Shown here: piece after piece, positions 1 through 64,000 of the stretch
Layout of the letters: each line of letters begins with the position of its first letter
Numbering within the stretch: the stretch's first letter is position 1
NCBI RefSeq assembly: GCF_002218065.1
Contig: NZ_BDUB01000001.1
Location: forward strand, 1,065,567 to 1,129,566
DNA from: Nodularia sp. NIES-3585
Lineage (GTDB): Bacteria; Cyanobacteriota; Cyanobacteriia; Cyanobacteriales; Nostocaceae
Length of the DNA: 64,000 nucleotides
Direction of reading: 5' to 3'
Notes under the pieces: generated by a model
Database searches by the model: none
Told to the model about the DNA's origin: nothing
Seen by the model: only the letters and a program-made list of their open reading frames with translations
Translations under genes and position numbers: made by a program

Positions 1-1
1 T

Positions 2-433
2 GCGACTTTAGCCTTAATCGGAGATGCCAAACAAATGGATGCGCGTTGGGTGCGTGGTTGTTACTTTAAAAGCTATGGTCCCTCGTTAATGTTGGGTGTA
101 GGTGTTCCACTACCGGTATTAAACGAAGAAGTAGTTAAATGCTGTAGTGTCCAAGACAAAGATTTAGTAGCGCCAATCGTGGATTTTTCGATTCCTCGGC
201 GCGTTCGTCCTACCTTTGGATTGGTGAGTTACGCCCAACTCAAGTCTGGGCGAATCACCATTGAGGGCAAAACTGTGAGGGTTGCTCCCCTAGCCAGTAT
301 GTTTTTTTCTCGGCAAATCGCAGCAGAATTAAAACAATGGATTTCAGCAGGTACTTTTACCCTCACAGAACCTGTGGCTCCAATTCCCATGGACAGGTCA
401 TTTTTACCCCAAGACCGTTGGACGGATTTTTAG
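2..433 (+). CDS. Homocysteine biosynthesis protein (HcyBio/DUF39 family), C-terminal part
   Basis: The frame is open from base 2, so the gene enters from the left edge and only about the last 143 residues are present. The upstream in-frame codons (ATLALIGDAKQM) join smoothly to the ATG at 35, so that ATG is internal. The run GDAKQMDARWVRG, the Gly-rich GVGVPLPVLNEE segment and the closing SRQIAAELKQW block resemble the DUF39/HcyBio family, which is linked to sulfide incorporation into homocysteine. The family assignment is from memory of the conserved blocks. The product is probably cytoplasmic. It ends at a TAG followed by a spacer of AAAATCT heptamers, convergent with the next gene. Confidence 0.75.
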   Translation, partial: ATLALIGDAKQMDARWVRGCYFKSYGPSLMLGVGVPLPVLNEEVVKCCSVQDKDLVAPIVDFSIPRRVRPTFGLVSYAQLKSGRITIEGKTVRVAPLASMFFSRQIAAELKQWISAGTFTLTEPVAPIPMDRSFLPQDRWTDF

Positions 434-504
434 GGACGGGGACTGGGGAAATTAATTTTGGATTTTCGATTTGCGATTTTAGATTGAAATCTCATCTAAT
501 ATCC

Positions 505-538
505 AAAATCTAAAATCTAAAATCTAAAATCTAAAATT
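505..538. repeat. AAAATCT heptamer tandem repeat
   Basis: Four perfect AAAATCT units at 505-532 plus a partial fifth form most of the spacer between two convergent genes. This is the short tandemly repeated repetitive (STRR) type common in Nostocales spacers. Confidence 0.9.
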
Positions 539-546
539 CCCACTCC

Positions 547-1569
547 CTACTCCTGAGTTGGTTTTGGCCGTTTAATGGGCTTAGGCGCTGGAGCTTTTGG
601 TATGGGTTTGGATACCGCCGATGGTTCGCCGGCTGTTTTCTTGATTGGCTTCGGGGTTTCGCCACTGCGTCTAGGGGGAAATGGTTTTCTCCCAGCGCCA
701 CCACCAGCACCACCAGCACGAAAGCCACCTTTGAACGGTGGTTTGCGTTTTTTGGGCAGATCAGCGATCGCTTCTGCTTTTTCTACTACTAATACGTCAG
801 CTTCCCGCTTGGCTTTAAAGTCCCAGAACTTGCTCACGGCTTTGGTGGTGAGTACACCCCGCAGTTTCAACTTAAAATATTTGGGTTTATCAGTTGATTT
901 GCGCGGCGCTTGCTTAATTTTGACCACTAAGCTCTTAGCATCAAAAGACTGGTAAACTACCTCGCCACGAACGGAAAAACTACCGTCAGAAAGTTCTGAG
1001 GAAGATACCAGTTCACTTGCAGATTTTTCTTTATCTTCGGTTACATCATCATCGGTTTTCTGCAACTCTTGTGATTCCGAATCTGGCTCATCCTCCTCTG
1101 TTGGCTGTGGAGCCAGATTTTCTGGCTCCCAAACCCCAACAATTTGAAGGTGTAAGGTGTCGTTTTCTTGTCGTGTGCGTGGATAAACTACCCACAAATG
1201 ATCTTTTTCTAAATCTAGGTGATTTTTGACTAAGCTCATAATCCGGCCAAGTAGGACGGCGTTGAGTTCTACTCCATCTTTGGTGAGCAGTGTACCTTGA
1301 GTAAATTGTTCAGTGCTAGCAAGGTAGCGACCTCGGACTAACCCGATGGCTCGGTACTGCATTGGTTCACTGGGAGGCGGAATCGGTCGAAGGCGATGAC
1401 CTAGTTTTCCATTTGAGGTAGTTTCCCTAGGCTGAACGGCGGAATTTTCCAGGTGAGAATCCTGGACTGCGACTGTATGAACATTAGCGGTAGCCTCTTT
1501 ATGGGTTTGAGGCTGATGATTGGTAGAAGAGTTGGAAGATTCAGGCAAAGGCATCAGGTCGGAATTCAT
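547..1569 (-). CDS. Cyanobacterial conserved protein with basic Gly/Pro-rich tail, unknown function
   Basis: About 340 residues. The frame can be extended to a GTG at 1593, but the ATG at 1567-1569 has a perfect AAGGAG Shine-Dalgarno five bases upstream (complement of 1575-1580), so I chose it. The first 60 residues are low complexity. A folded-looking block (about 70-145, with RGRYLASTEQFTQGTLLTKDG) is followed by an acidic stretch (about 150-190) and a second beta-rich block (about 195-270, GEVVYQSFDAKSLVVKIKQ). The tail is rich in Lys, Pro and Gly with KPIKR/KPIPK repeats, which suggests nucleic-acid or other polyanion contact. There is no signal peptide or membrane segment. I do not recognise the family beyond its cyanobacterial character. 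Confidence 0.75.
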   Translation of the reverse strand: MNSDLMPLPESSNSSTNHQPQTHKEATANVHTVAVQDSHLENSAVQPRETTSNGKLGHRLRPIPPPSEPMQYRAIGLVRGRYLASTEQFTQGTLLTKDGVELNAVLLGRIMSLVKNHLDLEKDHLWVVYPRTRQENDTLHLQIVGVWEPENLAPQPTEEDEPDSESQELQKTDDDVTEDKEKSASELVSSSELSDGSFSVRGEVVYQSFDAKSLVVKIKQAPRKSTDKPKYFKLKLRGVLTTKAVSKFWDFKAKREADVLVVEKAEAIADLPKKRKPPFKGGFRAGGAGGGAGRKPFPPRRSGETPKPIKKTAGEPSAVSKPIPKAPAPKPIKRPKPTQE

Positions 1570-1713
1570 AAAAACTCCTTGCGGCGGAGACACATCCCAT
1601 TATGGGATTTTACGAAGGCAATGAAAAAAAAGCGTTTGTGCGGTTGATGAAACTATATTGGCTTTCCATAAACCTACACCAGAGCGCCTAATACAATGGT
1701 AAAGAGGCTACAT

Positions 1714-1735
1714 TTACATTAGTACGCTAATGTAA
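1714..1735. promoter_or_regulatory. 22-bp perfect inverted repeat in divergent promoter region
   Basis: TTACATTAG and CTAATGTAA flank a TACG centre, a 9-bp perfect inverted repeat in the 375-bp spacer between two divergently transcribed genes (starts at 1569 and 1945). Its position and symmetry suit an operator for a dimeric regulator. No run of T follows, so it is less like a terminator. The regulator is unknown. I saw nothing else notable in this spacer. Confidence 0.4.
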
Positions 1736-1944
1736 CTGAAAGCCTTTACACTAGTTTCGGAAGCATATCATAAGTACAATTCTGACGGCTCCTCCTAAAG
1801 TCATCACTTACTTTGGCAATGTGAATAGTTAATTGTTATAAAATTCACAGGCAATTGGCGGTATTCCGCAAGGTTTTGGAAATTTTTCGCTTTCCGATTT
1901 ATGTAAATGATCATGTCGTTTGAATTCTGGAGTAAGACAAAACT

Positions 1945-2826
1945 GTGTCTCAACCTCGCAATCGTTGGATAGTTAGGATCATCTTAGCGCTGGCAGTTAC
2001 TGCATTTGTAGGCGTTTCGGTAATTCCTATTATTAGCGCAATTAATAATCCGTCACCCTCAAACCAAAATGCCGCTAGCACCAGCAGCACTGTACCTTCC
2101 TCTGATCAATTATCAAAGTTGCAAGACGAAGTACGAGGTTATGAATTGGTTTTGCAACGGGAACCAGAAAATCAAACTGCGCTGAATGGCTTATTACAGG
2201 CGAGGCTACAACTGCTGAGTTTAAAACAAGGTGATATTCAAGGAGTAATTGAGCCTCTAGAAAAACTAGCTCAACTCAATCCAGAACAGTCGGAATATGG
2301 AGTGTTGTTAGCTCAAGCCAAGCAGCAATTGGGCGATCAGGAAGGAGCAGCTCAAGCTTATCGCTCAATCTTAAACACTAAACCCGGTGATTTAAAGGCT
2401 TTGCAGGGGATGGTAGCTTTGTTCTTAAATCAGCAACGTCCTGAAGCGGCTGTTGATTTGCTGGAAAATGCCCTGTCTAAGGCAGAGGAGGGGAATAAAA
2501 TTCAGCCTGGAAGTGTGGATACGGTGGCTGTACAGGTGCTATTAGGTACTGTTCATGCTTCCCAGAAACGCTATCCTCAAGCTACCTCTGTCTATAATCA
2601 AGCAATTCAGAAAGATCCTCAAGATTTTCGTCCCGTGTTAGCAAAAGCAATGCTTTTTAGAGAACAGGGCAAAGTTGAAGAAGCTAAACCTTTATTTGAT
2701 AGCGCCTCGGCTTTAGCACCTGCTCAATACAAAGACGAAATTAACAGGGCTGCGGCTACTCCTACGCCAGCGCCAGCGCCTGCTGAATCGTCGGCAACTC
2801 CTTCTGAAGAGTCTTCTCAGGAGTAA
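1945..2826 (+). CDS. Membrane-anchored TPR-repeat protein
   Basis: 293 residues from a GTG start. An N-terminal hydrophobic segment (about 9-32, IVRIILALAVTAFVGVSVIP) looks like a signal anchor. It is followed by a Ser/Asn-rich linker and tetratricopeptide repeats from about 55 to 265, with visible TPR signatures such as AQAYRSILNTKPGDLKALQGM and SVYNQAIQKDPQDFRPVLAKA. The C-terminus is an Ala/Pro/Thr/Ser-rich tail. Such proteins are usually assembly or scaffold factors on the thylakoid or plasma membrane; partner and substrate cannot be read from the sequence. It ends 30 bases before the convergent Mn exporter gene. Confidence 0.8.
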   Translation: MSQPRNRWIVRIILALAVTAFVGVSVIPIISAINNPSPSNQNAASTSSTVPSSDQLSKLQDEVRGYELVLQREPENQTALNGLLQARLQLLSLKQGDIQGVIEPLEKLAQLNPEQSEYGVLLAQAKQQLGDQEGAAQAYRSILNTKPGDLKALQGMVALFLNQQRPEAAVDLLENALSKAEEGNKIQPGSVDTVAVQVLLGTVHASQKRYPQATSVYNQAIQKDPQDFRPVLAKAMLFREQGKVEEAKPLFDSASALAPAQYKDEINRAAATPTPAPAPAESSATPSEESSQE

Positions 2827-2856
2827 CCATATGGGGGAAAAAAGGCAGGGTGTGCC

Positions 2857-3471
2857 TCAAACTCCTTCTACAGCAGCAACGATACCAAAGATCAGAAATA
2901 GACATCCGCCGGCAAAGGTGAGTTGACGTTCGGAAATGCGTCCGGCAATCAGTTTACCTCCAATGACGGCGATCGCGGCACAAATGGCGTGTCCTAAAAC
3001 TGCACCCGTAGCTACTCCAAAGGCGTTATATCTTGCAGCTAGGGCAATGGTGGCAATTTGTGTGCGATCGCCCCACTCTGCTACAAATGTGAGTGTAAAG
3101 GCTTCTATTAAAATGGCTAATGGAGTTTTTATATTTGTTTGTAACTCTGCTTTTTCAACTGCCTCTTTAGCCTCATTTACTTCGGTATCAGAGTTCAAAC
3201 TAGACATTTTACTAGCTTCATACACCAGCTTGATCCCAAAGGCCACAAATAAAATTATTTCGGCGTACTTCAGATAAGTTTGTGGCAAAAACGATACTAC
3301 TTGCCCGAATAATACTGATAGAATTGTCATCGCAGCTAAGGCAGATGCTACACCGATGAATACTAGCTTTCGCGAGTGTTTAGTCGCTAAAATTACAGCG
3401 ATAAAAAATGTTTTATCCCCTAGCTCTGAAATTGTAATTAGTAATAAAGCTGCGGTAAATGCTGTTAACAC
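2857..3471 (-). CDS. mnx: GDT1/TMEM165 (UPF0016) family manganese exporter
   Basis: 204 residues, hydrophobic throughout. It carries the two hallmark motifs of the family, SELGDKT near residue 17 and AEWGDRT in the second half, so both halves of the internal repeat are in one chain. In cyanobacteria the single-chain member (Mnx of Synechocystis) exports Mn2+ from the cytoplasm to the thylakoid lumen or periplasm; homologues also move Ca2+. The start is the GTG at 3469-3471, with AGGAG nine bases upstream (complement of 3481-3485). Two things in the leader support Mn control: a yybP-ykoY-type aptamer and a hairpin that buries this ribosome-binding site. A hydrophilic loop lies between the repeats (about 85-115). 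Confidence 0.88.
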   Translation of the reverse strand: MLTAFTAALLLITISELGDKTFFIAVILATKHSRKLVFIGVASALAAMTILSVLFGQVVSFLPQTYLKYAEIILFVAFGIKLVYEASKMSSLNSDTEVNEAKEAVEKAELQTNIKTPLAILIEAFTLTFVAEWGDRTQIATIALAARYNAFGVATGAVLGHAICAAIAVIGGKLIAGRISERQLTFAGGCLFLIFGIVAAVEGV

Positions 3472-3527
3472 TCTCTCAAACTCCTGAAGGATTTTTTACC
3501 TGTGTGGAGCTTCAATGAGAGTGTTAA
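3465..3527 (-). promoter_or_regulatory. Long-range hairpin sequestering the start codon and ribosome-binding site of the Mn exporter
   Basis: TTAACACTCTC at 3465-3475 is the exact reverse complement of GAGAGTGTTAA at 3517-3527. In the minus-strand transcript these 11-bp arms close a loop holding the AGGAG Shine-Dalgarno, and the proximal arm includes the GTG start. The structure would block translation initiation and fits the output end of the upstream riboswitch. The pairing is seen in the sequence; its regulatory role is inferred. Confidence 0.65.
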
Positions 3528-3530
3528 GAC

Positions 3531-3574
3531 TTCACTGAGAGCTGCACACAATTTTCTTGTGTAAACTCAGTGAA
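3531..3574 (-). promoter_or_regulatory. Expression-platform hairpin of the Mn riboswitch
   Basis: On the minus strand TTCACTGAG (3566-3574) pairs perfectly with CTCAGTGAA (3531-3539), with an inner ACACAA/TTGTGT pairing. Its 5' arm shares the TTC that closes aptamer helix P1, so forming this hairpin and forming P1 are mutually exclusive. Confidence 0.6.
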
Positions 3575-3692
3575 GGTCTCGCTTCCAAATCTTTGTTATT
3601 TGTCGTCTGAACCAGGCTCATCGCCAGTATGTTGATTCAGATGTACTGGCTTGTAAATTATAATTTACGGCCAGCAGCTACTCCCCTTCGAT
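3571..3692 (-). promoter_or_regulatory. yybP-ykoY-type Mn2+ riboswitch aptamer
   Basis: Reading the minus strand, the leader holds the two conserved loop segments of the yybP-ykoY class: GGGGAGTAG (complement of 3678-3686) and GCGAGACC (complement of 3575-3582). They are closed by a P1 helix, CGAAGG (3685-3690) against CCTTC (3572-3576). Internal stems include CTGGCC/GGCCAG-like and GCCAGTA/TACTGGC pairs between 3620 and 3675. This class senses Mn2+ and commonly precedes GDT1/UPF0016 transporters, exactly the gene found here. The match was made by eye; a covariance-model search would settle it. Confidence 0.82.
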
Positions 3693-3861
3693 TTGATATT
3701 AAGTATACACCTGTCTTTAGTAGGAGTCAAGCAAAATACACTGTTGCTTAACATATATTGGGCGAAGTTTTAGAATACCTCGCCCACAATCAGCAAAAAG
3801 ACTTGTGGATTTTCTGCGAATTTAGATCATCTCACTTTTGTTTCTGACAACGAGTCGATTA

Positions 3862-4368
3862 TTATTCAGCGCTGGTAGTAATTGTTTCTGGCATAGCTGA
3901 AGAGTGATGTTCTGCTATTAGCCATCTATTGCCGATTCTGTTATAGACAAAGGTGTATCTTGCCCGAACTTGTTCAGTCTGACCATTATTTACGACTGTA
4001 AATGTGTATGTCCCGGAATCAATAGCGACACCGCAATAAAGGCGAATACTGCTGTAATTAATTTTACCTATGGGTTGGAGTTCCAAGAACTTCACAAAGT
4101 AGTCCTGAATTTCTTCATGATTTCGTCGCACTTGGTTGGAAACTGTGGGCAACAAAATCGCATTTCTGGCATAGTTCTCGGTCACTAAATTGGGATCACC
4201 CGTTTGTAAAGAACTATTCCAGCGGTCGAAAAGTCCGGCAATTTCTGGTCTAGTAGCCCTGGGACAGTTCGTTTGGGCTTGGACAGGAGTTATTGGCACA
4301 ATACTTGCACAAGCAAGTACTGCGCCAAAAACTGATGATAGGGCAGAACGAGCAATTGTTGTTTTCAT
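3862..4368 (-). CDS. Secreted NTF2-like protein (SgcJ/EcaC, DUF4440-like)
   Basis: 168 residues. Residues 1-31 form a clear signal peptide ending VQA-QT, so the product is exported. The rest is a single NTF2-like cone: an N-terminal helix with FDRWNSSLQTGDPNLVTENYA, a central DYFVKFLE helix and a C-terminal sheet with YTFVYNRIGNRWLIAEHHSS. This fits the SgcJ/EcaC-type members common in cyanobacteria. Members of this fold bind small ligands or act as simple lyases or isomerases; no catalytic set can be assigned here. It stands alone, upstream of nothing on its strand within 300 bases. Confidence 0.75.
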   Translation of the reverse strand: MKTTIARSALSSVFGAVLACASIVPITPVQAQTNCPRATRPEIAGLFDRWNSSLQTGDPNLVTENYARNAILLPTVSNQVRRNHEEIQDYFVKFLELQPIGKINYSSIRLYCGVAIDSGTYTFTVVNNGQTEQVRARYTFVYNRIGNRWLIAEHHSSAMPETITTSAE

Positions 4369-4864
4369 AATTTTTTGATGTTTACGCGAGAGTGAACTGT
4401 GAATATTCCAAGTGAATTTTTAGAAGCGACAGCTTGAGAGGCAGTCTTCTAGAGCGTCAGGCTTTCCCGTAAATTGAATTAGTATATTCAAAATCTTCCC
4501 ATATAAAGCGCAATTAGGGAATGATTAACTAAAATATAGCAATTATTAAAACTAATTATACTAGCCGTTTCTTATATATTGGTAAAAAAACAGCTTTTCT
4601 TTGTTTATCTCCTATGACTAGAGGCTAAGTCTTTGAGAATTATGATGTTTTGTAAAACACATACATTAGCTCATATACCCTAATTATCCCACAATTCCGG
4701 GTTATTCTTGTGCAATTTTAGTGTGGAATTTCCGTGATTCTAACTAGGATATTTCCCAATCAAAAAATTCATGTCCAAAGTTTAATTGTGGCATGGGTGT
4801 TAGTGTCTTTGTATATATTGCACACCCAAGTCCACAAAATGAATCATTTTATTTGGGAAAATTG
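4369..4864. other. AT-rich intergenic region, no gene seen
   Basis: About 500 bases between the NTF2-like gene start and the 3' end of sdhA. No convincing frame, RNA or repeat was seen. It should hold the promoter of the NTF2-like gene at its left end. Confidence 0.5.
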
Positions 4865-6592
4865 CTAATACTTCCGCTCTTTTGGCTCAAACATATTAAT
4901 TACCACTGGGCGATATTGAATATCAATCCCTGCTGGTGAATAATAAGCCATTGTATGTTGCAGAAAATTAGTATCGTCTCGCTGGGGATAATCTTCGCGG
5001 AAGTGTGCGCCGCGACTTTCTTGGCGATTCAGGGCTGAGGCTAAAATTGTTTGTCCTACCACCATCAAACTGCGTAATTCTAGGGCTTCGACAAGTTCTG
5101 TATTCCAGCAGGTTCCTTTATCGTCTAAATAAATTTGCGGGTATTGCTGTTGTAATTCTGTGATTTTTTGCCAACCTTCCCGCATGACTTCTTCAGTCCG
5201 GAAAACAGCACAGCATTCAGTCATGCAATCTTGGAAAGCTTGACGAATTTGGTTAATTCGATATTTCCCTGGCTGTTCTATTAAGGCTTGTATTTGTTGC
5301 TGGGCTTCTTCGATGTAGGCTGACTCATTCACAGCAGGTAACTTGCGATTCTGCACATATTGAGCGATCGCTGCCCCAGTCCGCTTACCATAAACTATAC
5401 ACTCTAGTAGCGAATTACTACCGAGGCGATTAGCACCATGTACAGAGACACAAGCTGTTTCACCAGCCGCAAAAAAGCCTTCAACTAAATTATCTCCACT
5501 GCTGCGAACTCGTCCATCGGTGTTCACTGGGATACCACCCATACAATAGTGATTTGTGGGGCGAATCGGCATCGGCTGAGTTACCGCGTCAACACCGACT
5601 AAACGGTGGGCTTCTTCCCAACAAAAGGGAACACGACTCATAATTTTTTCTTTGCCCATGTGTCGCAGGTCAAGATAGACAAAGGGACCGCCTGCACTAC
5701 CATCAGGATGAACACCACGACCAGCCCGAATTTCGTAAGCGATCGCTCGTGAGGTAATATCACGAGGGGCTAGTTCCATGCGACTGGGTGCGTAGTTTTT
5801 CATGAAGCGATCGCCATCACTATTAATTAAATACGCCCCTTCGCCCCTGACAGCTTCGGAAATCAGCACCCCTACCGGATACAAACCAGTGGGGTGAAAC
5901 TGCACAAATTCCATATCTTCTAAGGGCAAACCTGCGATCGCAGTCATAGCCAAACCGTCGCCCGTAGAAGCGTAATCATTAGAAGTAGTATTATAAACGC
6001 GACCATAGCCACCAGTAGCAAACATTACCGCCTTCGCCCGCAGCACCTCTATATGCCCATCTAACAAGTGAAACATCACCACACCCTTGGCCTCACCTGA
6101 TTCTAAAATCAAGCGCATGACATACCATTCCTCATAGATATGCACACCATAACGCCGCAGGTTGTTAACCAACTCATGTAGAATCGCGTGACCAGTTTTA
6201 TCCGCAGCGTAGCAAGTGCGATCGTGAGAATGTCCACCAAAAGCGCGTTGGGCAATGCGACCATCAGGTAAACGCGAGAATAAAACCCCCATGTGTTCCA
6301 GATCAATCACCACATCTGGGGCTTCCTGGGCGAGAATAGCCACTGCGTCTTGGTCTGCTAAATAGTCAGAACCCTTGACAGTATCAAAAGCGTGTGCTTC
6401 CCAACTATCTTCCGAATCAACATTTTTTAGCGAAGCCGCCATCCCACCTTGGGCTGCTACCGAGTGGGAACGGATGGGATGAGTTTTAGCCACCACAGCC
6501 ACATTTAAACTAGGATCAGTGCGCGCAATTTCCACCGCAGCGCGACATCCCGCCAATCCCCCTCCGACAATAAGCACATCATGTTCCAACAT
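4865..6592 (-). CDS. sdhA: Succinate dehydrogenase/fumarate reductase flavoprotein subunit
   Basis: About 575 residues, normal length. The N-terminal FAD dinucleotide motif VGGGLAGCRAA is followed by RSHSVAAQGG near residue 43, where the His covalently binds FAD. Next come the substrate-side blocks FHPTGL and RGEGAYLIN, the HDRTCYAADKTGH block, and NRLGSNSLLE with the second FAD-contact Gly/Ser run. The enzyme oxidises succinate and feeds plastoquinone in the cyanobacterial thylakoid respiratory chain. I chose the ATG at 6592; a GTG lies one codon upstream. There is no recognisable Shine-Dalgarno, because a tnpB stop codon lies only about 10 bases upstream. The gene therefore has no room for a private promoter outside the transposon-derived DNA. 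The Fe-S subunit is not nearby, which is usual in cyanobacteria. Confidence 0.95.
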   Translation of the reverse strand: MLEHDVLIVGGGLAGCRAAVEIARTDPSLNVAVVAKTHPIRSHSVAAQGGMAASLKNVDSEDSWEAHAFDTVKGSDYLADQDAVAILAQEAPDVVIDLEHMGVLFSRLPDGRIAQRAFGGHSHDRTCYAADKTGHAILHELVNNLRRYGVHIYEEWYVMRLILESGEAKGVVMFHLLDGHIEVLRAKAVMFATGGYGRVYNTTSNDYASTGDGLAMTAIAGLPLEDMEFVQFHPTGLYPVGVLISEAVRGEGAYLINSDGDRFMKNYAPSRMELAPRDITSRAIAYEIRAGRGVHPDGSAGGPFVYLDLRHMGKEKIMSRVPFCWEEAHRLVGVDAVTQPMPIRPTNHYCMGGIPVNTDGRVRSSGDNLVEGFFAAGETACVSVHGANRLGSNSLLECIVYGKRTGAAIAQYVQNRKLPAVNESAYIEEAQQQIQALIEQPGKYRINQIRQAFQDCMTECCAVFRTEEVMREGWQKITELQQQYPQIYLDDKGTCWNTELVEALELRSLMVVGQTILASALNRQESRGAHFREDYPQRDDTNFLQHTMAYYSPAGIDIQYRPVVINMFEPKERKY

Positions 6593-6602
6593 CACTAACC
6601 GT

Positions 6603-7781
6603 TCATAATTTACTAACGTTTGCTAACAAACTGAAATCTTCTTGCTTCATCCTGGCAGTGTCGGCACTCACCAGTCCACAAGCTGACACGGCGTGACTCG
6701 CCGCGTTTTTGAGATTAATCGCTGCGTTGAGATCCCTGTCACATTCAAATCCGCAATGCTCACATTTGAATACACGCTCTTTGAGGGACAGAGATTCTTT
6801 CTTAACTCCACAGTCAGAGCAAGTTTTGCTGCTGGGATACCATCTATCAACTACTACTAACTCACTGCCATAGAGCTTAGTTTTGTAGTCTAACTGACGA
6901 CGAAACTCATAAAATCCCATGTCAGCGATGGCTTGAGCTAGTTTCCTGTTCGCCATCATTCCAGACACATTTAGCTCCTCGATTACTACCGTGCCGTGGT
7001 TCTTGGCTAGATAAGTAGTGAGTTTATGTAATGTATCTTTGCGGATATTAGCAATGCGTTGGTGTAGTCGTGCAATTTTAGATTGCGCTTTTTTCCAGTT
7101 AGCGGAACCTTTAACCTGATGGCGGTTTATCCATTGAAGTCTAGATAGTTTTGTCTCTAAAGTGCGGTATGATTTCGCGCCTTCAAACACTTCTCCAGTC
7201 GATAACGTAGCCAGAGATTTCACACCCAAGTCAACGCCTACAACCTCAACTAGCTTAGGCGTGTCCGTTGGCTCTACCTCAATCCGAAACGAGATATACC
7301 AACGGTCAGCAGTGCGACTAATAGTTACAGATTTAGGTGTAATCTGGGGTAAGCTCTCGGATGTTTTCAGTACGCCTAACTTGGGAAGTTGGATTTTGTG
7401 AGTACCACGAATTTTAATTGTTCCGTCTAACTCAAATGAGTCAGATTTTCCTTTCTTCTTGAACTTGGGAGCGCCTGATACTTTTTTAAAGCATCTATCC
7501 CAGGCTGTTCTGAGCCTACGCAGTGCATATTGCGGCGCACACTTTGATACTTCAAAGTACCAAGGGTTCTCAGGCTTTACCAATGCTACCAACCACTTAT
7601 GCAAGTCAATCGCAGAGGGAAATTTAATTTTCTCCTCTGGATTGGCTTGATTGTGGTCGAGTATTTGCTTGGTTAAAGCTAGTCCCCAGTTCCAAGCGTG
7701 ACGAGCTACGCCACAGTGTTTCAATAGTTCAGTGCGGTGATTATTGTTTAATTTGAGTTCTGTCTTAAATCCTAGTATCAT
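6603..7781 (-). CDS. tnpB: TnpB RNA-guided nuclease of the IS200/IS605 superfamily (copy 1)
   Basis: 392 residues with the full TnpB layout. An N-terminal helix-turn-helix-like region is followed by a RuvC domain with Asp184 (GVDLG), Glu268 (IEELN) and the final Asp pair near 348-350 (CDRDLNAAIN). The zinc ribbon CSDC...CEHC precedes the last Asp. All catalytic residues are present, so the protein could be active. No tnpA lies nearby, so this is a solo tnpB, and transposition would depend on a TnpA acting in trans. Its stop lies about 10 bases from the sdhA start. A divergent ribbon-helix-helix gene begins 29 bases from its start. TnpB uses a guide RNA made from the 3' end of its own gene, which here would run into sdhA. 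Confidence 0.93.
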   Translation of the reverse strand: MILGFKTELKLNNNHRTELLKHCGVARHAWNWGLALTKQILDHNQANPEEKIKFPSAIDLHKWLVALVKPENPWYFEVSKCAPQYALRRLRTAWDRCFKKVSGAPKFKKKGKSDSFELDGTIKIRGTHKIQLPKLGVLKTSESLPQITPKSVTISRTADRWYISFRIEVEPTDTPKLVEVVGVDLGVKSLATLSTGEVFEGAKSYRTLETKLSRLQWINRHQVKGSANWKKAQSKIARLHQRIANIRKDTLHKLTTYLAKNHGTVVIEELNVSGMMANRKLAQAIADMGFYEFRRQLDYKTKLYGSELVVVDRWYPSSKTCSDCGVKKESLSLKERVFKCEHCGFECDRDLNAAINLKNAASHAVSACGLVSADTARMKQEDFSLLANVSKL

Positions 7782-7810
7782 CTACTTATTGTACAGCATA
7801 TTAGCAGACA

Positions 7811-7960
7811 ATGAAATCCGAAAGACGAATAACAATCAGGATTCCACAAGAAGAACTAGATTGCCTGGAGGCGTACTGTGAGCAGGTGGCAAGAACTAAA
7901 ACTGATGTAATGCGTGAGCTTATTCGCGGCTTGTCAAGGAAAGTAAGGAAAAGTGAGTAA
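7811..7960 (+). CDS. Small ribbon-helix-helix (CopG/Arc-like) DNA-binding protein
   Basis: A 49-residue frame, ATG to TAA. It begins with a beta-strand pattern RRITIRIP and continues with two helices, EELDCLEAYCEQVA and TKTDVMRELIRGLSRK: a minimal RHH fold, which binds DNA as a dimer. It is divergent from tnpB copy 1 with only 29 bases between the two start codons, so both promoters must overlap. The likely role is repression of itself and tnpB. It is too short for many gene callers. The functional link is inferred from position. Confidence 0.72.
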   Translation: MKSERRITIRIPQEELDCLEAYCEQVARTKTDVMRELIRGLSRKVRKSE

Positions 7961-8106
7961 TTGTTAGTTTATTGAGTGCTATTGATTAACCCCCGACTGC
8001 ATAAAGCTGCTGTTCTATTGTAGAGATCAGATTTATCAGAAGGTGAGTTATCTGCAACTCTCAAGAAAAATCCCTAGAGTTGCAGGCGAGTTTTAGCGTC
8101 ACACAA

Positions 8107-8142
8107 CATGATGCGTTATGGTATTCCACCTAACGCACCGTG
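8107..8142. repeat. Palindromic repeat of the GTAGGGTG-GTTA type (copy a)
   Basis: TGCGTTA (8112-8118) and TAACGCA (8131-8137) form the arms, with the trailing CCGTGATG. It belongs to a family with further copies at 10147, 12087, 25895, 28582 and 49113. It lies just past the 3' end of the small membrane protein gene. Confidence 0.65.
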
Positions 8143-8162
8143 ATGATTTTAATTGGACTTTC

Positions 8163-8483
8163 TCAGCTACTTGCTTGTACTGGTTGTTGCTGGGAAATAT
8201 TACCGGGTATGGGTTCAGTTTTGGTTCCTGGAGATATAGCTGTGACTTCAATATGATTGAATAACGTAGTGACGAATGCAAAGAGCAAGAATGGCAGTGA
8301 TAACAGAACTACCAGACCTACCGTTACTAAAGCATACACAGGCCGTTTAGCACCCATCAAAGCCAAAGCGGATGCCAAACTAATAGTGATTGTGATTAAC
8401 CAAACAATTATTTGACCGTAGATGTCACCAAAGGTCAGGGTACAAACAAACTGGTATTTTTGAGTATTACTCTTGTTCATCAT
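8163..8483 (-). CDS. Small conserved membrane protein, unknown function
   Basis: 106 residues. Two or three hydrophobic segments (about 23-43, 48-72) follow a short polar N-terminus with YQFVCTLTFGDIYGQ. The C-terminus is a Pro/Gln/Thr-rich tail. Two start ATGs are adjacent (8483 and 8480); either is possible. It resembles a small membrane protein conserved in filamentous cyanobacteria, but I know no function. No partner gene lies close by. Confidence 0.65.
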   Translation of the reverse strand: MMNKSNTQKYQFVCTLTFGDIYGQIIVWLITITISLASALALMGAKRPVYALVTVGLVVLLSLPFLLFAFVTTLFNHIEVTAISPGTKTEPIPGNISQQQPVQASS

Positions 8484-9240
8484 ATTTTATATTTGCTTCA
8501 AATCTCTCCTATAGGTTCTACGTTAAAGCCATGTTTGGTTTGCAGTCAATTTCTCAATATTTTGGCAAATTTTGTAATTTAACTTCACAGGTTTTTTGTG
8601 ACAAAGCCTAAATTAATTTTGGTCATGATTCGAGATCATGCGCCCAAGTGATTTATATGTGCTTAATGCTACTTGCACTTTTGACTTAATTATGGTAGGA
8701 ATTGCTGAAACTGGCACAATTAGATTAGTTTGAACTTATGAAAGGATATTGTGCAGTTAATTAGATAATATCTATTAGGACTTTTGTAGCAAAAAAAACA
8801 TTTTTTTTGATACTAAGGCTCTAATATCATTCAGAGTTCAGCAATAACTAGAAATTAAGTCTAGTTGGAGTCAAGGTTATACCCTGCTTTAGCTGGCAAA
8901 AGTACAAAATAAACTACTAGGCAGTTTCTGAACTATGAATTGAAATCAAATATAGGGGATCGTTACTTTCAAAATCAGCAATTAATAAGTATAAGTTAAT
9001 GGAATACCATTTTTATATTTTCTTTGTTATTTTGTATTTAACGGGACAGTTATTGGTTATCTAGTGAGCTTAAATATAAAGTAAGTGAACTATTTACCAG
9101 CAAGTTCTATGCAAATTAGTCAATTTGTGCTTTTGCTCGTTCCATTCATTAGCACAAGACAAATTACCGACATAGATGGCATGGTAAAGCTCTAAATTGG
9201 CAAATAGTTTATCAATACAAGGAAGACCTTGCTCAGAACT
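8484..9240. other. Long AT-rich intergenic region
   Basis: About 750 bases with no gene-sized frame. A 28-codon frame from 9109 is open but unsupported. The region should carry promoters for the divergent genes on both sides. No repeats were recognised. Confidence 0.45.
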
Positions 9241-9606
9241 ATGCTTAAAACAAATAATCAGCATATTATCCTACCTGCTTTTATCAAGTCCGCAGAAGTA
9301 GAAGCCACGCATCAAGCAGGTAGCAAAAATAAATTTACTAGACCTAAATTCGATTTACTGCAACCATTGCGTAAAAGACTAGACAATCTGCAAATTCACA
9401 ATCGTGATTTTGCTCACTTTATTGCTAAATTGATTCCTTCACAGTGTCCTTTCGAGCGCGATGTGATGCTGTTTGGTCGCAAAATAGCCCATATTCCCCC
9501 AATGTGTAAGCTTAATCCCCTGTATGATGAATTTGTCGGCTTGCGCTTTCGAGCATTGTGTTATTTAGTAGATAAGTGTGGAGAAGATATCCAATCCTAC
9601 TGCTAA
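9241..9606 (+). CDS. Stand-alone Mo-nitrogenase C-terminal-domain protein (Mo-nitro_C family)
   Basis: 121 residues from the ATG at 9241 (a TTG lies four codons upstream). Residues about 40-118 match the Mo-nitro_C pattern: LRKRLDNLQIHNRDFAHFIAKLIPSQCPFERD, LFGRKIAHIPPMCKLNPLYDEFVGLRFRALCYL and the closing CGED. The family is named from cyanobacterial proteins annotated as Mo-dependent nitrogenase-like, but it lacks nitrogenase catalytic subunit features and its function is not established. Three conserved Cys (SQC, MCK, LCY/KC) could bind metal. A cupin gene follows in the same direction. The family is frequent in heterocystous cyanobacteria. Confidence 0.82.
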   Translation: MLKTNNQHIILPAFIKSAEVEATHQAGSKNKFTRPKFDLLQPLRKRLDNLQIHNRDFAHFIAKLIPSQCPFERDVMLFGRKIAHIPPMCKLNPLYDEFVGLRFRALCYLVDKCGEDIQSYC

Positions 9607-9628
9607 ATCCCAACCGAGAAAACATAGC

Positions 9629-9946
9629 ATGGAAATTAAAATTGAGCATCAACCGAGTGAAGAACATCTTAAGGAGTTAGGTGTTTTCAAATGGGCAATT
9701 TGGCAGAAAGAAATATCCAAATTTCCCTGGACTTATGATACTCAAGAGACTTGTTATTTTTTGTTAGGTGATGTCGTTGTTACGCCTGATGGTGGACAAC
9801 CAGTGCAGATGGGTAAAGGTGATTTAGTCACGTTTCCTGCTGGGATGTCCTGTACATGGGAAATTACAAGCGACGTAAAAAAACATTATTGCTTTGATGA
9901 GTCAAGAGTCAAGAATCAAGAATTAATTTTCTGGTCTTTTGGTTGA
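9629..9946 (+). CDS. Small cupin-domain protein (DUF861/cupin_3 type)
   Basis: 105 residues. I start at the ATG at 9629 because the longer frame would overlap the upstream gene. It is a single cupin barrel: CYFLLGDVVVTPDGGQPVQMGKGDLVTFPAGMSCTWEI holds the two cupin motifs. The first motif lacks the usual double His, as is common in cupin_3 proteins. The family normally ends near a KHYRFD-like segment; here KHYCFDE is followed by about 13 extra residues encoded by a short AGTCAAGA-type direct repeat, so the original stop seems lost. Probably co-transcribed with the preceding gene (22-base gap). Substrate unknown. Confidence 0.8.
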   Translation: MEIKIEHQPSEEHLKELGVFKWAIWQKEISKFPWTYDTQETCYFLLGDVVVTPDGGQPVQMGKGDLVTFPAGMSCTWEITSDVKKHYCFDESRVKNQELIFWSFG

Positions 9947-10076
9947 TTTTATTCTCCAGAATGCAAACATCTCTCCAGTCAATTGAATACGAGGATAAAG
10001 GACACAGTATGTACTGTGTCTTTTTGATGTTGTATGGAAAATAGGGCGTTGATGATTGAGAATATGGATTTGTTTC

Positions 10077-10100
10077 GCGCAAAGGCGCAAAGGCGCAAAG
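10077..10100. repeat. GCGCAAAG octamer tandem repeat
   Basis: Three perfect 8-bp GCGCAAAG units. It is similar in design to the CGCAGAGG units at 41163, and is a common dispersed tandem repeat in Nostoc-like spacers. Confidence 0.85.
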
Positions 10101-10146
10101 GTAGAAATAAAGATAATTGTAGCATTACATACTCTTATCTAGGAAC

Positions 10147-10179
10147 GTAGGGTGGGTTAGCGACAGCGTAACCCACCTT
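10147..10179. repeat. Palindromic repeat GTAGGGTGGGTTA...TAACCCACC (copy b)
   Basis: GGTGGGTTA and TAACCCACC are perfect 9-base arms around GCGACAGCG. The downstream CTTGAATTATTGAC is shared in near-identical form with the copy at 12087, so the unit is longer than the hairpin. Confidence 0.8.
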
Positions 10180-10270
10180 GAATTATTGACTGTGCTAACT
10201 TTAAAGAGCTTGTTTTCCGGTATTAAGTTAGAATCCGAATATTGAAAATTTTAAGTATAAAAAATCGATA

Positions 10271-11170
10271 ATGGCGAATTATGAGCAGCATCTAGGAATA
10301 CTGCAACAGGGTGTAGAAGTTTGGAATGACTGGAGGCGGAACAATCCAGATGTAAAAGCTGACCTGAGTGAGGCTAACCTGATTGGGGCTAACCTGAGTC
10401 GTGCTAACCTGATTTTCGCTAACCTGATTGGGGCTAACCTGAGTAATGCTGACCTAAGTCATGCTGACCTGGGTTTGGCTATTTTATATGAATCGAAAAT
10501 AATCGCTACAAATTTTGATAACGCAACTCTGACAGGTGCTTGTATAAAAGATTGGAGTATTAATAGTGAAACCAAACTAGATAAAGTAGTTTGTGAATAT
10601 GTTTATGTATCTGGTGAAAATTATGTATATTCTGAAGACACAATGAAACTGGAAGGAACAGAACGACGACCGCTAGAAGGTATTTTTTTACCTGGAGAAT
10701 TTGCTAGTTTATACAAAAAGATTATAGAAAATTCAGACTTAATCTTACGCAAAAGTCCCGAAACTCCTAATACTGCCAATAACCAAGGAGTTCAGTTTAA
10801 TCCCAATAACAAAACTCATACTTGGGAAAGTCTAAGATTTCGCTCAAAAACAGAAATCAAAATTGCTGAAGCACTAGACAGGGCTGGAACTTTATTTTTA
10901 CCAAACTGTTTAGCTCGACTCAATACACCCAATGGTAGAGCCAATAAAGAAGCTGATTTACTAATTTGTTACAACGGTAAATGGGGAATTTTGGAAGTTG
11001 ATGGACCGCATCATACCCCAGAACGCAGAGTAGAAGAACAAGAGAGAGAACGCATTTTTAAAAGACAGGGTATCAAGGTCGTGGAAAGATTTGATTCATC
11101 TAGGTGTTATGAAAATCCAGATGAGGTAGTCCAGGAATTTTTTAAAATGCTAGAAATTGGATATTCCTAA
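10271..11170 (+). CDS. Pentapeptide-repeat protein fused to a PD-(D/E)XK-like nuclease domain
   Basis: 299 residues. An N-terminal helix is followed by A(D/N)LxxA pentapeptide repeats at about 30-70, which fold as a right-handed beta-helix. A linker of unclear fold (about 90-180) leads to a C-terminal domain (about 184-295). There SKTEIKIAEAL (Glu195), EADLLI (Asp229) and GILEVDGPHH (Glu242) fall in the order expected of a DUF559/Vsr-like restriction-endonuclease fold. The sheet pattern and the ERIFKRQGIKVVERF segment fit that fold. Pentapeptide beta-helices can mimic DNA or mediate protein contacts, so the fusion could target the nuclease; that is inference. A creatininase-family gene starts 18 bases downstream and may be co-transcribed. 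Confidence 0.8.
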   Translation: MANYEQHLGILQQGVEVWNDWRRNNPDVKADLSEANLIGANLSRANLIFANLIGANLSNADLSHADLGLAILYESKIIATNFDNATLTGACIKDWSINSETKLDKVVCEYVYVSGENYVYSEDTMKLEGTERRPLEGIFLPGEFASLYKKIIENSDLILRKSPETPNTANNQGVQFNPNNKTHTWESLRFRSKTEIKIAEALDRAGTLFLPNCLARLNTPNGRANKEADLLICYNGKWGILEVDGPHHTPERRVEEQERERIFKRQGIKVVERFDSSRCYENPDEVVQEFFKMLEIGYS

Positions 11171-11188
11171 TCTAGATTTTTCCCCAAA

Positions 11189-11935
11189 ATGCAACTACAT
11201 TTAAGCACTTGGCCAGAAGTTGAAGCTTATTTACAACAATCACGGGGTATTATTCTCCCCATTGGTTCTACAGAACAACATGGCCCCACAGGTTTAATTG
11301 GGACTGATGCGATTTGTGCAGAAGCGATCGCACGTGGTGTGGGTGAAGCAACTCAGGCGCTCATTGGCCCTACAATCAATGTGGGGATGGCATTACACCA
11401 TACCGCTTTTCCTGGCACAATAAGTCTGCGTCCCAGTACTATGATACAGGTAGTACGAGATTACATCACTTGTTTAACCAAAGCTGGTTTTACCAAATTC
11501 TACTTTATCAATGGACACGGCGGTAATATTGCCACCCTCAAAGCTGCTTTTTCTGAAACTTACGCACATTTGGAAGATTTGCAGATTCATAACACCAAAC
11601 AGGTACAATGTCAAGTAGCTAACTGGTTTATGTGCAGTTCTGTATACAAACTCGCTAAAGAATTATATGGTGACCAAGAAGGCTCTCATGCGACTCCCAG
11701 TGAAGTAGCCCTCACCCAGTATATTTATCCAGAAGCCATTAAACAAGCACCCCTCTCACCAGAAGTTGCCAGCGGACACAGAATTTATAGTGCAACTGAT
11801 TTCCGAGAACGTTACCCAGATGGACGCATGGGTTCAAATCCAGCTTTAGCAACACCAGAACACGGTCAGCAATTTTATGATTTGGCGGTGAAAGAACTCA
11901 GCAATGGGTATTTAGAATTTTTAAACGCAGAATAA
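11189..11935 (+). CDS. Creatininase-family metal-dependent amidohydrolase
   Basis: 248 residues, normal length. Metal-site blocks are visible: LPIGSTEQHGPTGLIGTDA near 22-40 (Glu, His and Asp ligands), FINGHGGN near 110, and QEGSHATPSEVALT near 165. Members hydrolyse small cyclic or linear amides (creatinine, or formamide intermediates of cofactor pathways). The substrate cannot be told here. It is cytoplasmic, with no signal. It lies 18 bases after the pentapeptide/nuclease gene with no terminator seen between them. Confidence 0.88.
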   Translation: MQLHLSTWPEVEAYLQQSRGIILPIGSTEQHGPTGLIGTDAICAEAIARGVGEATQALIGPTINVGMALHHTAFPGTISLRPSTMIQVVRDYITCLTKAGFTKFYFINGHGGNIATLKAAFSETYAHLEDLQIHNTKQVQCQVANWFMCSSVYKLAKELYGDQEGSHATPSEVALTQYIYPEAIKQAPLSPEVASGHRIYSATDFRERYPDGRMGSNPALATPEHGQQFYDLAVKELSNGYLEFLNAE

Positions 11936-11960
11936 GTAAGTCGGCGAGAAAAATTCAATG

Positions 11961-12065
11961 TATAGCTGGGGAGTAGGGAGTAGGGAGTGGGGAGTGGGTT
12001 AAAACCCGAATGGTGTCTAAGTTTGATTATCCGTTTATGTCTTAACCTCCTTGGCGGTTGCTATA
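11961..12065. mobile_element. 105-bp MITE-like dispersed repeat with TATAGC/GCTATA ends and heptamer core
   Basis: It begins TATAGC and ends GCTATA. It carries four GGGAGTR heptamers after an 8-base leader and then a 69-base unique part ending CCTTGGCGGTTGCTATA. A second copy in inverted orientation lies at 20481-20578 with three heptamers, and the rest aligns without gaps at roughly 80% identity. No protein is encoded. Confidence 0.75.
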
Positions 12066-12086
12066 CATGAATTAATATAAATCTTT

Positions 12087-12122
12087 CGTAGAATGTGTTA
12101 TGCCGTAGGCTAACGCACCTGG
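12087..12122. repeat. Palindromic repeat of the GTAGGGTG-GTTA type (copy c)
   Basis: GTGTTA and TAACGCACC arms, followed by a GGAATTGTTGAC tail nearly identical to that after copy b. It lies directly after the MITE-like element. Confidence 0.65.
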
Positions 12123-12199
12123 AATTGTTGACTCACATCTTGCACTTAGCCCTGGCGATTGGAATATTGCTAACGCAACGCCAAGGGCGAACACAGCTA

Positions 12200-12320
12200 T
12201 ACAAACTAGACGCGTAGCGGCTTCCCTCTGGGAAGTCCGCCTGTGCGGACTAACAGAAAATCAAGGTTTTAAACCCACGTAGGTGGGTTTCGCCTGTGTA
12301 GCCGCGACTTCTAGTCGCCT
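12200..12320. repeat. Mosaic of small palindromic repeats
   Basis: It contains GACGCGTAGCGGCTTCC with a GGGAAG/CTTCCC-type hairpin, then AAACCCAC/GTGGGTTT (12271-12290), then GCGACT/AGTCGC (12304-12318). Similar GACGCGTC..GCTTCC pieces occur at 20651-20740. The whole spacer 11936-12721 seems built of such pieces, and the only long frame in it (12368-12562) is not convincing. Confidence 0.6.
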
Positions 12321-12721
12321 GGTGCCATATATAAGTTGACGCAAAAAGCCGAAGTTTTGACGGTGCGTTGCGCTGCGCGACAACACCGACTACGAACCGT
12401 ATTGGGGTAAAAATACCCATGAGAAAAGAATCTCAGTATAATATTGTCATAACACATCCTGCTTTTGTCCAAATATCACCATCCGATTGGTCAAATCACC
12501 CAAAAACTGCCGAAAAAGCTCACCTCGTTCTGCGGATATTTCTTCTTGGTAATCAGAAATAAAAATTTACCCACAGGGTAAACTTGGGGCGAAATATTGA
12601 TTTTTGGGTGATTGAGTCCATGTAAATGGGAAATTTCTCAAAGGCAATTTTATGAAAAAATCACGTTTGGGTAGTAGCTGAGAACTTCGTAAAGTTGGTG
12701 AATTAGGGTAAATATTAAAAT

Positions 12722-13693
12722 ATGGCTACAAACAGCAAAAATCGAGAAATACTCATACTGGCGCTGACTCTATTGCTCACTGGTGGGGTTCTAGGATTGG
12801 GTTTGTGGTACTTCAAACTATGGCCTGGATTAATACAAAGTCCTATACCTGCCAATCAATCTTCTGGCTCACAATCTAACCCAGTTCCAAGTTTTGACTT
12901 AGGAAGTTTAGATACGAGTTTGCCCAACCCAACAGTCTTAACCATTGATGGCAGTGTAACTATAGTTACTATAGTTAAGCAGTTGCAGGTTGGCTATAAC
13001 TTTTTAAATCCTAACTTACCTACAACTTACGGGATGCCAGATGGTAGACCTAATGGCACTAATGCTGGACTAAAAAACCTGATTGATGGCAAGGTTTTGA
13101 TGGCAGCTAGTTCACGTCCCCTGAATGGTAGCGAATTGTCAGCGGGAATTGTGGGAGTACCCATCGCTCGTGATGCTTTAGCTGTGGCGGTAGGTATCAA
13201 TAACCCATACAAAGGGGGATTAACTATGGAACAGTTGCGTTTAATTTTCCTAGGACAAATTACCAACTGGTCAGAGGTGGGTGGCCCGAATCTGCCCATA
13301 AAAGTGATTAACCGTTCTCGTGACAGTGGCACTCATTCTTTCTTTCAAGAGGCGGTACTTTCTGGTAAATCTTTTGCTCCTGATGGTGGTAACTTTAGCA
13401 CAGTGGAGAATGATGAAACTACGCCCATCTTACGGGCTTTAGGTAATGATGGTATTAGCTACAGTACTGTGACTCAAATTGAAAATCAAAAAACTGTCCG
13501 CATTATTCCTATTAATGGAATGTCGCCTACAGATAAAGCTTTGGTGAAAAATGGTACTTACCCGATTAGTCGAATTGTTTATTTAGCCGTTCCACGTAAA
13601 ACTAGTGCAGCTGTTAAGCAATTTGTCGAATTCGCCCTATCTCCTTCAGGACAACAAGTTGTGAAACGTGCTGGTTTTATTCCTATACAGTAG
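12722..13693 (+). CDS. PstS-like phosphate-type substrate-binding protein, membrane-anchored
   Basis: 323 residues. A single hydrophobic segment at about 10-31 is followed by a Ser/Pro linker, so it is either a signal anchor or a signal peptide. The rest is a PBP_like fold: TIDGSVTIVTIVKQLQ, then DALAVAVGINNP, MEQLRLIFLGQITNWSEVG, and RSRDSGTHSFFQEAVL, the family's oxyanion-binding SGT region. The closing blocks are YPISRIVYLAVP and FALSPSGQQVVKRAGFIP. It resembles PstS-family proteins found outside pst operons in cyanobacteria. No permease or ATPase genes adjoin it, so it may act as a scavenging or sensing protein. Confidence 0.85.
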   Translation: MATNSKNREILILALTLLLTGGVLGLGLWYFKLWPGLIQSPIPANQSSGSQSNPVPSFDLGSLDTSLPNPTVLTIDGSVTIVTIVKQLQVGYNFLNPNLPTTYGMPDGRPNGTNAGLKNLIDGKVLMAASSRPLNGSELSAGIVGVPIARDALAVAVGINNPYKGGLTMEQLRLIFLGQITNWSEVGGPNLPIKVINRSRDSGTHSFFQEAVLSGKSFAPDGGNFSTVENDETTPILRALGNDGISYSTVTQIENQKTVRIIPINGMSPTDKALVKNGTYPISRIVYLAVPRKTSAAVKQFVEFALSPSGQQVVKRAGFIPIQ

Positions 13694-13704
13694 GGAGTGG
13701 GTAG

Positions 13705-13759
13705 GGGCGGGTTGAAGCGATGAGTCTGTGAGAAGACAAAATTCTCAATAAACCCGCCC
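13705..13759. terminator. Bidirectional terminator-like inverted repeat
   Basis: GGGCGGGTT (13705-13713) pairs with AACCCGCCC (13751-13759), with an inner TGAGAA/TTCTCA stem. It sits between the convergent ends of the PstS-like gene and the malic enzyme gene, where it could stop both transcripts. Confidence 0.6.
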
Positions 13760-13820
13760 ACACGAAACTAGGAAGTGGGGAAAATTATTTGCATCAGCTT
13801 AATTTTCCTACTTCTTTGAA

Positions 13821-15212
13821 CTAACTCTTAGCAATTCCTTCTTGACGGGCGGCTTGTTGTACAGCAGCAGCTACAGCAGTCGCAACACGTTTATCAAAGA
13901 CTGATGGGATGATGTGTTCGCGATTCAAGTCTGAAGGTTTGACTAAGGATGCGATCGCACTGGCGGCTTCTAAGTACATAGTAGTGGTAATGCTCTGGGC
14001 GCGACAATCTAAAGCGCCACGAAATACTCCGGGAAAAGCTAAAACGTTATTAATTTGATTTGGGTAGTCACTCCGACCTGTAGCCATCACAGCGACAATT
14101 TTACTGACTGATTCTGGCTGAATCTCTGGAATGGGATTGGCCATAGCAAAAACAATGGGGTCTTTGGCCATTGCTTGCACCATTTCCACTGTCAATACTC
14201 CCGGTGCGCTCACGCCGATAAACACGTCTGCACCTTGCATTGCACCCCCTAGTGTACCCTGGGCTTTAACGGCAAATTCCTGCTTCTCCGGGGTCAAATC
14301 AGTGCGGCTGGTAGAGATAATTCCTTTGGAGTCGCACATCCAGATTTTTTCGGCTCCAGCTTTGCGAAGTAACCGAGCGATCGCAACTCCAGCCGCCCCA
14401 GCACCATTAATCACAATCCGTATTTCTGCCATTGACTTATTCACAAGTTTTAAGGCGTTAAATAAGGCTGCTAAGGTAACAATGGCTGTACCGTGTTGGT
14501 CATCATGAAAAACGGGGATATCTAGTTCGGCTCGTAATCTCTTTTCGATTTCAAAGCAACGCGGCGCAGCAATATCTTCTAAGTTGACACCACCAAAAAC
14601 CGGAGCGAGATTTTTGACTGTTCGCACAATTTCATCTGTATCTTGGGTGTCAAGACAGATGGGAAAAGCATCAAGCCCGGCAAATTCTTTGAATAGCATC
14701 GCTTTTCCTTCCATGACTGGTAAAGCCGCAGAGGGACCCAGATTTCCCAAACCTAAAACGGCACTACCATCGGTAACAATGGCAACAGTATTTTGTTTGA
14801 TGGTTAAATTGTAAACTTCCTCTGGGTCTTGGGCGATCGCTGTACAAATTCGACCCACTCCTGGGGTATAGGCCATTGCTAAATCAGAAACACTCTTTAA
14901 GGGAATGCGGCTGACAATGCTAATTTTACCTCCACGATGCAAATTAAAGGTGCGGTCATAAACACTGACTAACTTAATATCTGGCAATGCTTTCACTGCT
15001 TGCACTATTGTCTCAGCGTGTTCGGTACTAGCTGCATCTACAGTAATATCACGGGTAGATTCATGACGGGTTTGCTCGATTAAATCAATTTGTCCGAGAT
15101 TACCACCAGAAGTAGCGATCGCCTGCATGACTGAGGCTAACATCCCCACACGGTTGGGAATTTGCAAGCGTAGAGTCAAACTAAAACTAGAATTAGGAGT
15201 TAGGGTTGGCAT
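13821..15212 (-). CDS. Malic enzyme (oxaloacetate-decarboxylating) with N-terminal ACT domain
   Basis: 463 residues. Residues about 10-90 form an ACT regulatory domain (LRLQIPNRVGMLASVMQAIATSGGNLGQIDLIEQ). The catalytic part follows: AYTPGVGRICTAI with the catalytic Tyr, EGKAMLFKEFAGLDAFPICLDT with the catalytic Lys, then VNLEDIAAPRCFEIE and FHDDQHGTA for metal and malate binding, and the NAD-binding VINGAGAAGVAIARLLR. It converts malate to pyruvate with release of CO2 and reduction of NAD(P). The ACT domain suggests allosteric control by a small ligand. It is convergent with the PstS-like gene. Confidence 0.92.
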   Translation of the reverse strand: MPTLTPNSSFSLTLRLQIPNRVGMLASVMQAIATSGGNLGQIDLIEQTRHESTRDITVDAASTEHAETIVQAVKALPDIKLVSVYDRTFNLHRGGKISIVSRIPLKSVSDLAMAYTPGVGRICTAIAQDPEEVYNLTIKQNTVAIVTDGSAVLGLGNLGPSAALPVMEGKAMLFKEFAGLDAFPICLDTQDTDEIVRTVKNLAPVFGGVNLEDIAAPRCFEIEKRLRAELDIPVFHDDQHGTAIVTLAALFNALKLVNKSMAEIRIVINGAGAAGVAIARLLRKAGAEKIWMCDSKGIISTSRTDLTPEKQEFAVKAQGTLGGAMQGADVFIGVSAPGVLTVEMVQAMAKDPIVFAMANPIPEIQPESVSKIVAVMATGRSDYPNQINNVLAFPGVFRGALDCRAQSITTTMYLEAASAIASLVKPSDLNREHIIPSVFDKRVATAVAAAVQQAARQEGIAKS

Positions 15213-15313
15213 TGTAATTTTTGATTTTAAGTTTTAGATTTTATATCGAATTTTTCTCAAATCGTAGCGATCGCCTGAGAAAAGTTGCAAAGTTTAGCTG
15301 ATTTCACCCACAA

Positions 15314-15336
15314 TCCCACAGCTTCAAGCCGTGGGA
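15314..15336. repeat. IS200/IS605-end-like hairpin
   Basis: TCCCAC-A-GCTT-C-AAGC-C-GTGGGA forms a 10-bp stem with one mismatch. Hairpins of this kind (CCCAC..GCTTGAAGC..GTGGG) mark ends of IS200/IS605 elements in cyanobacteria. No transposase remains here, so it may be a solo end or a terminator. It lies between two minus-strand genes. Confidence 0.5.
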
Positions 15337-15378
15337 GCATTGAAATAGTTGCCAATTCCAGCATTATCCACAGAATCT

Positions 15379-15843
15379 CTATAAACTCTCCAAATAGCTT
15401 AATAAGTCTGCCATTTCTTGAACGCTGGGTTGAAATTTTGGCATTGGCGGGGTTTCGCCACTAATAACTTGGTGAATCAACTTATATTGCGACTTACGCT
15501 TGGAAACGCCTTGCAAACTAGGCCCCACTAGCCCATCTGCTTCGAGTCCATGACAACCAGCGCAGTTAATTTGAAAGATAGCGTGTCCTTGAACTAAGTC
15601 TCCATTCAGGGCAAGGACATTCTTCACATAAGGGTCACCAGCTCTAACCATTTGAACACCAAAAATGCCCAAAGGGGCTGCTAGCAGTATCACCAGAGCC
15701 AACAAAGTGATCCACTGTATCCGAGTTTCTGGTTTGGTAATCTGGTTATCCAAAAGGTTTGCCGCCGTAGAAGTAGAGTTTACTAAAAGTTTTTCATTTC
15801 CTACACATAGCTTAAAAGTTCTTGATGGTGTCTGCAAGCACAA
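15379..15843 (-). CDS. cytM: Cytochrome cM
   Basis: Up to 154 residues from a TTG; no in-frame ATG exists. A shorter protein from the TTG at 15753 (LDNQITKPE) would match the usual family size of about 110-125 and is quite possible. There is one transmembrane anchor (ITLLALVILLAAPLGIFGVQM). Next comes GHAIFQINCAGCHGLEADG, whose CAGCH is the single heme c site, and PMPKFQPS with the axial Met. CytM is a low-abundance membrane c-type cytochrome reported to affect respiratory electron flow and stress responses. It is divergent from petG, so photosynthetic electron-transport genes are clustered here. Confidence 0.9.
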   Translation of the reverse strand: MCLQTPSRTFKLCVGNEKLLVNSTSTAANLLDNQITKPETRIQWITLLALVILLAAPLGIFGVQMVRAGDPYVKNVLALNGDLVQGHAIFQINCAGCHGLEADGLVGPSLQGVSKRKSQYKLIHQVISGETPPMPKFQPSVQEMADLLSYLESL

Positions 15844-15964
15844 ATGATAATTTTTTTATAATCATTGGTCGTCCAAAAACATTGTAGGACTAGGGATTCA
15901 TCCCTTATTTGGTAGAATTAAAAGCAGAAACGAATATTGAACATTTGCCAACAGGAGATTTAAA

Positions 15965-16078
15965 GTGGTTGAACCCTTGCTATCTGGTATTGTCCTTGGT
16001 CTGATTTTTGTCACTCTTGCTGGACTGTTCTACGCTGCTTATAAGCAATACAAGCGCCCCAACGAATTGGGGGGTTAA
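15965..16078 (+). CDS. petG: Cytochrome b6f complex subunit 5
   Basis: A 37-residue frame from GTG at 15965 to TAA. The sequence [20 protein letters not shown] then AAYKQYKR is the unmistakable PetG pattern: a short lumenal end, one membrane helix and a basic stromal end. AGGAG lies seven bases before the GTG (15953-15957), fixing the start. PetG is needed for assembly and stability of the b6f complex in thylakoids. It is too short for the usual cut-offs. Confidence 0.96.
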
Positions 16079-16087
16079 AATTTCTGA

Positions 16088-16160
16088 GTAGAGATGCGAT
16101 TCATGGCCAGCGTGTTGCGAACTTGTCCCAAGTTGTAGCGGCTGGCATCGCGTTTCTACA
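16088..16160. terminator. Inverted-repeat spacer between convergent petG and MATE genes
   Basis: GTAGAGATGCGAT..GGCCAGC at the left and GCTGGCATCGCG.TTTCTAC at the right are imperfect inverted arms, with ACTTG/AAGT inside. It overlaps the stop of the MATE gene. It could be a two-way terminator or an old palindromic repeat. Confidence 0.4.
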
Positions 16161-17532
16161 AGCGAGTTCTGAGCTTAAACGTGAGTCTGTGAAAACGCCA
16201 GAGGAAAATCATACCTGCGATCGCTACACCAATTGACTGTCCAGCCCATAATCCCACTCCACCAAACCCTAGAGGGAATCCCAAGATATAGCCACTGGTT
16301 AAACCAATTCCCCAAAAACTTAAAATACTTAACAACATAGGTACTTGTGTATCTTGCAGTCCATATAATGCGCCCATTGCCACACGTTGTACTCCATCCA
16401 AAAATTGTGATAATGCCGAGATGAACAACATCGGCATAGCCAGCTTGAATAACTCTGCATTCACTGGGTCATCAATGTCTAAATAAATCCCAATTATCTG
16501 TTGTGGATAAGTGAGTAATACAATCGCTGTCAAGATCATAAAAGATCCGGCAACAGTTACACCTACGTATCCGGCTCGTCGAGCGCCGACAATATTTTTT
16601 TGTCCTAACCAAAACCCCACCCTGACTGTGACTGCATAGGACATCCCTAATGGCACCATGAAAATCAAAATCATGGTTTGATAAACCGTTTGGTGAGCCG
16701 CTAAGACTTCAACTCCCAATGCTCCCATCAAAAACGTCACTGCTGTAAATAACCCATACTCCACCGCAATTGTGACTGCGATCGCCACACCAATTCCAGC
16801 CAAATGCCGAAGGATTTTCGGTTTGAGTTGATGTAAATTCTGCCAAAATTGATACTTCTTGAGTTGTGGGTGAACGCGAGTATAAATGAGCAATCCTAAA
16901 AACATTGTCCACAAACCGATGGCGCTGGCTAACCCCAGTCCTGCCAATTCCATCGGAGGAAAACCAAAGTTGCCATAGCCGAGAATATAGTTACCTGCGA
17001 CATTTACTAGTGTTCCCAGAATTACCAGCGGCAAGATGATATTCGCTTGAGACAGGGCTGAAACATAACCTCTGAGCATGGCAAACCCCAAACCTGGTAA
17101 TATTCCCCACAAAACAAAGTTGAGATAGCCGTCTGCTAATTTCACCGTTGATGCAGTTTGTCCCAGGTGAAGCATTAAATAATTAAGATGCCCTAATACC
17201 AACATCATGGGAATGCCGAGAATGAGACACAGCCAAACCCCCTGGCGGACAATTTGTTCAATTTGGGTTTTGTTACCAGATCCTTGTGCTGACGCCACTA
17301 GCGGACTGACTGCCATGACTACACCACTGGCCGTATTCAATACAAACTGGAATGATGTAGATGCCAATCCGCCAGCTGCCAAACTTTCTTGTCCCAATTG
17401 TCCCATCATGATGGTGTCTACAAACCCAACAGCAGCTTGAGCAACTTGAGCGCCAGCTAACGGAATCGCCAGTTTAATAAACTCATTAATTTCGGTGCGG
17501 ATATGCGATTTGGTCAGCATCTTTTCTTCCAT
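16156..17532 (-). CDS. MATE-family multidrug/metabolite efflux transporter
   Basis: 458 residues with about twelve hydrophobic segments in two pseudo-symmetric halves. The first begins with EFIKLAIPLAGAQVAQAAVGFVDTIMMGQLG, typical of DinF/NorM-type MATE proteins; the second holds HQTVYQTMILIFMVPLGMSYAVTVRVGFWLG. The family exports cationic drugs or metabolites using Na+ or H+ gradients. Two starts are possible (ATG 17532 or ATG 17520). No regulator adjoins it; a tnpB follows upstream on the other strand. Confidence 0.9.
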   Translation of the reverse strand: MEEKMLTKSHIRTEINEFIKLAIPLAGAQVAQAAVGFVDTIMMGQLGQESLAAGGLASTSFQFVLNTASGVVMAVSPLVASAQGSGNKTQIEQIVRQGVWLCLILGIPMMLVLGHLNYLMLHLGQTASTVKLADGYLNFVLWGILPGLGFAMLRGYVSALSQANIILPLVILGTLVNVAGNYILGYGNFGFPPMELAGLGLASAIGLWTMFLGLLIYTRVHPQLKKYQFWQNLHQLKPKILRHLAGIGVAIAVTIAVEYGLFTAVTFLMGALGVEVLAAHQTVYQTMILIFMVPLGMSYAVTVRVGFWLGQKNIVGARRAGYVGVTVAGSFMILTAIVLLTYPQQIIGIYLDIDDPVNAELFKLAMPMLFISALSQFLDGVQRVAMGALYGLQDTQVPMLLSILSFWGIGLTSGYILGFPLGFGGVGLWAGQSIGVAIAGMIFLWRFHRLTFKLRTRL

Positions 17533-17795
17533 AAGGGTGTCCCATATCGTGGCATAATTTAGAGTTTAGAAAGTCTTAAATGTTTGGGACTACTCAAAGC
17601 TGGCGCGACTATCACATTCTTTGGGCAAGTTTTGCTGGGGACATTTTCTCAGACCTACTCCCATCTCAAAACTGCTAGGCTAATCAACAGGTTAGAGTAT
17701 GCAGAAACCTCTGGTTCAGGCGGAGCCAGAGGTAGTTGATAGGGTACACCCAAAAATATTATCATATTCAAATATAACAGACAGGTCGATATGTT

Positions 17796-19088
17796 ATGGC
17801 TACTAAGCGAGTTACTTTTAGACTTTACCCGTCTAAAGCACAAGCCAATAAAATGCACTATTGGCGACGATTGCACAAGGATTTATACAACTCTTGTGTT
17901 GAGCATCGCAGAACTTCTTACAAACGATTTGGTAACTCAGTAGATTACTTTAACCAACAAAACTGTTTACCTGATTTTAAAGAAGAATGGATAGAGTATA
18001 AAGAGCTTGGTAGTCATGCTTTGCAGGATACTGTTAAACGTGTTGATTTTGCATTTAAGCGATTTTTAAAACTCAAATCGGGTTATCCAAAATTTAAGTC
18101 AAGTCGTCACTACAAAGGGTGGACTTATCCCTGTAATTCAGGATGGAAAGCTGGCACTAATGGCAAAAACGGTTATCTAAAAATATCTCATCTAGGTAAC
18201 ATCAAAATGCGTGGGCAAGCTAGGGATTGGGGTAAAACTAAAACCTGCACAATAATTTTTCAGCAGGATAAGTGGTATGCTTCGATTACTGTTGATTGTG
18301 TTCCGACCCGTCCACAAACTGATGTAGGTGCTATTGGATTAGATTTTGGTGTGTACCATGCAATTGCTGAGTCCAATGGCAATATCATTGAGAATCCCAG
18401 GTTTGTTAAACTTGCTCAAGACAAAATCAATAAGATAGCTAAAACTAGCCGCAGGAAAAAGCCACCACAAAAAGGTGTTAAAGCTTCACGGCGATGGAGG
18501 AAAGCCAACAAAGCAGTAGCCAAAATCCAATCAAAGGTTGCACGTCAAAGACAAGACTGGCAACATAAAGTCTCTACACAGATAGTTAGCTGTAATAGCC
18601 TGGTAGCGACTGAGAAATTAAATATCAAAGGGATGACTCGCAAAGCCAAAAAGCGACGCAGTGTGGTCTTGGGGGTTTCCCCCATGAACAACTGCGTCAA
18701 GAAAGGCAGTCAGAGAAAACGTCAAAAAACTGGATTAAATAGGTCTTTACTTGATGTTGGTATTGGCAATCTCAAGGATTTAATTAAATATAAAGTCATC
18801 GAGGCAGGTGGTTTTTATATTGAGATTCCTACACAAAAGGTTAAGCCATCTCAAACTTGCCCTAATTGTGGTCATCAAAAGCAAAAAACACTAGCCGAAA
18901 GAGTTCATCATTGCGAAAGATGTGGCTATCAATGTGATAGAGATATAGCTGCTGCAATGGTAATACTCAATTATGCAAGGGGTATGGAACGTGCCTCTAC
19001 AGATGCAGATGAGTCAACCTCTACTTGGTGCGGAAGCTTTAAGCAAGTTACTCAAATGACGCGTCGGAAACGTACATCTCAGTCGTAG
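17796..19088 (+). CDS. tnpB: TnpB RNA-guided nuclease (copy 2), carrying an in-frame palindromic repeat
   Basis: 430 residues with a full RuvC triad: Asp183 (GLDFG), Glu273 (TEKLN), and Asp near 381-383 (CDRDIAAAM), plus the zinc ribbon CPNC...CERC. It is unlike copy 1 in detail (longer, different N-terminus) and so belongs to another lineage. Residues about 287-303 (RSVVLGVSPMNNCVKK region) are encoded by a 44-bp palindromic genomic repeat inserted without breaking the frame, between the Glu motif and the next conserved block. Whether the enzyme tolerates it is unknown. No tnpA is present. A 9-bp-stem hairpin overlaps its stop and may be the end of the guide RNA. Confidence 0.9.
   Translation: MATKRVTFRLYPSKAQANKMHYWRRLHKDLYNSCVEHRRTSYKRFGNSVDYFNQQNCLPDFKEEWIEYKELGSHALQDTVKRVDFAFKRFLKLKSGYPKFKSSRHYKGWTYPCNSGWKAGTNGKNGYLKISHLGNIKMRGQARDWGKTKTCTIIFQQDKWYASITVDCVPTRPQTDVGAIGLDFGVYHAIAESNGNIIENPRFVKLAQDKINKIAKTSRRKKPPQKGVKASRRWRKANKAVAKIQSKVARQRQDWQHKVSTQIVSCNSLVATEKLNIKGMTRKAKKRRSVVLGVSPMNNCVKKGSQRKRQKTGLNRSLLDVGIGNLKDLIKYKVIEAGGFYIEIPTQKVKPSQTCPNCGHQKQKTLAERVHHCERCGYQCDRDIAAAMVILNYARGMERASTDADESTSTWCGSFKQVTQMTRRKRTSQS
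18655..18698. repeat. 44-bp palindromic repeat inserted within tnpB copy 2
   Basis: GACGCAGT (18655-18662) pairs with ACTGCGTC (18691-18698) around a GGGGGTTTCCCCC core (18671-18683). This matches the design of a palindrome dispersed in Nostoc-like genomes. The insertion adds whole codons, so the host frame stays open. Confidence 0.8.
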
Positions 19089-19100
19089 ACGGATGTACGT
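19070..19100 (+). ncRNA. Hairpin at the 3' end of tnpB copy 2, candidate guide-RNA terminus
   Basis: ACGTACATC (19070-19078) and GATGTACGT (19092-19100) form a perfect 9-bp stem spanning the tnpB stop codon. In TnpB systems the guide RNA is made from the 3' end of tnpB up to the element's right end, so this structure is a candidate for its end. A rho-independent terminator or IS-end hairpin are alternatives. Confidence 0.45.
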
Positions 19101-19271
19101 AGTTCATTATTTACTCTATGAGTTGCTTGTGCTTGACTGATAACTTGTGGTCTATTATGACTCATTGTCATACTCTTGTTTAATTTTTCTTATGTCTGGT
19201 ATTCTTAACATACCATAATTTTAGTATCTGCTGATACAGAAAATTGTGTCTTAATATAATTTTATTACGCC

Positions 19272-19504
19272 ATGCCTGAACAAGAAATAAATCAAGCATC
19301 ACTTCTGGCACTAATGAGCGATTTTGGCGATCGCGATGTTTATACAAGGTCATGAAAGGAAAAGTGGGAGAAGTAACCGCTTTAGTTGGTAGTCATGGCT
19401 GGGTAGAAATTGCCATCAATAGCGGTAATGCATCCTCACAGTTGCAGATTAACTGGCAAGAAGCGTTACAACTCTTATTTTTGCAATCAAACCAAACCGG
19501 ATAA
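19272..19504 (+). pseudogene. Remnant of a SAM hydroxide adenosyltransferase (DUF62) gene
   Basis: The first frame (19272-19355) reads LLALMSDFGDRDVY, the family's N-terminal motif, then stops. A second frame from 19352 reads MKGKVGEVTALVGSHGWVEIAINSGNA and LQINW, which matches the family's N-terminal MKG followed directly by its C-terminal beta domain. So a frameshift and an internal deletion of most of the roughly 260-residue protein have occurred. The family hydrolyses SAM to adenosine and methionine. The gene was probably damaged around the time of the adjoining tnpB insertion. Confidence 0.75.
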
Positions 19505-19614
19505 AATTGATCTAAAGTAGAAGTATAAAATCAACCTTAATTTTTAACTTAAATACTATTGACAAAATTTAATCTTTGATTCTTAGTAATTATCCCAACT
19601 ATAGTTTTTTGAAT

Positions 19615-20280
19615 ATGACTACACAAACACTATCTGCACCAGAAGTTTATCAGGGCCAGTTTGGGGAATTTACCATTGACGGGAGCGATCGCACTGGCGT
19701 GATTATCTACCGCGCTGGGTTAATGGTAGCTGCACTCAGCTTTGCCATAGGTAGCGCTTTGGTTTTGTTCAACAAAAATCCCGCTACTATAGCCGCACTG
19801 ACCCCTTTATATGCCTGTTTCAGTCTGGGACTGGGTATCAGTTTGTTGACAATTCACATCTACATGGCATTTCTGCACCGACTATTACAAGTTTTTTGGG
19901 TAATCGGCAGTATATCAGCAGTTGTACTGGCAGTGTCTAGTAGTGAACCTTTAGCGATCGCAGTCTACAATCAACCTCTGACATTATTTGGCATAGGTTT
20001 TACCTTCGTCGCATTAACAGGTATTTTTTTCAAAGAAGCTTTTTGCTTTAATCGCCTAGAAACTAAGTTATTAACTTTCATAGTTCCCTTACTTCTGCTG
20101 GGACATTTGGTAGGAATTTTACCAACTCACTGGGAACAGGTTTTATTAGGAGTTTGGGCAATTTTCTTGCTAATATTTGCCTTACGTAAATCATTCCAAG
20201 CAATTCCGCCAGATATTGGCGATAAATCGGTATTTAGTTATTTGAAAACACAAAATTCAGCTAATACCAATTCTGTATGA
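19615..20280 (+). CDS. DUF2301 family integral membrane protein
   Basis: 221 residues from the ATG at 19615; the frame extends 13 codons upstream to a TTG but the MTTQTLSAPEVYQGQFG start matches the cyanobacterial family. Six or seven hydrophobic segments follow (for example LMVAALSFAIGSALVLF and LTLFGIGFTFVALTGIFF). The family is conserved in cyanobacteria and plants' relatives with no established role. The FFKEAFCFNRLETK loop is a conserved polar feature. No operon partner is evident. Confidence 0.82.
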   Translation: MTTQTLSAPEVYQGQFGEFTIDGSDRTGVIIYRAGLMVAALSFAIGSALVLFNKNPATIAALTPLYACFSLGLGISLLTIHIYMAFLHRLLQVFWVIGSISAVVLAVSSSEPLAIAVYNQPLTLFGIGFTFVALTGIFFKEAFCFNRLETKLLTFIVPLLLLGHLVGILPTHWEQVLLGVWAIFLLIFALRKSFQAIPPDIGDKSVFSYLKTQNSANTNSV

Positions 20281-20315
20281 TACAGCGGTTTCCAATTATA
20301 TAAGGTACATCTTAG

Positions 20316-20402
20316 CCCCCTCATCGCACCCCCCTCAATCCCCCCGCAACGGGGGGAAGAAAAGGATAAACCTTTGATATGGGAGGGGGTTGGGGGTGGG
20401 GT
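20316..20402. repeat. C-rich/G-rich inverted repeat block
   Basis: CCCCCC-GCAAC-GGGGGG at 20340-20356 is a perfect hairpin. It is flanked by CCCCCTCATCG.. on the left and GGGAGGGGGTTGGGGGTGGGG on the right, which pair loosely. It is a common cyanobacterial spacer repeat and may act as a terminator after the DUF2301 gene. Confidence 0.65.
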
Positions 20403-20480
20403 TCTTTTACCTCATAACACCGAAAAGTGCTGTAGCTTGCATGGTGTTGACACCAATGGAGTTAGTGACCTCCCATCTTT

Positions 20481-20578
20481 TATAGCAACCGCCAAGGACG
20501 TTAGGAAATAAACTGATCATAAAAGTTAGACACCGAAAGGTTTTTACCCTACTCCCCACTCCCCACTCCCCAGCTATA
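20481..20578. mobile_element. 98-bp MITE-like dispersed repeat, inverted copy of 11961-12065
   Basis: Read on the minus strand it has the same TATAGCTG leader, three GGGAGTR heptamers (four in the other copy) and a 69-base tail ending CCTTGGCGGTTGCTATA. The length difference of 7 equals one heptamer. Confidence 0.75.
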
Positions 20579-20650
20579 TTACTCTGAAAAAACGAAATAT
20601 TTGTAAGTTGAATTGAGTCCATGGGTTACCCAACGAAACCAGGGATTGTT

Positions 20651-20740
20651 GGTGTTGGGTGACCCTTCTCCTGTGGTAGTCGCTACGCAAACGGGAAGCC
20701 GCGCTGGACGCGTCTAGCTTCCTCAACCCAACCTACATCT
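20651..20740. repeat. Palindromic repeat GTTGGGTGA...CTCAACCCAAC with nested repeat
   Basis: GTTGGGT near 20654 and ACCCAAC near 20726 form the outer arms; GGTAGTCGCTACGC and GACGCGTCTAGCTTCC pieces lie inside, akin to those at 12200. A compound repeat just downstream of the nucleotidyltransferase gene. Confidence 0.6.
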
Positions 20741-20782
20741 AAATTCATCAAAGTCCTTAAAAAAAGGATAAAAGAGCGATCA

Positions 20783-22519
20783 TTACACCTCAGCTGGTTG
20801 CTGTTCTTGTTGTCTTTCCACAAAAGTCTGAACACGGGTGCGATAGTTTCTCAAAGTCTCATCTACCCAATCGCGATCGTTACTGTTGGCATATAAATGT
20901 ACTAAAGGTTCACTAGCATCTGGTAGAACTAATAACCAACTATCATCATAAGGTTGGCAAATTTTCACCCCATCAATTAACTCTAAATTTTGGGCTGGGT
21001 GTGTTTCCACCAAATAACGCATTAGCGCCCCCTTAGCAGTCCAAGGACAACGGACTGTATAACTTTTGTGAACTACACGGGGTAACTCTGAACGCGCTGT
21101 AGCAAGCGATCGCTCTTGAATAGTCAGCATCTCAATTAACTTCGCAATGCAGAACATAGAGTCAAATCCCGGATGCAGATGGGGGAAAATAAAACCAGTT
21201 TCGCCGCTACCTCCTAACACCACATTGGAATTTTTCTGAGCCGCCTCCATCAAAGCTGTAGGATTGGCTTTAGTCCGCAAGGTGGAACCATAAGCAGCCC
21301 CTAACTTCACAGCAAATTCTGGGGTGATGTCAATATTCGCTAATCCTTGTACACCACGTTGCCCAAATAAGTTTCTTTGAGCAGTGTTACCCCAAATCAA
21401 GTTAATATTTAAAATTGCCCCTGATTCAATCTTTTTACTCGGCCAAACCCGCACATTAGGACTAATTTGGGCTTCTTCGCCGATAGTAGAAAGAGAACCC
21501 ACTACAGCCGCTTCTAAGACATGAGCGCGACGGTCTACACGCGTCCCACGAGAAATTACGCAAGCGCTCAGATGGGCTTCATCGCCAATAATTGACCCAT
21601 TCCACAAAATTGGCCGCTTTAGGTTAGCATCAGCGCCAATGGTGACATTATCCCCAATGATTGTTCCACCCTCAATCTGGACTCTAGCCCCAATGCGGCA
21701 ATTGTCACCAATCACGGCTGGAGTCTCAATAGTCGCTGTGGGGGCGATAAAAGTATTTTGTCCTATCCACAAATCGGGCGAAACTTCTTTATAAGCAAAG
21801 TCGAGTTTGACTTTCCGATCTAACGCATCATACTGAGCTTCACGATAAGCATCTAAATGACCGACATCACACCAGTAACCTTTGGCAATATAACCATACA
21901 GGGCTTCGCCTTTTTCCAGCATTAAGGGAAATAAGTCTTTGGAAAAGTCACTTTCAGTGTTGGATGGCAGATAATCTAATACTTCTGGTTCGAGAATATA
22001 AATACCAGTGTTGACGGTATCGGAAAAAATTTCACTGCTAGAGGGTTTTTCTAAAAAGCGGTTAATATGTCCTTGTTCATCGGTAATAACCACCCCAAAT
22101 TCCACCGGATTGGGAACCCTGGTTAAAACTAAAGTGGCTTTGGCCTGTTTTTGTTTGTGAAAAGCGATCGCCCCCGTCAGGTCAAAATCTGTGATACTAT
22201 CACCGCTAATCACTAAAAAGGTTTCATCCAAGAGTTCCTCAATATTCTTCACACAGCCTGCCGTGCCTAGCGGTTGGTCTTCTTCAACGGCATAAGTCAT
22301 CTGGACACCAAAATCGCTGCCATCTTGAAAGTAGTCTCGCAAGACATCCGGTAGATAATGCAATGTAGCAATAACTTCTGTGATTTGATGCCGCTTGAGC
22401 AGATTAATGATGTGTTCAGCAATTGGCCGATTGAGAATAGGAACCATCGGTTTGGGCAGATCACAAGTTAACGGGCGAAGCCGCGTTCCCGAACCGCCTG
22501 CCATCAGTACTGCACGCAT
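20783..22519 (-). CDS. Sugar-phosphate nucleotidyltransferase (GDP-mannose pyrophosphorylase-like) fused to a mutase domain that is mostly deleted
   Basis: 578 residues. Residues 1-230 form the nucleotidyltransferase: [46 protein letters not shown] left-handed beta-helix of hexapeptide repeats follows (about 245-385, [19 protein letters not shown]). The cyanobacterial homologues I know are about 840 residues because a phosphomannomutase/phosphoglucomutase half follows. Here [10 protein letters not shown] jumps straight to [12 protein letters not shown] at about 21277, removing some 260 residues including the phosphoserine loop. The sugar-binding GGSGETG block and the C-terminal domain remain in frame. 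The mutase must be dead, while the transferase looks intact. Role: activated-sugar supply for polysaccharide or glycolipid synthesis. Confidence 0.85.
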
Positions 22520-23071
22520 AAATTCTCCTTAGCTATTTGCAGCATTTGCTGCTTACAGACCCGTGAGAGTGTATTCTATGTTCTTTCTTTAGTCTCCTAT
22601 GGATATTGATATTTGAGTAACTAACTTAAGAAGCATCTGCTGAGAAATAAGCAAATTTACTCATCACTTTAACCTGTATGTTCAAAGACAATCAAGCTAA
22701 GAAATCACTCAGAAGTAAGATATATTAATGATGTTCAGCGTGACTGACGCTCTTGACCAGAAGCTTTTAGGCAACAAGGAACAAGGAAAAATCAACATGG
22801 AGAAAAAGCACAATTTTTGGACATTTTGTCTTTGAATGGGTTTTGATTGTGTCTATGTTCTATTGTGGCAATAGGTACTTGATTTTGCATAATGGTAACT
22901 AGCGGCAAAACAGGAGTCCACTTTACTCTAGGATAGAGCGTGTATCATGAAGTGACTCAGGTGTTGATATAATTAGAGTTTTCGCACTTTTAACAGTGTA
23001 GGTGGTGCATAATCTCAATTGTATGGTAATGCTTAACTTAAATTCTGTCAGTTACTAGGGAGTTGATGGGA
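22520..23071. other. Intergenic region, no gene seen
   Basis: About 550 bases upstream of the divergent nucleotidyltransferase gene and the small 23072 gene. No convincing frame, palindrome or RNA fold was noticed. Confidence 0.45.
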
Positions 23072-23263
23072 ATGCCTAACTTAATTATTTTTGGCTTACT
23101 TGTGGTTTATGTAGGTGGTGTTTGGAAGTTATGGAGTGGGTTTGAACGAACTAATTTTAGTCAAACTTTATCTAATCGCCTGGGTTTATCATTGCTATGG
23201 CCAGCTTTATTTATTGCTAATAAATCATATCGGCGCAATTTTAAGAAGGCTTTAAAAGGCTAG
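23072..23263 (+). CDS. Small membrane-associated protein, conserved hypothetical
   Basis: 63 residues from the ATG at 23072, which has AGGGAG nine bases upstream (23057-23062); ATG 23066 and TTG 23063 are too close to that site. One hydrophobic segment (MPNLIIFGLLVVYVGGVWKLW) is followed by a basic tail (NKSYRRNFKKALKG). It resembles small orphan proteins of filamentous cyanobacteria; no function known. Confidence 0.6.
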   Translation: MPNLIIFGLLVVYVGGVWKLWSGFERTNFSQTLSNRLGLSLLWPALFIANKSYRRNFKKALKG

Positions 23264-23411
23264 GGCTGCCGCGAAGTCAAAAGTTAATCGGGCATAGGGA
23301 ATCGGGAAATCGCTATAATTAGAAGTTAGGGTTTGACAATAACGCTTTGGTTACCGAAATGACTACTTCCTAAGTTGTAGTCATAAGTCTCAAACTTTAG
23401 CAGCTTAAATT

Positions 23412-23831
23412 ATGGTTCGTTATGTTGCAGCGATCGCGATCGCTAGTTTCATGGGGATGATTTCTCTACCTTCCCTAGCCCAACAACGGCAAACACCCAA
23501 ACCGAATGTTCAAGGGGACTACAATTCAGCGATCACTAAATTTCCTGATGGTAGTAAAGCTGTATTATTGTCATGGTTCACTAATATTCGTAATGGTAGA
23601 CTAAACTGCCGTAGCGCCCCTGGAGTAAATCAGCGAATTATCCAGCAATTTCAGCCAAATGACCTAATCCAAGTCGATGCTGGTGCAAATAATTCTCAAG
23701 AACTTATTGTGCGGGATTCTCAGGGTAATCCTTGGCTACGGGTGAAGATCGTCAACAATCAAGGGCAAAGTCACAGAAATTGTTTCGTGAGAGCCAATCG
23801 ACAGTTTATAGAACCCAATTCTTTAGAATAA
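23412..23831 (+). CDS. Secreted SH3-like (SH3b) domain protein
   Basis: 139 residues. A signal peptide at 1-23 ends SLA-QQ. The mature part holds a bacterial SH3-like unit, NGRLNCRSAPGVNQRIIQQFQPNDLIQV, followed by WLRVKI and a Cys-containing CFVRANRQFI end. The two Cys could form a disulfide in the periplasm. Such domains bind peptidoglycan or other surface polymers. It is a single gene with its own short spacer on both sides. Confidence 0.72.
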   Translation: MVRYVAAIAIASFMGMISLPSLAQQRQTPKPNVQGDYNSAITKFPDGSKAVLLSWFTNIRNGRLNCRSAPGVNQRIIQQFQPNDLIQVDAGANNSQELIVRDSQGNPWLRVKIVNNQGQSHRNCFVRANRQFIEPNSLE

Positions 23832-23995
23832 ATGTTATTAGTAGGGGGATATCTGACCTACTAACAACTACACATCTCCTAATTAAACAAGTAATCTGAC
23901 AATTTGTAATTCTTTTTTAAGATATAGATAGAAAAATCTTGAATTTTGAATTATTTAAACTCAAATCCATAATTTCTTCCCGAATTACAATTAGC

Positions 23996-24394
23996 TTATT
24001 TCCTGTTGTTCAAAATATGGATAACTGTACCCGCAGCTGCACCATCGATAGCATTACCAACAGGACTTCTGCAACTTCCGCCAGTAATTGCACCAACTAC
24101 TGTACCGGCTGCTGCACCAACTCCGGCATCTTGAGCTAAGTTACGATTTCTTCGGTTGCGTCTATTATTATTAGCGACATTCACAGCCGCACCAGCCGCC
24201 GCACCTTTAACGGCATTGTTGAGTAGGGAACCACACCCTCTAACGGCTCCAGAAGCTGCACCAGCAGCAGCGCCAGTACCTAAATCTCTGATCAGTCCAT
24301 TAGCAGCAGCTGGTTGAGCAGGAACTAAAGTGACACCAGTTAAACTGGCAGCCATGAGGCTGGGTAGAAGTGTACATTTGAAGATTTTATGCAT
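23996..24394 (-). CDS. Secreted glycine-zipper protein
   Basis: 132 residues. A signal peptide at about 1-31 ends AAA-NG. Three Gly/Ala-rich segments (GTGAAAGAASGAVRG, AVKGAAAGAAVNVA, GVGAAAGTVVGAITGG) have the small-xxx-small spacing of glycine zippers, separated by an RRNRRNRN basic linker. Two Cys are present. Glycine-zipper proteins associate with outer membranes and can oligomerise. Function is unknown. An IS66 remnant lies just upstream. Confidence 0.7.
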   Translation of the reverse strand: MHKIFKCTLLPSLMAASLTGVTLVPAQPAAANGLIRDLGTGAAAGAASGAVRGCGSLLNNAVKGAAAGAAVNVANNNRRNRRNRNLAQDAGVGAAAGTVVGAITGGSCRSPVGNAIDGAAAGTVIHILNNRK

Positions 24395-24505
24395 GGTAGT
24401 ACCTTATTAAGCAATTAAACGTTTTGCAGTTGCAGCAGCAACGGACAATATTATGATAATCACATTAACAAAATATTAAATGCATCTACTGAAAGTCAGA
24501 ATTTA

Positions 24506-25037
24506 GGTATCGGCTCAATAAGTAGGGGTTGGGGAGGAAAATAAGTGAAGCGAGGTACATATAGTATCCTAAAATAGGGGACATGACGCAAAAGCTTATG
24601 AAGAGTGACTTTTCCGAATTAGATTTGCTGCAAACCATCGAGCCAAAAGAGATTGCAGACGAATCCATGCGTCAGACAGTAGAGGTATTATTGAACCTCA
24701 TCGAGCAATTACAATCAAAAGTAAAAGGCTTAGAGTCAGAGAATCAATGGTTAAGAGATGAAAATAATCGGCTCAAGGGAGAACAAGGTCAGCCAGAGAT
24801 AAAAGCCAAGAACAAGAAAGGGTTTGATAACAAGCACTCATCAGAGTCAGAAAGAAAAACCCCAAAACAGCACTCCAAGGGCAGTAAAAATCAAACAATT
24901 AAAATAGACAGAGAACAAATACTAGAATATCCCCAAGACAAACTACCAGAAGACGCACAGTTTAAAGGATATGAAGAAGTAATTTTCCAAGACATCATCC
25001 TGGAAACAGACAACGTACTATTCCCGAAAGAGAAATA
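24506..25037 (+). mobile_element. IS66-family fragment: left end plus 5' part of transposase
   Basis: The left end GGTATCGGCTCAATAAGTAG at 24506 is almost identical to the end of the small element at 49233-49443. The fragment runs to the TA at 25036-25037, where an IS630-type element begins. The right end is missing. Confidence 0.75.
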
Positions 25038-25038
25038 A
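24583..25038 (+). pseudogene. IS66-type transposase, N-terminal fragment
   Basis: 151 residues of what is normally a roughly 450-500 residue transposase. It has the N-terminal coiled coil (LLNLIEQLQSKVKGLESENQWLRDENNRLK), a Lys/Ser-rich linker, and the start of the zinc/DDE part with EEVIFQDIILETDNVLF. The stop codon TAA at 25036 is created where IS630 DNA joins. The DDE catalytic core is absent, so it is non-functional. The start at 24583 is the same ATG as in the 49233-49443 copy. Confidence 0.8.
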
Positions 25039-25050
25039 GCTGTTACGCAG

Positions 25051-25875
25051 CTAAACTGAATAAACAGCATTACCTTTATTTTTAACTTTACGCTCCCATT
25101 TAATAATAAGACCTCCTTCGTTGAGCAATTTATTCAATAAATGCTCTAATTGTTCTACGGACTCAAATAATCTATGAGCTATATATTCTTTTGCGGAGTG
25201 CCATACCAATTCAATCAAATTATAATCTGGAGTATAAGGGGGTAAGAACTCTAAAATAATATTTGGCATTTCTGCCTCAATACGAGCTAAAATATCTTTT
25301 CTTTTATGGTAACTAGCATTATCAAGGATAATCACTATTTTGGCAGAATTATTATTAAAGTCTTCTGATTTATTTCCTTGTTCTATCCATTCTTGTCTTA
25401 AAAAATGATTAAGAGATTTCAAATGTTCATAAAAGACATCTGCATTTCCCTGTTTAATGATAAAATTTATCCTTTTCTTGTCATGATAACGTAACCCTCC
25501 CATCATATTCACCCTTCCTCTTCTTCTTTGCCCTGTCACCTTCTTTCTCTTACCTTTCCTTCCCCATGCTTTTCTTCTTATCACTCTTAAACTAAATCCA
25601 CTCTCGTCCCAAAACCATACCTGTAAACGCTCTGGGGCTGATTCTGTTATTTTTAAATATTCTGCTAATTTTTCTTTAAATAACTTACGCTTCTCTGGGT
25701 TCTGTTTGTCCTCCAGGCTGTACTTTGCCCAAAGGTAAACGTACTTTTTTCTTTCTAAAATTCTCCTCACTTGCGAGCTACTTAACTTTATTCCTGTCTC
25801 TAGTTCTAGAAATGACAATTGCTTGTAGCGATCGCAATCCAATTCGGCAAGCTGCTTTTCTTTAGGGACTTCCAA
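25051..25875 (-). pseudogene. IS630-family transposase, truncated at the N-terminus
   Basis: 274 residues. The DDE core is visible: WFWDESGFSL, IILDNASYHKRKD and PDYNLIELVWHSAKEY give the D, D and E. It begins inside the helix-turn-helix region (LSSSQVRRILERKK), so roughly the first 60-80 residues of the usual 340 are missing. Upstream lies a palindromic repeat (copy d) rather than an IS end. It may be a decayed copy whose 5' end was lost. The right end joins the IS66 fragment at a TA dinucleotide, the usual IS630 target. Confidence 0.78.
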
Positions 25876-25894
25876 GGAATAAAATCCCCAATTT

Positions 25895-25930
25895 GTAGGG
25901 TGGGTGAGGACGATAGTCCGTAACCCACCA
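25895..25930. repeat. Palindromic repeat of the GTAGGGTG-GTTA type (copy d)
   Basis: GTAGGGTGGGTGA and TAACCCACC arms around a GATAGTC centre. It sits between the truncated IS630 gene and the stop of exbD. Confidence 0.65.
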
Positions 25931-25937
25931 TTATCCT

Positions 25938-26342
25938 TTAGGGTTTTTGAGTGGAAATCGCTAACCTCGCCCCCTTTACCTGACGCACCCGATCCATAAT
26001 TGCGACTACCTGACCATGACCTACTTTTTGATCAGCATTAATAATTACTAACGCTTCTGAGTTAGAACCAATAATAGTCCGCAGTTGCTCTGCTAATGAA
26101 TCAACTGTGCTAGGTTGACGATTGACGCTAATTATTCCTGTTTCGTCTACTGTGACGGTAATTTTTGTGGGAACTTGCTGTTGTGTTGCTGTCGTCGCCG
26201 TAGGTAAATTAACTGGCAAACCTTCAGACCTAGTTAAAAACAGTGTTGACATGATAAAAAACGTTAAAATCGCAAATATCACGTCAATCATCGGTAAGAT
26301 GTTGATCTGTGCTGGTAAATCTGCTTCATCTGGTAGACGCAT
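25938..26342 (-). CDS. exbD: ExbD/TolR-family biopolymer transport protein
   Basis: 134 residues. A short cytoplasmic start (MRLPDEADLPAQINILPMIDVIFAILTFFIM) contains the single membrane helix with the proton-path Asp of the ExbD/TolR family (PMIDVIF). A periplasmic domain follows with VTVDETGIISVNRQ and ALVIINADQKVGHGQVVAIMDRVR. It works with ExbB as a proton-driven motor, normally energising TonB-dependent outer-membrane uptake. Its start overlaps the end of exbB by 17 bases, showing translational coupling. Confidence 0.92.
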   Translation of the reverse strand: MRLPDEADLPAQINILPMIDVIFAILTFFIMSTLFLTRSEGLPVNLPTATTATQQQVPTKITVTVDETGIISVNRQPSTVDSLAEQLRTIIGSNSEALVIINADQKVGHGQVVAIMDRVRQVKGARLAISTQKP

Positions 26343-26979
26343 AGCTTCTCTCTCCTCGTTCGTAGCGTCGGCGGTAAAGTAACTCTAATTGTCCCCCATA
26401 CTCTTGAATGAGTGCTATTTGACGGACATATAGACCACGAAAAGAGTTGGCAAATAAGAGTGTAAATATCGCAACTACCAATCCTGTCGCAGTAGAAACC
26501 AAAGCTTCACTGATACCAGCGGTTACACCTGAGGTTTTCGTACCTCCTACATCACCGATATCTAAGGAAGCAAAGGAAGCAATCAATCCCAACACAGTAC
26601 CCAATAGACCTAATAGTGGCGCTAAACCGATAATTGTCTCAAAGATATTTTGAAAGCGTTTAAGTAAGGGTATTTCAGCTTGGGCTTCACTTTCTAATGC
26701 CAAACGAAATTCTTCGGGATTTGGTTCTTCTAATTCTAAGGCCGCCAGAAAAATCCGTGCTAGGGGCAAATCTGCATTTTTGCGGAGTTTATCCATTGCA
26801 CCAACTACGTTATCTAGCCGATAAAGTTTCAACACCTCTCTAATCACACTGCTTTGACGGTTATTGATTCTCACCCAAAACCGGATACGTTCAACAATCA
26901 GCGCTACTGCTAACACCGAAAACCCGAACAGCGGCCACATTACCACGCCGCCAGCGGTAAACAGATTATTAATTCCCAT
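26326..26979 (-). CDS. exbB: ExbB/TolQ/MotA-family proton channel protein
   Basis: 217 residues with three membrane helices (about 10-30, 115-140, 160-185). The conserved core LAPLLGLLGTVLGLIASF and the SEALVSTATGLVVAIFTLLFAN segment carry the channel Thr residues. It forms the pentameric proton channel around ExbD. No tonB or TonB-dependent receptor gene lies in the window, so its outer-membrane partner is unknown. It is the first gene of an exbB-exbD pair. Confidence 0.92.
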   Translation of the reverse strand: MGINNLFTAGGVVMWPLFGFSVLAVALIVERIRFWVRINNRQSSVIREVLKLYRLDNVVGAMDKLRKNADLPLARIFLAALELEEPNPEEFRLALESEAQAEIPLLKRFQNIFETIIGLAPLLGLLGTVLGLIASFASLDIGDVGGTKTSGVTAGISEALVSTATGLVVAIFTLLFANSFRGLYVRQIALIQEYGGQLELLYRRRYERGERSYASTR

Positions 26980-27350
26980 CTAATGCCTCGTCAAAAAGAA
27001 ATATTACACAGCCAGATAAGTAGAATATTCAGACAAATTGATACTCTTTGTCAAGAGATGATAAGGGTTTATTAAAAATAATTTTCAATGTTTCACAACA
27101 AATAGAACGGGGACAAGCGGTCGTTAACTGCTGATTTTGGAGAAAATCAGCGGTTAATAGCAGTAAATCTAGCTATAGAACAATATGGTTCAGATATGAA
27201 GATTAACCGAACTGTATTAGACATCTGGTGAAAATTAAATATGCGTTTCCTAGAACCCTTGTAGAGACGTTCCCTGGAAAGTCTCTAGATTCTTTTCCAC
27301 CAGATGTCTATTGAGCTATAGGATGATCAGACAGCCATTCCTGTGAACAA
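26980..27350. other. Intergenic region with degenerate palindrome
   Basis: About 370 bases. AGAGACGTTCCC..GGAAAGTCTCT near 27263-27290 is an imperfect inverted repeat, resembling the perfect palindrome at 41970-41999. No gene is seen. It holds the promoter of exbB. Confidence 0.45.
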
Positions 27351-28532
27351 TTAAACAGTTGGTTCTTGGTATTTGATTCCTCTTTTTTTATGTCGGTACT
27401 CAGCAACGATAGGATAAACTAAGCCGCGTAAACGATTGATCGCGCCGACAGGACGATGCACGGCTAAACCATTCCAAGGGGAAAGGCGGAGATTTTCTCC
27501 GAAGTCATCTTCTTGAGGAGAGTTAACCTGCTGATGCTTAACTGTCAGACGACCAACTGTCAAGAAGGGTGATTCTTCTTCATTCCAAGCAATGGTAGTA
27601 TCATCGATGGACATCTCTGGGCTAATTTGAAATTGGATTTGAAAGTCCCAATAGTATTGGGCATCAGACTTTGCTAGAGCTTGAATTAAATCCTCTCGGT
27701 AGTAGTTGTCTTCTGAACCTAATGCTTTGGCACGCTTAAGTTCGCTTTCTGGTCTTTCCTGGAAAGGAAGCTGTTGATGAGGTGGTTGACTGGAAATGGG
27801 AGTAAATGCATATTTAATTACAGCGGGATATTCCACAGGAACTAAACTCGTTTTGGTTGGGTCAAAATCAGGTTTAAGTCCGATAGAATAGGCTGAAGCA
27901 CTCCAATAGCGTTCTGTGAGCAAACTCTTGGGAGTGCGTTTGAAACCATTTTTTAGCAGTGAGAATTCATAGGGATGAAACAATAGCCATAAAAGTGTGG
28001 ACAGCTTCAGAAACGGGGACAGCCCTGATCTATAAACTGCCAAAAAAAAGCTGTAAAAGTCTTTAATGGTTTTAACAAAAAAGAATTCGACATTGTGGAC
28101 AATAATATCTTGGGTTTTTAACTCGTGACTTTCTGGTAGTCTTTCTCCTTCTACCCCCATGACTTTTACAGCCATCGAGCGCGTATCTGGTTCATAATCA
28201 TTCTTAACTGAAAAGGCACCATTAGCAAATCTTAACCACACCGGATATTGTTTGGCTTTGGCAAATAAACCTTGTTTGAGGGAAATGGCAGAAAGTTGAG
28301 CTTCTGTTAATGAGGTGCGTTGGCTCAATTCCTGTTTAATGGCTGCTTCATCAAAGTCAAAGATTTCTAGAGTTCCTTGAACAGCAGCGTGGGTTTTAGC
28401 ATGAGTATCTCTCTTTGCGGCTTCTTTTTTCTCATCTCCGTAAAGATTTTCCATGCGCTTTGTAGCTAGGTCACTCATGAGATGGGAATATTTAAGTTCG
28501 TCTTTTTCTGGGTATTCAGTAAATAGTTTCAT
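27351..28532 (-). CDS. Catalase-related heme protein, likely fatty-acid hydroperoxide lyase
   Basis: 393 residues, shorter than true catalases. The N-terminal KTHAAVQGTLEIF (His48) is the distal-His region. WLRFANGAFSVKNDYEPDTRSMAVKVMG matches the catalase strand with the Asn/Asp-Arg block. ERYWSASAYSIG offers candidate axial Tyr residues (209 or 215). The protein lies next to a COX-like dioxygenase in the order known from Nostoc punctiforme, where the dioxygenase makes a 10S-hydroperoxide of linoleate and the catalase-related partner cleaves it. I infer the same role, or an allene-oxide-synthase-like variant. A palindromic repeat fills much of the 108-base gap to the upstream dioxygenase gene. 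Confidence 0.82.
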   Translation of the reverse strand: MKLFTEYPEKDELKYSHLMSDLATKRMENLYGDEKKEAAKRDTHAKTHAAVQGTLEIFDFDEAAIKQELSQRTSLTEAQLSAISLKQGLFAKAKQYPVWLRFANGAFSVKNDYEPDTRSMAVKVMGVEGERLPESHELKTQDIIVHNVEFFFVKTIKDFYSFFLAVYRSGLSPFLKLSTLLWLLFHPYEFSLLKNGFKRTPKSLLTERYWSASAYSIGLKPDFDPTKTSLVPVEYPAVIKYAFTPISSQPPHQQLPFQERPESELKRAKALGSEDNYYREDLIQALAKSDAQYYWDFQIQFQISPEMSIDDTTIAWNEEESPFLTVGRLTVKHQQVNSPQEDDFGENLRLSPWNGLAVHRPVGAINRLRGLVYPIVAEYRHKKRGIKYQEPTV

Positions 28533-28581
28533 TTTTGAAAAAATAGAATTAATTGAGTTGATTTTTAGGTGCGATCGCTAT

Positions 28582-28620
28582 TCGTAGGATGCGTTATACT
28601 TCACCATAACGAACCCTACA
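28582..28620. repeat. Palindromic repeat of the GTAGGGTG-GTTA type (copy e)
   Basis: GTAGGATGCGTTA and TAACGAACCCTAC arms. It lies between the two genes of the dioxygenase/catalase pair and could affect their co-expression. Confidence 0.65.
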
Positions 28621-28640
28621 GAATGGAATATTACAATCTC

Positions 28641-30269
28641 TTAAAGGTCAAAAGTAACTTTGTACTTCTTGTCTGATGCTGGAACATTACGATTAACTAA
28701 ATCTGAGACTGTGTTGGTATTCTGAATAATTTCCCAACCCACAGGAGAAAAAGTCTCTTTATTGAAGATATTGGGTGATAGTAAAGGATTAGTTAGCGCT
28801 TGGGAAAAAGCATCAATTCCAATTAAGCGGGCTACAAGGGGAGGGATAGTTGAATTCTCTCGCCCATCTTCGGCGTAAAGCCCGACAAAAAACTCAATCT
28901 GATCAACATGACCATATAATTCTTTGAGTTTTTCTTGAGCAAATTCATCACTGGTAACTTGTTCAAATTTAGTCACTCTGGGAAAACCACACATTTCGCG
29001 ATAATCGTTGTAGCTTGCTAATTGTAGCTGTCGTCCTAGTCGGATTGAGGGTAATTCAGTTAACTCCACCAATATATCAGGGGTGTTAAATAAACCAATT
29101 TTTGTCCCTGGTTGAGAGCAAGTTTCCTCCATCAATGCTCCTAAACCTTGGTCAATAAACATCTTATTGTTCCACAGAGATGTAGCAATATGGGTTGGCT
29201 GGCCGTTATAGTTAAAAGTCTCTGGAATCGCACTATGCCAGCGATAAACAAAGTCAAATTCAATTGCCATATAATTGGTACGATGCCAACTTTCCTTAGT
29301 AAAAGCTTCTGGGTCGGCAAACAACTTAAAGTGATAAGGAGTTATGTGATTAATGTACTCTTCCATGATGATTTTAAGAATCATCGCCATGAGAATATTT
29401 CTCGATGTTTGAAAGAGCCGTTCATCATCCCAATCTGGATAATTGCTGGCTAATTGATCACAAAGACGATTATGTTCCCGAAGACAGAGAGTATTGAGCA
29501 TGACATAGCCAATTTGCACATTTGCTCGTTCTACTCCCATGGCAAACATATATTGTTTTTTATCTACCGGCTGTCTTTTTTCATCATTAAGGGGTTGATA
29601 AAGACCGTCAAATTCAGGCTTAACTTGATCCTGTGCTGCATCAGCATAATAAAACAAGGGATATTCTTCTTCTACACCATCTTGGCGTTTGAGTTTCTGC
29701 GTTTTTAATTTACCTCCTTGAAAACTTCTTAACAGATGTGTTTGTTTCCTGGTTAAGCCATAAACATTACACAAATCAATTTCATGGTTGGAAGTATTTT
29801 TCAGTTTATTTAAATGATCAATGCGAAGGAAGCTATCTGTAAACCACTGTACCCAATAGGGAAACAACATGGTTGATTTACTAGAGTAAATTGTTTTACC
29901 ATCTTTTTTCCGGAATAAAATAGCTAGGTCTTCAACTTTAGGTAGATTCCCCTCAGCGTTTAACTTGGGATCGGGTGGGAGATGTCTTCCTGTATAAGTG
30001 CGATCGTTGAGTGATTCCCAGGAAGTATAAGTGTCAGTTTTCTTAGGAATTTTAGTGTCAGGAATATACTCGTCTAGAGTCATCATACTGTAGGGATTAG
30101 GACGAGTCGGAATTTTATAGATGAGACTATTCAGCAGAGTTTTGTTAACTTTACGTTTGAGAGACTCGTTGCTTTGCAGAAGTTGCCAAAATCCTTTAAA
30201 GTTTGTTAAAACTAATGTCTGAATTTTGTTACCTAAACCGTCTTTGGATGTGTCTCTTTTTCCAGCCAT
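28641..30269 (-). CDS. COX-like heme peroxidase, probable fatty-acid dioxygenase
   Basis: 542 residues of the animal-type heme peroxidase/cyclooxygenase family. VYRWHSAIPETF aligns with the cyclooxygenase YHWHP block: Tyr342 would be the radical tyrosine and His345 the proximal heme ligand. MGVERANVQIGYVMLNTLCLREHNRLC is the family's long core helix. In the distal helix I see YWVQWFTDSFL: Gln141 matches the conserved Gln, but Asp145 stands where cyclooxygenases have the distal His. No signal peptide is present. The linked catalase-related gene matches the linoleate 10S-dioxygenase locus of Nostoc punctiforme, so the product is probably a fatty-acid hydroperoxide. Confidence 0.85.
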   Translation of the reverse strand: MAGKRDTSKDGLGNKIQTLVLTNFKGFWQLLQSNESLKRKVNKTLLNSLIYKIPTRPNPYSMMTLDEYIPDTKIPKKTDTYTSWESLNDRTYTGRHLPPDPKLNAEGNLPKVEDLAILFRKKDGKTIYSSKSTMLFPYWVQWFTDSFLRIDHLNKLKNTSNHEIDLCNVYGLTRKQTHLLRSFQGGKLKTQKLKRQDGVEEEYPLFYYADAAQDQVKPEFDGLYQPLNDEKRQPVDKKQYMFAMGVERANVQIGYVMLNTLCLREHNRLCDQLASNYPDWDDERLFQTSRNILMAMILKIIMEEYINHITPYHFKLFADPEAFTKESWHRTNYMAIEFDFVYRWHSAIPETFNYNGQPTHIATSLWNNKMFIDQGLGALMEETCSQPGTKIGLFNTPDILVELTELPSIRLGRQLQLASYNDYREMCGFPRVTKFEQVTSDEFAQEKLKELYGHVDQIEFFVGLYAEDGRENSTIPPLVARLIGIDAFSQALTNPLLSPNIFNKETFSPVGWEIIQNTNTVSDLVNRNVPASDKKYKVTFDL

Positions 30270-30342
30270 AATTATTTCTACCTCTTTTTTTCTAATTTTG
30301 TATGCAATGTCCTGAAAATTTAGCTACTACGATTCACCAAAT

Positions 30343-31371
30343 TTATTCTAAATCTTGCAGTTTAGAAATAATTTTTTGAAGATTTTTTGGTTGATAATCT
30401 TTGCGGCTTTTTAAACGGTTGATCGTGCTTTCATGAAGGTCTTCAATGACATCGCTGACCTCACGAAACTTGATTCCTGCAAGTTTAAAGAATCCAGGAT
30501 CATTTTTAAAGTCACATTTATAATTGGGATTAATACCTGTGGGAATCATATTGATATCGAAGTCTAGCCCCAATTTTATTTCACTGATGGAGTCAATCAT
30601 CCACTGTAAGACAGTATCTGATAGCCCAATATGTTCTTCGGTTCCACCACCAATGCAGCCGTGGCTACCTGGGAACCACTTTTGAATCACCTTCTGGCTT
30701 TGGTCGTTGGTTTCAGGATGCTTTTGCATGGGGGTGACATCAAAAATTTTGCGGAGCTCGTCGATGGCCATAGCGTGCAATGCATTCTGAACACATTTGT
30801 TTAAAGTAGTGTCGTGGAATCTGTACCGCTGATTCAGCTGCTGGTTCAATTTGCTGAAGAAGGGTATTCCAATTCCTGGAATACCAAGAGCGCCAACCGT
30901 GTCAAAACAACCGAGCAAGGTAATAGGGACGCGATCGCCGTAAGTTTTACGGTATTCGGTTGCTTCGTGATCACTGGGTTTAATACTCCGGTTACGGTAA
31001 AGCTCATAAGCTTCATGTGCTTTGGTGATATTGCTGCGGTTGAGAAGACCAGAGCAATAGATCATCCCCGCTAGGCTTCTGACTGTGTAAGCACCGCGAC
31101 TGAAACCGAACAGATAGATTTCGTCACCAGGAGTATAATTGAGGCTCAGAAATCGGTAGCCATCTTCTATATTTTTATCGATTCCTGCGCCGGTAACTCC
31201 GCCTAAAAGTTTTTGACTCTCGGTACCAATGCCCGCGTCATAAAATACGATCTGTGTAATTCCATCGTTGGCGATCGGTTTCACAGATTGAGCTAACTTA
31301 ACCACATTGCTTGGGCAAGGACTCGCTAAATTTAGCCAAGTTCCATCACAACAGACCACAAGACGTTTCAT
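30343..31371 (-). CDS. DUF2235 alpha/beta hydrolase (Tle1-like phospholipase fold)
   Basis: 342 residues from the ATG at 31371 (the frame runs further upstream but MKRLVVCCDGTW is the family's start). IYLFGFSRGAYTVRSLAG holds the nucleophile-elbow GxSxG of the DUF2235 family, and the N-terminal CDGTWLN is also typical. Relatives include type VI secretion phospholipase effectors and many house-keeping bacterial proteins. It is the first gene of a run with the dioxygenase and catalase-related genes on the same strand, with a 73-base gap. A lipase releasing fatty acid for the dioxygenase would make sense; that is inference. Confidence 0.85.
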   Translation of the reverse strand: MKRLVVCCDGTWLNLASPCPSNVVKLAQSVKPIANDGITQIVFYDAGIGTESQKLLGGVTGAGIDKNIEDGYRFLSLNYTPGDEIYLFGFSRGAYTVRSLAGMIYCSGLLNRSNITKAHEAYELYRNRSIKPSDHEATEYRKTYGDRVPITLLGCFDTVGALGIPGIGIPFFSKLNQQLNQRYRFHDTTLNKCVQNALHAMAIDELRKIFDVTPMQKHPETNDQSQKVIQKWFPGSHGCIGGGTEEHIGLSDTVLQWMIDSISEIKLGLDFDINMIPTGINPNYKCDFKNDPGFFKLAGIKFREVSDVIEDLHESTINRLKSRKDYQPKNLQKIISKLQDLE

Positions 31372-31495
31372 AGTATTTGAAAGTCTTTGAGTAATATAAA
31401 ACAACAGAATTATATTACTTTTTCCAAGATAAACCGGGAATATAACGATATTTGCCAAACTCTTGACATAGTACCCCGAATTATATCTGGGATAT

Positions 31496-32314
31496 TTATG
31501 GTTGTGTGGAGTTTAAATTTCTCGCTTTGTAGAATAATTCCAAGCTATGGCGATCGCCTACAAAACGCCAGTGCCAAGGTTCATAACTCACACCTTGAGG
31601 ATTATTTTCCGGAAAGGAGATTTCAAAACCAAAACGGGCTGCATTTCCTTCTAACCACCGAAAAGCCTTGGTATTTTCAAAGTTGGTTTGCAGATTAGTT
31701 GCTGGTACTGCGCCATCACCTATATCCACAGCATAGCCTGTATGATGTTCACTATGTCCAGGAGGCGCGCTAACAGCAGCTCTTTCGGCTGGGGTTTGAT
31801 TGCGTCTAGCACCAATCCCAAAAAATAACTGTTCCTGATCTTTTACTGAGCGAAAACCAGAAATTGGCACTAAAATTACACCCTCACGTCGCGCCGCTTG
31901 CGCCATCGCCTGATATCTTTGGGCGGCAACTTTTCGCATTCTCATGCGCCCATCTGCGGTAATTGGGAAGAGTTCTGTTTCTGGCGCTTCCGGGTATGTC
32001 AAATGACCCAACAGCGCATCAACGTTATTGTCTTCACTATTGACAGAATCCTCAGATTGTGTATCAGTGGGAATTGTGCCATTAGATGCAGCTTGAGAGT
32101 CAACTGTGTTTCTGGGTGCGATCACAAAGAACCAAAAACTAGCAATTAAACCCAGGACGATGAAGCCAGATACTCCGGTGATCAGTAAAGTTAGACGTGG
32201 CGAAAGTCGCTGAGGTGCGGCTTCATGGCTATCGCGTAAAGCCATGGGAATATCTTCTTCGCTAGAGTCACCTGATAAGTTATGCGGTTGTCCAGAAAAC
32301 CGGGCTTTATTCAA
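31496..32314 (-). CDS. D-alanyl-D-alanine carboxypeptidase, VanY/M15B family, membrane-anchored
   Basis: 272 residues. A cytoplasmic tail of about 38 residues precedes one hydrophobic anchor (LTLLITGVSGFIVLGLIASFWFFVI), then an acidic linker and the M15B peptidase domain. SGFRSVKDQEQLFF, SEHHTGYAVDIGD and EPWHWRFVG supply the zinc ligands (His, Asp, His) and catalytic Glu. It trims the terminal D-Ala of peptidoglycan stem peptides in the periplasm. No van-type resistance genes are linked, so a cell-wall maturation role is likely. Confidence 0.9.
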   Translation of the reverse strand: MNKARFSGQPHNLSGDSSEEDIPMALRDSHEAAPQRLSPRLTLLITGVSGFIVLGLIASFWFFVIAPRNTVDSQAASNGTIPTDTQSEDSVNSEDNNVDALLGHLTYPEAPETELFPITADGRMRMRKVAAQRYQAMAQAARREGVILVPISGFRSVKDQEQLFFGIGARRNQTPAERAAVSAPPGHSEHHTGYAVDIGDGAVPATNLQTNFENTKAFRWLEGNAARFGFEISFPENNPQGVSYEPWHWRFVGDRHSLELFYKARNLNSTQP

Positions 32315-32368
32315 GGATCAACTCCTGCTTTTGTGCAATATTCTTCAAAGATTTTGACACTCCTGTGC

Positions 32369-33583
32369 CTAAAGGCATGAGGATTCTTGCTTCACGGGGA
32401 TTCCAATGAATTTACCCTCAGCCAGCATCTTGACCGTATGCCCTACGGCTGCAAGTCCTCTAACTAGAACTACTTGAGCGGCTGCAACATCTCTATCAGT
32501 TGTATAGCCGCAATTTGAACAAACATGAGTACGTTCTGATAATTCTTTTTTACCTGTCTCAACACCACAGTTAGGGCAAATTTGGCTGGTTTTACGACTA
32601 TCTACTTTTTGGAAATAGACATCACGCTTAAAACAAGTCTGTTCTAAGATGTTAAAGAATTGTCCAAACCCAGCATCTAAACAATGCTTCCCTAACATCC
32701 CACGCGACAAACCGACCAAGTTCAAATCTTCAACAAACACCATCCCTGCATCATTACAGATTTGGTGAGACAATTTTCTATGCCAGTCTTTACGACAGTT
32801 AGCAACGTACTCATGTAATTTTGCTACTTTCTTCTGTGCTTTGCGCCAATTGTTCGAGCCAATACGTTTTCTTGAGACACGCTGTTGCAGCAATTTAAGC
32901 TTGCATTCGGCATCTACAAAAAACCTCGGACGTTTGACTAAAAGCCCGTTAGAAGTTGCAACAAAACTTGTTAGTCCTACATCAATGCCTAATCCTTCTC
33001 CATGTGGCATCGGTGATGGTACAGTTACATCCCATTGAACGGTTAGCATTACATACCATCCAGAAATGCGCTTGACGACACGGGCTTGTTTGATTACTCC
33101 CCCATCTGGAATTGAGCGTGATTGACGCACTTTTACTGCACCAATCACAGGTAATTTCACATATCCATTGCTGAGTGGATTTGTGCCTAACTGCGGGAAA
33201 GAAAAAGACCGCATCCGTCCAGGCTTTTTAAATCTAGGAAAACCATGATTTTGTTCCCACATACTTACAAAAGCCTTTTCCAGTCGCCTTAACGTTTGCT
33301 GTAAAGATTGAGCATTTACACGTTTTAAATACTCGCTTTCTTTACGCCCAGCAGTCAGAGATTTACACTGACTAGCAAACGTTGGGCGCAGGGCATCCGC
33401 AGGAATGATGTATTCAGAGTGAAGTGAGCAAGTGTTAACCCGACAACTGCGAGACTGATACCAGTCCTTGCGCTCTGCTAAGGCATGGTTGTAAACCCGT
33501 CTATGAGTCTCTAGCCATTCCTCAAACATGACGATTTGGGTTCGTGTTGGTTTCAATTTAAACTCGTAAGCCAGGTTAAACAC
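32369..33583 (-). CDS. tnpB: TnpB RNA-guided nuclease (copy 3)
   Basis: 404 residues from a GTG start. RuvC residues are intact: Asp near 200 (GIDVGLTS), Glu in FVEDLN, and Asp in TDRDVAAAQ. The zinc ribbon CPNC...CSNC is present, and the C-terminus ends KQESSCL, common in this lineage. A left-end hairpin CGCCCT-AGA-AGGGCG lies upstream at 33648-33662, as in IS200/IS605-type elements. Past the stop, CATGCCTTTAGGCAC (32368-32382 region) forms a small hairpin that may belong to the right end and guide RNA. No tnpA. Confidence 0.92.
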   Translation of the reverse strand: MFNLAYEFKLKPTRTQIVMFEEWLETHRRVYNHALAERKDWYQSRSCRVNTCSLHSEYIIPADALRPTFASQCKSLTAGRKESEYLKRVNAQSLQQTLRRLEKAFVSMWEQNHGFPRFKKPGRMRSFSFPQLGTNPLSNGYVKLPVIGAVKVRQSRSIPDGGVIKQARVVKRISGWYVMLTVQWDVTVPSPMPHGEGLGIDVGLTSFVATSNGLLVKRPRFFVDAECKLKLLQQRVSRKRIGSNNWRKAQKKVAKLHEYVANCRKDWHRKLSHQICNDAGMVFVEDLNLVGLSRGMLGKHCLDAGFGQFFNILEQTCFKRDVYFQKVDSRKTSQICPNCGVETGKKELSERTHVCSNCGYTTDRDVAAAQVVLVRGLAAVGHTVKMLAEGKFIGIPVKQESSCL

Positions 33584-33647
33584 TCAATCACCTCCTGACT
33601 TATTTTAGCATATATAATAATCGGTGTTATGGTTTTTAGAATAAAGT

Positions 33648-33662
33648 CGCCCTAGAAGGGCG
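33648..33662. mobile_element. Left-end hairpin of tnpB copy 3 element
   Basis: CGCCCT-AGA-AGGGCG followed by AGGCTCTAACCCC. Subterminal hairpins of this sort are the recognition structures of IS200/IS605 transposases. It is about 65 bases upstream of the tnpB start. Confidence 0.6.
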
Positions 33663-33746
33663 AGGCTCTAACCCCATGTTTTTGGTAGTCTGGACAGAAA
33701 TAAACATCTTGCGTAGTATTCACATATATTATTCTTCAGCACAATT

Positions 33747-34664
33747 TTGGCTAACCTCCTAGAACTATACGTCAAACTGGTGGGATTAGTCCTAGTAGGC
33801 TTTATTCTGGGACGCAAACTACCTAACTCAGTTCCTACTCGTCTGGGTCAATGGTTATTTTGGGTAGGAGTACCGATAAGCATTGTAGCTTTTTTACGTC
33901 GAGCCGATTTATCGGGACAGATTTGGATTGCCCCGGCGATCGCCTATTTAGCCATTTCACTAGGGGCATTTTTGGCTTGGTGGGGAATGAAAGGGCAAGC
34001 CTATTTCACCAAAACCACTCACCAAAAATCAACTCAAGGTAGTTTGCTTCTGGCGGCAATGGTGGGTAACACTGGTAATCTTGGTTATCCCATCACCCTC
34101 GCTTTAGTAGGTCAAGAATACTTTGCCTGGGCTTTATTCTACGATATGTTGGGATCACTATTCGGTGCTTATGGCTTCGGAATAGTCTTAGCATCTCATT
34201 TCGGCGGTAATGTCAGGAATTATGGGCAAATTACCCAGTCTCTTTTGATCAATCCCGCCCTGTGGAGTTTCGGGTTTGGCTTACTATTTCGAGCCGTGAC
34301 GCTCCCCCCTTTCCTTGAATCTACTCTAGAAACATTAGGTTGGGGCGTTATTGCTGTAACTATAGTATTAATTGGGATGCGACTTTCTGGGCTTAATTCT
34401 TGGGACAGGCTACCGGAGGCAGGAATCAGCTTAACAATTAAAATGTTCATTGTTCCCCTGGTTATCGGCAGCACATTATCACTTTTTGGCGTAACTGGAG
34501 AACCGGCACAGGTAATTGTGCTACAAATGGCTATGCCTCCAGCATTTGCCACATTGGTAATTGCGGAAACCTTTAATCTTGACCGCGATTTGGCAGTTAC
34601 CTGTTTAGCGGTAGGAGCTATGGTCTTACTTGTTACTCTTCCTCTTTGGCTATGGCTATTTTGA
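33747..34664 (+). CDS. AEC-family (auxin efflux carrier-like) membrane transporter
   Basis: 305 residues from a TTG start; no nearby in-frame ATG fits the conserved N-terminus (LYVKLVGLVLVGFILGRKLP). About ten hydrophobic segments occur. The central unwound segments typical of this family are visible in AAMVGNTGNLGYPITLALVG and VLQMAMPPAFATLVIAETF. Bacterial members export malonate, malate or other organic acids. It lies 15 bases before the chromate-type transporter gene, so the two are probably co-transcribed. Confidence 0.85.
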   Translation: MANLLELYVKLVGLVLVGFILGRKLPNSVPTRLGQWLFWVGVPISIVAFLRRADLSGQIWIAPAIAYLAISLGAFLAWWGMKGQAYFTKTTHQKSTQGSLLLAAMVGNTGNLGYPITLALVGQEYFAWALFYDMLGSLFGAYGFGIVLASHFGGNVRNYGQITQSLLINPALWSFGFGLLFRAVTLPPFLESTLETLGWGVIAVTIVLIGMRLSGLNSWDRLPEAGISLTIKMFIVPLVIGSTLSLFGVTGEPAQVIVLQMAMPPAFATLVIAETFNLDRDLAVTCLAVGAMVLLVTLPLWLWLF

Positions 34665-34679
34665 TTTGGTAAAGTAATC

Positions 34680-35882
34680 ATGCCTAGCTTATCTGCCCGA
34701 TTGCTAGAACTTGCTCAAATTTTCCTCAAGCTGGGCTTAATTGGTTTTGGTGGACCGCAAGCTCACATTGCCATGATTAATGATGAAGCTGTGGTGCGGC
34801 GAGGTTGGTTTACCCAAGAACAATTTTTGGAAGGAGTCGCGGTTTGCGAGATGTTACCTGGGCCGGCTTCCACTCAGATGGGAATTTATACTGGGTATGT
34901 GCGGGCGGGACAATTGGGAGCTTTGGTAGCAGGTATTTGTTTTATCTTGCCGGCTTTTTTAATTGTGCTGACTTTATCTTGGGCATATTTCCGCTTTCAG
35001 GGGATACCGCAAATTGAAGATTTGTTTCTGGGGGTGACACCTGTTGTCATTGCGATCATCTTTGGGTTTTGTTGGAAGTTAGCAAAACGGGCAATTACAG
35101 ATGTCAAAGGTGTGGCGATCGCTTTAGCTGTCCTACTTGCTACCTGGCTATTTCAAGTCAATATTCTGTTGCAATTGGTCTTAGCGGGGATTGTCGGGTT
35201 AATCCTTTACAGTCCATCAAATCGCACCAGTGCTTTGTTAGTTCCCCTTTTACCGATGATGCAGGTGCTACCCAAAACCCTGGCGACTGTATCTACTGAC
35301 ACATTAGCATTGTCCAGCTTTTGGGGACTAGAACGGATTCAAGAGTATTATTTAACGTTAATATTTTTCTTCTTAAAAGTCGGTAGTTTTATCTTCGGAG
35401 GTGGGTTAGTGATTATCCCCTTGCTGGAGTCGGAAGTAGTCAATCAATTTCATTGGTTAACCCGCAGCGAATTTCTGGACGGTGTTGCTATTGGTGAATT
35501 TACTCCGGGTCCGGTGGTGATTACGGCGGCTTTTGTCGGCTATAAAGTGGCTGGGGTAATGGGTGCTTTAATTTCGGCGATCGCCATTTTTACGCCATCG
35601 TTTCTCTTTATTATGGGGGCTGCACCGCTGTTAGTTCGCATTCGTCAAAACCCTTGGATTCGCAGCTTTTTGAAAGGAGTTACTCCTGCGGTTTTGGGTG
35701 CGATCGCAGCTGCGGCAATTCCCCTCGCACAAACTGCTATTATCCAAGATACTCTGGGGCGCTCGATCTTAGCAGCCATGATCAGCATACTGGCTTTAAT
35801 TGCTATGATCCGCTTCAAGTGTCCCACATGGCAGTTAGTCCCCGCTGGTGCGATTATCGGCTTGATTGCTGGCACTTTTTAA
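34680..35882 (+). CDS. chrA: CHR-family (chromate-type) transporter, two-domain form
   Basis: 400 residues made of two homologous CHR halves. The first has FLKLGLIGFGGPQAHIAM and CEMLPGPASTQMGIYTGY; the second has FFLKVGSFIFGGGLVIIPLLE and GEFTPGPVVITAAFVGY. The GFGGP/FGGG and PGP motifs are hallmarks. Members transport chromate or sulfate-like anions; resistance to chromate needs testing. It follows the AEC gene closely. Confidence 0.9.
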   Translation: MPSLSARLLELAQIFLKLGLIGFGGPQAHIAMINDEAVVRRGWFTQEQFLEGVAVCEMLPGPASTQMGIYTGYVRAGQLGALVAGICFILPAFLIVLTLSWAYFRFQGIPQIEDLFLGVTPVVIAIIFGFCWKLAKRAITDVKGVAIALAVLLATWLFQVNILLQLVLAGIVGLILYSPSNRTSALLVPLLPMMQVLPKTLATVSTDTLALSSFWGLERIQEYYLTLIFFFLKVGSFIFGGGLVIIPLLESEVVNQFHWLTRSEFLDGVAIGEFTPGPVVITAAFVGYKVAGVMGALISAIAIFTPSFLFIMGAAPLLVRIRQNPWIRSFLKGVTPAVLGAIAAAAIPLAQTAIIQDTLGRSILAAMISILALIAMIRFKCPTWQLVPAGAIIGLIAGTF

Positions 35883-35893
35883 AGTTGCTTCCT

Positions 35894-35928
35894 CTCACTC
35901 CCCACTCCCCACTCCCTACTCCCCACTC
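35894..35928. repeat. CCCACTC heptamer tandem repeat
   Basis: Five units of (C)CNACTC lie in the short gap between convergent chrA and the phosphoribosyltransferase gene, touching the stop codon of the latter. Confidence 0.85.
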
Positions 35929-36445
35929 AACACGGTTGACTTATTTTGTCTGTTAGTTCTGCGGGGTTCATGTTTTCATAGTGTTCAAAGGGTTGATGAA
36001 TCCAGGGGTTATCGGACAGATAATCGACATAATAATCTGGTTTGATGGTAGAACAAGCTTTATACCACAGTACCGCCGTGCGAATTTCTGCAACCGGGAA
36101 TTTACTATTTTCCTGGAGCCAAGGTATAGTTTGCTCAAGTGTGATTCCAGAGTCTACCAAGTCATCAACTAGGAGTATGTGCGAACCTAAGTTTTCTGTT
36201 GTCATTGTTAAATGGCGAGACAAGGTTAAATTGCCTCTTTCTTGCTTACCAGAACCACTGTAAGAAGATGTCGCTAAAATTGCCAAGGGCTGCTGATATA
36301 TCCGGGAAATGATATCTCCCACTCGCAGTCCTCCTCTAGCCAGACAAACAATCTGGTTGAACTCCCAACCTGATTGATATATCTGAGCAGCTAGATGTTC
36401 AATTTTTTGGTGATAATCTGACCAAGAAACATAAAGGTCTGGCAT
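35927..36445 (-). CDS. Phosphoribosyltransferase-family protein
   Basis: 172 residues from the ATG at 36445 (MPDLYVSWSDYHQ), chosen over an upstream start because it matches the family's beginning. The PRPP-binding motif HILLVDDLVDSGITLEQT is near 100-115, and IVCLARGGLRVGDIISR forms the flexible-loop side. It resembles hypoxanthine/xanthine-type PRTases that salvage purine bases, though the family also has regulators. The C-terminal YYVDYLSDNPWIHQPFE segment is typical. It is divergent from the GPH symporter gene. Confidence 0.85.
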   Translation of the reverse strand: MPDLYVSWSDYHQKIEHLAAQIYQSGWEFNQIVCLARGGLRVGDIISRIYQQPLAILATSSYSGSGKQERGNLTLSRHLTMTTENLGSHILLVDDLVDSGITLEQTIPWLQENSKFPVAEIRTAVLWYKACSTIKPDYYVDYLSDNPWIHQPFEHYENMNPAELTDKISQPC

Positions 36446-36500
36446 AAATAAAGTGATTTTTAGGTGATACTGAAGCAACTACAGACTGTTGATTTTAATT

Positions 36501-37949
36501 ATGAGCATAAACGATTCTGTTGATGAGTTTGCCCGAATGAATCCAGAAAATCCCAAACTGGATTTGAAAACCAAACTAGCTTATGGCGCTGGAGATTTTG
36601 GCCCGGCTATTACTGGCAATATTTCCATATTTTTTCTGCTGATTTTCTTTACCAATGTGGCTGGGATTCCGGCTGGTTTAGCTGGTAGCGTTTTAATGAT
36701 TGGTAAAATCTGGGATGCTATCAACGATCCGATTATTGGGGTGTTGTCAGATAGAACTAAATCACGTCGCTGGGGTCGTCGTTTACCTTGGATGTTTTAC
36801 GGCGCAATCCCTTTTGGCATAATCTTTTTTTTGCAGTGGACTGTACCGCGTTTTAGTGCTGACCAGAGTAGTAATATGTGGCCACTGTTTTGGTATTACG
36901 TCGCCATTGGGTTACTATCTCAGGTGTTTTACACCGTTGTGAGTTTGCCTTATACAGCACTGACTCCAGAACTAACTCAAAATTATGATGAACGGACTAG
37001 TTTGAATAGCTTTCGCTTCGCTTTTTCGATTAGTGGCAGTATTTTATCGCTGATTTTAGCGCAAATTATTTTTTCTACCATTAGCGATCGCGAAGAACAA
37101 TATCTAGTTTTAGCCGCAGTTTGTGCGGTAATTTCGGTTTTGGCGTTATATGTCTGTATTTTCGGAGTCCGCGATCGCGTCTTAGCTTTTGAGGCCAAAC
37201 GCACCCAAACCGAACAACCTGCATCTATACCCTTCTTTGAACAACTAAAAATCGTCTTTAGCAATCGACCTTTTCTATTTGTAATTGGCATATATCTTTT
37301 TTCGTGGTTAGGAGTACAGGTGACAGCCACCACTATTCCTTATTTTGTCGTCAACTATATGCGTCTTAATGACTCAGATGTTCCCACAGTGATGATTGCA
37401 GTCCAAGGAACTGCCTTGTTGATGTTATTTGTTTGGAGCGCTTTGAGCCAGAAAATCGGCAAAAAAGTCGTTTATTTTCTGGGTATGAGTTCATGGATTA
37501 TCGCCGCAGGAGGACTGTTTTTTTTACGCCCTGGTCAAATAGGGTTGATGTATCTCCTGGCTTTCATGGCAGGTGTGGGCGTATCCACTGCTTATTTAGT
37601 TCCTTGGTCACTGATTCCAGATGTCATTGATTTAGATGAACTCCAAACCGGACAACGCCGAGAAGGCATTTTTTATGGTTTTATGGTTTTGCTGCAAAAG
37701 TTAGGTTTAGCTTTAGGAATATTTTTAGTAGGAAACGCCTTGCAAGCAGCTGGTTTCCAAGCAACTATCCCAGGACAAACTACACCCATACAACCCGAAT
37801 CAGCTTTAGTAGCCATCCGCATCGCCGTTGGTCCCTTACCGACAATTTTCTTAATTTGTGGTTTATTTCTCACATATTTTTACCCCATCACCCGTGAGAT
37901 GCACGCTGAAATTATGATGAAACTCAAAGCACGTCAATCTGAAATCTAA
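36501..37949 (+). CDS. GPH-family (glycoside-pentoside-hexuronide) cation symporter, MFS
   Basis: 482 residues from the ATG at 36501. Twelve hydrophobic segments; LAYGAGDFGPAITGNISIFFLLIFFTNVAG is the family's start, and DPIIGVLSDRTKSRRWGRRLPWM is the conserved loop 2-3. DVIDLDELQTGQRREGIFYGF, between helices 10 and 11, is also diagnostic. Members import sugars with Na+ or H+; the sugar is unknown. It shares its promoter region with the phosphoribosyltransferase gene on the other strand. Confidence 0.9.
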   Translation: MSINDSVDEFARMNPENPKLDLKTKLAYGAGDFGPAITGNISIFFLLIFFTNVAGIPAGLAGSVLMIGKIWDAINDPIIGVLSDRTKSRRWGRRLPWMFYGAIPFGIIFFLQWTVPRFSADQSSNMWPLFWYYVAIGLLSQVFYTVVSLPYTALTPELTQNYDERTSLNSFRFAFSISGSILSLILAQIIFSTISDREEQYLVLAAVCAVISVLALYVCIFGVRDRVLAFEAKRTQTEQPASIPFFEQLKIVFSNRPFLFVIGIYLFSWLGVQVTATTIPYFVVNYMRLNDSDVPTVMIAVQGTALLMLFVWSALSQKIGKKVVYFLGMSSWIIAAGGLFFLRPGQIGLMYLLAFMAGVGVSTAYLVPWSLIPDVIDLDELQTGQRREGIFYGFMVLLQKLGLALGIFLVGNALQAAGFQATIPGQTTPIQPESALVAIRIAVGPLPTIFLICGLFLTYFYPITREMHAEIMMKLKARQSEI

Positions 37950-38081
37950 AATCTAAAATCCAAAATTGTGTAATGCACTCATTGGACCTCCCATGACTAG
38001 ATGTCACGAGTGTACATCTGGCAAAAATCAAAATTGGACTATTATAGCTGAGTATTGAAATATTTGGATTGTAAAAACGCT

Positions 38082-38459
38082 ATGACTACAGTGACATCCC
38101 AGGAAATTGCCCTCTTTCGTTCTCAATTAGCTGATGATTCAAGAGCGATGGAAGCGCTAGACTTGATTGAGGATTGTGATGGAGATTTAGAAGATGCAGC
38201 CATGAGTCTGGCGATTCGGGCGGGACAAGAACCAGGGATGACTAATTCCGAGTGGTTGGATGCTATGGCGAGAAAATGGCGTGCAGTCATTTGTGAACAA
38301 GAATACCGCGAAGATTTGTTGAGTAACTCTTTGGTGAGTATCATGGAACGGCTCAAAACCATGCCGGCCTTTCCTCAAATTTTGGCAACACCAGTTCTCA
38401 TATATATTCTCAAGCAAGGTGTGAAGGATTTTTGTGAGCCAATGGATTCGCTCAAGTGA
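38082..38459 (+). CDS. Cyanobacterial conserved protein, unknown function
   Basis: 125 residues starting at the ATG at 38082 (a TTG nine codons upstream is in frame but looks like spacer). The sequence is soluble and helical, with DLIEDCDGDLEDAAMSLAIRAG (UBA-like helix pattern) and NSEWLDAMARKWRAVIC. I know close relatives only as hypothetical proteins in cyanobacteria. No signal peptide or membrane segment. Confidence 0.68.
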   Translation: MTTVTSQEIALFRSQLADDSRAMEALDLIEDCDGDLEDAAMSLAIRAGQEPGMTNSEWLDAMARKWRAVICEQEYREDLLSNSLVSIMERLKTMPAFPQILATPVLIYILKQGVKDFCEPMDSLK

Positions 38460-38650
38460 TATCTGACCCCAGAAAATGGGATAATAGGGAGATGCGAAAA
38501 ACAATTCTACATTTCCCAGATCACACCAGTTATCCTGGTCTTTTCTACCCTGTCTATTTCTGAATCTCTGAATTTAGGCGCAAGTTTAATTTCTCTAGCA
38601 CTGATAGGCTGTTAATTAAGAACTTTTATCAATCAATTATTATTTAATCA

Positions 38651-39157
38651 ATGAATTACGTTGTTGCCGTGTTACCAGACCGTATCCAAGCCGAAGGCGC
38701 TTACTTAGCTCTAGAAGCCGAGGGTATCAAAAGCACTATCTTGGGTAGGGGTTATAAAACTGCTGACGAGTTTGGCTTGGTTGATCCCAAAGAGCAAGCC
38801 ATAAAGCAAGCAAAGCTGATGTCATACTGGCTAGTACCATTCGGCTTTTTTGCAGGTTTTACCTTCAGCCTGATTACAGGTTTAGATACCTTTGCTTGGG
38901 CGGGGGAAATTGGTAATCACATCGTTGGGGGACTGCTGGGCGCTGGTAGTGGCGCTATGGGTAGTGTGTTTGTGGGTGGTGGTGTTGGCTTAGTGCTGGG
39001 TGGTGGTGATGCTTTACCCTACCGCAATCGCTTAGATATGGGTAAATATATAGTTGTGGTTCAGGTTACTGAAGCAATTAGTCGGCAAGTAACCCGGATA
39101 TTACGTAAATTTGAGCCAGAAAATATTCAGGGTTATGCTGATACAAGCAACACTTAA
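38651..39157 (+). CDS. Conserved membrane protein with glycine-rich core
   Basis: 168 residues. The N-terminal part (MNYVVAVLPDRIQAEGAYLALEAEGI) has a ferredoxin-like look, as in small stress-related domains. The middle has two hydrophobic segments, WLVPFGFFAGFTFSLITG and a Gly-rich VGGLLGAGSGAMGSVFVGGGVGLVLGGG segment. The end returns to a soluble beta-alpha pattern (KYIVVVQVTEAISRQVTRIL). Function unknown. The 32 bases to the next gene are four AAAATTT heptamers, so the pair may be one operon. Confidence 0.68.
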   Translation: MNYVVAVLPDRIQAEGAYLALEAEGIKSTILGRGYKTADEFGLVDPKEQAIKQAKLMSYWLVPFGFFAGFTFSLITGLDTFAWAGEIGNHIVGGLLGAGSGAMGSVFVGGGVGLVLGGGDALPYRNRLDMGKYIVVVQVTEAISRQVTRILRKFEPENIQGYADTSNT

Positions 39158-39184
39158 AAATTTAAAATTTAAAATTTAAAATTT
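39157..39184. repeat. AAAATTT heptamer tandem repeat as intergenic spacer
   Basis: Four exact AAAATTT units run from the last base of the upstream stop codon to six bases before the next ATG, so the repeat forms almost the whole spacer. Confidence 0.9.
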
Positions 39185-39189
39185 GGATA

Positions 39190-39969
39190 ATGTTACCAAG
39201 AGAAGAACTTTTAAAGGGTGTTGAAAATCGAGATAGTGTAGCTCGTGTGATTGATCAGGCAGAACAAGCTATTAAGACTTGGGAAGTAGTTGTGACTGAT
39301 TTTTTGTCTCCGCCGGAATTGGCAGAAATTAACAGGGTATTCAGCCGGTTAACAGACGTGGAATTAGTGGCGTGGGGCGGTTATCCCCAAGCAGAACGCC
39401 AAAGAATTGCGATCGCACGTTCGGAACTTCCCCTAGATCAATCTCAAGTTGACCTCGTAGCCCTAGAATTTGCTGGTAATTTTCTTTTTGATACCGCCTC
39501 TCACCGCGACTTTTTAGGCGCAATGCTGGGGACAGGAATCGTGCGTGAAAAGACAGGAGATATCATCGTTCTGGGTGAACGGGGAGCGCAAGCCATTGTC
39601 GCCCCGGAGTTAGCAGAATTTTTAGAAATGACTCTGCAACAGGTGCGATCTGTGCCGGTGAAAACTCAGCGAATTGATATCAACGAGTTAAAGGTTAGAG
39701 AACCGAAGAAGAAGGAATTAACCACAGTTGAGGCTTCTTTGCGCTTAGATGCGATCGCCTCGGCTGGTTTTGGGATGTCCCGCAGCAAAATGGTTAATTA
39801 TATTGAGGGTGGTGATGTCCGCGTCAATTGGAAAGACGTTAGTCAAGCTAGTTCTCAAGTCAAATCAGGTGACTTAATCGCTATTCGCGGTAAAGGACGT
39901 TTAGAAGTAGGGGAAATTGCCGTTACTAAAAAAGAACGTTACCGAATTCAATTAACAAGATATATGTAA
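39190..39969 (+). CDS. Photosystem II S4 domain protein (YlmH-like RNA-binding protein)
   Basis: 259 residues, normal length. The N-terminal half (KGVENRDSVARVIDQAEQA, WGGYPQAERQRIAIARSE) is the YlmH-type region. The C-terminal S4 RNA-binding domain spans about 180-240 (EASLRLDAIASAGFGMSRSKMVNYIEGGDVRVNWK). This family is widespread in cyanobacteria and chloroplasts and is annotated from its association with photosystem II; the exact RNA target is unknown to me. It follows the Gly-rich membrane protein gene. Confidence 0.92.
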   Translation: MLPREELLKGVENRDSVARVIDQAEQAIKTWEVVVTDFLSPPELAEINRVFSRLTDVELVAWGGYPQAERQRIAIARSELPLDQSQVDLVALEFAGNFLFDTASHRDFLGAMLGTGIVREKTGDIIVLGERGAQAIVAPELAEFLEMTLQQVRSVPVKTQRIDINELKVREPKKKELTTVEASLRLDAIASAGFGMSRSKMVNYIEGGDVRVNWKDVSQASSQVKSGDLIAIRGKGRLEVGEIAVTKKERYRIQLTRYM

Positions 39970-39973
39970 TTAA

Positions 39974-40096
39974 TTTAGATTTGTAATAGTTCCCAATGAA
40001 TATTTTTCCGAATTAATTCGCAGTGGTATTCCTGTGGAGTTAGATGCAGAAGATATGGAATTATTAGGAAGACAAAATGCGTTAATGCCTTGTTAA
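39974..40096 (+). pseudogene. Possible short gene remnant
   Basis: An open frame with no start codon runs FVIVPNEYFSELIRSGIPVELDAEDMELLGRQNAL to a TAA. The composition looks protein-like rather than random, but I do not recognise the family. It directly follows the PSII S4 gene. Confidence 0.25.
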
Positions 40097-40153
40097 TGAA
40101 GTTCGTAGTAAGGACTTGAGTCCTTTCCATTTCATTAGAATGGCTATACGCAT

Positions 40154-40186
40154 AGATCCCCGACTTCTCTAAGAAGTCGGGGATCT
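40154..40186. repeat. 15-bp perfect-stem palindrome
   Basis: AGATCCCCGACTTCT and AGAAGTCGGGGATCT flank a CTA loop. It is a widespread cyanobacterial palindromic repeat, and could act as a terminator here. Confidence 0.8.
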
Positions 40187-40297
40187 GGGTATTACTTTTT
40201 TAAGTTTGAGCTACTTATCATCGCATTCACTCAAAATTATTTAACTCAACCAGAATTTACCCACGATAATAGAATTAACCCTTGCGTGAAAATCATC

Positions 40298-40891
40298 ATG
40301 GAAACCCTCACCTTAAGCATACCTCCAAGCGTAGGTTTAACCGATGAGCAGTTTTATCAACTCTGCATTGCTAACGAACCTTGGCAATTAGAACTTACCC
40401 AGACTGGAGAATTAATTATTATGCCACCAACAGGTGGAGAAAGCGGAATTAGAAACTCTGATTTAATCACAGATTTAAATTTATGGAACCGTAAAACCAA
40501 GTTAGGCAAAGTTTTTGACTCTTCCACTGAGTTTAAATTACCCAATGGTGCATATCGCTGTCCTGATGCGGCTTGGGTGAAGTTAGAACGTTGGGAAGCT
40601 TTAACCAAAGATGAAAAAAGACGTTTTCCGCCTATCTGTCCTGATTTTGTCATTGAACTGCGTTCAGAAAGTGATAGTTTAACTAAATTACGCGCTAAAA
40701 TGCGGGAGTATCAAGAAAATGGTGCGCGGTTAGGTTGGTTAATTGATCCGCAAACACCTTCGGTAGAAATTTATCGCCCAGGACAAGATGTAGAAGTTTT
40801 GAATTTCTCTTTTGATCAACCTCCTCAACTTTCTGGTGAAGCAGTTCTACCTGGTTTTGTTTTAGATTTGACAATTATTTTAAATCCATAG
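40298..40891 (+). CDS. Uma2-family (DUF820) PD-(D/E)XK nuclease-like protein
   Basis: 197 residues from the ATG at 40298 (GTG at 40286 also possible). The fold pattern is typical: LTDEQFYQLCIANEPWQLELTQTGELIIMPPTGGESG, then YRCPDAAWVKLERW (Asp), DFVIELRSESDSLTKLRAKMREYQENGARLGWLIDP (Glu-x-Arg/Lys-like). The family is greatly expanded in cyanobacteria and has a restriction-endonuclease-like fold; the target is unknown. It is isolated, with repeats and gene debris on both sides. Confidence 0.88.
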   Translation: METLTLSIPPSVGLTDEQFYQLCIANEPWQLELTQTGELIIMPPTGGESGIRNSDLITDLNLWNRKTKLGKVFDSSTEFKLPNGAYRCPDAAWVKLERWEALTKDEKRRFPPICPDFVIELRSESDSLTKLRAKMREYQENGARLGWLIDPQTPSVEIYRPGQDVEVLNFSFDQPPQLSGEAVLPGFVLDLTIILNP

Positions 40892-40914
40892 AGTAGGTTA
40901 CAGAAAATACTCGT

Positions 40915-41022
40915 TTATGGAAGTATTTCTAACCATGAGTGCCAATTATTCATACTGGTAAAATCAAGCAAAGCTTCACCGATATCTTCTCATTGTTCAA
41001 GAGAAAGAGTTTCTAAAATGCC
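40915..41022 (-). pseudogene. C-terminal DUF4351-like fragment of an Rpn/PDDEXK-type protein
   Basis: The minus strand reads ILETLSLEQ, a stop codon, then EDIGEALLDFTSMNNWHSWLE. It matches the C-terminal domain found on many cyanobacterial Rpn-type nuclease/transposase proteins (LEQLEDLGEALLDF). Only this short tail remains and it carries an in-frame TGA. Confidence 0.6.
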
Positions 41023-41162
41023 TTACCAAGGATAGACATTACTGGCAAGATACTAATGGATACTAGACATAGTTCTTTAGGAGCTTCAGCTACAGCTTTC
41101 CTGTTAATCTCAAGTTTTGCTGCCGTTAAGAGTTAGTTGGGCTGCGCCCCGCTTCGCTAACA

Positions 41163-41186
41163 CGCAGAGGCGCAGAGGCGCAGAGA
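41163..41186. repeat. CGCAGAGG octamer tandem repeat
   Basis: Three 8-bp units CGCAGAGG/CGCAGAGA, preceded by a GCTGCGCCCCGCTTCGC palindromic stretch. The rest of the 290-base spacer upstream of the radical SAM gene shows no gene. Confidence 0.8.
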
Positions 41187-41314
41187 GGAAGAGTTAAGAG
41201 AATTCTATCTCGTTAAATTAATGGCAGCGAGTTTAGCAGTCTACAGCAAGAATTAATTTACCGGATATTGACTGAAATATCTGGAGTATTTTACTATGGA
41301 AGCAGAGGAAACAG

Positions 41315-41935
41315 ATGGAAACTAAACTAACGGAACCATCAGCAGCAGTCACTGAAATTCCGGCTGGCTATCTGAATATCATGGGTTATGTGGATGAGTC
41401 AGAAGTTAATGGCCCTGGAACTCGTGCTGTTGTCTGGGTTCAAGGTTGTCCCCGTGAATGTTCTGGCTGCTTTAATCCTGAGTCCTGGTCTTTTGGAATT
41501 AATCAATTAATTTCTGTTGATACTCTGGCTGAGAATATCCTCAGCAAACCGAATAATATAGGTGTGACGTTTTCCGGTGGAGAACCTTTTTGGCAAGCTG
41601 CTGCACTAGCGTCTTTGGCTCGTAAGCTCAAAGCTGCGGGGTTAAATGTGATGTCTTTTACTGGGTTCACCCTCAAGCAATTACAGTCTGAATCGGCTCC
41701 CCCAGATTCGGCCGCCTTATTAGCAGAATTAGATATCTTGATTGATGGTCCTTTTGTGGAGTCTCTAGCAATTAATTCTCCCACTTCTGTGGTTTCTTCT
41801 AGCAATCAAGGAGTTAATGTCTTCAACCCAGATTTAGCAGACCAAATAAATTGGGCGAGCGACCAGATAGAAATTCATATCCTCAAGGATGGTAGCCGGA
41901 TTGTGACTGGTTATCAAGGCAGTTTGAGTGAATAA
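41315..41935 (+). CDS. NrdG-like radical SAM activating enzyme
   Basis: 206 residues. The radical SAM cluster motif reads CPRECSGCFNP (CxxxCxxC), near residue 49, followed by FSGGEPFWQA, the SAM-binding GGE motif. ELDILIDGPFV is typical of the anaerobic ribonucleotide reductase activase subfamily. No nrdD is linked, so the partner glycyl-radical enzyme or other target is unknown. The gene ends at a perfect 30-bp palindrome shared with convergent msrA. Confidence 0.85.
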   Translation: METKLTEPSAAVTEIPAGYLNIMGYVDESEVNGPGTRAVVWVQGCPRECSGCFNPESWSFGINQLISVDTLAENILSKPNNIGVTFSGGEPFWQAAALASLARKLKAAGLNVMSFTGFTLKQLQSESAPPDSAALLAELDILIDGPFVESLAINSPTSVVSSSNQGVNVFNPDLADQINWASDQIEIHILKDGSRIVTGYQGSLSE

Positions 41936-41969
41936 TTACTAATTAGACATCTCCAACAAAAAATAAAAA

Positions 41970-41999
41970 TGTAGAGACGTTGTATACAACGTCTCTACA
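41970..41999. terminator. Perfect 30-bp palindrome between convergent genes
   Basis: TGTAGAGACGTTGTA is followed at once by its exact reverse complement. It lies between the ends of the NrdG-like gene and msrA and could terminate both. The same unit in degenerate form occurs near 27263. Confidence 0.7.
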
Positions 42000-42031
42000 A
42001 GGGTTATGGAAGACAATTGATTCTTGATGAA

Positions 42032-42700
42032 TTAACCACTGACTTGAGATTCCACTACACCTATAGGACAAGCAACTTTTGTTCCTCCTAACCCACAATA
42101 GCCATTGGGGTTTTTGGCTAGATACTGCTGATGATAAGCTTCTGCGTAGTAAAATTCAGGCGCATCTAAAATTTCTGTGGTAATCTTGCCATAACCTGCT
42201 TTGTTGAGAGCTTCCTGATAAACATCCCGTGATGCTTCGGCTAGCTGCTTGTGGTCTTGGGAATAAACATAGATTCCCGAACGGTATTGAGTACCAGCAT
42301 CATTACCTTGGCGCATTCCTTGGGTGGGGTTATGGCTTTCCCAAAAGACTTTCAGCAGTTGAGAGTAACTAATTACTTTGGGGTCAAAGACAACCAAGAC
42401 TACCTCATTGTGACCAGTCATTCCGCTACACACTTCATCATAACTGGGATTTGGGGTGCTACCAGCAGCATAACCCACCGCAGTTGTATAGACTCCTTCA
42501 AGTTGCCAAAATTTGCGTTCTGCACCCCAAAAGCACCCTAAGCCAAATACTGCTTTCTCCAAGCCTTCCGGAAAAGGAGCTTTTAAAGTCTTCTTATTTA
42601 CATAGTGTTCACTGGGTACTGGCATTGATTTTGCCCTTCCTGGCAAAGCTTCTTCCGGAGTGGGAATAACCAACTTTTTACCAAATCCAAATAGTCCCAT
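42032..42700 (-). CDS. msrA: Peptide-methionine (S)-S-oxide reductase
   Basis: 222 residues. [14 protein letters not shown] near residue 52 holds the catalytic Cys. The [14 protein letters not shown] and [23 protein letters not shown] blocks are the substrate pocket, and the closing [10 protein letters not shown] carries a possible resolving Cys. It repairs oxidised methionine in proteins. The N-terminal extension of about 40 residues ([19 protein letters not shown]) is typical of cyanobacterial and plant MsrA. Confidence 0.95.
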
Positions 42701-42825
42701 AGCTTTTAACTCTGATTTCTCATAAATTTCTTTACCTTACTTAACATTGTAAAGAATCTAGTACAGCTTGGGGAGTTTTGGAAATAGCTCATTTATCATT
42801 GCCCAACTCATGATTAAAAGTAATT

Positions 42826-44994
42826 TTACATACATGATTGTACTAAAGGCAACAGCCGACCTAATTGCTCTTGCCCATTTACGGCTAAGTCACTGTGACA
42901 TAAATAAACTTTTTCGTCTACACGAGACAGCAAATCTGCTAAGATTTTCCGCAATCTTTCTTCTTCTAGTAAATTTTCATCTTCTGCTGTCCATGGTTCG
43001 CCTAACCTGTTCCTCAAAAACAATGGGGCTGCAAATAGCGTCGCCGCACCACCTTTTGCCCATAGAGGAGAACCAGCATCTAACCAGAAATGCCAACGGT
43101 GAAATCTTCTACTAGAGCGATATTGAAAAATAGTTGCCAAGGTGACAGCTTTTCTAGTTGGACCGATGGGACGCAAGGGGTAAGGGTTGGCGGTAATAGT
43201 ACCACGTCGCAGCAAGTGTATAAATTCGGCACAGGTTGTGCTGATTTCTTTCCCTGCTATCCTGGGGGTTGTTTGTCGTAAACGGGTGTCAATTTCCCAA
43301 TAATGTTGGGCAGTTTCCAGTAATTCACGCAGTGCTGCCATTTGGTCGTAGGGAAGGCTGCTATCCTGAGAGATAAAATTCTGCATTGCCAGATATAACA
43401 GAGAAATGGGACTGGGAATCAAACGCTGTGCTTGTTGCGATCGCTGTTTTTCTAACCACTGTAAAATTTCCCCATAAGCTGTGGTGGCTGCATAGCCGAT
43501 GCGATCCCAGCGCTCAAATGCTGACACTGGTAGCAAGTGGGGATGGTCGGGATGAGGTACAAAACAATAATCTGCAATTAATCCGGCGCGTACTGGGTCG
43601 ATGCGAGTGGAGAGTGGGGAGTGGGGAGTGGGGAGTGGGGAGTGGGGAGTGGGGATTTCTCGTTTTCTACTTAAGACCACTAACATCTCGGCTACTTCAT
43701 CTCGATCTACGAGGCGACCTAAACCAGGATAGACTAGTGCCAGCATGGTGAGTAAGGCTCGAATCACTGGTGAACTAATCAGGGGGCGTTGGTCGTGGAG
43801 TGATTCAACTGGAATGTTTTGCTTATCCAGGATTTCTACCAAAGTATAACGCGCGATCGCATCTAAACCCGGTGCAATAATTGCCACATCTTCTGCTTGT
43901 ACTTGTCCCGATTTGATCGCATGAACAATTTCTGCTGCTGTTTTGCGTAACAATTCGGAGCGGGAGATGGTTTGAATTAACTGCACGGGGTCTGGTAAAC
44001 TCGACACCATCATTTGTTCTGTGACTAACTCCACCATGGGCATAAAAAGTTGCTGGGCTAGACTAGGTAAAGGTGATGTCGTTAATCTCTCAATTTGACA
44101 ACGCGCTCCTAAACCTTCTAAATAGTTAGGATCGGCTCCCAATCCTAAGCGCACTGCACCATCAGGGTTATAGCTAAAAGCACCTACGGCACCTTGATCT
44201 AACAAAAAGTCAAACAGTTGACGCGCTACTCCAGGATACTCATCGACATCATCTGCTAGTACAGCCTGATAGCGTTGAGTCAGGTGTTGTTGATAATTGC
44301 GATCGCCTAATAACTTCTGACTATACAGTTCAGTAATAATCCCATAACTCAGTAATCCCCTTTCTAAACACCAGTTGCGCCAATCTAGTAATAAAGATGC
44401 CAAAAACTCCGGTTCTAAATCTATGGCATTTTCTTCTAAGCCCCTGTGCAAAATCTGGCCAATATCTTCGCAGGGTGTACCACTATAAGCCGCCAATTGA
44501 AGTAAATCCAGAATCCGACGTACCAAACGGTACTCATTCACTCCCGCACGCCGCAAAGTGGCTACATCTAATTGGGAATGCCAAAGTTTAGTTGCTAATT
44601 CCTGTTCAGTTTCAGGGCGTAATCTTACCGGAAATTGTGCTTTGAGATTTAACGACTGAATCAATAAAGGCCAAAATAAAATAACTTCATCTTGAAAAAA
44701 ACCGAGCATCGTTTTGGCACGAACTGGATATTTTCCCTGAGTTGCAGTCACAATTTTATCAGCCAGACTACGGCGATTCTCACTATTGGCAGCTAAAACC
44801 AAAACTCCTGGTTCTGTCTTGGGAAGATATGAGACTTGTGATCTTCCTTTGCTTTTTTTATCCCCCGGTTTTTTAGTATAAGATGATTCAAAACTCTGAT
44901 GTTCATTTTGCAACCAATCACAAAAACTCTTTACCAAACGAGCCGTCTTACCACTGCGGCTAGCGCCAACAATCCAAATAGAATGAGAAATCAC
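42826..44994 (-). CDS. UvrD/AddB-like superfamily I helicase-nuclease relative, with a heptamer array inside
   Basis: 722 residues. Walker A is GASRSGKTARL near residue 10; VLVLAANSENRRSLAD is a second helicase-like block, and YQAVLADDVDEYP looks like the Walker B segment (usually DEFQD). LISSPVIRALLTMLAL fits the C-terminal motor half as in AddB. Cyanobacterial homologues are often annotated as recombinase-family protein. Around residues 450-465 the protein reads PTPHSPLPTPHSPL, encoded by a run of heptamers at 43605-43653, so the repeat has grown inside the gene while keeping the frame. The role is probably DNA recombination or repair; partners are not adjacent. Confidence 0.75.
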   Translation of the reverse strand: MISHSIWIVGASRSGKTARLVKSFCDWLQNEHQSFESSYTKKPGDKKSKGRSQVSYLPKTEPGVLVLAANSENRRSLADKIVTATQGKYPVRAKTMLGFFQDEVILFWPLLIQSLNLKAQFPVRLRPETEQELATKLWHSQLDVATLRRAGVNEYRLVRRILDLLQLAAYSGTPCEDIGQILHRGLEENAIDLEPEFLASLLLDWRNWCLERGLLSYGIITELYSQKLLGDRNYQQHLTQRYQAVLADDVDEYPGVARQLFDFLLDQGAVGAFSYNPDGAVRLGLGADPNYLEGLGARCQIERLTTSPLPSLAQQLFMPMVELVTEQMMVSSLPDPVQLIQTISRSELLRKTAAEIVHAIKSGQVQAEDVAIIAPGLDAIARYTLVEILDKQNIPVESLHDQRPLISSPVIRALLTMLALVYPGLGRLVDRDEVAEMLVVLSRKREIPTPHSPLPTPHSPLSTRIDPVRAGLIADYCFVPHPDHPHLLPVSAFERWDRIGYAATTAYGEILQWLEKQRSQQAQRLIPSPISLLYLAMQNFISQDSSLPYDQMAALRELLETAQHYWEIDTRLRQTTPRIAGKEISTTCAEFIHLLRRGTITANPYPLRPIGPTRKAVTLATIFQYRSSRRFHRWHFWLDAGSPLWAKGGAATLFAAPLFLRNRLGEPWTAEDENLLEEERLRKILADLLSRVDEKVYLCHSDLAVNGQEQLGRLLPLVQSCM
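43605..43653. repeat. GAGTGGG heptamer array inside a coding sequence
   Basis: One GAGTGGA unit and six perfect GAGTGGG units. Read from the minus strand, three heptamers encode PTPHSPL with no stop in that phase. Confidence 0.92.
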
Positions 44995-45081
44995 AAATCC
45001 TCCCCTTGTAGATTTGCTAGTATACTTTGTGCGTTAACTTAATGTTAATAATCACCAATAAATGCTGGATGATTACTTTCA

Positions 45082-46401
45082 ATGAAAATACCTATTTTTA
45101 GCCAAAATATTTACCCTTTTTTATTATCTGCTTACCGATGGTACTTACTCACCCCAGAGCGTTCATTGGCAGCAGCTTATCAGGCAGCATTACAAATAAA
45201 AACCATAGAAGATGAGCATTTCAATGGTAATAAAATAGACTTAAACTCAGCCATCTACAATAACAGCGTGATGGATTATTTTGAGTCAGATTTAAAGCGA
45301 CAATTAAGAATTGCCCGGATGCGACTGACAGAGTTTCGGGCTAGTCGTTTGTTTTCTAATGAATCTAATCAAAGAGCATCTCAGAAAACAGGTATAGAAT
45401 ATCCTAGTCCTGCCTTAATTTTAGAAAAATTAAATTTTATTGATCAAGTCATCTCCAAATATAATAACTTGGAAAACGAGATCACTTCTTCTGCTTTAGT
45501 AAATAAACCTGAAATTGTTAAAGTTGATTCGCCTACCCCTCAATCGTCCCCACAAAAATTACCAAATCCAAATAAAGAACCGCAGAAAAAACAGCGAGGT
45601 AAGGCTGATACAATGGGAATATTGCCTCGGTCGATTTTAAGTACCATCGGCCGTCTGCAAGTTGAATTAGATCCCAACGCTGAACAAGATGTTGTAAAAA
45701 ATTTCCGTCAGACTCAAAGAAGAACTATTATAGCTATTAGATTTATTTTACTATTAATCATCATACCTCTTTTAACTCATCAAATATCAAAAGTATTAAT
45801 AGTCGGACCTGTACTCAACCATTTTAGAAGTCCCGAAACAGGGCAAATTTTTCTCAATTTGGAAATGGAGGAAGAAGCATTAGTAGAACTGCAAAGATTT
45901 GAAGAAAAACTCAAATTTAAAAACCTCATTAGTAGCGCCCCTCCACTATCTGCTCAAGAGATGGAAATTGAGCTAGAAGAAAAAGCCCATGAAATTGCTG
46001 AACAATTTCGTCGCCAAAGTGCCAACGCTATAAAAAATGTTTTTTCAGATATTTTCTCAGTTGGTGCTTTTATTTATCTGTTGGTGATTAGCAAGTCTTC
46101 TATTGCGGTGTTAAAAGATTTCTTTGATCATATTGTCTATGGTCTTAGTGATAGCGCTAAAGCATTTATCATTATTTTGTTTACTGATGTATTTGTCGGA
46201 TTTCACTCTCCCCATGGCTGGGAAGTAATTTTAGAAGGTGTATCACGTCATTGGGGTTTACCAGCTAATCGAGATTTCATCTTCTTATTTATTGCCACCT
46301 TTCCCGTGATTTTAGATACCATCTTTAAATATTGGATTTTTCGTTATTTAAACCGCATATCTCCTTCGGCAGTTGCTACATATCGGAATATGAATGAATA
46401 A
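45082..46401 (+). CDS. pcxA: Proton extrusion protein PcxA (CemA homologue)
   Basis: 439 residues. The N-terminal soluble half includes YRWYLLTPERSLAAAYQAALQIKTIEDEHF, a hallmark of the family, and a Pro/Lys-rich linker near 150-170. The C-terminal half has four membrane segments with FRQTQRRTIIAIRFILLLIIIPLLTHQ and FLFIATFPVILDTIFKYWIFRYLNRISPS, which matches chloroplast CemA. PcxA is needed for light-induced Na+-dependent proton extrusion and pH balance in cyanobacteria. It is divergent from the helicase gene. Confidence 0.93.
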   Translation: MKIPIFSQNIYPFLLSAYRWYLLTPERSLAAAYQAALQIKTIEDEHFNGNKIDLNSAIYNNSVMDYFESDLKRQLRIARMRLTEFRASRLFSNESNQRASQKTGIEYPSPALILEKLNFIDQVISKYNNLENEITSSALVNKPEIVKVDSPTPQSSPQKLPNPNKEPQKKQRGKADTMGILPRSILSTIGRLQVELDPNAEQDVVKNFRQTQRRTIIAIRFILLLIIIPLLTHQISKVLIVGPVLNHFRSPETGQIFLNLEMEEEALVELQRFEEKLKFKNLISSAPPLSAQEMEIELEEKAHEIAEQFRRQSANAIKNVFSDIFSVGAFIYLLVISKSSIAVLKDFFDHIVYGLSDSAKAFIIILFTDVFVGFHSPHGWEVILEGVSRHWGLPANRDFIFLFIATFPVILDTIFKYWIFRYLNRISPSAVATYRNMNE

Positions 46402-46465
46402 CAGAAATCACATGGGCAAATACATTAAGCCAGATAAAAGAAACTCCAGAATTAGCAAAATCAAA

Positions 46466-46580
46466 AGTCAAAATCACGGATTAGACGGATTAAGGGATTT
46501 CACTGATTTTAGCATCTGTTGCTATCACAAATAATCTAATCCGCGCAATCCTTTAATCCCCATCATCCACGATTCTGACT
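46466..46580. repeat. About 115-bp imperfect palindrome left of the GxxExxY gene
   Basis: AGTCAAAATCACGGATT at the left and ATCCACGATTCTGACT at the right are inverted arms, with GGATTAAGGGATT/AATCCTTTAATCC inside. Same family as 47007-47115. Confidence 0.75.
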
Positions 46581-46619
46581 TTTTTCCGCGGAATTCCTTA
46601 ATCCACAATCTCGATACCT

Positions 46620-47003
46620 ATGGACTTAAAATACCAAGACATTACCCAAAAAATTATCGGCGCATCCTTTGAAGTCCATAAATTTCTAGGTAACGGCTTT
46701 CAAGAAGTAATTTATCAACGCGCCCTTGCCTACGAACTCCATCAAGCAGGATTAACCTTTGCCAGAGAAATTGAACAACAAATCTATTACAAAAACCTAC
46801 CCGAACCAATTGGTACACGCCGCGCCGATTTTGTGGTTGAAGAAAAAGTATTAGTCGAACTCAAAGCAGTAATCCAACTCGAAGACGTACACCTAGCCCA
46901 AGCATTAAACTATCTCAAAGTATATAAACTCGAAGTTGGATTATTAATTAACTTTGGAAGTAAAAGTTTGACATTTAAGAGATTAGTATTTAGTAACAAA
47001 TAA
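46620..47003 (+). CDS. GxxExxY protein (PDDEXK_3-type nuclease-like)
   Basis: 127 residues. The family signature GNGFQEVIY (GxxExxY) lies near residue 24, followed by RRADFVVEEKVLVELKAVIQLED, where Asp, Glu and Lys form a PD-(D/E)XK-like set (D-x(9)-ELK). Family members are about this size, occur singly and patchily in genomes, and have no settled function. The gene is bracketed by two related palindromes of about 110 bp (46466-46580 and 47007-47115), so gene and repeats look like a single mobile unit. No transposase is encoded. Confidence 0.9.
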   Translation: MDLKYQDITQKIIGASFEVHKFLGNGFQEVIYQRALAYELHQAGLTFAREIEQQIYYKNLPEPIGTRRADFVVEEKVLVELKAVIQLEDVHLAQALNYLKVYKLEVGLLINFGSKSLTFKRLVFSNK

Positions 47004-47006
47004 AAG

Positions 47007-47115
47007 AGTCAGAATCGCGGATTATATGGATTACGCTGATTACACAGATTTTTTTCATTTGCTAAGATAACCAAAATCTGTGAAATCCTTTAATCCGTAA
47101 AATCCGTGATTCTAA
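47007..47115. repeat. About 109-bp imperfect palindrome right of the GxxExxY gene
   Basis: AGTCAGAATCGCGGATT on the left and AATCCGTGATTCTAAC on the right are inverted arms with CACAGATTTTT/AAAATCTGTG inside. It belongs to the same sequence family as the left palindrome. Confidence 0.75.
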
Positions 47116-47244
47116 CCTTGTTTTTAGCTATTCACACATCACTCAGGCTTACTCAGGAGAAATTGGAAAGGCGATCGCCCCCTGCATTACCGTAGACAAT
47201 CGCCCTCATAATTAGTATGATTTATTACTCCAAACAGACTTAGC

Positions 47245-47315
47245 TGCCTCCCCACACTTGAGGCATTCGCCTGTGAGTAAGGAAGCCACACCCTCAGACG
47301 AAAGCAGCGTGGGGT
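47245..47315. mobile_element. Possible decayed IS200/IS605-type end
   Basis: CCCCACACTTGAGGCATTC on the left and GCAGCGTGGGGTAGTTC on the right resemble the terminal hairpin pieces of such elements. No transposase is present. It directly precedes the argJ stop. Confidence 0.35.
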
Positions 47316-47318
47316 AGT

Positions 47319-48632
47319 TCAAGTAGTATATTCTGCGTTAATTTTTACGTAGTCATAACTCAAATCACAACCCCAAGCTTTACCGGAACCATGACCATTA
47401 CCAACGTTAACAGCAATAATCACGGGATTATCGACTCGTTGACCTTTAATTATGCTTCTATCCACAGATAAATCATTACTATTGTTAGTAGCAATAAAAT
47501 CTGGGGGTAAAGAAGAATCAGCCGCTGTTTGTTTTAAATATGCACTCGCTGCTGCACGGTCAAATGGTACTGGTTGACCATTTTCTAACAATAAAAAATC
47601 CCCTAACTTAATTTGCAGGTTGTCTTGTTCAAAATTTACACCTGCACGTCCGGCGGCGGCGGCGATACGTCCCCAATTGGGATCGCGGCCAAAAATGGCA
47701 GCTTTAACTAGAGATGAACCGGCAACTGTTTTAGCAATTTGACGGGCGGAAACTTGATCATAAGCGCCAGTTACTTGCACTTCAATTAAGCAAGTTGCAC
47801 CTTCGCCATCACGTGCGATCGCTTTGGCTAAATGCTGACATACTGCTGTTAACATCGCTTCTAATTTCTCAGCTTCTGCACCCATTTCGGTAATTGCTGG
47901 GGTGCGAGATTGACCATTAGCCAAAGCCATTAAACTATCGTTAGTGCTGGTATCACCATCTACGGTAATGGCATTAAAACTTTTATCAGCCGCCCTACTT
48001 AACATTTGTTGCCACAAATTTGACGAAACCGCCGCATCACAAGTTACAAATGCCAACATCGTGGCCATATTGGGATGAATCATCCCCGAACCTTTGGCAA
48101 TACCACCAATGCGGACGGGGCGATCGCCTATAGTTGTTTCTAAAGCAATGGATTTTGTCACCAAGTCTGTAGTAATAATTGCCCCGGCGGCGGCATCTGA
48201 ACCCGTTGGGGAGAGTGCTGCTACTACCTTGGGAATACCACTGCGTAAGGCATCCATCCTCATCCGTTGACCAATCACACCCGTAGAAGCCAAGAGAATG
48301 GATTTCGGAGAAATATTCAACTCCCGCGCTAATATTTCGGCACTTTCTTCGGCATCACGCACACCTTGCATCCCTATGGAAGCGTTTGCTTGACCAGCAT
48401 TGCAGAGAATTGCACGGGCGCTGTGTTTAGCCCGCAACCGTTGCTGACAATAATCTACACAGGCGGCTTTGACTTGACTAGTGGTAAATACACCAGCTGC
48501 GATCGCCTCTACATCTGAGCATATCAAAGCTAAATCGGGCAATCCCGAAGGCTTCAGTCCGGCGGTGATTCCCGCCGCCTGATAACCTCTTGGCGCTGTC
48601 ACACCGCCAGAGATTTCTTGCCAATCTGCCAT
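47319..48632 (-). CDS. argJ: Bifunctional glutamate N-acetyltransferase/amino-acid acetyltransferase
   Basis: 437 residues from the ATG at 48632, which has GGAG eight bases upstream; a GTG five codons earlier is less likely. GSGMIHPNMATMLAFVTCDA holds the Thr at the Ala-Thr self-cleavage site that makes the alpha and beta chains. ARDGEGATCLIEV and FGRDPNWGRIAAAAGRAG are other hallmark blocks. It moves acetyl groups from N-acetylornithine to glutamate, starting the cyclic arginine pathway. The gene stands alone, as arg genes are scattered in cyanobacteria. Confidence 0.96.
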   Translation of the reverse strand: MADWQEISGGVTAPRGYQAAGITAGLKPSGLPDLALICSDVEAIAAGVFTTSQVKAACVDYCQQRLRAKHSARAILCNAGQANASIGMQGVRDAEESAEILARELNISPKSILLASTGVIGQRMRMDALRSGIPKVVAALSPTGSDAAAGAIITTDLVTKSIALETTIGDRPVRIGGIAKGSGMIHPNMATMLAFVTCDAAVSSNLWQQMLSRAADKSFNAITVDGDTSTNDSLMALANGQSRTPAITEMGAEAEKLEAMLTAVCQHLAKAIARDGEGATCLIEVQVTGAYDQVSARQIAKTVAGSSLVKAAIFGRDPNWGRIAAAAGRAGVNFEQDNLQIKLGDFLLLENGQPVPFDRAAASAYLKQTAADSSLPPDFIATNNSNDLSVDRSIIKGQRVDNPVIIAVNVGNGHGSGKAWGCDLSYDYVKINAEYTT

Positions 48633-48659
48633 TTTTTTTCTCCCCACAACTGTTAGCTG

Positions 48660-49232
48660 CTTGACTGGCGATTATACCAAGTCTTCACTCACAACTGCCA
48701 GATATTTGCCGAGCATGAAATAAGGAGAGCCACATGGGTAGCTCTCCAGATCATCAGGGTGCATCTACTTAGCACAGTATAACATTTTTGCAGTGAGGTG
48801 TAACACCCATGATTTATTTTTGGACTAAATCTTTTTCAGCCGTAAACAGTTATGGCGCTCAAAAAATGGCTCAAACCATTTGGCCTGAACTTATTTCAAT
48901 TATTTTATTTTTGCTTAATATTAGGAATCCGATTTGATTATTGAAAAAATCGGCTCTTCAGTTCCTTTTATGGAGTTGAATAATAAATAAAATCTGAGCA
49001 GAGCCTATGTTCTTTGCTCTAACTGGATTTTAGATTTTTGAGCCTTTCTATAAAACGGCTATTTTAATGCCGTACCATAAAACCAACGCAAGAGCCAAAA
49101 AATCTACGTATATGTAGGGTGTGTTATGGCTTTAGCCTAACGCACCGTCTTTGTGGGTCTTGGTGCCGTACTCTCCTCGATCACACACACGTGTGTTTCA
49201 TAAATCAAATATGAGTCCTATATAACTTTAAA
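48660..49232. other. Intergenic region, mostly without recognised content
   Basis: Apart from the palindromic repeat at 49113-49148, nothing firm is seen. A 42-codon frame at 48809-48937 has a weak GAGG ten bases upstream but no recognisable sequence. Confidence 0.45.
49113..49148. repeat. Palindromic repeat of the GTAGGGTG-GTTA type (copy f)
   Basis: GTAGGGTGTGTTA then GGCTTTAGCC then TAACGCACC: outer and inner arms both pair. Confidence 0.75.
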
Positions 49233-49443
49233 CGTATCAGCTCAATAGTTCGGGGGAAGGAGTTCTCTACTGTCTGACGCATGGATTGGTCTGCAATCTC
49301 TTTTGGCTCCATGGTTTGCAGCAAATCTAATTCGGAAAAGTCACTCTTCATAAGCTTTTGCGTCATGTCCCCTATTTTAGGATACTATGTGTACCTCGCT
49401 TCACTTATTTTCCTCCCCTACCCCTACTTATTGAGCCGATACC
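49233..49443 (-). mobile_element. IS66-derived miniature element (internal deletion derivative)
   Basis: The minus-strand left end GGTATCGGCTCAATAAGTAG (49443 downward) and the plus-strand right end CGTATCAGCTCAATAGTT (from 49233) form terminal inverted repeats. Between them is only the first part of an IS66-type transposase frame, matching 24506-24682 almost base for base up to CAGACAGTAGAG, then a jump to the right end. Flanks show no clear 8-bp target duplication. Its left end overlaps the 3' end of mrdA. Confidence 0.8.
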
Positions 49444-51233
49444 TTTCCAGGGTACTTACGTTGAAAATAGTCTTCCATAATTTCTAAAATCATCGGGCCG
49501 GCAAGACTACCACCACCACCACCAGAATGTTCGGTAAAAGCGACGATGAGGATTTCTGGTTGATCTACTGGGGCATAAGCACCAAACCAAGCATGATTTT
49601 TTTTCACCCCACGCTGCCATGCTTCGGCTGTGCCTGTTTTACCCGCTACTGGGGGAAGTGTGGGTGTATCCAAAACTCTACCAGTACCCTCCGTTATCAC
49701 CTTCCTGAGTCCGTCTTGGATAATTTTCAGGGTTGTCGGTTTCATCTTCACAGGTTCTCGCCAGCTTCTGGCTTCTTCATTATCTTTGAGCAAATGGGGT
49801 TGGACTCGATAGCCGCCATTAGCTGGTACTGCAAACATGACAGCAACTTGCAAAGGAGTCGCTAACAAAGCACCTTGACCAATTGACATATTAATGCTGT
49901 CGCCTACAGTCCAAGGCATTTTCCAAGTCTTGCGTTTCCATTCTTCGTCTGGTACTAAACCTCTTGTTTCTTCCGAGTCAAACTCAAAGCCAGTTTTTTC
50001 ACCAAATCCAAATTTACGAGTCCATGCAATCAAAGTCGGGCCACCCACTGCCCTAGCAACTTGATAAAAGAAAGTATCACTACTCCACTGCATTGCGCCC
50101 ACAAAACCTAAAGGCCCGAATCCGGCGTGGTTCCATTCACCAAATCTAGTGCCACCAATAGTTAAAGAACCGTAGGTTTGTAAGACTGTGTTGGGAGCAA
50201 ATTTACCTGATTCCAGCCCCGCAGCCGTAGTGACAATTTTGAAGGTACTGGCGGGAGGAAAAGCACTAAGAGCGCGATTAACTAAAGGATGGTCTGCACC
50301 TTGGACTGTTTCCCAATCTTTTTGGGTGAGTTTTTGTTTGGAGAAAATATTGGGGTCAAAGGTGGGACGAGACACCATTGCTAAGACTCCGCCATTCTTG
50401 GGGTCAATTGCTACAATCGCACCGTTGTATTTGCCCAAAGCTTTGTTGGCTGCCATTTGCAGATTTAAATCTATGGTTAAATTTAAATCATTACCGGGCT
50501 TGGCCTGTTTTTCTCCCAACACCCGAATCGGACGACCTGCGCCATCTACTTCTACTTGCTGACCGCCCCATTCACCCCGAAGAATATTTTCGTAAGCCTT
50601 TTCAGACCCCATTTGACCAATGACATCTCCTAATCGATAGCCTGACTCCTGCCTCTGTTTTAACTGTTCGGGAGTTAATTCTCGCGTATATCCCAGTACA
50701 TGGGCTAATTCTTTACCGCGGGGGTAGTAGCGAACGGCTTCGGTATGTATTTCTACATCTTTTAATTCGTTTTGATACTCTTTTAAAGCTGTGATTTGGG
50801 CTTCATTTAGGTCACGAGCAATGCGAATCAGTGAAGAAGAGTTGGGGCCTGCGGCTTGTAATTGTTTTTCTAATTCTGCTTTGGGGATATCTAGAATTTT
50901 CTCTAGAAGTGAACCAACTACCGACCACCCAGCTTTTGTATGTGCCATTGGCCACAGATATACAGAGCGAGGATAACGGGTACTAGCTAAAAGTTGGCCA
51001 TGGCGATCAAAAATATTACCCCTTTCTGGTTGTTTGGGAATTATCCGCACTCGGTTAGCTTCTGCTCTGGAACGGTGTTTCGCTCCTTCGACAATTTGTA
51101 AGTATGCCAAGCGAACGCCTATTCCAGTGGTCATTAATAGGGTAAATGCAATTAAAAATACTGGCTGAAAATTGCGGCCGACGGTACGTATATCTTTTTT
51201 TCCGCCCAGTGGGGATGGTTTTAATAAAGTCAT
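49428..51233 (-). CDS. mrdA: Penicillin-binding protein 2 (elongation-specific transpeptidase)
   Basis: 601 residues. One N-terminal membrane segment (LIAFTLLMTTGIGVRLAYL region), a dimerisation domain (about 60-250), and the transpeptidase: SAFPPASTFKIV (Ser-x-x-Lys), a SxN-type segment near QWSSDTFFYQ, and VAGKTGTAEAWQ. It cross-links peptidoglycan during cell elongation with RodA. The last residues (VSAQ) and the TAA stop are encoded by the end of the adjoining IS66-derived element, so the native C-terminal tail has been replaced. The catalytic domain is complete, so function is probably kept. Confidence 0.94.
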   Translation of the reverse strand: MTLLKPSPLGGKKDIRTVGRNFQPVFLIAFTLLMTTGIGVRLAYLQIVEGAKHRSRAEANRVRIIPKQPERGNIFDRHGQLLASTRYPRSVYLWPMAHTKAGWSVVGSLLEKILDIPKAELEKQLQAAGPNSSSLIRIARDLNEAQITALKEYQNELKDVEIHTEAVRYYPRGKELAHVLGYTRELTPEQLKQRQESGYRLGDVIGQMGSEKAYENILRGEWGGQQVEVDGAGRPIRVLGEKQAKPGNDLNLTIDLNLQMAANKALGKYNGAIVAIDPKNGGVLAMVSRPTFDPNIFSKQKLTQKDWETVQGADHPLVNRALSAFPPASTFKIVTTAAGLESGKFAPNTVLQTYGSLTIGGTRFGEWNHAGFGPLGFVGAMQWSSDTFFYQVARAVGGPTLIAWTRKFGFGEKTGFEFDSEETRGLVPDEEWKRKTWKMPWTVGDSINMSIGQGALLATPLQVAVMFAVPANGGYRVQPHLLKDNEEARSWREPVKMKPTTLKIIQDGLRKVITEGTGRVLDTPTLPPVAGKTGTAEAWQRGVKKNHAWFGAYAPVDQPEILIVAFTEHSGGGGGSLAGPMILEIMEDYFQRKYPGKVSAQ

Positions 51234-51240
51234 AAGACAA

Positions 51241-51581
51241 ATAAATTTTCTAAACTAGTATTAATATGTATAGAATTATGCTAAATCTTTACTGGGTTTT
51301 GAGCAGCAAAGCGATCGCTCGACCGATTAACTGCCAATCAACCTTTATACTGCATAATTTGTCAGGAAGGAAAGGGTCTAATACCCCCACCCTAGCGAAA
51401 TATCAAGGAAATACGTCTACATTTAGGTTGTATTTCAGTCGGGCTGGAAATCCCCCTGGGAAAAAGTCTTCAATTTGGAATTGTTGATTGATTCTCCAGG
51501 CCTAGCTAACTAATTATAAGTTTCAATAGACGGCATTCAAATGACAAACTAATCTCATATCAGAGCATTTTACTGAGAATT
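51241..51581. other. Intergenic region between divergent mrdA and potA
   Basis: About 340 bases with one HIP1 site (51311-51318 region) and no gene-like frame of note. It should carry both promoters. Confidence 0.45.
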
Positions 51582-52715
51582 ATGACTCAAACTGTCACCC
51601 AAAATCACCAAAAAACCACCACATCTCAACCCCTGGATGTTGAACTGCGTCATGTGTTCAAGTTTTTTAACAAAGAACCAGCAGTACATGGAGTCGATTT
51701 AGATATCAAACAGGGAGAATTCTTTAGTATTTTAGGCCCTTCTGGTTGTGGTAAGACCACCATCCTACGCTTAATAGCTGGGTTTGAAATGACGGACGCT
51801 GGTAAGGTATTGATTCAGGGTCATTTGATGAGTAATGTCCCTGCTTATCGCCGACCTGTAAATACTGTCTTTCAAAGCTATGCTTTGTTTAACCACATGA
51901 ATGTGTGGGATAACATCGCTTTTGGACTACGCCTCCACAAAAAATTCTCCAAATCAGAAATCGCCACCAGAGTTAAAGAAGCTTTAATGCTGGTAAAAAT
52001 GGAAAGTTTGCGATCGCGCTTTCCGAGTCAGCTCTCTGGTGGTCAACAGCAACGGGTGGCTTTAGCTAGGGCTTTAGTCAATCGCCCCGCTGTCTTATTG
52101 CTAGATGAACCTTTAGGGGCTTTAGACTTAAAACTGCGTAAAAATATGCAGGTAGAGTTATCGAATTTACATCAAGATTTAGGATTGACCTTTATCATGG
52201 TGACACACGATCAGGAAGAGGCTATGTCCTTGAGCGATCGCATCGCCGTGATGAATCAAGGCAAAATTGAGCAAGTCGGGACTCCTAGAGAAATTTACGA
52301 ACATCCCCAAACGCCCTTTGTTGCGGATTTCATTGGTGACACTAATTTATTTAGTGGTGACATCACTAATGTGGAATCCTCAAGCATACAAATTCAGACG
52401 AAAACCGGACTCAAAATTACCATCGCCCGCACTCCAGAAACACCAACTGAATTATCTCAAGCCGTAGTGGTGAGTGTGCGCCCAGAAAAAATCCAACTTT
52501 CGCTATATCACCCTAGTGTGTTAACAAATTGCTTTGAAGCCCGACTGGGTAACGTCATGTATTTGGGAACCCACGTTAGTTATGTTGTGGAATTGACCAA
52601 TGGTGAGAGGATCAATGTTTTGCAGCCCAATACCTTTGGCAATTTACCAGACCGTGATACACCTATTTATGCTTGGTGGACGGAAAGTGACTGTATAGCT
52701 TTATTAAATCCTTAG
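51582..52715 (+). CDS. potA: Spermidine/putrescine-type ABC transporter, ATP-binding subunit
   Basis: 377 residues. Walker A GPSGCGKTT, the signature LSGGQQQR, Walker B VLLLDEPLGALD and the H-loop VTHDQEEA are all intact. The C-terminal TOBE domain (about 290-375, VVVSVRPEKIQL) is typical of PotA. It powers polyamine import at the plasma membrane. It begins a potA-potD-potB run with a 2-base gap to potD. Confidence 0.93.
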   Translation: MTQTVTQNHQKTTTSQPLDVELRHVFKFFNKEPAVHGVDLDIKQGEFFSILGPSGCGKTTILRLIAGFEMTDAGKVLIQGHLMSNVPAYRRPVNTVFQSYALFNHMNVWDNIAFGLRLHKKFSKSEIATRVKEALMLVKMESLRSRFPSQLSGGQQQRVALARALVNRPAVLLLDEPLGALDLKLRKNMQVELSNLHQDLGLTFIMVTHDQEEAMSLSDRIAVMNQGKIEQVGTPREIYEHPQTPFVADFIGDTNLFSGDITNVESSSIQIQTKTGLKITIARTPETPTELSQAVVVSVRPEKIQLSLYHPSVLTNCFEARLGNVMYLGTHVSYVVELTNGERINVLQPNTFGNLPDRDTPIYAWWTESDCIALLNP

Positions 52716-52717
52716 TT

Positions 52718-53797
52718 ATGGCGAATAGACGGCAATTTTTACAAGCCTTGACAGCAGTTTCTAGTTTGTCGCTGGCTAGTTGTGGCTGGAGACTAGGTGA
52801 TGTCAGGTCTGCAACGAATATTGACAGTGACCAATTGTATATTTACACTTGGACGCAATATGCTGATCAAGAATTACTCCAAGCTTTTACTAAGCAAACA
52901 GGTGTAAAAGTGCTGGTAGATGTCTATGATTCTAATGAAGTCATGCTAGCTAAACTTTTGGCTGGTGGTGGTGGTGCTTACAGCCTCATCTATCCATCTG
53001 ACTATATGGTGCAGAAGATGCAGGAGCAGGATATATTAATCAAACTAAATAATCAGCGATTAAATGGTGCCGATAAATTATTTCCCCAGTTCCAAAATCC
53101 TAGTTATGACCTCAATAATCGCTATAGCATTCCCTTTAGCTGGGGAACAACAGGTTTAATTTACAATTCCGAAATCCTCAAAGATGCACCAGATGATTGG
53201 GATTACCTTTGGCAAAATCAAGAAATCCTCAATAAGCGAATGACACTGTTAAATGACCTTCGTGAGGTGATGGGAGCAGTATTACGAATGTTGGGTTATT
53301 CATACAACTCCACAGATAAAGATGAAATTAAACAGGCTTATGAAAAATTGTTAGAGTTGAAACCCGCGATCGCTGCCTTTAATACTGATGCTTGGCAAAA
53401 CCAAATGCTAGCAGGAGATATAACCTTAGCAATGTGTTATTCAGTTGATGCTATTAAAGTGATTGCCGAAAATCCCCAACTCAAATATGTCATTCCTCGC
53501 AGTGGTTCTTCAATATGGACTGATGCAATTGTTATTCCTAAAACAGCGCCCAATATCGATGGAGCCTATGCCTGGATTAACTTTATTTTGCAACCAGAAG
53601 TATCAGCTAAAATTAGTCAACGCCTGAATATTGCTACTCCTAATAGTGCTGGTTTTGAACAATTACCAAATCAAATCAAGAATGACCGCAATTTGTTCCC
53701 CCCTGCCGAATTGTTAGCAAAATGCGAACGGATCATCCCTTTAAAAGATTTAGAAGATATTTATGAGCGTTATTGGACTCAATTGACTATTAATTAA
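52718..53797 (+). CDS. potD: Spermidine/putrescine-type ABC transporter, substrate-binding lipoprotein
   Basis: 359 residues. The N-terminus has a twin-arginine-like NRRQFLQ followed by a hydrophobic stretch and LASC, a lipobox, so the mature protein is probably a Tat-exported lipoprotein. The body has the PotD pattern LYIYTWTQYADQELLQAFTKQTG, YSLIYPSDYMVQKM, and NRYSIPFSWGTTGLIYN, plus DAIVIPKTAPNIDGAYAWINF near the C-terminus. It captures polyamines outside the plasma membrane. Confidence 0.92.
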   Translation: MANRRQFLQALTAVSSLSLASCGWRLGDVRSATNIDSDQLYIYTWTQYADQELLQAFTKQTGVKVLVDVYDSNEVMLAKLLAGGGGAYSLIYPSDYMVQKMQEQDILIKLNNQRLNGADKLFPQFQNPSYDLNNRYSIPFSWGTTGLIYNSEILKDAPDDWDYLWQNQEILNKRMTLLNDLREVMGAVLRMLGYSYNSTDKDEIKQAYEKLLELKPAIAAFNTDAWQNQMLAGDITLAMCYSVDAIKVIAENPQLKYVIPRSGSSIWTDAIVIPKTAPNIDGAYAWINFILQPEVSAKISQRLNIATPNSAGFEQLPNQIKNDRNLFPPAELLAKCERIIPLKDLEDIYERYWTQLTIN

Positions 53798-53827
53798 AAT
53801 CATAAATATATATTTTTTAAACTTATT

Positions 53828-54745
53828 ATGCTGAAGAAAAATAGCCCTGATGAGTATATTTCCTTAGAGGAAAATCCAGATATAAACAAATTACAGCCAC
53901 CTCAGAGAAGCTGGCTAAAACCCTTAGTATTACTTGCCCCTTCTGGTGTTTGGTTATTACTTTTGCTGGTGCTACCAACATTTTTAATTTTGCAGTTAAG
54001 CTTCGTACCCAACATTAGACCAGGAGAGATAGTCAATCCCAGTGGAATCGATAACTATATTCGGATAGTTGATCCTCTCTATCTGCAAGTGATTGGGCGA
54101 TCCTTATGGTTAGCGATCGCCACCACAATAATTTGCCTGATCTTGGGCTTACCTGTCGCCTATTGGATTGCTCAAATAGCACCACAACGCTGGCGAAATT
54201 TGCTAATTTTAGGCTTTGTTCTGCCCTTGTGGACTTCCTCGCTGCTGCGTTCTTATGCTTGGATTACTATTTTACGTCCTACTGGCTTATTAAACAGCGT
54301 ACTTAGCAATTTAGGCTTGCCCATTTTAGAATTACTTAACCGAATTCCAGCCGTATTAATTGGTATGAGCTATAGTTTATTACCCTATATGGTCTTAATT
54401 CTATATGCATCTTTAGAAAAGCTAGATAAGCGCTTATTAGAAGCAGCAGCCGATTTAGGTGCAAATGACATAGAAACTTTTTTTAAAGTCACCGTCCCCC
54501 AAATTTTCCCAGGAATTACTGCTGGTTCAATCCTGGTCTTAATCACAGCATTAGGGGATTTTATCAACCCGGAATTATTGGGTGGGGCTTCTAGTATGAC
54601 AGCAGCACGGTTAGTTTATAACCAATTTCTGGGAGTTACTCAAAATTGGGGCTTTGGTTCAGCCTTGAGTATGACAATAATTTTGGCTGTGAGTATCGCG
54701 ATCGCGCTTTTAATTAAGTTTGGTGAACTTAGGGATAATAGCTAA
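53828..54745 (+). CDS. potB: Spermidine/putrescine-type ABC transporter, permease subunit
   Basis: 305 residues with six membrane segments. The EAA coupling loop is seen in LLEAAADLGANDIETFFKVTVPQIFPGI. The length and N-terminal position of the first helix match PotB. PotC, the second permease, is not present downstream; the next gene starts 179 bases further on and is unrelated. The channel must be a homodimer, or potC lies elsewhere. The gene ends cleanly with GELRDNS. Confidence 0.92.
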   Translation: MLKKNSPDEYISLEENPDINKLQPPQRSWLKPLVLLAPSGVWLLLLLVLPTFLILQLSFVPNIRPGEIVNPSGIDNYIRIVDPLYLQVIGRSLWLAIATTIICLILGLPVAYWIAQIAPQRWRNLLILGFVLPLWTSSLLRSYAWITILRPTGLLNSVLSNLGLPILELLNRIPAVLIGMSYSLLPYMVLILYASLEKLDKRLLEAAADLGANDIETFFKVTVPQIFPGITAGSILVLITALGDFINPELLGGASSMTAARLVYNQFLGVTQNWGFGSALSMTIILAVSIAIALLIKFGELRDNS

Positions 54746-54923
54746 TCCTGTAGTTCAATAATAATATATACAAGATTTACGCACAATTATGAAAAACCAA
54801 TAGCAAAGGACAAATTCCCGTAGCCTCTCCCCTGGAGAGAAGAAATAAGAGTTTTAGAGAGTCATTGCGTAAGTCATCACATATTACCACATCAACAACA
54901 GAGATTGGCTACTAACCAAATTG

Positions 54924-56177
54924 ATGAATAGAAAAAATATTTATTTCTTATTAGTTTTTGGATTAACAATCATCATATCTTTTTTAATTTACACTCAAAT
55001 TCAAGCTGCCAAGAAACCTATTAAAGTGGGAATTCTACATTCTCTGAGTGGCACAATGGCAATTAGTGAAAAATCTGTTGTTGATGCCACCTTACTGGCT
55101 ATTGAAGAAATTAATGCTCAAGGTGGTGTTCTGGGCAGAAAAGTTCAGCCAATTGTTGTTGATGGCGAATCTAACTGGCAGACCTTTGCTCAAAAAGCCG
55201 AAGAATTGATTGTACAAGAAAAAGTCGTTACCGTCTTTGGCTGCTGGACTTCTGCTAGTCGCAAAACAGTCAATCCTGTATTTAATAACTATAATCATTT
55301 ACTGATTTATCCAGTACAGTACGAAGGACTAGAAAATTCGCCCAATATAGTCTATACAGGTGCAGCGCCTAATCAACAAATTATTCCAGCGGTTAAGTGG
55401 TCTTTTGATAATTTAGGAAAAAGATTTTTTTTGGTCGGTTCAGATTATATTTTTCCCCGCACAGCCAACGCCATTATTAAAGACCAAGTAACCGCATTAC
55501 AAGGTGAAATTCTTGGTGAGGAATATATACTTTTGGGTAGTAAGAATGTTACAGAAGCCGTAAAAAAAATTAAACAAACTCAACCAGATATTATTTTAAA
55601 CACTATTAATGGTGACAGTAATATTTACTTCTTCCAAGCATTGAAAAATGAGGGAATTACTGCCGATAAAATTCCTACCATTTCCTTCAGTCTGGCCGAA
55701 GAAGAATTACGTAATTTCTCGATTAAAGATATGGTAGGTAACTATGCAGTCTGGAATTATTTTCAGAGTATTGATAATCCCAGAAATCATGAATTTATCA
55801 AAAAATTTCAGCAAAGATATGGTAAAAATAGAGTCACATCTGACCCTATTGAAGCAGCCTATTTTGGCGTTTACCTCTGGGCGCAAGCAATTCAAGATGC
55901 AGGTACAGATAATGTCAATGCTATTCGAGAACATATCAAAGACCAAAGTTTCCTCGCACCAGAAGGTATTGTATATATAGACCCTGATAACCAACATACC
56001 TGGAAAACAGTGCGCGTTGGCAAAATCCAAGCCGACGGACAATTTGAAATTGTTTGGAACTCAGATAAACCAATTCGACCCCGACCTTATCCCCTTTCCC
56101 GTACTAAAACTGAATGGGAAACTTTTGTCAAATCTCTTTATCAAAGCTGGAACAATAATTGGGCGAATCCTGGTTAA
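54924..56177 (+). CDS. UrtA-like urea/amide-type periplasmic binding protein
   Basis: 417 residues from the ATG at 54924 (TTG one codon upstream). A membrane signal (IYFLLVFGLTIIISFLIYTQ) is followed by the type I periplasmic-binding fold: KVGILHSLSGTMAISEKSVVDATLLAIEEINAQGGVLG, VFGCWTSASRKTV and LIYPVQYEGLENSPNIVYTGA, all characteristic of UrtA/FmdD. No urtBCDE genes adjoin it. Instead a Cache-domain histidine kinase starts 113 bases downstream, so it may serve as the extracellular sensor for that kinase rather than in transport. Confidence 0.85.
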   Translation: MNRKNIYFLLVFGLTIIISFLIYTQIQAAKKPIKVGILHSLSGTMAISEKSVVDATLLAIEEINAQGGVLGRKVQPIVVDGESNWQTFAQKAEELIVQEKVVTVFGCWTSASRKTVNPVFNNYNHLLIYPVQYEGLENSPNIVYTGAAPNQQIIPAVKWSFDNLGKRFFLVGSDYIFPRTANAIIKDQVTALQGEILGEEYILLGSKNVTEAVKKIKQTQPDIILNTINGDSNIYFFQALKNEGITADKIPTISFSLAEEELRNFSIKDMVGNYAVWNYFQSIDNPRNHEFIKKFQQRYGKNRVTSDPIEAAYFGVYLWAQAIQDAGTDNVNAIREHIKDQSFLAPEGIVYIDPDNQHTWKTVRVGKIQADGQFEIVWNSDKPIRPRPYPLSRTKTEWETFVKSLYQSWNNNWANPG

Positions 56178-56290
56178 TCATGTAACATTTTTCCACCTAT
56201 TTTTAGGAATTGACTGCTTTGGAGTTGATATTCTTAAAAGAGACGCAGCGACTAGACCACCCTATAGAAATATGAATTTGGAGTGGAAAT

Positions 56291-58387
56291 GTGAAAAATA
56301 CCAAAATAGTCAACAAATTAATATTATGGTTTTTGATAATCGCCTTGTTACCGCTAACAAAAGTCACTTGCTTAAATTATTACATTGCCAGTAGCTCTCA
56401 GAAAAAAGAATCTGAAAATAATTTGATTGCGATGGCAGATAACAAAGCAAAATGGCTAGAAAACTATATTAATGAACGTAAAAATAATGCCACAGCTATT
56501 ACACAAATTCCTAATATCATTGATGCTGTAGAAAAATATCAACGGGTGTTTGAAAGATTTGGGATTAATTCTCAAGCATATGAAGAAGTAGATGCAGAGT
56601 ATAAAACCTTTATCGGTAATTATTTAGAAATATTTGGTTATTCTGACATTTTTTTAATATCTCAGGCTGGAGATGCTATTTTTTCAGTAAAACGTGATCC
56701 AGAATTTGGTTCAAACTTTTATACAGGAACCTACAAAGATTATGAGCTTGCGAAAGTTTTTGACCGCGCCAAAACATTAATGCAAGTTGAAATATCTAAT
56801 TTTGGCTATCATTTAGATCCTAGAGAACCCGTAGCTTTTATTGCTGCTCCCATATTTAAAGGTGAGATTATTATTGGTGTATTAGTATTAAAACTAAATA
56901 ATCAAGAATTTAATAAAGTCGTTAATAATTATATTGGTTTGGGTAAAACTGGTGAAACAATTGTAGTTTCACAAATTGATGAAACCATAGTATTTACCTC
57001 ACCAACACGTCATGATCCCAATGCTGCTTTTAACAGAACTATTAACGTTAATCAGCAGAAATCATACCCACTTAATCAAGCATCTCAGGGGATGAAAGGC
57101 TTTGGTATTACCCTTGATTATCGAGGTCAAAAAACTATTGCCGCCTGGAGGTATTTACCTTCCTTAAATAGTGGGCTATTAGTTAAAATGGATACAGCAG
57201 AAGCTTTTGCTTCTTTAAATACATTGCGAAATATTATTATTATTTTAATTATAATTACACTGATTTTAGTAATATTTGCAGCTATTGTAGTTGCCAAATC
57301 AATTTCTAAGCCAGTTATAGAACTTACTGATGTTGTCAAACAATTGGCGAAAGGAAATTTTTATCAAAAAGCACAAGTCATTACCAATGATGAAATTGGT
57401 CAATTGGCAAAATCATTTAACTATATGGCTGAAAATCTGGAAGAGTCTTTTGAAACTATCAAATTGAGAGAGTTAGAATTGGCTGCTGCTAACGAAAAAT
57501 TGGCAGTGCTTTTAACAGACTTAGAACAAAAAGCTCAACAACTAGCTACTCAACTAATACAGAGCGAAAAAATGTCTAGTTTAGGTCAGTTAGTTGCAGG
57601 TGTAGCACATGAAATTAACAACCCAGTCAGTTTTATTTATGGTAATATTTATCCAGCCAAGCAATACATTCAAGATTTACTAAAAGTTATCCAAATTTAT
57701 CAACAGTCTTATCCGCATCCAATTGCAGAAATTCAACAAATATCAAAAGATATTGACCTAGATTTTGTAGTCATAGACCTCCCTAAGTTAATCACATCTA
57801 TAGAAATGGGAGCTAAAAGAATCACAGAAATTGTCCTATCTTTACGCAATTTTTCCCGTTTGGATGAGGCAGAAATCAAACCTGTGAATATCCATGAGGG
57901 TATTGATAGTACCCTGATGATTTTAGCAAATCGTCTCAAAGCTAACTTTGAACGTCCAGAAATCGCAGTGATTAAAGTATATGGCAATTTACCATTGGTA
58001 AATTGCTATGCGGGACAACTTAATCAGGTATTTATGAATATTTTGGTTAATGCAATTGATGCTTTAGAAGAAGCTATGACCAGCAATAATTTTACTAGAG
58101 AACCCAAAATTTTTATTCGTACTGAACTGACTAAGGATAATCAAGTATATATTAGTATTTCTGATAATGGTATTGGTATTCCTGAACATATTCAAAATAA
58201 ATTATTTGATCCTTTTTTTACTACCAAGCCTATAGGAAAAGGTACAGGTTTAGGTTTATCGATTAGCTACGAAGTTATTACTGAAAGACATAAGGGAAAA
58301 TTACAGTGTATTTCTGCCCACAATCACGGAACAAAATTTTTGATTTCATTTCCTTTACATCAAGGGTCAAAAAAAATAACCTCCTAA
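56291..58387 (+). CDS. Cache-HAMP histidine kinase
   Basis: 698 residues from a GTG with GGAG seven bases upstream. There is one membrane helix near 9-30, a large extracytoplasmic dCache-type domain (about 35-310), a second helix (about 313-337), HAMP (about 338-390) and a coiled coil (about 385-430). The kinase core follows: GVAHEINNPVSFIYGNI with His440, NILVNAIDAL, DNGIGIP and GTGLGLSIS. It has no attached receiver, so a separate response regulator is needed; none is adjacent. It pairs by position with the UrtA-like binding protein gene. Confidence 0.9.
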   Translation: MKNTKIVNKLILWFLIIALLPLTKVTCLNYYIASSSQKKESENNLIAMADNKAKWLENYINERKNNATAITQIPNIIDAVEKYQRVFERFGINSQAYEEVDAEYKTFIGNYLEIFGYSDIFLISQAGDAIFSVKRDPEFGSNFYTGTYKDYELAKVFDRAKTLMQVEISNFGYHLDPREPVAFIAAPIFKGEIIIGVLVLKLNNQEFNKVVNNYIGLGKTGETIVVSQIDETIVFTSPTRHDPNAAFNRTINVNQQKSYPLNQASQGMKGFGITLDYRGQKTIAAWRYLPSLNSGLLVKMDTAEAFASLNTLRNIIIILIIITLILVIFAAIVVAKSISKPVIELTDVVKQLAKGNFYQKAQVITNDEIGQLAKSFNYMAENLEESFETIKLRELELAAANEKLAVLLTDLEQKAQQLATQLIQSEKMSSLGQLVAGVAHEINNPVSFIYGNIYPAKQYIQDLLKVIQIYQQSYPHPIAEIQQISKDIDLDFVVIDLPKLITSIEMGAKRITEIVLSLRNFSRLDEAEIKPVNIHEGIDSTLMILANRLKANFERPEIAVIKVYGNLPLVNCYAGQLNQVFMNILVNAIDALEEAMTSNNFTREPKIFIRTELTKDNQVYISISDNGIGIPEHIQNKLFDPFFTTKPIGKGTGLGLSISYEVITERHKGKLQCISAHNHGTKFLISFPLHQGSKKITS

Positions 58388-58409
58388 AATATAAAATTGT
58401 TGGATCTAT

Positions 58410-61400
58410 TTATACCATTATCAAAGAGGTTGAATTTTGCTCTTCTTGATTAATTAAATCATTGACAATAGAGAGAAATTCATGCTCTAAATAAGGCTTA
58501 GTTAAGTAAGCATTTGCACCCAGTTCTTGGGCAAGCTGACGATGTTTTTCGGCACTGCGGGAAGTGAGAATTACTATGGGTATATTGACGAAATGAGGGT
58601 TTTGGCGGAGATTACTTAACAATTCAAAACCATTCATTCGCGGCATTTCTAAGTCGGAGATAATCACCTGAATTTCTCCATGGCGTTGCAACTGTTCTAG
58701 AGCTTCTACACCATGTTGTGCTTGTATGACTTGATACCCTGATTTTTGCAGCGTTAGAGACAGGGTTTGCCTGAGACTAATGGCATCATCCACAACTAAA
58801 ATCACTTTGGGAGATTGATGATTTGGCTTGTGAGAATGATTTGGTAGTGCTTCTACAGTACTTGTGGGGGCAGAAGCATTCAATAAGGGCATATTTGGGG
58901 CAGTATACCCGGACATTGCTAAAGCTTTTTGCTCTGAAGGATCAGCTGTTGGTAGTGCGGCAATATCCAGCTTAATTGGGCTTTCTTTCGACTCCAGGAG
59001 TAATATAGCATCAATTACTAAGATCAGATTACCGTTGGCTAAACTACTACAACCATAAACATATTTTGGCGGAGCGATCGCACTTCCTAAAGGTCTAATT
59101 ACTAATTCTTGTTCACCAATTATTTGGTCAACTTCTATACCGAAAACTCTTTGATTTCGCCGTAGTAGCAGTACAGGATTCTTCATCACTCCTGGTTCAT
59201 GAGTAATTGATGCAGTGTCTAGTAAACTCGCACCATTAAATAATGAACCTTGATAGTCAATCAACTCAGAAAATTGATGCAAGCTGATCATAGTTTCATG
59301 ATCATCTATATTCAAATGTAAAACTCTTTTGCCTTCAAACTCCTTGACGTGCTGATTGGATGGAATCAATATTTTTTCGATACTGTCCAGAAGAAGAGCA
59401 TAAACAACCCCTCCCGTCTGGACTAACATTAATTTATCTGTAGTCATAGAAAAAGGTATTTTGAGGATAAAAGTTGTACCCTGACCAGGCAAAGATTGAA
59501 CTGAAATAGAGCCTTTAAGTGCTTGTAACTGAGAACGCACAATATCTAACCCCATACCACGTCCAGAAATTTCATTTACCTGATCCGCAGTGGATAATCC
59601 CGGAAAAAACATCAAATCTAACAATTCGGCTTGATCCGATTCAGAAAAATAGCCTCTAGGGTCATTTTCAGCTATAAAATTAAGTTCAATAGCTTTTTTG
59701 CGAATACTCTCAAAATTTAATCCCTGTCCATCATCCCGGACTTCAATAACAGTTTGACTACCCTGATGATAGGCACAAATTTCAATTAATCCTGACTCTG
59801 GTTTACCACGTTCTTGACGAACTTCTGGAGATTCTATACCGTGGTCAAAAGCATTACGGACTAAGTGCAGCAAGGGTTCGTAAAGTTTTTCAGCAATGGC
59901 TTTATCAACCAAGACTTCCGTACCTGTGAGTTTCAATTCCACCAGTTTGTTATAGACACTACCTAGTTTTTGCACCAACTGGGGTAAACGATTGAAAACA
60001 TTCCCCAGAGGTGATAACCGCGCTTCTACTAAATTATCTATGATACTAAACGCTAAATTCTGTTTTTGATCACTAATTTGAGTAGCTTGTCTGAGCAATA
60101 AATCCAGAGATTCTGTAGTTTCTTGTAATTGCATAACTTCTTCCATCGCTTCATGCAACGACAGATGAAATTCTGTATATACATCCATTTCCAAAGCATC
60201 AAATTTCACAGAGGAAAAATTTTGTGTCGGTTGGGATGTGAAATTTTGCATCTGCAAAGGTAAATCTCTTAATTGATTTAAAGTTGCTTGGTGTCTGTTA
60301 AATCGCTGTAATAGTTGTTCAAATATTTCTTGAATTTTTTCATCATATAACGTCCGCCGTTTTTGATGGATTAGTAATTCCCCGGCTAGATAATTAAGGT
60401 GTTGCAGTTTATCTACATCTACACGAATGAATGTCGGTTTGCGATAGGTTTTAGTTTCTGGTGACTGGGATTTATCTGCTTGTATTTGTTCGTTGTTTTG
60501 GATAGGTACATCAGCAATAGCTTCAATATCTGTTTCGATAATATCTGCAACCACCTGCTCACTGACAGCTAATGATTGATTAACTTCCTGATCATCAGTA
60601 AGATTTGGCTCAGATCCTCCTCCCCATATTTCTTCTACCAAGCTATCGGTTATGGGTAATTTAGTATTTGATATTTCTTTGAAAATTAGCAATTGCCTTA
60701 ATTTAGGACTGTCCAGCCAATTTTTTTCTTCGGTATTCACAGGGGAATACTTTTTATATTCTTTTGCTAATGTTCGGATTTGGTTTTGTAATGTTTGGAC
60801 TAGAATAATATAGCTATCAGATTGGTCAGATATATATTGAAATTTAGCAACTGCTAGCAGGATGATTAAAATTATCCCGTGGCGATAAAGACAAAGACTA
60901 TGGCTATCTTCTTCATCTTGGACAAAATCCAAAAAATCAGTTAACCAATTAGTAATATAATTTATTTGGTTATTTTTTTCTAATTTGGGAATAAGTAAAG
61001 ATAACTCAAGTTCTTGTTTGGGTATTTGCATCTGGTGATTAAACCAGCCAAAAATATAATAGATAACTTTTAAATATAATTTGGCAGTTGTTGGTTTTAT
61101 CTGTTCATTTTTAGTATTACCAGATGCCGTTAAAAAGTCATAAAATTGTTCGGCATTATTGAGAAAATTTCCAGTAGATCCCGATAACTCTTCATCTACC
61201 ACAGTTGTGAGTTTTTGCCACTCTGGGGAAAGTACACCTCCACAGATGCGATCGCCTGCTAGTACATCTTTTTGTGCCTGCTGTAAGTCCCTGAGAGCTA
61301 GTTCAGCAATCTGATATATTTGTTCAGGGTTGGCTTGCAGGGCTGCGATAATTGTCCGAGAAATTTCTTGCAGCCCTGGTAAATTTAAAGATTCTGCCAA

Positions 61401-61985
61401 TCCCAGAAAAACCTCAGCCTGAGAACCTAAAAAACCTTGCAAATCTTGATCATTGGGGGGATTATTAAGAGCTTCTGCAATGCTTTCTAAACGCTGCTTT
61501 ACCCCTGTTTCAAAAATTGATTGTACAATATCAAAACCCAATTCTTCAGAAGTGGGAATATGAGTTTCATTACCATAAGCCTCACCGAGTTTTTCTTGCA
61601 ATTGAGCAAAAACTAAAGTAGCTCTTTGCAAAAGTTCTTCATTATTAATAGTACTATCTGTCAGTTCTGTGGTTATGGCTAGGTTCAGACATTCATAAGC
61701 TTGAAATAAAAGTGTTTGCAGTTCAGCATCAATTACCACATTTGGGTTATAAAGGGCTTTAAATACATCTTCTAAAGAATGGGAAATCATCTTAATGATC
61801 TCTAGCCCAACATTAGCAGATCCACCTTTAAGGGTATGAGTTGCCCGCATTAAGTTATGAACTTTAGCAATACTAAATTCTTCTAATAAACTAAACAGTT
61901 CTTGCTCAATGATTTGCAATAAATCTGGTGCTTCTGCTAGAAAATATACATAGCCTTGTTCACGAATTTCTGCATCTGTAATCAT
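58410..61985 (-). CDS. Hybrid CheA-type histidine kinase with C-terminal receiver (taxis)
   Basis: 1191 residues. Hpt domain at the N-terminus with MRATHTLKGGSANVG, phospho-His50. Long helical middle region; then a CheA-type dimerisation/ATPase block: HLVRNAFDHGIESPEVR, VRDDGQGLNFESI and GRGMGLDIVRSQLQALKG. A CheW-like domain follows (about 860-990, QTGGVVYALLLDSIEKI), then a receiver from about 1062 with ILVVDDA, the phosphorylated Asp in ISDLEMP and the Lys in YLTKPY. This is the PilL/PixL/HmpE-type architecture used for type IV pili-based motility of hormogonia. A heptamer array starts five bases before its ATG, so there is no Shine-Dalgarno. The upstream MCP gene is in the same direction. 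Confidence 0.93.
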   Translation of the reverse strand: MITDAEIREQGYVYFLAEAPDLLQIIEQELFSLLEEFSIAKVHNLMRATHTLKGGSANVGLEIIKMISHSLEDVFKALYNPNVVIDAELQTLLFQAYECLNLAITTELTDSTINNEELLQRATLVFAQLQEKLGEAYGNETHIPTSEELGFDIVQSIFETGVKQRLESIAEALNNPPNDQDLQGFLGSQAEVFLGLAESLNLPGLQEISRTIIAALQANPEQIYQIAELALRDLQQAQKDVLAGDRICGGVLSPEWQKLTTVVDEELSGSTGNFLNNAEQFYDFLTASGNTKNEQIKPTTAKLYLKVIYYIFGWFNHQMQIPKQELELSLLIPKLEKNNQINYITNWLTDFLDFVQDEEDSHSLCLYRHGIILIILLAVAKFQYISDQSDSYIILVQTLQNQIRTLAKEYKKYSPVNTEEKNWLDSPKLRQLLIFKEISNTKLPITDSLVEEIWGGGSEPNLTDDQEVNQSLAVSEQVVADIIETDIEAIADVPIQNNEQIQADKSQSPETKTYRKPTFIRVDVDKLQHLNYLAGELLIHQKRRTLYDEKIQEIFEQLLQRFNRHQATLNQLRDLPLQMQNFTSQPTQNFSSVKFDALEMDVYTEFHLSLHEAMEEVMQLQETTESLDLLLRQATQISDQKQNLAFSIIDNLVEARLSPLGNVFNRLPQLVQKLGSVYNKLVELKLTGTEVLVDKAIAEKLYEPLLHLVRNAFDHGIESPEVRQERGKPESGLIEICAYHQGSQTVIEVRDDGQGLNFESIRKKAIELNFIAENDPRGYFSESDQAELLDLMFFPGLSTADQVNEISGRGMGLDIVRSQLQALKGSISVQSLPGQGTTFILKIPFSMTTDKLMLVQTGGVVYALLLDSIEKILIPSNQHVKEFEGKRVLHLNIDDHETMISLHQFSELIDYQGSLFNGASLLDTASITHEPGVMKNPVLLLRRNQRVFGIEVDQIIGEQELVIRPLGSAIAPPKYVYGCSSLANGNLILVIDAILLLESKESPIKLDIAALPTADPSEQKALAMSGYTAPNMPLLNASAPTSTVEALPNHSHKPNHQSPKVILVVDDAISLRQTLSLTLQKSGYQVIQAQHGVEALEQLQRHGEIQVIISDLEMPRMNGFELLSNLRQNPHFVNIPIVILTSRSAEKHRQLAQELGANAYLTKPYLEHEFLSIVNDLINQEEQNSTSLIMV

Positions 61986-61990
61986 AAGAA

Positions 61991-62060
61991 GGGAGTGGGG
62001 AGTGGGGAGTGGAGAGTAGGGAGTGGGGAGTGGGGAGTGGGGAATGGGGAGTGGGGAATG
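61991..62060. repeat. GGGAGTG heptamer array, 10 units
   Basis: Ten consecutive 7-bp units with small variants (GAGAGTA, GGGAATG). It lies between the start of the CheA-type gene and the stop of the four-helix-bundle gene, inverted relative to the array at 62471. Confidence 0.92.
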
Positions 62061-62077
62061 GAAAATGTAAAAACAGC

Positions 62078-62467
62078 CTATTCCCTATTCTCCTTTTTCT
62101 GTAAAGAACGAATGAGCGCCCGGAGTAGTCTTCCTACAGATTCACATTGTTTCAAAATTGGACTGGCTGATTGAGGATCTGTAAGTCGAATTTTGGCTCT
62201 ACACGATAGTAACAAATGAGTTTCTAGTTCTTTGAGAGAGCCTTGTGCTATTCGTAAAAATTTTATGTATTCCATGCGATATTCCCTTCCATAACCCTCA
62301 GCAATATTTGCTGGAATTGATGTAGATGCCCTACGAATTTGTGAAGTCATTCCGTAGAGTTCCTCTTTTGGAAACGTCATTGTTAGCTCATAGCAAGCTT
62401 CAGCTAAATTCATGCCTTCTTGCCAAACTGTTAAATCTTGATAAGAGCGAATTTGATAACTTGTCAT
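62078..62467 (-). CDS. Four-helix-bundle protein (S23/IVP family)
   Basis: 129 residues. YQDLTVWQEGMNLAEACYELTMTFPKEELYGMTSQIRRASTSIPANIAEGYGR is the family hallmark. The fold is a four-helix bundle first known from 23S rRNA intervening sequences, where its role is unclear, and it also occurs at many ordinary loci. Here it is not in rRNA. It lies between two taxis genes on the same strand, with heptamer arrays of opposite orientation directly on both sides (62471-62519 starts 3 bases before its ATG; 61991-62060 follows 17 bases past its stop). The unit looks like an inserted cassette. Confidence 0.92.
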   Translation of the reverse strand: MTSYQIRSYQDLTVWQEGMNLAEACYELTMTFPKEELYGMTSQIRRASTSIPANIAEGYGREYRMEYIKFLRIAQGSLKELETHLLLSCRAKIRLTDPQSASPILKQCESVGRLLRALIRSLQKKENRE

Positions 62468-62470
62468 TGC

Positions 62471-62519
62471 CTACTCCCTACTCCCTACTCCCTACTCCCT
62501 ACTCCCTACTCCCTACTCC
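62471..62519. repeat. CTACTCC heptamer array, 7 units
   Basis: Seven perfect CTACTCC units, i.e. GGAGTAG on the minus strand, inverted relative to the 61991-62060 array. They fill the gap between the MCP stop and the four-helix-bundle gene start. Confidence 0.93.
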
Positions 62520-62527
62520 CCGATTAA

Positions 62528-64000
62528 TTAATTGACTTTAAACTTACTAGCAGTTGCTAATAACCCTTGTGCCATTCCTGATAAGTCTTGTAAGACCAGG
62601 GAAATTTCTTGAGATTCGGTAAAGGTCTTGTTAGCGATTTCTGCTACATCTTGCATTGATGCTGTTACCGTTACAGATTGTCCCATCTGTTTTTGGGTGG
62701 CTGCGGTAATTCTCTGGATTAGCTGACTGATTTCGGCAGTTGCAGAAACAATTGCATTCAAGTTTTGCCGGGTTTCACTCACAAAGTTTGTTCCTTCAAC
62801 TACCTGCTGAATCCCTGTTTCCATGGCCACTGCTACTTCTCCAGTTTCAGTTTGAATTTCTTGGACTAATTTTTCAATTTCAATTGTGGCTGCGGCTGAT
62901 TGGCGAGATAAAGAACGAACTTCATCGGCTACCACTGCAAAGCCTTTACCATATTCACCGGCGCGAGTGGCTTCAATAGCTGCATTTAACGCCAGTACGT
63001 TGGTCTGTGTGGCGAAATTGCTGATTAAATTCACTACCTTGGAGATTTTTTGCGAAGATTCACTGAGGCGTTTAATTTTTTTACTGGTTTGGGCGACGGT
63101 TTCACGAATTCCTTGGATGGCTTGAACTGTTTGGTTCATTGCTGCATCACCAGATTCTACGGTTTGGTTAGCTTTTTGTAACGCTAATTGCACCAAATCA
63201 GCGTTAGTTACCACAGCTTGGGTAGAGTCTACCATCTGTTGAATATCGTTGAGGGCTGTGGTGATTTCTTCCGATTGTTGTTTTGCTAGATTTGTCAGTC
63301 CCGCCAATGAAGCATCACTACTGCTGGAAGTTTGGGCTACTTTTTGGGAAGTGGTTTGTACTTGGATGACAATTTGCCGCAGTGCTTGCAAAGTATTGTT
63401 ATAGGCATCCGCAATTGTACCGAGTTCGTCTTCTGTAATTGGGGCGCGGACTGTTAAATCTCCATTCAGGGCTGGTCTGAGGGCTGTTAGCAGTTGAATT
63501 GATCGTTGTTGCAGTAATTCTTTGGCGGCTTTTTCTCGTGTTGCGGCTTCTGCTAGTTTTGCTGATTGTGCCTGTAGTTGTTGCAAATATTCAGTCTGTT
63601 GTAATGCTAGCCCTAGCTGGTCACCAATACGTGCTAATAAGGTGGCTTGGGATTCTTCCCAATCACGAGGGCTGGAGTTTTGATAAACTGCGAACAAGCC
63701 CCATAATTGTTCTCCAGAGAATATAGGAACTATGATGTAAGCTTTGATTTCAAATTGCTCTAAAATTTCAATGTGGCAAGGAGAATGATCTACTTTATAT
63801 ATATCATTAGCAACAAAGCTTTCACCTTTGGCATATCTACCGCCCTGAGTTTCTTGTAAGTGGCTATCATCCCAAATGGTTTTGATATCAACGCCTACTA
63901 GTTTTACCCAGTTATTTCCTACTGATTCAGCGATAAATTCACCACCCCAATCAGGATTGAAGCGATAAATAGCGACGCGATCGCATCTTAGTAATTGGCG
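62528..64000 (-). CDS. GAF-domain methyl-accepting chemotaxis protein (PixJ/PtxD-like photoreceptor candidate), partial
   Basis: 491 residues are visible; the frame is open to the right edge, so the N-terminus is outside. A GAF domain comes first ([30 protein letters not shown]). It contains [11 protein letters not shown], a Cys-His pair at about residue 75-76 of the visible part (codons 63778-63773), where cyanobacteriochrome GAF domains bind bilin. A coiled coil and a HAMP-like unit ([20 protein letters not shown]) lead to the MCP signalling domain with [37 protein letters not shown]. It feeds the downstream CheA-type kinase; together they resemble phototaxis clusters of motile filamentous cyanobacteria. 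Confidence 0.9.

Follow-up and report, generated by a model that had tools for sequence, protein, structure and literature searches.

About half of the sampled S23 genes, from many bacterial groups, lie between matched, inward-facing arrays of a 7-base (sometimes 8-base) unit, which on the sense strand is G-rich before the gene and C-rich after it. With moderate confidence, we regard the array-S23-array arrangement as an inherited, probably mobile hairpin element, kin of the intervening sequences of rRNA genes. One copy lies in the stretch of DNA that we analysed, 64,000 nucleotides of the Nodularia sp. NIES-3585 contig NZ_BDUB01000001.1, referred to here as the window.

In the window the element occupies the gap between an MCP gene and cheA (Table 1). 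Read in the sense of the gene, it consists of GGGAGTA x7, the gene and CACTCCC x10, so that the two arrays face each other; by period scan the downstream array continues to 62072. The first-pass annotation had described an S23/IVP gene filling this gap between facing heptamer arrays of 7 and 10 units, and the TRF arrays and the profile matches bear this out. The protein belongs to the S23/IVP family by both PF05635 (E 3e-35, 121.1 bits, curated cut-off 33.8) and TIGR02436 (E 2.9e-36, 124 bits, cut-off 24), and its predicted monomer is a four-helix bundle with, by fold comparison, an Avd-type fold. The arrays had been placed 3 bases from the ATG and 17 from the stop codon; they are indeed close, and the exact spacers are 2 bases upstream and 16 bases between the stop codon and the TRF array, with 5 more between the downstream array and the cheA ATG. 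The claim that cheA has lost its Shine-Dalgarno sequence to the array did not survive comparison, since, by eye, the junctions without arrays (G014, G006 and G032) also lack a clear one.

Table 1. Features of the S23 locus, in window positions.
Feature	Position	Strand	Basis or remark
MCP-side upstream neighbour: GAF + MCP-signal protein	62528..64000	-	stop at 62528; runs past window end
Upstream array, GGGAGTA x7.3 (gene sense)	62470..62520	-	TRF, 100% matches
S23/IVP (four-helix-bundle) gene, 129 aa	62078..62467	-	ORF + profile matches
Downstream array, CACTCCC x10.1 (gene sense), faces upstream array	61991..62061	-	TRF, 89% matches
CheA-type hybrid kinase, 1191 aa, downstream neighbour	58410..61985	-	ORF + profile matches; start at 61985

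In the predicted RNA fold of the window junction (-180.2 kcal/mol, z -6.75) the two arrays form the stem, and the facing arrays thus close an ORF-containing loop by terminal inverted repeats. The 23S rRNA intervening sequences with an S23p ORF, as presented in passages of PMC4990558, likewise hold an S23-family ORF in the loop of a hairpin with terminal inverted repeats. The window element differs from them in that it sits between two protein genes, MCP and cheA, and not in 23S rRNA, in that both of its arms are tandem heptamer arrays, and in that its unit is lineage-specific. Outside the window arrays we found neither terminal inverted repeats (TIRs) with a target duplication (best outside score 9.5 within 250 bases) nor the ISKra4-type TIR described below, and a search of 50,697 phage records with the protein gave no match (E 1e-5). 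The heptamer itself is very common in the window genome, where a trimer with at most 2 mismatches occurs 428 times forward and 387 times in reverse (1 and 0 for the reversed-pattern control), so a lone array beside a gene is unremarkable. Other heptamer arrays, of several unit types, lie away from S23 in the window at 494-537, 37936-37966, 39157-39184 and 43605-43655.

To describe the flanks of S23 genes in the window's family, the Nostocaceae, we compared the 150 bases upstream of each gene with the reverse complement of the 150 bases downstream; the thresholds were chosen by us and are unequal, a score of 18 for the family and 16 for the other phyla and the gammaproteobacterial sample. PF05635 is present in 55 of 60 sampled family genomes, with 1 to 23 matches per positive genome. 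The sample comprised 130 loci, including other members of the genus, with 131 genes; loci were picked among the matches listed, mostly by descending HMM score, and high-scoring S23 members are therefore over-represented. Removal of duplicates and of short or N-containing flanks left 119 loci with full distinct flanks. Among the matches listed, inverted flanks with a score of at least 18 were present at 66 of the 119 S23 loci, compared with 1 of 328 control ORFs from twenty 20-kb stretches plus the window; 53 of the 119 loci had none at that score. When the same flanks were scored as direct repeats the counts were 1/119 and 5/328, and exchanging downstream flanks between S23 loci gave an inverted match in 4.1%. 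DUF433, a multi-copy small family of the same group, had inverted flanks in 0 of 28 usable cases (29 taken). After homologous loci were merged into 69 clusters, 47 still had at least one inverted-flank member.

Period-7 arrays on both sides were also present at 66 of the 119 loci, and in 57 of these 66 the two arrays match as inverted repeats (at least 6 of 7 positions), in none as direct repeats, while array pairs taken across loci match in 10.6%. The first-pass annotation had suggested looking for other S23 genes within heptamer arrays and at the orientation of the arrays around them; both searches gave positive answers, in the 66 family loci with inverted flanks and in the uniformly facing orientation of the matched pairs. 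In the sense of the gene, 69 of 73 upstream arms are G-rich. As raw counts, the upstream neighbour is co-directional with S23 in 96/114 loci and the downstream neighbour in 72/107. Mostly co-directional neighbours are the expectation for a gene transcribed by read-through with a G-rich array as ribosome site, and the upstream array could double as the ribosome site of the S23 gene.

The arrangement is not a quirk of Nostoc, which the samples from other phyla and from gammaproteobacteria rule out. A scan of named genomes found 585 relatives; the best 80, which span many phyla, were taken, and 75 of them were kept after short flanks were removed; the odd-length ORFs L252, L260, L298, L311 and L313 were flagged and retained where their flanks were long enough. 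In this best-80-of-585 set, inverted flanks at score 16 were found at 36 of 66 non-cyanobacterial S23 loci versus 0 of 133 neighbour ORFs, leaving 30/66 without them; direct repeats occurred at 4/66 and 0/133, and swapped partners matched in 1.25%. The best period of the flanks in the scan was 7 in 55 cases, 8 in 8 and 9 in 1; period 8 rather than 7 is seen in the flanks of L254, L269, L270, L274, L305 and L308.

The gammaproteobacterial sample was the class of a Thiodictyon genome (class taken from the record name), with 369 genomes, of which 41 have an XCC0516-like S23; XCC0516 itself was not found among the 369 (best identity 60%), and its fragment matches 28 of 72,556 plasmid records. Thirty loci were reduced to 25 by excluding by hand L349 (a repeat of L285) and L364 (contig edge) and by dropping three with short flanks. 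Inverted flanks at score 16 were present at 15 of the 25 S23 loci versus 2 of 44 neighbour ORFs, and direct repeats at 2/25 and 2/44. Also in these samples the upstream arm is G-rich in sense (36/36 non-cyanobacterial, 14/15 gammaproteobacterial). A match to an rRNA family at gathering score was found at 0 of 20 chosen loci, with one tRNA found. Taken together, the ORF and neighbour-ORF controls, the swapped partners, the direct-repeat counts and DUF433 rule out a chance origin of the flanks.

The sequence of the unit follows the protein. We tested this on 62 S23 genes that have matched arrays, restricting the pairs to those without DNA or protein homology in their flanks. At such unrelated sites, the more alike two proteins are, the more alike are their units (Mantel r 0.52, p 0.0005, 2000 permutations). 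The result is much alike when the protein filter on the flanks is dropped, and without the largest subfamily r is 0.59 (p 0.001). S23 pairs at least 80% identical, all of them between genomes, share their unit in 36 of 38 cases, made up of 25/25 from one eight-locus subfamily, some loci of which are orthologous, and 11/13 from outside it. Pairs below 50% identity share it in 25 of 1539 cases between genomes and in 0 of 24 within one genome; the genome therefore does not set the unit, and an array type dictated by the genome is ruled out. Of 91 gene-less arrays, 33 match a unit that flanks S23 in the same genome, where 17.4 would be expected (p 0.003). The agreement between unit and protein could reflect either recognition or plain co-inheritance through shared descent.

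The MCP-cheA junction was surveyed in 30 genomes, including that of the window; two could not be delimited, the upstream ORF of G068 is unlike MCP, and in the 28 delimited junctions the states and arrays were classed by eye. An S23-family gene is present in 9 of the 28, all nine with arrays, and absent from 19, which include two congeners. The window's subfamily, with GGGAGTR arrays, is found in G000, G001, G002, G005 and G026, one arm being decayed in G002. A second subfamily, whose arrays are ATTTTRG, occupies the junction in G010, G022 and G024 (the last with an in-frame stop), and a third with GAGTTRG arrays in G016; the junction genes of G010, G016, G022 and G024 also pass our HMM. Of the remaining junctions, several contain facing arrays without a gene and the others contain none. 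Additionally, G042 is a further junction case of the window's subfamily, and G037 has S23 at a paralogous MCP-cheA junction. The surveyed junction is thus occupied, in different genera, by three S23 subfamilies that each have a heptamer of their own.

An alternative reading of the window locus would be that S23 is an old member of the taxis operon with the arrays as chance neighbours. The subfamily-A gene does stand at the junction in six genomes of four genera (G000-G002, G005, G026 and G042), always in the sense of the operon. The first-pass annotation had named presence of the gene in all relatives, without arrays, as the finding that would count against a cassette; the 28-junction comparison gave the reverse. 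The gene-less congeners and this comparison refute the strong form of the operon reading, other S23 subfamilies hold the junction elsewhere, and S23 at other sites has inverted flanks in about half of the cases too, so we consider the reading very improbable. Simple vertical descent also fits poorly, because the order of similarity is reversed between the two proteins (S23 80% identical to that of the window in G026 and 75% in G005, CheA 69% and 76%) and because genera with a closer CheA (G014, G029, G010 and G032) are without the window's S23 subfamily at the junction. From these sequence comparisons, the junction looks like a repeated landing place.

Within the genus, G000, G001 and G002 have the S23 gene at the junction, and G003 and G004 are without it. 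The first-pass annotation had suggested looking there for strains with no insert. Gene-less strains do exist, but no array-free empty site was seen at this junction within the genus, as G003 and G004 retain facing arrays with other facing arrays nested inside. Comparison of other loci gave several states. At L048, 5' of an SPFH-type gene (named by inspection), G001 has array-gene-array, G000 about one unit and G003 other filler. At L003 the gene-less congeners retain the right arm only. At the obg site two congeners have S23 with GTCATTG-type arrays and three have a different, gene-less hairpin. Heptamer arrays without S23 are common: we counted 69 arrays in 464 kb sampled, the two of the window included, and among adjoining array pairs less than 600 bp apart, the pair of the window included, 14 of 18 have the G..C facing polarity.

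Such gene-less pairs in the background, the empty facing arrays of G003 and G004 and the other hairpin at obg are what would be expected if S23 were a passive passenger, brought by insertion sequences, MITEs or recombination into loops of pre-existing heptamer hairpins to which it is otherwise unrelated. Against this, the unit type tracks the S23 lineage even where the sites are unrelated, no unit is shared by dissimilar S23 genes of one genome, the pattern holds in phyla whose neighbouring ORFs are without inverted flanks (0/158), the comparable small family DUF433 does not sit in arrays, and in G000 the L048 locus has neither arrays nor gene except for about one unit. We therefore hold the passenger explanation to be unlikely, and retain the inherited hairpin element, of which the gene-less facing arrays may be loop-deleted or non-autonomous forms.

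Ordinary transposons carry some S23 units, in three genomes, and the arrays are the commoner feature. In G056 the loci L105 and L106 are 547-bp copies with one mismatch between them; beyond the arrays they have imperfect 21-bp TIRs, and their target duplications measure 9 and 8 bases. L043 of G003 has a similar TIR pair and an 8-base target duplication (by eye). These are ISKra4-type MITEs carrying array-S23-array from two S23 subfamilies. The TIR was traced to an element of about 1975 bp whose transposase is of ISKra4 type (E 1.2e-32). The match scores 113.6 bits (cut-off 205), with the ORF truncated at the end of the locus. Since S23 lies inside such MITEs, L105, L106 and L043 were probably moved by an ordinary transposase. 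In G022, seven S23 copies (L092-L098) are passengers after a transposase end, which we take to be ISL3-like, with an array on one side only.

Analysis of these loci raises the possibility that conventional transposons (ISKra4-type MITEs and other insertion sequences) carry array-S23-array as standard cargo and account for all of its movement, and that the arrays serve expression only, as ribosome site or mRNA-stabilising hairpin. The three MITE loci with their traced transposase and the seven G022 copies agree with it. However, an inverted repeat scoring at least 16 outside the arrays was found at only 3 of 62 array-flanked loci, one of which is a further array; the test undercounts, because it missed L043, but outside TIRs as a general rule are ruled out. 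In addition, G036 has four copies of one subfamily at unrelated places, three in ATTGGTA-type arrays and one with a drifted unit (by eye), and in two of them that were aligned (84% identity over 516 aligned positions) the homology begins and stops inside the arrays. The cargo explanation appears to us quite improbable. The first-pass annotation had seen a small mobile cassette with array ends. What stands of this is that the arrays belong with the gene across the family and phyla and that its presence at the junction varies; what does not stand so simply is the cassette as a whole, as gene-less congeners keep arrays and some units are cargo of insertion sequences or MITEs.

For the inherited hairpin element, we infer movement by its own means and recognition by S23 of its own arrays, although in some genomes S23 units are cargo of insertion sequences or MITEs and movement therefore need not be its own. 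In the process that we propose, array-gene-array would be copied or moved as one unit, as a hairpin. The arms would pair as DNA or RNA and template each other, which would keep the two arms alike while units drift between lineages, and the S23 ring may bind the paired arms or the mRNA and aid copying. The S23 gene itself is probably transcribed by read-through, with the G-rich array providing its ribosome site. The element, of array, S23 gene and array only, has no gene for a copying enzyme, and we know of no catalytic site in S23. The intervening sequences of 23S rRNA would be members of the element that landed in rRNA. The Avd accessory protein of diversity-generating retroelements, whose fold S23 has, is a subunit of a reverse-transcriptase complex, whereas the two neighbours of the window S23 are MCP and CheA.

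A wider proposal, which is tentative and which we would sooner doubt than accept, is that S23 is the specificity protein of bacteria-wide selfish hairpin elements with arm-templated or repeat-added heptamer ends, each lineage recognising its own heptamer. On this view the inward G-rich polarity, which head-to-head telomere fusions share, and the Avd fold would together point to repeats being added from a template, or to reverse transcription, at broken 3' ends, with S23 as a possible helper. One system would then comprise many of the dispersed heptamer hairpins in cyanobacteria and xanthomonads, S23 genes that stand alone and the rRNA intervening sequences. The passages of PMC4990558 on rRNA intervening sequences call their function and origin unclear, describe for the 23S rRNA intervening sequence of Coxiella burnetii terminal inverted repeats and, immediately ahead of the S23 ORF, two to three heptamers (GACAGAT) in tandem, and present a solved Xanthomonas relative of S23 (XCC0516) as a homopentamer forming a pentameric ring.

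The arrays are of the same kind as the G-rich heptamer arrays of Nostoc and Xanthomonas in PMC4692102. The main text of that paper gives 70 and 75 convergent array pairs for two Xanthomonas genomes and, for the unit searched there, no more than a few inverted pairs in Nostoc PCC 7120; it reports that heptamer repeats are generally not found with mobile elements, leaves the abundant arrays unexplained and contains no occurrence of S23 or IVP. S23 is not mentioned in PMC4679880 either. The element resembles REPIN/RAYT, as set out in portions of PMC3116915, in that a gene is flanked by short repeats, inverted gene-less doublets occur elsewhere and the repeat type follows the protein lineage. Unlike REPIN/RAYT, it has no tyrosine (HuH/Y1) transposase, the gene between the window arrays being S23, and its ends are tandem 7-mers and not palindromic REPs. 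Among the matches listed in the open literature, we found none that connects S23 genes at large with inverted heptamers on their flanks. The STRR heptamers of cyanobacteria are arrays of the same kind. A lineage-specific tie between S23 and heptamer across phyla would join the problems of the rRNA intervening sequences and of the heptamer arrays and make both testable, as the flanks of any S23 gene predict which heptamer its protein should bind. Should S23 act on its arrays, the element would represent a type of mobile DNA that ends in tandem repeats and has no known transposase.

Some further S23 copies were recorded. An array-less copy is found at one conserved place in all five congeners (L002, L038, L039, L041 and L045) and is possibly domesticated; as a single case, it fits the idea that arrays mark the mobile copies. 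The pair L390 and L392 of G022 is 93.6% identical, at unrelated places and without arrays (by eye). At L004, about 1340-1420, a one-array S23 lies beside the apparent start of a REP-associated transposase gene (by eye). Finally, G036 contains S23-derived repeats (L385, L387, L389 and L393) that are dispersed and broken, reach about 437 bases at most and have GGAAGAA-type ends; they are possibly a non-autonomous family.
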